Shown here: one piece after another, positions 1 to 12,450 of the stretch | Numbering within the stretch: position 1 is the stretch's first letter | How the letters are laid out: every line of letters starts with the position of its first letter | Assembly (NCBI GenBank): GCA_913041025.1 | Contig: CAJWGQ010000076.1 | Coordinates: 1-12,450, forward strand | Direction of reading: 5' to 3' | Length of the DNA: 12,450 nucleotides | Origin: an uncultured Gammaproteobacteria bacterium | GTDB lineage: Bacteria; Pseudomonadota; Gammaproteobacteria; Pseudomonadales; Azotimanducaceae_A | Translations under genes and position numbers: made by a program | The notes under the pieces: model-generated | Databases searched by the model: none | Told to the model about the DNA's origin: nothing | Seen by the model: only the letters and a program-made list of their open reading frames with translations

Positions 1-221
1 GAGAGAACAATGTCTTTCGTTCTGGCGATCCGGGGACTGGCTCCGAAGATTTTTCCTTCATGGCGGAAAAAGTGCCAGGTTGTTACTTGATTGTTGGTAA
101 CGGTGAAACGAGTAGTCCATTACACAATCCAAATTACGACTTCAATGATGATGCACTTGTTTATGGTGGCAGTTTTTTTGCTCGGGTGATCGAGAAGGAA
201 TTGCCTGCGGAGGCAGTATGA
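1..221 (+). CDS. M20D-type amidohydrolase (hippurate hydrolase/amidohydrolase family), C-terminal part only
   Basis: The reading frame starting at base 3 is open from the window edge to TGA at 219-221 and gives the last 72 residues of a protein whose start lies outside the window. It contains TGSEDFSFM, then a VPGCYLIVGNG stretch, then LHNPNYDFNDDAL, and a C-terminal helix. This order is typical of the C-terminus of M20D amidohydrolases (IAA-amino-acid hydrolase, hippuricase, AmhX), where the Glu of SEDF lies in the catalytic domain and the His of the LHNP motif is a metal ligand. These enzymes hydrolyse N-acyl amino acids in the cytoplasm. It is the first of four amide hydrolases of different families in the window. 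The exact substrate cannot be told from this fragment. Confidence 0.85.
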   Translation, partial: ENNVFRSGDPGTGSEDFSFMAEKVPGCYLIVGNGETSSPLHNPNYDFNDDALVYGGSFFARVIEKELPAEAV

Positions 222-296
222 CAAGAAGAGCGCGATATCAGAGATAGTTGTTGGGTTTAGTGAACTACTTGTCTATCGTTGATATGAAGGATCTTA

Positions 297-596
297 ATGC
301 CTGAGTACGGAAACTTTTCTGATCGACTAAGACAAGCTCGCGAGAGCGCTGACATGTCTGTTTTTCAGGCTGCGCAGTTCGTCAATGTTCCACCAGCAAG
401 TCTTAGCAATTGGGAGAAAGCAAACCTGGCCGGCTTCGAGATCGAATACCTCAAGAGCGGGGAGCCCAACCGGAAAGACGGTGAATATATGCCAAGTTAT
501 GTCACTGTGCATTCACTGGCGATGCTTTATGGCGTTGATCTGGATTGGCTTGTAAGCGGTATTTATTCTGTTAATGAGTCAGAGGAGAGCCAATAG
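297..596 (+). CDS. Small XRE-family helix-turn-helix protein
   Basis: A 99-residue protein with one recognisable domain. Residues about 8-40 follow the Cro/C1 pattern (RLRQARESADMSVFQAAQFV, then VPPASLSNWEK), where the second and third helices would bind DNA. Residues about 66-88 (SYVTVHSLAMLYGVDLDWLVSG) match the closing helices of XRE repressors, which commonly end in DWLLTG. Between the two halves sits an insert of roughly 20 residues rich in Gly, Glu and Lys that is not usual. There is no sensor, peptidase or dimerisation domain. GAAGGA at 286-291 is a good ribosome binding site five bases before the ATG. It lies 75 bases after the M20D fragment on the same strand and converges on the SDR gene. 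Its target is unknown; control of a neighbouring operon is possible but only inferred from position. Confidence 0.8.
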   Translation: MPEYGNFSDRLRQARESADMSVFQAAQFVNVPPASLSNWEKANLAGFEIEYLKSGEPNRKDGEYMPSYVTVHSLAMLYGVDLDWLVSGIYSVNESEESQ

Positions 597-599
597 GCG

Positions 600-631
600 A
601 ACTCAAGAAGAGCTTTTCTAGTAGCTGAGTT
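600..631. terminator. Possible weak bidirectional terminator hairpin between convergent genes
   Basis: AACTCA at 600-605 pairs perfectly with TGAGTT at 626-631, and an inner AGAA/TTCT pairing (606-609 with 616-619) can form within it, leaving a one-sided bulge. It lies in the 43-base gap between the stop of the HTH gene and the stop of the convergent SDR gene, where a shared terminator would be expected. There is no run of T after it in either direction, and GC content of the stem is low, so the call is tentative. Confidence 0.3.
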
Positions 632-639
632 TGGCAATA

Positions 640-1389
640 TTAGATTGTTCTACCTCCATCGATTTCCAAAGCAGTACCTGTCACCAAAGACGATTCGTCA
701 CTACACAGATAGACGGCGGCTCTGCCTAAATCTTCCGGGGTTGAGAATCGGCCAAGCGGGATTGTAGAAAGAAATTTTTCTCTCATTTCGGGCGTATCTT
801 CGCCCATGAAAGTCGACAGCAGAGGAGTTTCTCCAGCGACTGGGTTTATCGCATTTACTCGGATATTGAAAGGCGCCAATTCAATCGCCATGGATTTTGT
901 GGCCGTGATTACCCATCCTTTGCTTGCGTTATACCAGGTCAGATTTGGTCGAGGACTAATTCCTGCTGTGGAGGCGATATTTAAGATGTTGCCCTGGCCT
1001 TTGGCTTTCATTATCGGCACCACCAGATTGCTGGTTAGATAAATGCCTTTCATATTAACTTGAAAAATACGATCAAACTGTTCTTCTGAGAGCTCGTCTA
1101 AAGGCGTAGGTTCATGGCCAATTCCAGCATTATTTACCAGTACGTCTATCTTACCGGACCAATCAATAATTTTATCCACTGCCTGGCTCAGGCTAGATTT
1201 GTCACTGATGTCGACGTGAATGGGGAGACATTGCTCTCCAAGTTCTTTAGCAATCGATTCCGCGGCCTCTTGGTTAATGTCCAGCAGAACGACCCTTGCT
1301 CCCTCTTCGCTAAATTGCTTTGCGATTCCTGCACCAAAACCCGACCCGCCGCCTGTTACGATAGCTACCATATCGCGCATTCGATTCAT
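640..1389 (-). CDS. Short-chain dehydrogenase/reductase (SDR, classical type)
   Basis: A 249-residue classical SDR, an NAD(P)-dependent oxidoreductase acting on an alcohol or ketone in the cytoplasm. The cofactor motif TGGGSGFG is at residues 12-19 and Asp37 at the end of the second strand favours NAD(H) over NADP(H). NNAG is at 86-89, Asn112 in the active-site helix, catalytic Ser140, and YNASK at 153-157 with catalytic Tyr153 and Lys157. The C-terminus ends in the usual DGG segment. Length is normal and all catalytic residues are present. The start codon overlaps the stop of the upstream M20 gene by four bases (ATGA at 1386-1389), so the two are translationally coupled as the third and second genes of an operon. 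The substrate cannot be assigned; annotations such as 3-oxoacyl-ACP reductase or glucose dehydrogenase would be over-specific. Confidence 0.92.
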   Translation of the reverse strand: MNRMRDMVAIVTGGGSGFGAGIAKQFSEEGARVVLLDINQEAAESIAKELGEQCLPIHVDISDKSSLSQAVDKIIDWSGKIDVLVNNAGIGHEPTPLDELSEEQFDRIFQVNMKGIYLTSNLVVPIMKAKGQGNILNIASTAGISPRPNLTWYNASKGWVITATKSMAIELAPFNIRVNAINPVAGETPLLSTFMGEDTPEMREKFLSTIPLGRFSTPEDLGRAAVYLCSDESSLVTGTALEIDGGRTI

Positions 1390-2660
1390 TTTTTCTTACC
1401 GCGCAAGAGGTCGTCTAGGGCTAAGCCCATCACGCAAGCAGAGTCGATCATGTCGGAGATGTTGACGTATTCGTCTGCCTGATGCGCTAGGGTCAGAATT
1501 CCTGGTCCATATGCGATGCAATCTTCGAGTTTACCAATCCGATCGATGTGTTTCTGGTCGTAGGTTCCCGGTGAGACTACCATCTCGGGTGGGGACCCTA
1601 TTACTTCATTGACGGCTTTTTTGACTGCCTGGACCACGGGTGCTTCTTCAGGTGTGAGCGACGGTATGACTTCGAAGAGGTCCCTAAGTTTGAACAGAAA
1701 TCCTTCTCTGTCAGCAGTGAGATCTTCAAGTATTGAGGAAATCTCTCGTTTAACATCTTCCAGCTTCTCTTCGATTAAGAAGCGACGATCAATTATGATT
1801 CGACAAGAATCTGCAACCAGAGGTGAGGGCAGGCCTTCAAATTCTTCGCTTTCCCCCCCATGGATCGAATTAATGTTGAGCGTTGATTCTTTTGCGCCGT
1901 CTGGGACCACTGGCATGTCGGTTCTTTTGCTTTTTAGGACTGGGTACAGTTCTTTTTCGAAACGATCGAGTAAAGCATGCATATGTCTGATCGCACTATC
2001 GCCATCAAAGGGCATGGAGCCATGAGCGATTTTCCCTAATGTTTCGATCTCTGCCCACCAAACTCCTCGGTGGCCTAAACATATTCGGTCTTTGTTAAGA
2101 GGCTCAGGAATGATTACGTGGTCTACTCTTGGTTTGGCGAGGATCCCTTTTTCGGCGAGATAACCAACGCCGCCATACCCTCCAGTCTCCTCGTCTGCGG
2201 TACCAGATAGTTCGATGCTACCCGCAAACTTAGGGTTTAACTCGAGGTACGATTCAACGGCGATGATCGAGGCAGCTAGCCCTCCCTTCATATCGCAGGA
2301 GCCCCTGCCGTAAATTTTGTCGCCGACCACCTTGCCTTCAAAGGGAGGTTGGGTCCAGCCTGAACCGACTGCCACTACGTCAATGTGTGAATTAAAGTGG
2401 ACGCAGGGTCCCTGGCCATTGCTGATATTGGCGACGATGTTCTGGCGTGGGTACTCGTCGTTATCGCCTGGCGTGCCTATTGCACGGATGATCTGAGTCT
2501 TAAAACCCCTTGATTTGAATCGTTTGTTGAGATATTCCACACAATCCGAATAAAACTCTCCTGGAGGATTTACGGTGGGTATCCTGATGAGATCCTGAGT
2601 CAACGAGACTAGATCCTCTTTTTTTTCTTCTATCCGTTGGCGAAATTTGGATTGCTCCAT
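1386..2660 (-). CDS. M20 family metallopeptidase (ArgE/DapE-like deacylase)
   Basis: A 424-residue zinc-dependent amidase or peptidase of the ArgE/DapE/CPG2 group. Metal site residues are visible in order: His92 in NSHIDVV with Asp94, bridging Asp123 in GRGSCDMKGG, Glu157-Glu158 in TADEETGG (general base and ligand), Glu186 in IIPEPLN, and His393 in LAHQADEY near the C-terminus. The dimerisation domain lies between about 200 and 320, including the AHGSMPFDGDSAI segment. Such enzymes remove acyl groups from amino acids or cleave dipeptides in the cytoplasm. The gene starts two bases after the stop of the P1 peptidase gene and overlaps the SDR gene by four bases, so it is the middle gene of a three-gene operon. 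It is not placed with arginine or lysine biosynthesis genes, so a catabolic or salvage role is more likely than ArgE or DapE proper. Confidence 0.92.
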   Translation of the reverse strand: MEQSKFRQRIEEKKEDLVSLTQDLIRIPTVNPPGEFYSDCVEYLNKRFKSRGFKTQIIRAIGTPGDNDEYPRQNIVANISNGQGPCVHFNSHIDVVAVGSGWTQPPFEGKVVGDKIYGRGSCDMKGGLAASIIAVESYLELNPKFAGSIELSGTADEETGGYGGVGYLAEKGILAKPRVDHVIIPEPLNKDRICLGHRGVWWAEIETLGKIAHGSMPFDGDSAIRHMHALLDRFEKELYPVLKSKRTDMPVVPDGAKESTLNINSIHGGESEEFEGLPSPLVADSCRIIIDRRFLIEEKLEDVKREISSILEDLTADREGFLFKLRDLFEVIPSLTPEEAPVVQAVKKAVNEVIGSPPEMVVSPGTYDQKHIDRIGKLEDCIAYGPGILTLAHQADEYVNISDMIDSACVMGLALDDLLRGKKK

Positions 2661-2662
2661 TG

Positions 2663-3616
2663 TTAGGATGTTCCTTTTTCGGCCTGATACGCTGCCACGG
2701 CGATTGCTCTTGTCGTTAGGTTTGCAGCAATAACAGATAGTTCGAGTAATTTGTCCTCACTAAATTCGATCTGACTTGTCGACGCGGTAAATATCAGATC
2801 TCCATCAGCCATCGTATGGACCGGGTACAAAGCGCGAGCAAAGCCATCATGTGCGGTGATGCTGACTCGTTTTGCTTGGGAAGGCGTAAGACAAAGATCG
2901 GTTACGATGATCGCTAATGTCGTATTTGCACCAGCAACAAGTTGTCCGCTTTTTAAACGTCCGACTTTAGCGTCTGCCGGCCAGGGAGTAGGGAAACCAA
3001 GACCGCCAAATTCCTCGTCCTCTTCAAAGGGAGCCGCCCAATAATGTTTTGTATTCCCGATCAGCGGGCTGCCTACAGCATTTAACGCTACCATGGCCAG
3101 TATGTGACCATCCGCAAACCTAGCGCTGGCCATCCCAAACCCTCCTTTAGTATTGGCTGTAGATGCGCCAAATGCCGCGCCTGCTCTGCCGAGAGCTACT
3201 CGATTGCTGGCCTGTGAGGTTGCTTCATATCCGAGCTCTCGGTAGGGAGAGAATCTTCCCCATTCCTTTTTTCCTTCGTTTCGCATATCAAATAAGATTG
3301 CCGCGGGTACGATGGGAATGCTGACAGGATCGATAAAAATGCCTCTACCTTCCTCTTTTAACTTGGCCTGGCACCCGCCTGCAGCATCCAGACCGAACGC
3401 CGACCCTCCAGACAAGACAATTGCGTCGACTTTGGATACCGCATATTCCGGATTAAGTAGCTCCGTTTCGCGAGTGCCAGGCGAGGCTCCCATGATATGC
3501 ACTGCCGCAACAGCAGGTTCATCAAATACGCAAGCCGTGGTTCCTGTGACCACCGCGATGTCTTCAGCGTGTCCTACTTTGAATCCCGGAAAGGGTAGTT
3601 CATAAATCTTCGTCAT
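2663..3616 (-). CDS. P1 (S58, DmpA/NylC-type) peptidase, self-processing N-terminal nucleophile hydrolase
   Basis: A 317-residue member of the P1/S58 family, which includes beta-peptidyl aminopeptidases (BapA, DmpA) and nylon oligomer hydrolase NylC. The N-terminal part carries the family signature VGHAED, TGTTACVFDEPAVAAVHIMGASPGTRET with adjacent LLNPEYAVSKVDAIVLSGG, SAFGLDAAGG, and VPIVPAAILFD. The later segment GANTTLAIIVTD places Asn231-Thr232 where NylC-like members cut themselves to release a new N-terminal Thr or Ser nucleophile, so the mature enzyme is probably an alpha/beta dimer of about 231 and 86 residues. No signal peptide is seen. It is the first gene of the operon with the M20 peptidase and SDR. 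The start ATG at 3614-3616 has only a weak ribosome binding site. The natural substrate is unknown; D-amino-terminal or beta-peptides, or cyclic and linear amides, are plausible from the family. Confidence 0.9.
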   Translation of the reverse strand: MTKIYELPFPGFKVGHAEDIAVVTGTTACVFDEPAVAAVHIMGASPGTRETELLNPEYAVSKVDAIVLSGGSAFGLDAAGGCQAKLKEEGRGIFIDPVSIPIVPAAILFDMRNEGKKEWGRFSPYRELGYEATSQASNRVALGRAGAAFGASTANTKGGFGMASARFADGHILAMVALNAVGSPLIGNTKHYWAAPFEEDEEFGGLGFPTPWPADAKVGRLKSGQLVAGANTTLAIIVTDLCLTPSQAKRVSITAHDGFARALYPVHTMADGDLIFTASTSQIEFSEDKLLELSVIAANLTTRAIAVAAYQAEKGTS

Positions 3617-3690
3617 GGTTCAGTTTAGGCGAAATTTGCTATCGAACTCTACTACTTTGACTGTTATGTTACTTAGTATTAAAAAATGGG

Positions 3691-4848
3691 TTGTGGCAGC
3701 TTATGGGGACTCCGCAGGAAAGAGCAAAAAGTCTTTTGGGACTGGTGCGAGAGCACGCAGATGCAAGTGAAACTCAGCGACATCTTAAAAGCGAGGTGGC
3801 TAATGCTTTTGCGCGGGAAGGCTTGTTTCGAATTGCCGCGCCCATCGATTTTTTTGGGTCGGAGCAAGACCCCGTTACCCAAATAGAGACGATAGAAACG
3901 ATCGCCTCTGTCGACGGCAGTGCAGCGTGGAATTTAATGATCGGCATTGAGACCTTCGGACTTATTGCTCCTGGTTTCACCCACTGTCGTGAATTGATCG
4001 AAGATCAAAGTGTCATCATGTGCAGTTCTACTGCGTCGGCAGGCAGAGCTGAAAAAGTTGATGGAGGCTATCGAGTGACGGGGCGATGGGGGTTTTGTAG
4101 CGGTTGTCATAATAGTGACCTGTTCGGAGCGACTGTTTTTATTTATGAAAACGGGGAAAGAGAAGAGAGTGGCCACCAGTATTTGGTGGTTCCTAAAGCC
4201 CAATTTGAGATACTCGATACATGGCACACCGCTGGTTTGTGCGGCTCAGGGTCGCATGATGTCGTGCTAGAAGATGTGTTTGTTCCAGAAGAACGTTTGG
4301 TCGCGCCATTGGGGAAAGTCCAGCATCAGTCCGCCCTGTTAAGAATGCCGTTTAGAAGTAGACTTTGTTATAACAAAGTGGCGATTGCTTTTGGCTTGGC
4401 AAGATCAGCACTGGATAGTTTTGTAGAACTGGCTGAGGGGAAAGTGCCACGTTTTACCAGCAAATCATTGAAAAATAGAGGTTGGGCTCAGAGAGCAATA
4501 GCAGAATCTGAGGTCCGAGTGCGCTCTGCTCGTGCTTTGGTGATTGAACTTGTTGAATCGTTATGGGAGAAGGCCCGGCTTGATCAACCTGTTTCTGATA
4601 AAGAAGCCGCGATTTTCCAGTTAGCGTGTTCCGATGCGGTTCGAGGTTGCATCGCATCAGTAAATCAACTGGTCGAGGCTGCAGGGACTACCGCGAATCA
4701 AAAGGGGCACCCCTTGGAACGAATAGCGCGAGATATTCAGGTGGTGGGTCAGCACCAAACCGTTGCTCCTCATCATATTGAGGATGCGGGCAGAGTTCTG
4801 CTGGGGATACCTGCTGTCGATGCGATGCTGGCCAATATGCCTAGCTAA
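3691..4848 (+). CDS. Acyl-CoA dehydrogenase-fold flavin-dependent monooxygenase (DszC/HpaB/HsaA-like)
   Basis: A protein of 385 residues from TTG at 3691, or 381 from the ATG at 3703, which I cannot rank because neither has a clear ribosome binding site. The fold is that of acyl-CoA dehydrogenase, but sequence features point to the two-component flavin monooxygenase branch: GRWGFCSGCHNSD at 131-143 in the flavin-binding sheet, GLCGSGSHDVVLEDVFVPEE at 182-201, and a C-terminal GHPLERIARDIQVVGQHQ stretch at 339-356 with conserved Arg, Asp and His. The acyl-CoA dehydrogenase hallmarks IYxGxxEIQ are missing. Known relatives (DszC, HsaA, IacA, the HPA hydroxylase oxygenase) use reduced flavin delivered by a separate reductase, and no such reductase is seen here. 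It is divergent from the P1 operon and lies 106 bases upstream of the amidohydrolase gene. The substrate is unknown. Confidence 0.85.
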   Translation: MWQLMGTPQERAKSLLGLVREHADASETQRHLKSEVANAFAREGLFRIAAPIDFFGSEQDPVTQIETIETIASVDGSAAWNLMIGIETFGLIAPGFTHCRELIEDQSVIMCSSTASAGRAEKVDGGYRVTGRWGFCSGCHNSDLFGATVFIYENGEREESGHQYLVVPKAQFEILDTWHTAGLCGSGSHDVVLEDVFVPEERLVAPLGKVQHQSALLRMPFRSRLCYNKVAIAFGLARSALDSFVELAEGKVPRFTSKSLKNRGWAQRAIAESEVRVRSARALVIELVESLWEKARLDQPVSDKEAAIFQLACSDAVRGCIASVNQLVEAAGTTANQKGHPLERIARDIQVVGQHQTVAPHHIEDAGRVLLGIPAVDAMLANMPS

Positions 4849-4879
4849 GTAGTTGCCATTTGAGTGTCGCGTGGAAAGC

Positions 4880-4907
4880 TTGTCAAAAGTGGATTGGACT
4901 GTAATAT
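4880..4907 (+). promoter_or_regulatory. Candidate sigma70 promoter before the amidohydrolase gene
   Basis: TTGTCA at 4880-4885 matches five of six bases of the -35 consensus, followed by a 16-base spacer and TAATAT at 4902-4907, which matches four of six -10 positions and has TG directly in front of it. Transcription would begin near 4914, about 40 bases before the ribosome binding site AGGAG at 4947-4951. It is found by eye only, so the gene might equally be read through from the monooxygenase. Confidence 0.35.
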
Positions 4908-4957
4908 TTTGGAATAGGTGTAAGAGCATAGAGTAGAAAAGAGTAGAGGAGAGAGTG

Positions 4958-6640
4958 ATGACATATGACGTGTTAATTAAGGGCGGTATAGTTGTTGATG
5001 GATCTGGTGCTGATCGATTTCGAGCCGACGTCGCGATCGATTCAGGCAGAATAGCTGCAATCGGGGACAACCTAGGTACGGCAAAGCGTACGATTGATGC
5101 TGCAGGTAAGCTTGTTACTCCGGGTTTCGTAGATATTCACACCCATCTAGACGCTCAGATTGCATGGGATCCTATTGCCTCATCATCATGTTTTCATGGT
5201 GTAACCTCTGTTGTTCTGGGTAACTGCGGAGTGACGTTCGCACCTTGTAAACCAGAAGACCGGGATTACCTGGCTCAACTAATGGAATCGGTGGAGGATA
5301 TTCCGGCGAATAGTATTCATGCCGGACTGCCCTGGGACTGGGAGACCTATGGCGAATACCTCGATTCGCTTGAGACAATGGACAAAGGGGTTAATGTTGG
5401 CGGTATGGTTGGACACTGCGCTGTTCGCTATCACGCTATGGGAGAGCGATCACTAGATGAAGCGCCCGCGAACGATGATGACCTGAAGAAAATTACCTCT
5501 TTGGTGGATGAGGCGATCCGCAGCGGCGCGTTAGGGTTTTCTACTTCTCGGACCTTTATGCACCGAGTGCCCGATGGCCGTTTTGTGCCTGGAACCCATG
5601 CGGACCCGAATGAAATGCTTGCTATTGGTTCTGTTTTGGGGCGTCATAAAAAAGGAGTATTTGAGGCAGCAGCTCGTCTGGGAGAGCGTGATGCTGAAGA
5701 TTTACCGAACACTCGCGCTGAAATTGCCTGGATGGGCGAAGTATCACGGCAAAATAACCTTAATCTTACCTTTGGCTTGGTCCACAGTTTTCGGCGTCCG
5801 GAGCTGTACAAACGCGTGATCGAGTTTGTCGAAGAAGAAAACGCCAAAGGCGCTTGTTTGAGGCCACAAACTACCTCGCGAGGGGTTGGCGGCTTGTTTG
5901 CCCTGGACCACCGAACACCATTTGATGCTTCTACTAGCTGGAAGATGTTGAAAGATAAATCGTTTTCAGAACGACTAGCCATGCTCGAGGTTGAAAGTGT
6001 CCGAAACAGTCTGTGTGATTTAGACGCTGAGCCACAGCTTAATTTTGATATTTCCTATTTGCTCTTTGATGATGCCGTGGATTATCGACACGATTATGAA
6101 AATTCTCTGACGGCGCACGCGAAAAGAATGAACCTCAGCCCGGTTGAAGCGTTTATTCAGTTAAATCGACAGCACAAAGGAAGGGTCGTGATTTACCATC
6201 CAGGTCTCAATCAGAGTATGGAAGCCATAGAGGAGATGCTCGTCAATCCAACCGTAGCAATGGGGTTAGCTGATTCCGGAGCGCATGTGGGGCAGATCAT
6301 GGACGCGAGCTCTCCTACATGGTTATTGAGCTATTGGGTGAGAGAACGCGGGGTTTTGAGCTTAGAAGAAGCGATCAGAGGTTGGACTTCAGATACAGCA
6401 AATCTCTTTGGAATCAAAGAGCGAGGTATTTTGAAGGAGGGCGCTTACGCCGATTTGAATGTCATTGATCTAGATAATCTAGCTATTGATCTGCCAGAGT
6501 ATAAGCATGATTTTCCTGGCGGAGCTGGCCGGTATGTGCAGACTGGGCGAGGGTATGACTATGTGCTGGTCAATGGGCAAGTGTTCATGGAGTCAGGCGA
6601 ACACTCTGGTGCCTTGTCAGGACAGATGCTGCGAAGCTAG
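4958..6640 (+). CDS. N-acyl-D-amino-acid deacylase-like amidohydrolase
   Basis: A 560-residue amidohydrolase-superfamily protein of the D-aminoacylase group. I prefer ATG at 4958 to GTG at 4955 because AGGAG at 4947-4951 is then six bases away. Numbered from that ATG, the N-terminal beta-sandwich with DVLIKGGIVVDGSG is followed by the metal motif VDIHTHLD (His61, His63), then VVLGNCGVTFAPC with Cys90 at the position of the metal-bridging Cys of D-aminoacylase. GALGFSTSR lies near 190-198 and DSGAH begins with catalytic Asp439. The C-terminus returns to the sandwich with GILKEGAYADLNVIDLD. The canonical His of the D-aminoacylase THMR motif is not obvious; the matching stretch reads GVFEAAA, as in divergent members. 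The enzyme should hydrolyse an amide or ring amide in the cytoplasm, but D-amino acid specificity is not proven. It converges on the MATE gene with a 42-base gap. Confidence 0.88.
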   Translation: MTYDVLIKGGIVVDGSGADRFRADVAIDSGRIAAIGDNLGTAKRTIDAAGKLVTPGFVDIHTHLDAQIAWDPIASSSCFHGVTSVVLGNCGVTFAPCKPEDRDYLAQLMESVEDIPANSIHAGLPWDWETYGEYLDSLETMDKGVNVGGMVGHCAVRYHAMGERSLDEAPANDDDLKKITSLVDEAIRSGALGFSTSRTFMHRVPDGRFVPGTHADPNEMLAIGSVLGRHKKGVFEAAARLGERDAEDLPNTRAEIAWMGEVSRQNNLNLTFGLVHSFRRPELYKRVIEFVEEENAKGACLRPQTTSRGVGGLFALDHRTPFDASTSWKMLKDKSFSERLAMLEVESVRNSLCDLDAEPQLNFDISYLLFDDAVDYRHDYENSLTAHAKRMNLSPVEAFIQLNRQHKGRVVIYHPGLNQSMEAIEEMLVNPTVAMGLADSGAHVGQIMDASSPTWLLSYWVRERGVLSLEEAIRGWTSDTANLFGIKERGILKEGAYADLNVIDLDNLAIDLPEYKHDFPGGAGRYVQTGRGYDYVLVNGQVFMESGEHSGALSGQMLRS

Positions 6641-6682
6641 TACTCTGAGGATTCTGAAATTCCATTATAAAGTGTCGAACTG

Positions 6683-8071
6683 CTACCACTTTACTTCGTG
6701 CGTAGCCAGTTGAAGTGCTTTACGAGGATTGTCAGTCAATTTGGATAATCTGAGCGTCGCGAAAATGGCCACACAGGTTAATCCTAGGGCCATGCCAGTC
6801 CAATAACCGGCCGCCCCTTGAAGTGCCGAGATAGGACCATGAGCAAAATAATGCCCAATGGGTAAAGCCACGCACCAGTAGCCTATCAACCCAAATATCA
6901 TGGGAACGAAGGTATCTTTATATCCCCTGAGACAGCCGAGCGCGACAGCTTGCGTATCATCGACTATCTGATAAACAGCGAGGAAAATCATCAAATAAGC
7001 GGCCACGTTGATCACCTCGATGTCGGTCGTGTAGAGACTGACTAGTTCGTACCGCCAAAATATAATCAGCAAACTGACGACCACAGCGTATGCCAGACAA
7101 AATTGAATCGCGGCGGTCGCTGCATCTCTTGCTAGATCGAAATCACGAGCACCGATGTGAAAACCGATCCTGATGCCAGCGGCTGTGCCGAAGCTCATTG
7201 GGATTACGAAGGTCAACCAATTCAGGTTGAAGGCAACGCTATTGGCAGCTACTTCTTTGACACTGATCCCTGCCACTAAGAACGATATAACGGAAAATAT
7301 AGCCATCTCTAGAAATACAGATAAGCCGATTGGCTGACCAACTAGAAACAGACGTTTGACCGATTCTAATTTTGGTTTTCTTGATGAGGTGAAGAAGGTC
7401 GTCTTCCTGAAAAAAGGCCGATTGATTACTATTAGCATTAACACGAGCTGAACCCACCATACAATGGCAGTAGCTCGGCCACAGCCAGCGCCGCCCAGCT
7501 CCGGTAATCCAAAGTGTCCATAGATAAATCCATAATTTAGTATGGCATTCACGGGGATAATTGAGGCCGCAATTAGCATCGGAGGGATTGTATGGCCCAG
7601 TCCTTCACAGGAGTGTCTAAAGGCGGTATAGACGACCAGGGCTGGAACGCCCCAGGAAGCTGCTTTGAGATATTCGGTCGCAATCCTTGTGACTTCTGGG
7701 TCAACTTGCATCAGAACAAATATCGGCTCCAGATTATTTAATATTAGGAGTAAAAAAATAGCTGCGATTGCAGCAATCCATAGACCTTGCCACACTTGAT
7801 GGCCGATGGCTGAAAGTTGGCTGGCTCCCCGTAGCTGGGAGACCATTGGTGTTAGTGCCATAGAGCTGCCAGCAACAAGTAAGTAGAAGGGCCATATCAG
7901 ATTTGAACCAAGCGCCACCGCTGCCAAATCGGTGGCGCTATACCGACCCGCCATCAGTGTGTCTAAAAAGCCGGTTGCCATAATGCACAGCTGACCAAGA
8001 ATGACGGGCCATCCCAATTTTAATATGGGTTTGAGCTCTTTAAAGTGATCGCCCTTGCGAAACAGTATCAT
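6683..8071 (-). CDS. MATE family efflux transporter (NorM-like)
   Basis: A 462-residue inner-membrane protein with about twelve hydrophobic segments in two similar halves, the pattern of MATE transporters, which export cationic drugs or metabolites in exchange for Na+ or H+. The first half begins LKLGWPVILGQLCIMATGFLDTLMAGRYSATDLAAVALGS, with a segment that is characteristic of bacterial NorM-type proteins, and carries PMVSQLRGA. The second half begins near VGQPIGLSVFLEMAIFSVIS and includes TAAGIRIGFHIGARD and a DDTQAVALGCLRGYKDT segment, which is conserved in NorM proteins. Length is normal (NorM about 455-460). It lies 91 bases after the TauD-like gene on the same strand and may have its own promoter. 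The start ATG at 8069-8071 has a poor ribosome binding site. The substrate is not predictable. Confidence 0.93.
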   Translation of the reverse strand: MILFRKGDHFKELKPILKLGWPVILGQLCIMATGFLDTLMAGRYSATDLAAVALGSNLIWPFYLLVAGSSMALTPMVSQLRGASQLSAIGHQVWQGLWIAAIAAIFLLLILNNLEPIFVLMQVDPEVTRIATEYLKAASWGVPALVVYTAFRHSCEGLGHTIPPMLIAASIIPVNAILNYGFIYGHFGLPELGGAGCGRATAIVWWVQLVLMLIVINRPFFRKTTFFTSSRKPKLESVKRLFLVGQPIGLSVFLEMAIFSVISFLVAGISVKEVAANSVAFNLNWLTFVIPMSFGTAAGIRIGFHIGARDFDLARDAATAAIQFCLAYAVVVSLLIIFWRYELVSLYTTDIEVINVAAYLMIFLAVYQIVDDTQAVALGCLRGYKDTFVPMIFGLIGYWCVALPIGHYFAHGPISALQGAAGYWTGMALGLTCVAIFATLRLSKLTDNPRKALQLATHEVKW

Positions 8072-8162
8072 TGTTATTCGCTTAGAAAGGAGTGACTAAC
8101 ATGAAGTCAGACAACACCGCTATGCTCTTAAGTTGTTTCGATGTAGGTAAGCGGATTCTTTA

Positions 8163-9008
8163 TCAGGCTCTGGGCCTTTCGCTACCTAGGATGGACACCC
8201 GTTCTCCAGAGCGAGAGTCCGGCCAGTAATCCCAAACCGCATGATGCTGGGTACAGCGATTATCCCAAAATGTTAGCGTATTCGGTGTCCAGTTTACTCT
8301 GCACGTTAGGCGAGGCGTGCTTGCAATGAATTGCTTTAGTCCGCTTAAGATGGAGTCGCTTTCCCAGGCTGCAAGTCCCTTGATATGGGAAGTAAAACCA
8401 GAGTTAACATAGAGTACTTTTTTACCTGTTTCTGGATGAGTTGTGATGATTGGATGTTCATTTTTTGGATATTCGTGGCCATCGGGTGCGGCCACTTTAT
8501 AGTTTCTTAGGTAGGGCAAAGCCCCATCATGAACCGCAATCAGGCCTGATAGTAATTCTTTCATTTTTTCACTAAGTAGCTCATAGGCGAGATACATATC
8601 CGCATAAAGAGTGTCTCCGCCTCCTGATTCGGGTGTTTGCTTGATATAAAGCATAGAGCCTAAAGGTGGGATCTCGTCGCAGGTGACGTCGGTGTGCCAG
8701 CCATTACCAGCAGTATAAGCTGAATCTTTGGTGGTTTTGACGGTCAGGATTTCTGGGTCGCCTTGATAATGATGTTGCATCGGGTGGACATGTAACGATC
8801 CAAATTTCCTTGCAAAAGCTTTGTGTTGATCTCTGCTGATTTGCTGATCCCTGAACACGATCACCTTCCAATCTAACCAAGCTTGGTAGATCTCGCTGAA
8901 TTGTTCATTTGAAAGATCTTTGGAGAGGTCCACACCATCAATTTCAGCGCCAATGTGTGGCGTCAGATTATCGACTCCAATAGTTTGAAAGCCCGATACT
9001 GCGACCAT
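8163..9008 (-). CDS. TauD/TfdA family 2-oxoglutarate/Fe(II)-dependent dioxygenase
   Basis: A 281-residue non-haem iron dioxygenase that uses O2 and 2-oxoglutarate to hydroxylate a substrate, commonly releasing sulfite, a phenol or an aldehyde. The iron triad is complete: His105 and Asp107 in NGWHTDVTC and His255 in the CTQHHAVWDY segment, and Arg270 in SGERVSILG is placed to bind the 2-oxoglutarate carboxylate. The N-terminus with LTPHIGAEIDGVDLS and the VIVFRDQQIS strand is typical. Length matches TauD (about 283). The start has a good ribosome binding site (GAGGAGAGGGAA just before the ATG on the minus strand) and lies 21 bases after the stop of the acyl-CoA dehydrogenase gene, so the two form an operon. 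No sulfonate transporter is seen nearby, so a taurine role is unsupported. Confidence 0.94.
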   Translation of the reverse strand: MVAVSGFQTIGVDNLTPHIGAEIDGVDLSKDLSNEQFSEIYQAWLDWKVIVFRDQQISRDQHKAFARKFGSLHVHPMQHHYQGDPEILTVKTTKDSAYTAGNGWHTDVTCDEIPPLGSMLYIKQTPESGGGDTLYADMYLAYELLSEKMKELLSGLIAVHDGALPYLRNYKVAAPDGHEYPKNEHPIITTHPETGKKVLYVNSGFTSHIKGLAAWESDSILSGLKQFIASTPRLTCRVNWTPNTLTFWDNRCTQHHAVWDYWPDSRSGERVSILGSERPRA

Positions 9009-9029
9009 TTCCCTCTCCTCGATATTAAG

Positions 9030-10211
9030 TTAGTCGGGTAATCCTAGTACTCGCTTTGCGATAATATTTGCCTGGATTTCATTACTGCCACCATAGATAG
9101 TGGTTGTTCTGGTATGCAACCATTCTTCCGTTGCGACGAGATCCGATTTATCGAACCCGTTTGTGTCATGTGCTCCTAACCCCTTGAATCCGAGTAATTC
9201 TCGACGCAGATTTGCTCCATCTTGCTGGAGAGCTGCACCATAGAGTTTGAAGATTGAGGTAGCAGCGCCTGGTATTCCCGATTTGTTTTCCTCGTTAGCT
9301 CGCTGGGCGGTCAACTGAAACGCACTTCGGTTCATATTCATAACGGTGACTTCTTTTCTGACAGCGGTATCTGCTATCTCATTGCCAGATTCACCAACCG
9401 ATTCTTTGGCGAGCTTTGCTAGACCCGAGCCAGGTTGCGCTCGTCGGGCGCCGCCTGATAAACCTCCGATACCTGAGCGCTCGAATTGCAGTAGTCGCTT
9501 TCCTACGGTCCAGCCCTGATCGAGCTTGCCGATGAGGTCATCTTTCGCGGCCGTTGCATTGTCTAGAAACGTTTCACAAAAAGGAGATGAGCCAGATATA
9601 AGTCGAATAGGCTTAACGGTCACTCCTGGTTGGTCCATAGTCAGTAGTACAAAGCTGATGCCGTCATGTTTAGGGGCATCCGGATTCGTCCGTACTAAGG
9701 CGAACATCCAGTCAGCGGTTGCTGCACCCGAGGTCCAGATTTTTTGTCCGTTGATTTCCCAATGATCTCCCTTATCTGAAGCTCTGGTTTGAAGAGAGGC
9801 AAGATCAGAGCCGGCATTCGGTTCAGAATAACCCTGGCACCACTGTACTTCACCTCTGATAATTTTAGGTAGATGTCGCTCTTTTTGCTCATCGGTGCCA
9901 AATTCAAGGAGGGTCGGTCCTATCATCGACATACCCATTCCTGTCAAAGGGGTTCGTGCTCTGACTTCTGCCATTTCTTCGAAAAGAATTTTTGCTTGCT
10001 GTGGAGTTAAGCCGCCGCCGCCATATTCGGTTGGCCAGGTCGGTGCTGTGAAGCCTCGCTCAACGCAGCGCTCCAGCCAGAGCTTGACGTCAGGTTCCAG
10101 CGTTATCTTAGAACTTCCAACTGCAATTTGTCCGGGCCCTTTAGCACCTTCTGGACAGTTTTCATTCAACCAGTTGGCTACTTCTTCTCTAAATTCTGCT
10201 AATTCCGACAC
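9030..10211 (-). CDS. Acyl-CoA dehydrogenase
   Basis: A 393-residue FAD-dependent acyl-CoA dehydrogenase, which introduces an alpha-beta double bond into an acyl-CoA. The N-terminal helical domain contains WPTEYGGGGLTP. CQGYSEPNAGSDLASLQTRA at 125-144 binds flavin and is followed by GQKIWTSGA. The C-terminal helical domain ends with TTTIYGGSNEIQANIIAKRVLGLP. The position occupied by catalytic Glu in short- and medium-chain enzymes (YEGT) is Gly here, as in the actinobacterial FadE17/FadE26 type. Glu244 in LLQFERSG lies where isovaleryl- and long-chain enzymes carry the base. The start is GTG at 10209-10211 with AGGA upstream; the nearby ATG is out of frame and soon meets a stop. It is first in an operon with the TauD-like gene and divergent from the thioredoxin-like gene. 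Branched or steroid-side-chain acyl-CoAs are possible substrates by family resemblance only. Confidence 0.93.
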   Translation of the reverse strand: MSELAEFREEVANWLNENCPEGAKGPGQIAVGSSKITLEPDVKLWLERCVERGFTAPTWPTEYGGGGLTPQQAKILFEEMAEVRARTPLTGMGMSMIGPTLLEFGTDEQKERHLPKIIRGEVQWCQGYSEPNAGSDLASLQTRASDKGDHWEINGQKIWTSGAATADWMFALVRTNPDAPKHDGISFVLLTMDQPGVTVKPIRLISGSSPFCETFLDNATAAKDDLIGKLDQGWTVGKRLLQFERSGIGGLSGGARRAQPGSGLAKLAKESVGESGNEIADTAVRKEVTVMNMNRSAFQLTAQRANEENKSGIPGAATSIFKLYGAALQQDGANLRRELLGFKGLGAHDTNGFDKSDLVATEEWLHTRTTTIYGGSNEIQANIIAKRVLGLPD

Positions 10212-10300
10212 CGGTTCATCCTATAAATACATACAATTCGTCACTCTACTCGGTATAGACTACTCAACTCAACAGTTAAATAGCCTAGTTAAAGCAGATA

Positions 10301-10318
10301 CAAATTTGGGTCAAATTT
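10301..10318 (+). repeat. Tandem CAAATTT direct repeat upstream of the thioredoxin-like gene
   Basis: CAAATTT occurs at 10301-10307 and again at 10312-10318, one helical turn (11 bases) apart, in the 126-base divergent gap between the acyl-CoA dehydrogenase and thioredoxin-like genes, just upstream of the ribosome binding site. The first copy with the next G is palindromic (CAAATTTG). Spacing of one turn would suit a dimeric regulator, but A/T-rich leaders give such matches by chance. No convincing sigma70 promoter was found in the gap. Confidence 0.3.
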
Positions 10319-10324
10319 ATGATC

Positions 10325-10334
10325 AGGAGGAGGA
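10325..10334 (+). promoter_or_regulatory. Strong ribosome binding site (AGGAGGAGGA)
   Basis: This extended purine run contains two overlapping copies of AGGAGG and ends three bases before the ATG at 10338; the 5' copy at 10325-10330 leaves a seven-base gap. It fixes the start of the thioredoxin-like gene and predicts efficient translation. Confidence 0.8.
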
Positions 10335-10337
10335 CTA

Positions 10338-11915
10338 ATGAATACAGTGCCAGCTTTTTCTCTTAAGGATGTTTCCGGGAAAGAACGCCAGTTTGTTGCA
10401 CAGAAACAGTCGCTTGTTTGTTTTATTAAGGAAGACTGCCCTACCTGTCGTGAAGTAATGCCTTTATTGAGTGAGATAGAAAAGCTTTTAAATGATCGCC
10501 TAGAGATCCACATTATTGGCCAGACTAAGGAAGGTAATGTGTTACTGGAAGAAGAATTTTCCCCCTCTTTCTCAATCGTGGATGATTCAGATTTGAAAGT
10601 GTCTTTTGAAACCGATATTGAAACGGTTCCTACTATGATTTGGTCAGATGGATCAAACAAACAGAAGGAGGTAGTAGGCTTTGATCGGAACGAGTGGAAG
10701 AGCTTGGTCGATGAAATAGCTGACGCGAATTCCGTTTCATCAGAGGTGATTAATTGGGCTTCGCTTCCGAAGTGGCGTCCAGGTTGCGGTTCATTATCGG
10801 TCGACCCATTTCATGCTGAGCGACTTAAAGCGGAATCGGAAAACAGTCCAATTCGTGCCAGGAGAATTGAGATTGGCATTCAAGACGACGAATTTGAGTT
10901 TATGTTTGATCAAGGATTTTCTGATGGTCTCCCGGTAATTCCGCCAACGGCGGAAAGGGTGGTCCGTATGCTAGAGGGCACTTCGAGAGACCCGCAGGAA
11001 GTCGTTGCTGTTATGCCTCCTAATATGGGAGAGGTGACAGTGGAAAAAGTCGCCATCAATTGTGTTCTAGCAGGGTGTAAGCCAGAGTATCTGCCCGTGG
11101 TGATAGCTGCCGTCGAAGCCATTGCCACAGATGATTACAATATTCACGGAGTTATGGCGACGACGATGGGTGCGAGTCCCGTAATCGTTGTGAATGGGCC
11201 TATACGAAAGAAAATTGGTATGAACATGGGTATTGGAGCTCTGGGTCAAGGAAATAGAGCCAATGCGACCATAGGCAGAGCAGTTCGTTTGGTAGTGCGA
11301 AATGTTGGAGGTGCGATTCCGGGCGGTACGGAGCGGTCGACCTTTGGGAATCCGATGAAATTTACGATGTGCTTTGCTGAGTGGGAGGAAAGATCTAATT
11401 GGGATCCTCTTCATGTAGAGCGTGGATTCCGTCAGCAGGACTCCGTGGTGACTGTATTCACAATGTGTAGTGGGCCCGTATTAACGATTGATGAGAGTTC
11501 TTTAACAGGCGATCCACTGGCGGGTACGATCGCTCAGTGTGTTCAGACTGTTCTTGCCCCGAAGGCTTATGGGGTGACTGACTGTTTATTGGTCGTGTCG
11601 CCTGAGCACGTAGACACGTTTTCAAGGGACGATTATCAGAAAACCGATATTCGAAATCGAATTCAGTCAATTACCCAAAAAACTTATCGAGAGATGATAG
11701 TCGACGACATTTCAGGAATGGGTTTAAAACCAGAGATAGCGGCGCAAATGGATGAAGCGGCCTTGAACAAAACTGTCAAAAAGTTTAATTCAGATTCAGA
11801 TATTCATATTGTGGTTGCAGGCAGTGAGGCGGGCAAGTTCAGTGCTTGTTTCCACGGTTGGCTCACCGGGCCGAAAGGGTCAATTTCGGTGTCTCGAAAA
11901 ATTGACGAGCGTTAA
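10338..11915 (+). CDS. Thioredoxin-like domain fused to a large conserved domain of unknown function; partner of the UGSC protein
   Basis: A 525-residue two-part protein. Residues 1-130 look like a thioredoxin/TlpA fold: PAFSLKDVSGKE near the N-terminus, the redox motif CPTC at 34-37, and a cis-proline segment ETVPTMIW with Pro98. There is no signal peptide, so it should act in the cytoplasm. Residues about 150-525 form a domain I cannot assign to an enzyme class, with SDGLPVIPPT at 195-204, a MPPNMGEVTVEKVAINCVLAGC stretch at 226-247 rendered here only in part by its Cys242 and Cys247, Gly-rich segments around 296-330, MCSGP at 376-380, and a closing VVAGSEAGKFSACFHGW at 492-508 with Cys504. 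My recollection is that this domain is commonly found beside UGSC-family genes. The selenoprotein gene follows 54 bases later on the same strand. The likely role is electron transfer to, or joint catalysis with, that protein; this is inferred. Confidence 0.8.
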   Translation: MNTVPAFSLKDVSGKERQFVAQKQSLVCFIKEDCPTCREVMPLLSEIEKLLNDRLEIHIIGQTKEGNVLLEEEFSPSFSIVDDSDLKVSFETDIETVPTMIWSDGSNKQKEVVGFDRNEWKSLVDEIADANSVSSEVINWASLPKWRPGCGSLSVDPFHAERLKAESENSPIRARRIEIGIQDDEFEFMFDQGFSDGLPVIPPTAERVVRMLEGTSRDPQEVVAVMPPNMGEVTVEKVAINCVLAGCKPEYLPVVIAAVEAIATDDYNIHGVMATTMGASPVIVVNGPIRKKIGMNMGIGALGQGNRANATIGRAVRLVVRNVGGAIPGGTERSTFGNPMKFTMCFAEWEERSNWDPLHVERGFRQQDSVVTVFTMCSGPVLTIDESSLTGDPLAGTIAQCVQTVLAPKAYGVTDCLLVVSPEHVDTFSRDDYQKTDIRNRIQSITQKTYREMIVDDISGMGLKPEIAAQMDEAALNKTVKKFNSDSDIHIVVAGSEAGKFSACFHGWLTGPKGSISVSRKIDER

Positions 11916-11969
11916 TACAAGCAATTGATTATTATCAAGGCTATTGGATAAGTGAATAAGGAGAGACTT

Positions 11970-12450
11970 ATGTCTTTGACAATTTTGGATCCGACGAATG
12001 AGACGGTGCCAGTAGAAAGGCAAGTAACGCCGAGACCGGAAACCGTGAAGGGCAAGATTGCTTTTTTGGATATCTCGAAAAGCAGAGGAAACGTACTTCT
12101 GGATCGATTACAGGAAGCGTTTGAACAGCGCTTACCTCAAATTGAAATTACGCGTTATATAAAACCAACTTTTTCAAAGCCTGCGCCCGAAGACTTACGC
12201 TCGGACATTATCGAAAACAATGATTTTGTTGTTGAGGCGTTAGCCGACTGAGGATCCTGTACCACGTGCAGTTTGCATGACACGGTATGGTTTGAGATCC
12301 AGGGAGTACCTGCAGTTGCGATAGCATCCACTGAGTTTCAGGATGCGGCGGAAACTCAAGCAAAAGCTTTAGGCATGAAGGATGCTCGTAGGGTTTTTGT
12401 TGATCACCCGATACAGGATGCGACAGATCAGCAAATGAGTGAAAAGGCAG
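11970..12450 (+). CDS. UGSC-family selenoprotein with in-frame UGA (Sec94), runs off the window
   Basis: The start ATG at 11970 has AAGGAG at 11958-11963, six bases away, and is preferred to the in-frame GTG at 11952 that would put this site inside the gene. The first 93 codons (LDPTN, a PRPETVKGKIAFLDISKSRG segment, DFVVEALAD) reach TGA at 12249. The same frame then stays open for all 66 complete codons to the window edge with sensible protein: GSCTTCSLHD, then WFEIQGVPAVAIASTEF and a QAKALGMKDARRVFVDHP stretch. Read through, residue 94 is selenocysteine in U-G-S-C (Sec94, Cys97), followed by Cys100. This fits the UGSC (seleno)protein family; function unknown to me. An UxxC motif usually means thiol/selenol redox chemistry. 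It follows the thioredoxin-like gene, probably in one operon. The C-terminus is outside the window. Alternatives are a nonsense mutation or sequencing error from a Cys codon, made less likely by the hairpin after the UGA. Confidence 0.85.
12249..12251 (+). other. Recoded UGA codon (selenocysteine 94)
   Basis: This TGA sits exactly at the first position of the U-G-S-C motif for which the family is named, where other members carry Sec or Cys. Coding continues in the same frame on both sides without a shift. A conventional gene call would end the protein here at 93 residues and lose the active-site half. Confidence 0.82.
12259..12288 (+). promoter_or_regulatory. Candidate bacterial SECIS hairpin for UGA recoding
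   Basis: Bases 12265-12270 (CGUGCA) pair with 12274-12279 (UGCAUG), closing a three-base loop GUU at 12271-12273, with one G-U pair. Below an internal loop (A12264 against 12280-12283), 12259-12263 (GUACC) pairs with 12284-12288 (GGUAU). The loop G lies 20 bases after the UGA, inside the range known for bacterial SECIS elements, which lie within the coding region and need a small apical loop with an early G. The upper part UGCA-GUU-UGCA closely resembles the E. coli fdhF element UGCA-GGUC-UGCA, bound by SelB. Drawn by eye; no folding energy was computed. Confidence 0.72.

What the first reader, a model, noticed from the sequence alone, without database searches (positions are those of the whole stretch)
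11970..12450. Hidden selenoprotein: UGSC-family gene read through an in-frame UGA
Seen: the frame from ATG 11970 reaches TGA at 12249 and then stays open for all 66 complete codons to the window edge, with the junction U-G-S-C-T-T-C and plausible protein on both sides. Known: a UGSC family of (seleno)proteins named for this motif exists in annotation resources, and UxxC is a typical selenol/thiol redox motif; I know of no assigned function. Inferred: this gene encodes a functional selenoprotein that ordinary gene calling truncates to 93 residues.
Basis: partly seen in the sequence, partly recalled or inferred. Interest (0 to 1): 0.92.

Follow-up and report, generated by a model that had tools for sequence, protein, structure and literature searches.

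The report
Selenoprotein with an undescribed enzyme partner
The gene at the window's edge very probably reads a UGA codon as selenocysteine, and it appears to be one half of a two-part enzyme, related to bacterial proline reductase and fed by thioredoxin, whose other half is encoded next door by a large protein family that has not been described.

Summary
Confirmed: ATG 11970, TGA 12249, frame open to the edge. Read through, the protein exceeds the cut-offs of PF24696 and NF041046, the known UGSC family. Sec is well supported: the 80 nearest genome loci all carry TGA there and stay open to a normal stop; a SECIS-type hairpin follows, its loop Ser codon AGT in 80 of 80 distinct proteins; 10 of 14 relatives hold selA, selB, selC and selD over cut-off. 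The window's own genome is not held. New here: (1) the upstream gene (10338-11915: thioredoxin domain plus an undescribed ~345-residue domain) is a partner; that domain lies beside or is fused to 134 of 144 UGSC domains examined. (2) Diverse UGSC profiles align Sec on Sec with proline reductase PrdB (hhalign E 1e-6 to 2e-9); the predicted fold is Rossmann-like, where the literature supposed thioredoxin-like. (3) In Arthrobacter and Roseovarius the pair sits with trxB. Best reading: a thioredoxin-driven two-component Sec reductase of organic acids, PrdB-like. Substrate unknown; nothing tested at the bench.

The parts
11970..12450 (+). UGSC-family selenoprotein gene, incomplete at the window edge (160 residues; relatives have about 172)
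   Evidence: length from relatives
12249..12251 (+). in-frame UGA read as selenocysteine (residue 94, motif UGSC)
   Evidence: TGA in 80 of 80 genome loci; Cys in rarer homologues
12265..12279 (+). apical hairpin of the bacterial SECIS element (CGTGCA-GTT-TGCATG), loop G-U at positions 23-24 counted from the U of UGA
   Evidence: 6 of 6 pairs form in 33 of 33 sequences; Cys codon TGC and Ser codon AGT in 80 of 80 distinct proteins
11958..11963 (+). Shine-Dalgarno-like AAGGAG before ATG 11970
   Evidence: read from the sequence
10338..11915 (+). partner gene, 525 aa, same strand, 54 bases upstream of the UGSC gene
   Evidence: a match to it in 74 of 80 loci; 134 of 144 UGSC domains have the partner domain on the same strand within 1.5 kb
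10338..10736 (+). thioredoxin (ResA/TlpA-like) domain of the partner, CPTC at residues 34-37 (10437-10448)
10875..11912 (+). C-terminal partner domain (DGLP...AGC...PEH), no described family found
   Evidence: fused to the UGSC domain elsewhere

Best explanation
The gene makes a full-length UGSC selenoprotein by Sec insertion at UGA 12249 (well supported by comparative evidence). The protein is the Sec-bearing half of a two-component enzyme. It is a Rossmann-like domain, homologous to the Sec domain of D-proline/glycine reductase component B, with Sec directly after the third strand. The other half is the C-terminal domain of the upstream protein, which probably builds the substrate pocket (inferred). 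Sec attacks or reductively cleaves a bond of a small organic (carboxylic) acid and is left as a selenide-sulphide with Cys97 of UxxC (inferred). The thioredoxin domain fused to the partner, or trxA/trxB encoded beside it in some other organisms, then resets it (inferred from gene fusion and gene order). Several paralogous copies per genome suggest several substrates (inferred).
For: Sec: 31 of 31 copies in 14 genomes with TGA; 70 of 71; 16 of 17; SECIS 77-80; sel genes 38, 39, 94, 95; tRNA-Sec in the same locus in 9 of 80 loci (71, 75, 76). Pair: UGSC and partner domain in one polypeptide; 11 of 11 plasmid loci fetched; 134 of 144. PrdB relation. Against five clostridial/lactobacillal PrdB sequences (four annotated prdB, one by similarity) the three diverse UGSC profiles give E 1.1e-6, 3.1e-7, 1.9e-9, probabilities 91-96%, scores 46.8-64.7, and the two alignments printed put Sec on Sec. 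Against a joint profile of these and 14 PrdB-like sequences with UxxC masked on both sides: 5.9e-5, 4.9e-5, 3e-6. Controls: 30 neighbour-gene families score at most 22.0; 40 column shuffles at most 18.4 and 17.8. Fold: pLDDT 92.5, alternating strands and helices. Thioredoxin; trxB-trxA-partner-UGSC in Arthrobacter, partner-UGSC-trxB in Roseovarius. Catabolic surroundings. [quoted passage not shown]
Against: No UGSC member matched the GrdB/PrdB models directly. The narrow family alone gives a weak signal (E 0.0028, probability 11%), and the profile of 13 paralogues alone scored below two of 30 decoys; only more diverse profiles are convincing, over about 50-70 columns. The partner domain shows no similarity to PrdA (E 0.78 and 0.29). 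No GrdB/PrdB structure was found by sequence to compare folds. Thioredoxin is not always at hand: most of the ~350-residue partners carry no thioredoxin domain, and trxB-like genes were found within 6 kb of UGSC in only 17 of the 145 loci searched, 13 of them at 28-43% identity, so some may be other flavoproteins. Two UGSC copies in the 14 genomes (G010, G011) have no adjacent partner although the genome is well covered there. The substrate is unknown.
Confidence: 0.6

Rival explanations
1. UGSC is a thioredoxin-fold thiol/selenol oxidoreductase of general redox defence, as the literature suggested.
For: [quoted passage not shown] The neighbour carries a thioredoxin domain.
Against: The AF2 model alternates strands and helices in Rossmann order. 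hhalign of three UGSC profiles against the partner's thioredoxin domain scores 12.4-15.5. Up to 9 copies per genome and catabolic neighbours fit a substrate-specific enzyme better. A fold list cannot exclude a family.
Confidence: 0.12
2. A selenol peroxidase: the pair removes a specific peroxide, with thioredoxin as reductant.
For: Sec plus thioredoxin is a usual peroxidase recipe (recalled). A reference title reports peroxidase activity of GrdB itself (seen only as a title in a reference list).
Against: The dedicated ~345-residue partner, its fusion to UGSC and the number of copies are not needed for a simple peroxidase. Neighbours include transporters, CoA-transferases and dehydrogenases.
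Confidence: 0.15
3. The PrdB similarity is limited to a strand-UxxC-helix-strand unit, by convergence or deep fold kinship. The pair does other selenol chemistry, for example dehalogenation, desulphurisation or demethylation.
For: The alignments cover only about 50-70 columns, and the partner is unrelated to PrdA by profile.
Against: The signal persists with the motif masked, in the same register in the three alignments printed.
Confidence: 0.25
4. TGA 12249 is a true stop (short 93-residue protein), a pseudogene or a sequencing error.
For: Gene callers stop there.
Against: 80 of 80 loci; protein conservation on both sides; SECIS codon choice.
Confidence: 0.02

Closest known systems
UGSC family (PF24696, NF041046)
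   Same: Above both cut-offs, same UGSC motif, Sec at the same site.
   Different: None; it is a member. No function is given in the passages I saw of the eight selenoprotein papers that hold the word.
D-proline reductase PrdB and glycine/betaine/sarcosine reductase component B (PF07355, TIGR04483)
   Same: Strand, U-G-[ST]-C, helix, E-x-x-G-[IV]-P, strand; the PrdB sequences fetched read TAG-U-GTC. Diverse profiles align Sec on Sec. In both a separate subunit and a thiol reductant serve the Sec protein.
   Different: UGSC is smaller (about 172 aa; PrdB 242 aa, PMC3091704, passage). It does not match the PrdB or GrdB models, its partner is not PrdA-like, and by record title it occurs in proteobacteria, Chloroflexi, actinobacteria and haloarchaea.
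PrdB-like selenoproteins with U-P-x-C (probably the 'proline reductase' of the GOS papers; that link is inferred)
   Same: PF07355 matches in 12 of 14 of the same genomes, TGA at the site in 16 of 20 loci fetched.
   Different: A separate family with direct PF07355 matches; four scanned score below the PrdB cut-off. A PrdA/GrdE search found none, but it rang nowhere, so it shows nothing.
UGSC/Unknown_1 fusion (PMC2398784)
   Same: A UGSC protein fused to a conserved domain was reported in 2008 (passages).
ResA/TlpA-type thioredoxins
   Same: N-terminal domain of the partner, CPTC.
   Different: Fused to a new domain; the domain begins close to the start codon, with no obvious export signal (by eye).

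Membership tests
UGSC family (PF24696 / NF041046) | score over the curated cut-off | tested here: met
   151 vs 25 bits; 148.3 vs 125 bits
UGSC family (PF24696 / NF041046) | [U/C]GSC motif at the conserved site | tested here: met
   G95, S96, C97 invariant in A3
bacterial selenoprotein gene | SECIS hairpin directly after UGA | tested here: met
   In the window alone the fold is not unusual (z -0.75); the evidence is codon choice, and one covarying pair that 24 of 500 shuffles also reach
bacterial selenoprotein gene | selA, selB, selC, selD in the source genome | not testable with these tools
   no whole genome held. In 14 relatives over the cut-off: selA 13, selB 13, tRNA-Sec 12 (11 of them at 54 bits or more, one marginal at 47.1), selD 13; all four in 10. 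In the tRNA-Sec search 5 of 14 control genomes also passed the cut-off
bacterial selenoprotein gene | Cys homologues at the Sec site | tested here: met
   P0030, L129, L148, 10 of 11 plasmid records fetched
bacterial selenoprotein gene | selenium found in the protein | not testable with these tools
   bench work
PrdB / GrdB component B (PF07355, TIGR04483) | match to the family models | tested here: not met
   no PF07355 among the families listed for P0001 or for the 63 members of A3; no TIGR04483 for P0001
PrdB / GrdB component B (PF07355, TIGR04483) | profile-profile homology with Sec on Sec | tested here: met
   with decoys, masks and shuffles; weak with narrow profiles
PrdB / GrdB component B (PF07355, TIGR04483) | PrdA/GrdE (PF09338) as companion subunit | tested here: not met
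   the partner has no PF09338 match and no profile similarity to three PrdA sequences
thioredoxin fold (for UGSC) | thioredoxin fold of the UGSC protein | tested here: inconclusive
   predicted order of elements is Rossmann-like; no thioredoxin in the rows shown of the fold lists, which cannot exclude a family
thioredoxin (partner N-terminus) | thioredoxin fold with CxxC | tested here: met
   CPTC

The most novel reading that the evidence does not exclude
UGSC and its undescribed partner form a new, widespread class of selenoenzyme: an oxygen-tolerant counterpart of the anaerobic Stickland reductases that cleaves a C-X bond of organic acids with thioredoxin electrons. Several substrate-specific versions per genome occur in proteobacteria, Chloroflexi, actinobacteria and haloarchaea, with Cys replacing Sec where selenium is not used. 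(Oxygen tolerance and the bond cleaved are guesses; neither was tested.)
Probability: 0.45. Interest if true: 0.82.

Novelty: new variant of a known kind. Interest (0 to 1): 0.62.

Why it matters
[quoted passage not shown] 8.2% of selenoprotein genes in a later one), known since 2008, and I saw no function for it. A partner, a relation to a known reductase and a likely electron donor turn 'unknown redox protein' into a two-protein enzyme that can be expressed and tested. The partner domain is itself a family of at least 7,943 database proteins without a Pfam or NCBIfam model.

Tried and rejected

The first profile comparison of UGSC with PrdB-like proteins was weak, and the first decoy test only suggestive: the 93-sequence profile scored 30.1 against a best decoy of 22.9, the 80-sequence profile 26.1 against 23.7, but the 13-paralogue profile 21.8 against two decoys at 26.5 and 25.9. 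I reached the present view after adding 34 divergent domains. That is more diverse data, but it is also a second attempt.

Partner versus PrdA: no similarity. PF09338 search: rang in no genome and no control, hence uninformative. Neighbour genes (divergent acyl-CoA dehydrogenase, MFS, TauD, SDR; clusters, named by eye) were considered as substrate clues and rejected as too varied to name a substrate.

Full report
OBSERVATION. From ATG 11970 the frame runs 93 codons to TGA 12249 and then 66 codons to the window edge. Read through, it matches PF24696 and NF041046 across the TGA, well over both cut-offs.

IS IT SEC? In GTDB genomes the best 80 of 569 confirmed relatives all have TGA at this codon, and all 80 frames run on to a normal stop 79-87 codons on, counting the TGA. 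In 14 of those genomes all 31 family copies found have one TGA inside. In an even draw of 289 genomes from the class of a Phenylobacterium MAG, 28 hold the family, with 71 copies, 70 with a TGA. In 369 genomes from the class of a gammaproteobacterium, 6 hold it, with 17 copies, 16 with a TGA. The centre genome of each draw is counted and was chosen because it has the gene. The two exceptions carry Cys (L129; L148), as does P0030. Of 11 plasmid records fetched (14 had a match), 10 have Cys and one has TGA.

SECIS. The window's fold alone is unremarkable (z -0.75). Across relatives the signal is clear. Over 80 distinct proteins the Cys codon six after Sec is always TGC and the Ser codon seven after is always AGT, although AGT is 17% of the Ser codons in these genes. 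Codon constraint in the 14 codons after Sec exceeds that elsewhere (12 against 45 columns, Mann-Whitney p 0.0007; sequences are related, so this is a guide). These codons form the hairpin CGTGCA-GTN-TGCAYG with loop GU at positions 23-24 from the UGA. All 6 pairs form in all 33 sequences counted; one pair occurs as GC, GU or AU, a covariation that 24 of 500 shuffles also reach. Of 13 paralogues 8 keep GU there; the five with UGSCT[TS]GT do not.

SEC MACHINERY. The window's genome is not held. In 14 relatives over the curated cut-off: selA 13, selB 13, selD 13, tRNA-Sec 12; all four in 10. Missing are tRNA-Sec in G001 and G004, selD in G013, selA and selB in G014; most of these are MAGs, so gaps may be assembly gaps (inferred). 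The tRNA-Sec cut-off is not sharp: one of the 12 is marginal (47.1 bits) and 5 of 14 control genomes pass it too. In 9 of 80 loci, all alphaproteobacteria by record title, ARAGORN finds a tRNA-Sec gene in the same locus, in 8 of them within about 150 bases of the partner gene. In genome G012, UGSC, partner, tRNA-Sec, selB and selA lie within about 6 kb of one contig. A paper seen in passages reports UGSC-motif selenoproteins in bacteria whose tRNA-Sec reads UAG, independent support for Sec at this site (PMC5330540).

THE PARTNER. The gene 54 bases upstream (10338-11915, 525 aa) has a thioredoxin domain with CPTC and a C-terminal domain for which Pfam, NCBIfam and the PDB by sequence gave nothing of note. 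A match to the partner lies in 74 of 80 loci, nearly always just upstream; two of the six others begin at the contig edge, and for L052 the same genome holds a copy on another contig. By my comparison, 27 of 31 UGSC copies in 14 genomes lie beside a partner domain; the four others are in G005, G008, G010 and G011. Over the 145 loci examined it is 134 of 144 domains (a few loci overlap, and some were fetched because of their partner or long frame). In 8 of 15 fetched loci the two domains lie in one read-through segment; the four printed have no other stop between the domains. All 11 plasmid loci fetched have the partner, in proteobacteria, actinobacteria and haloarchaea.

WHAT UGSC IS RELATED TO. 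The AF2 model (first row a close relative, 81% identical; pLDDT 92.5) alternates strands and helices, with Sec94 between strand 3 and helix 3. A 2008 paper supposed a Trx-like fold. The narrow family gave only a weak profile match to the PrdB-like selenoproteins of the same genomes (E 0.0028, probability 11%; further mixed results, told under Tried and rejected). With divergent members added (67, 34 and 20 sequences) the match rose to E 7.6e-6, 2.4e-6 and 2.4e-7, probabilities 84-93%, against a best score of 22.0 in 30 neighbour-gene families. With the UxxC columns masked it fell to 2.3e-4, 9.1e-5 and 1.8e-5 in the same register; 40 column shuffles reached at most 18.4 and the thioredoxin domain at most 15.5. 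Against five PrdB sequences from Acetoanaerobium, Peptoclostridium, Terrisporobacter, Enterococcus and Ligilactobacillus (four annotated, that of Acetoanaerobium by similarity) it was 1.1e-6, 3.1e-7 and 1.9e-9. These PrdB read U-G-T-C. The E-values are for single pairwise comparisons, and the aligned part is about 50-70 columns. The partner domain shows no relation to three PrdA. So UGSC is filed as related to PrdB/GrdB, not as a member: the family models do not match.

HOW IT MAY WORK. Seen in sequence: Sec site, partner, fusion, thioredoxin domain in the partner, trxB-trxA-partner-UGSC order in Arthrobacter, partner-UGSC-trxB in Roseovarius, trxB-like genes within 6 kb in 17 of 145 loci, several of them distant. 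Inferred: the partner forms the substrate site; Sec breaks a bond of an organic acid; U94 and C97 form a selenide-sulphide that thioredoxin resets. [quoted passage not shown] PMC10298544, passages, which notes that D-proline reductase itself does not use thioredoxin). Transporters for organic acids (TRAP, tripartite tricarboxylate), CoA-transferases, dehydrogenases and MFS genes recur nearby, which suggests catabolism but no single substrate.

LITERATURE. A whole-word search for UGSC found 15 papers; eight concern selenoproteins, and I saw passages of all eight. None of those passages gives a function, a partner gene or a relation to PrdB, apart from the 'UGSC/Unknown_1' fusion of 2008, whose supplement I could not read. 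Papers outside this library were not searched.

VERDICT. The new part is the two-gene enzyme reading. My odds: Sec at UGA about 0.97, functional pair about 0.85, PrdB-type reductive chemistry about 0.55.

Noticed in passing
L081-L100: PrdB-like proteins in the same genomes carry TGA in a U-P-x-C motif in 16 of 20 loci fetched, several per genome; the four scanned score below the PrdB cut-off.
   Followed up: partly
L138-L146 (genome G634): One genome of the gammaproteobacterial draw holds nine UGSC copies, all with TGA and with motifs such as USTC, USSC, USLC and UGSC.
   Followed up: partly
L120, about 5572-5884, - strand: A distant Sec-type homologue with U-C-S-A-A-S-C in place of UGSC and no partner domain within 1.5 kb.
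   Followed up: no
L169 and L170: Two haloarchaeal plasmids carry two partner-domain genes flanking one Cys-type UGSC gene, so two unlike partner subunits may share one UGSC subunit.
   Followed up: no
P0002, P0003, P0008, P0117: Database proteins with W, G or R at the Sec position; W and G may come from gene calling under codes that read TGA as Trp or Gly (not checked).
   Followed up: no
window 9030-10211 (-), 8163-9008 (-): An acyl-CoA dehydrogenase gene divergent from the pair and a TauD-type dioxygenase gene; clusters that look the same by eye recur near UGSC in 31 and 24 of 80 loci.
   Followed up: partly
window 640-3616 (-): SDR dehydrogenase, M20 peptidase and S58 peptidase genes in a row, possibly a catabolic operon.
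   Followed up: no
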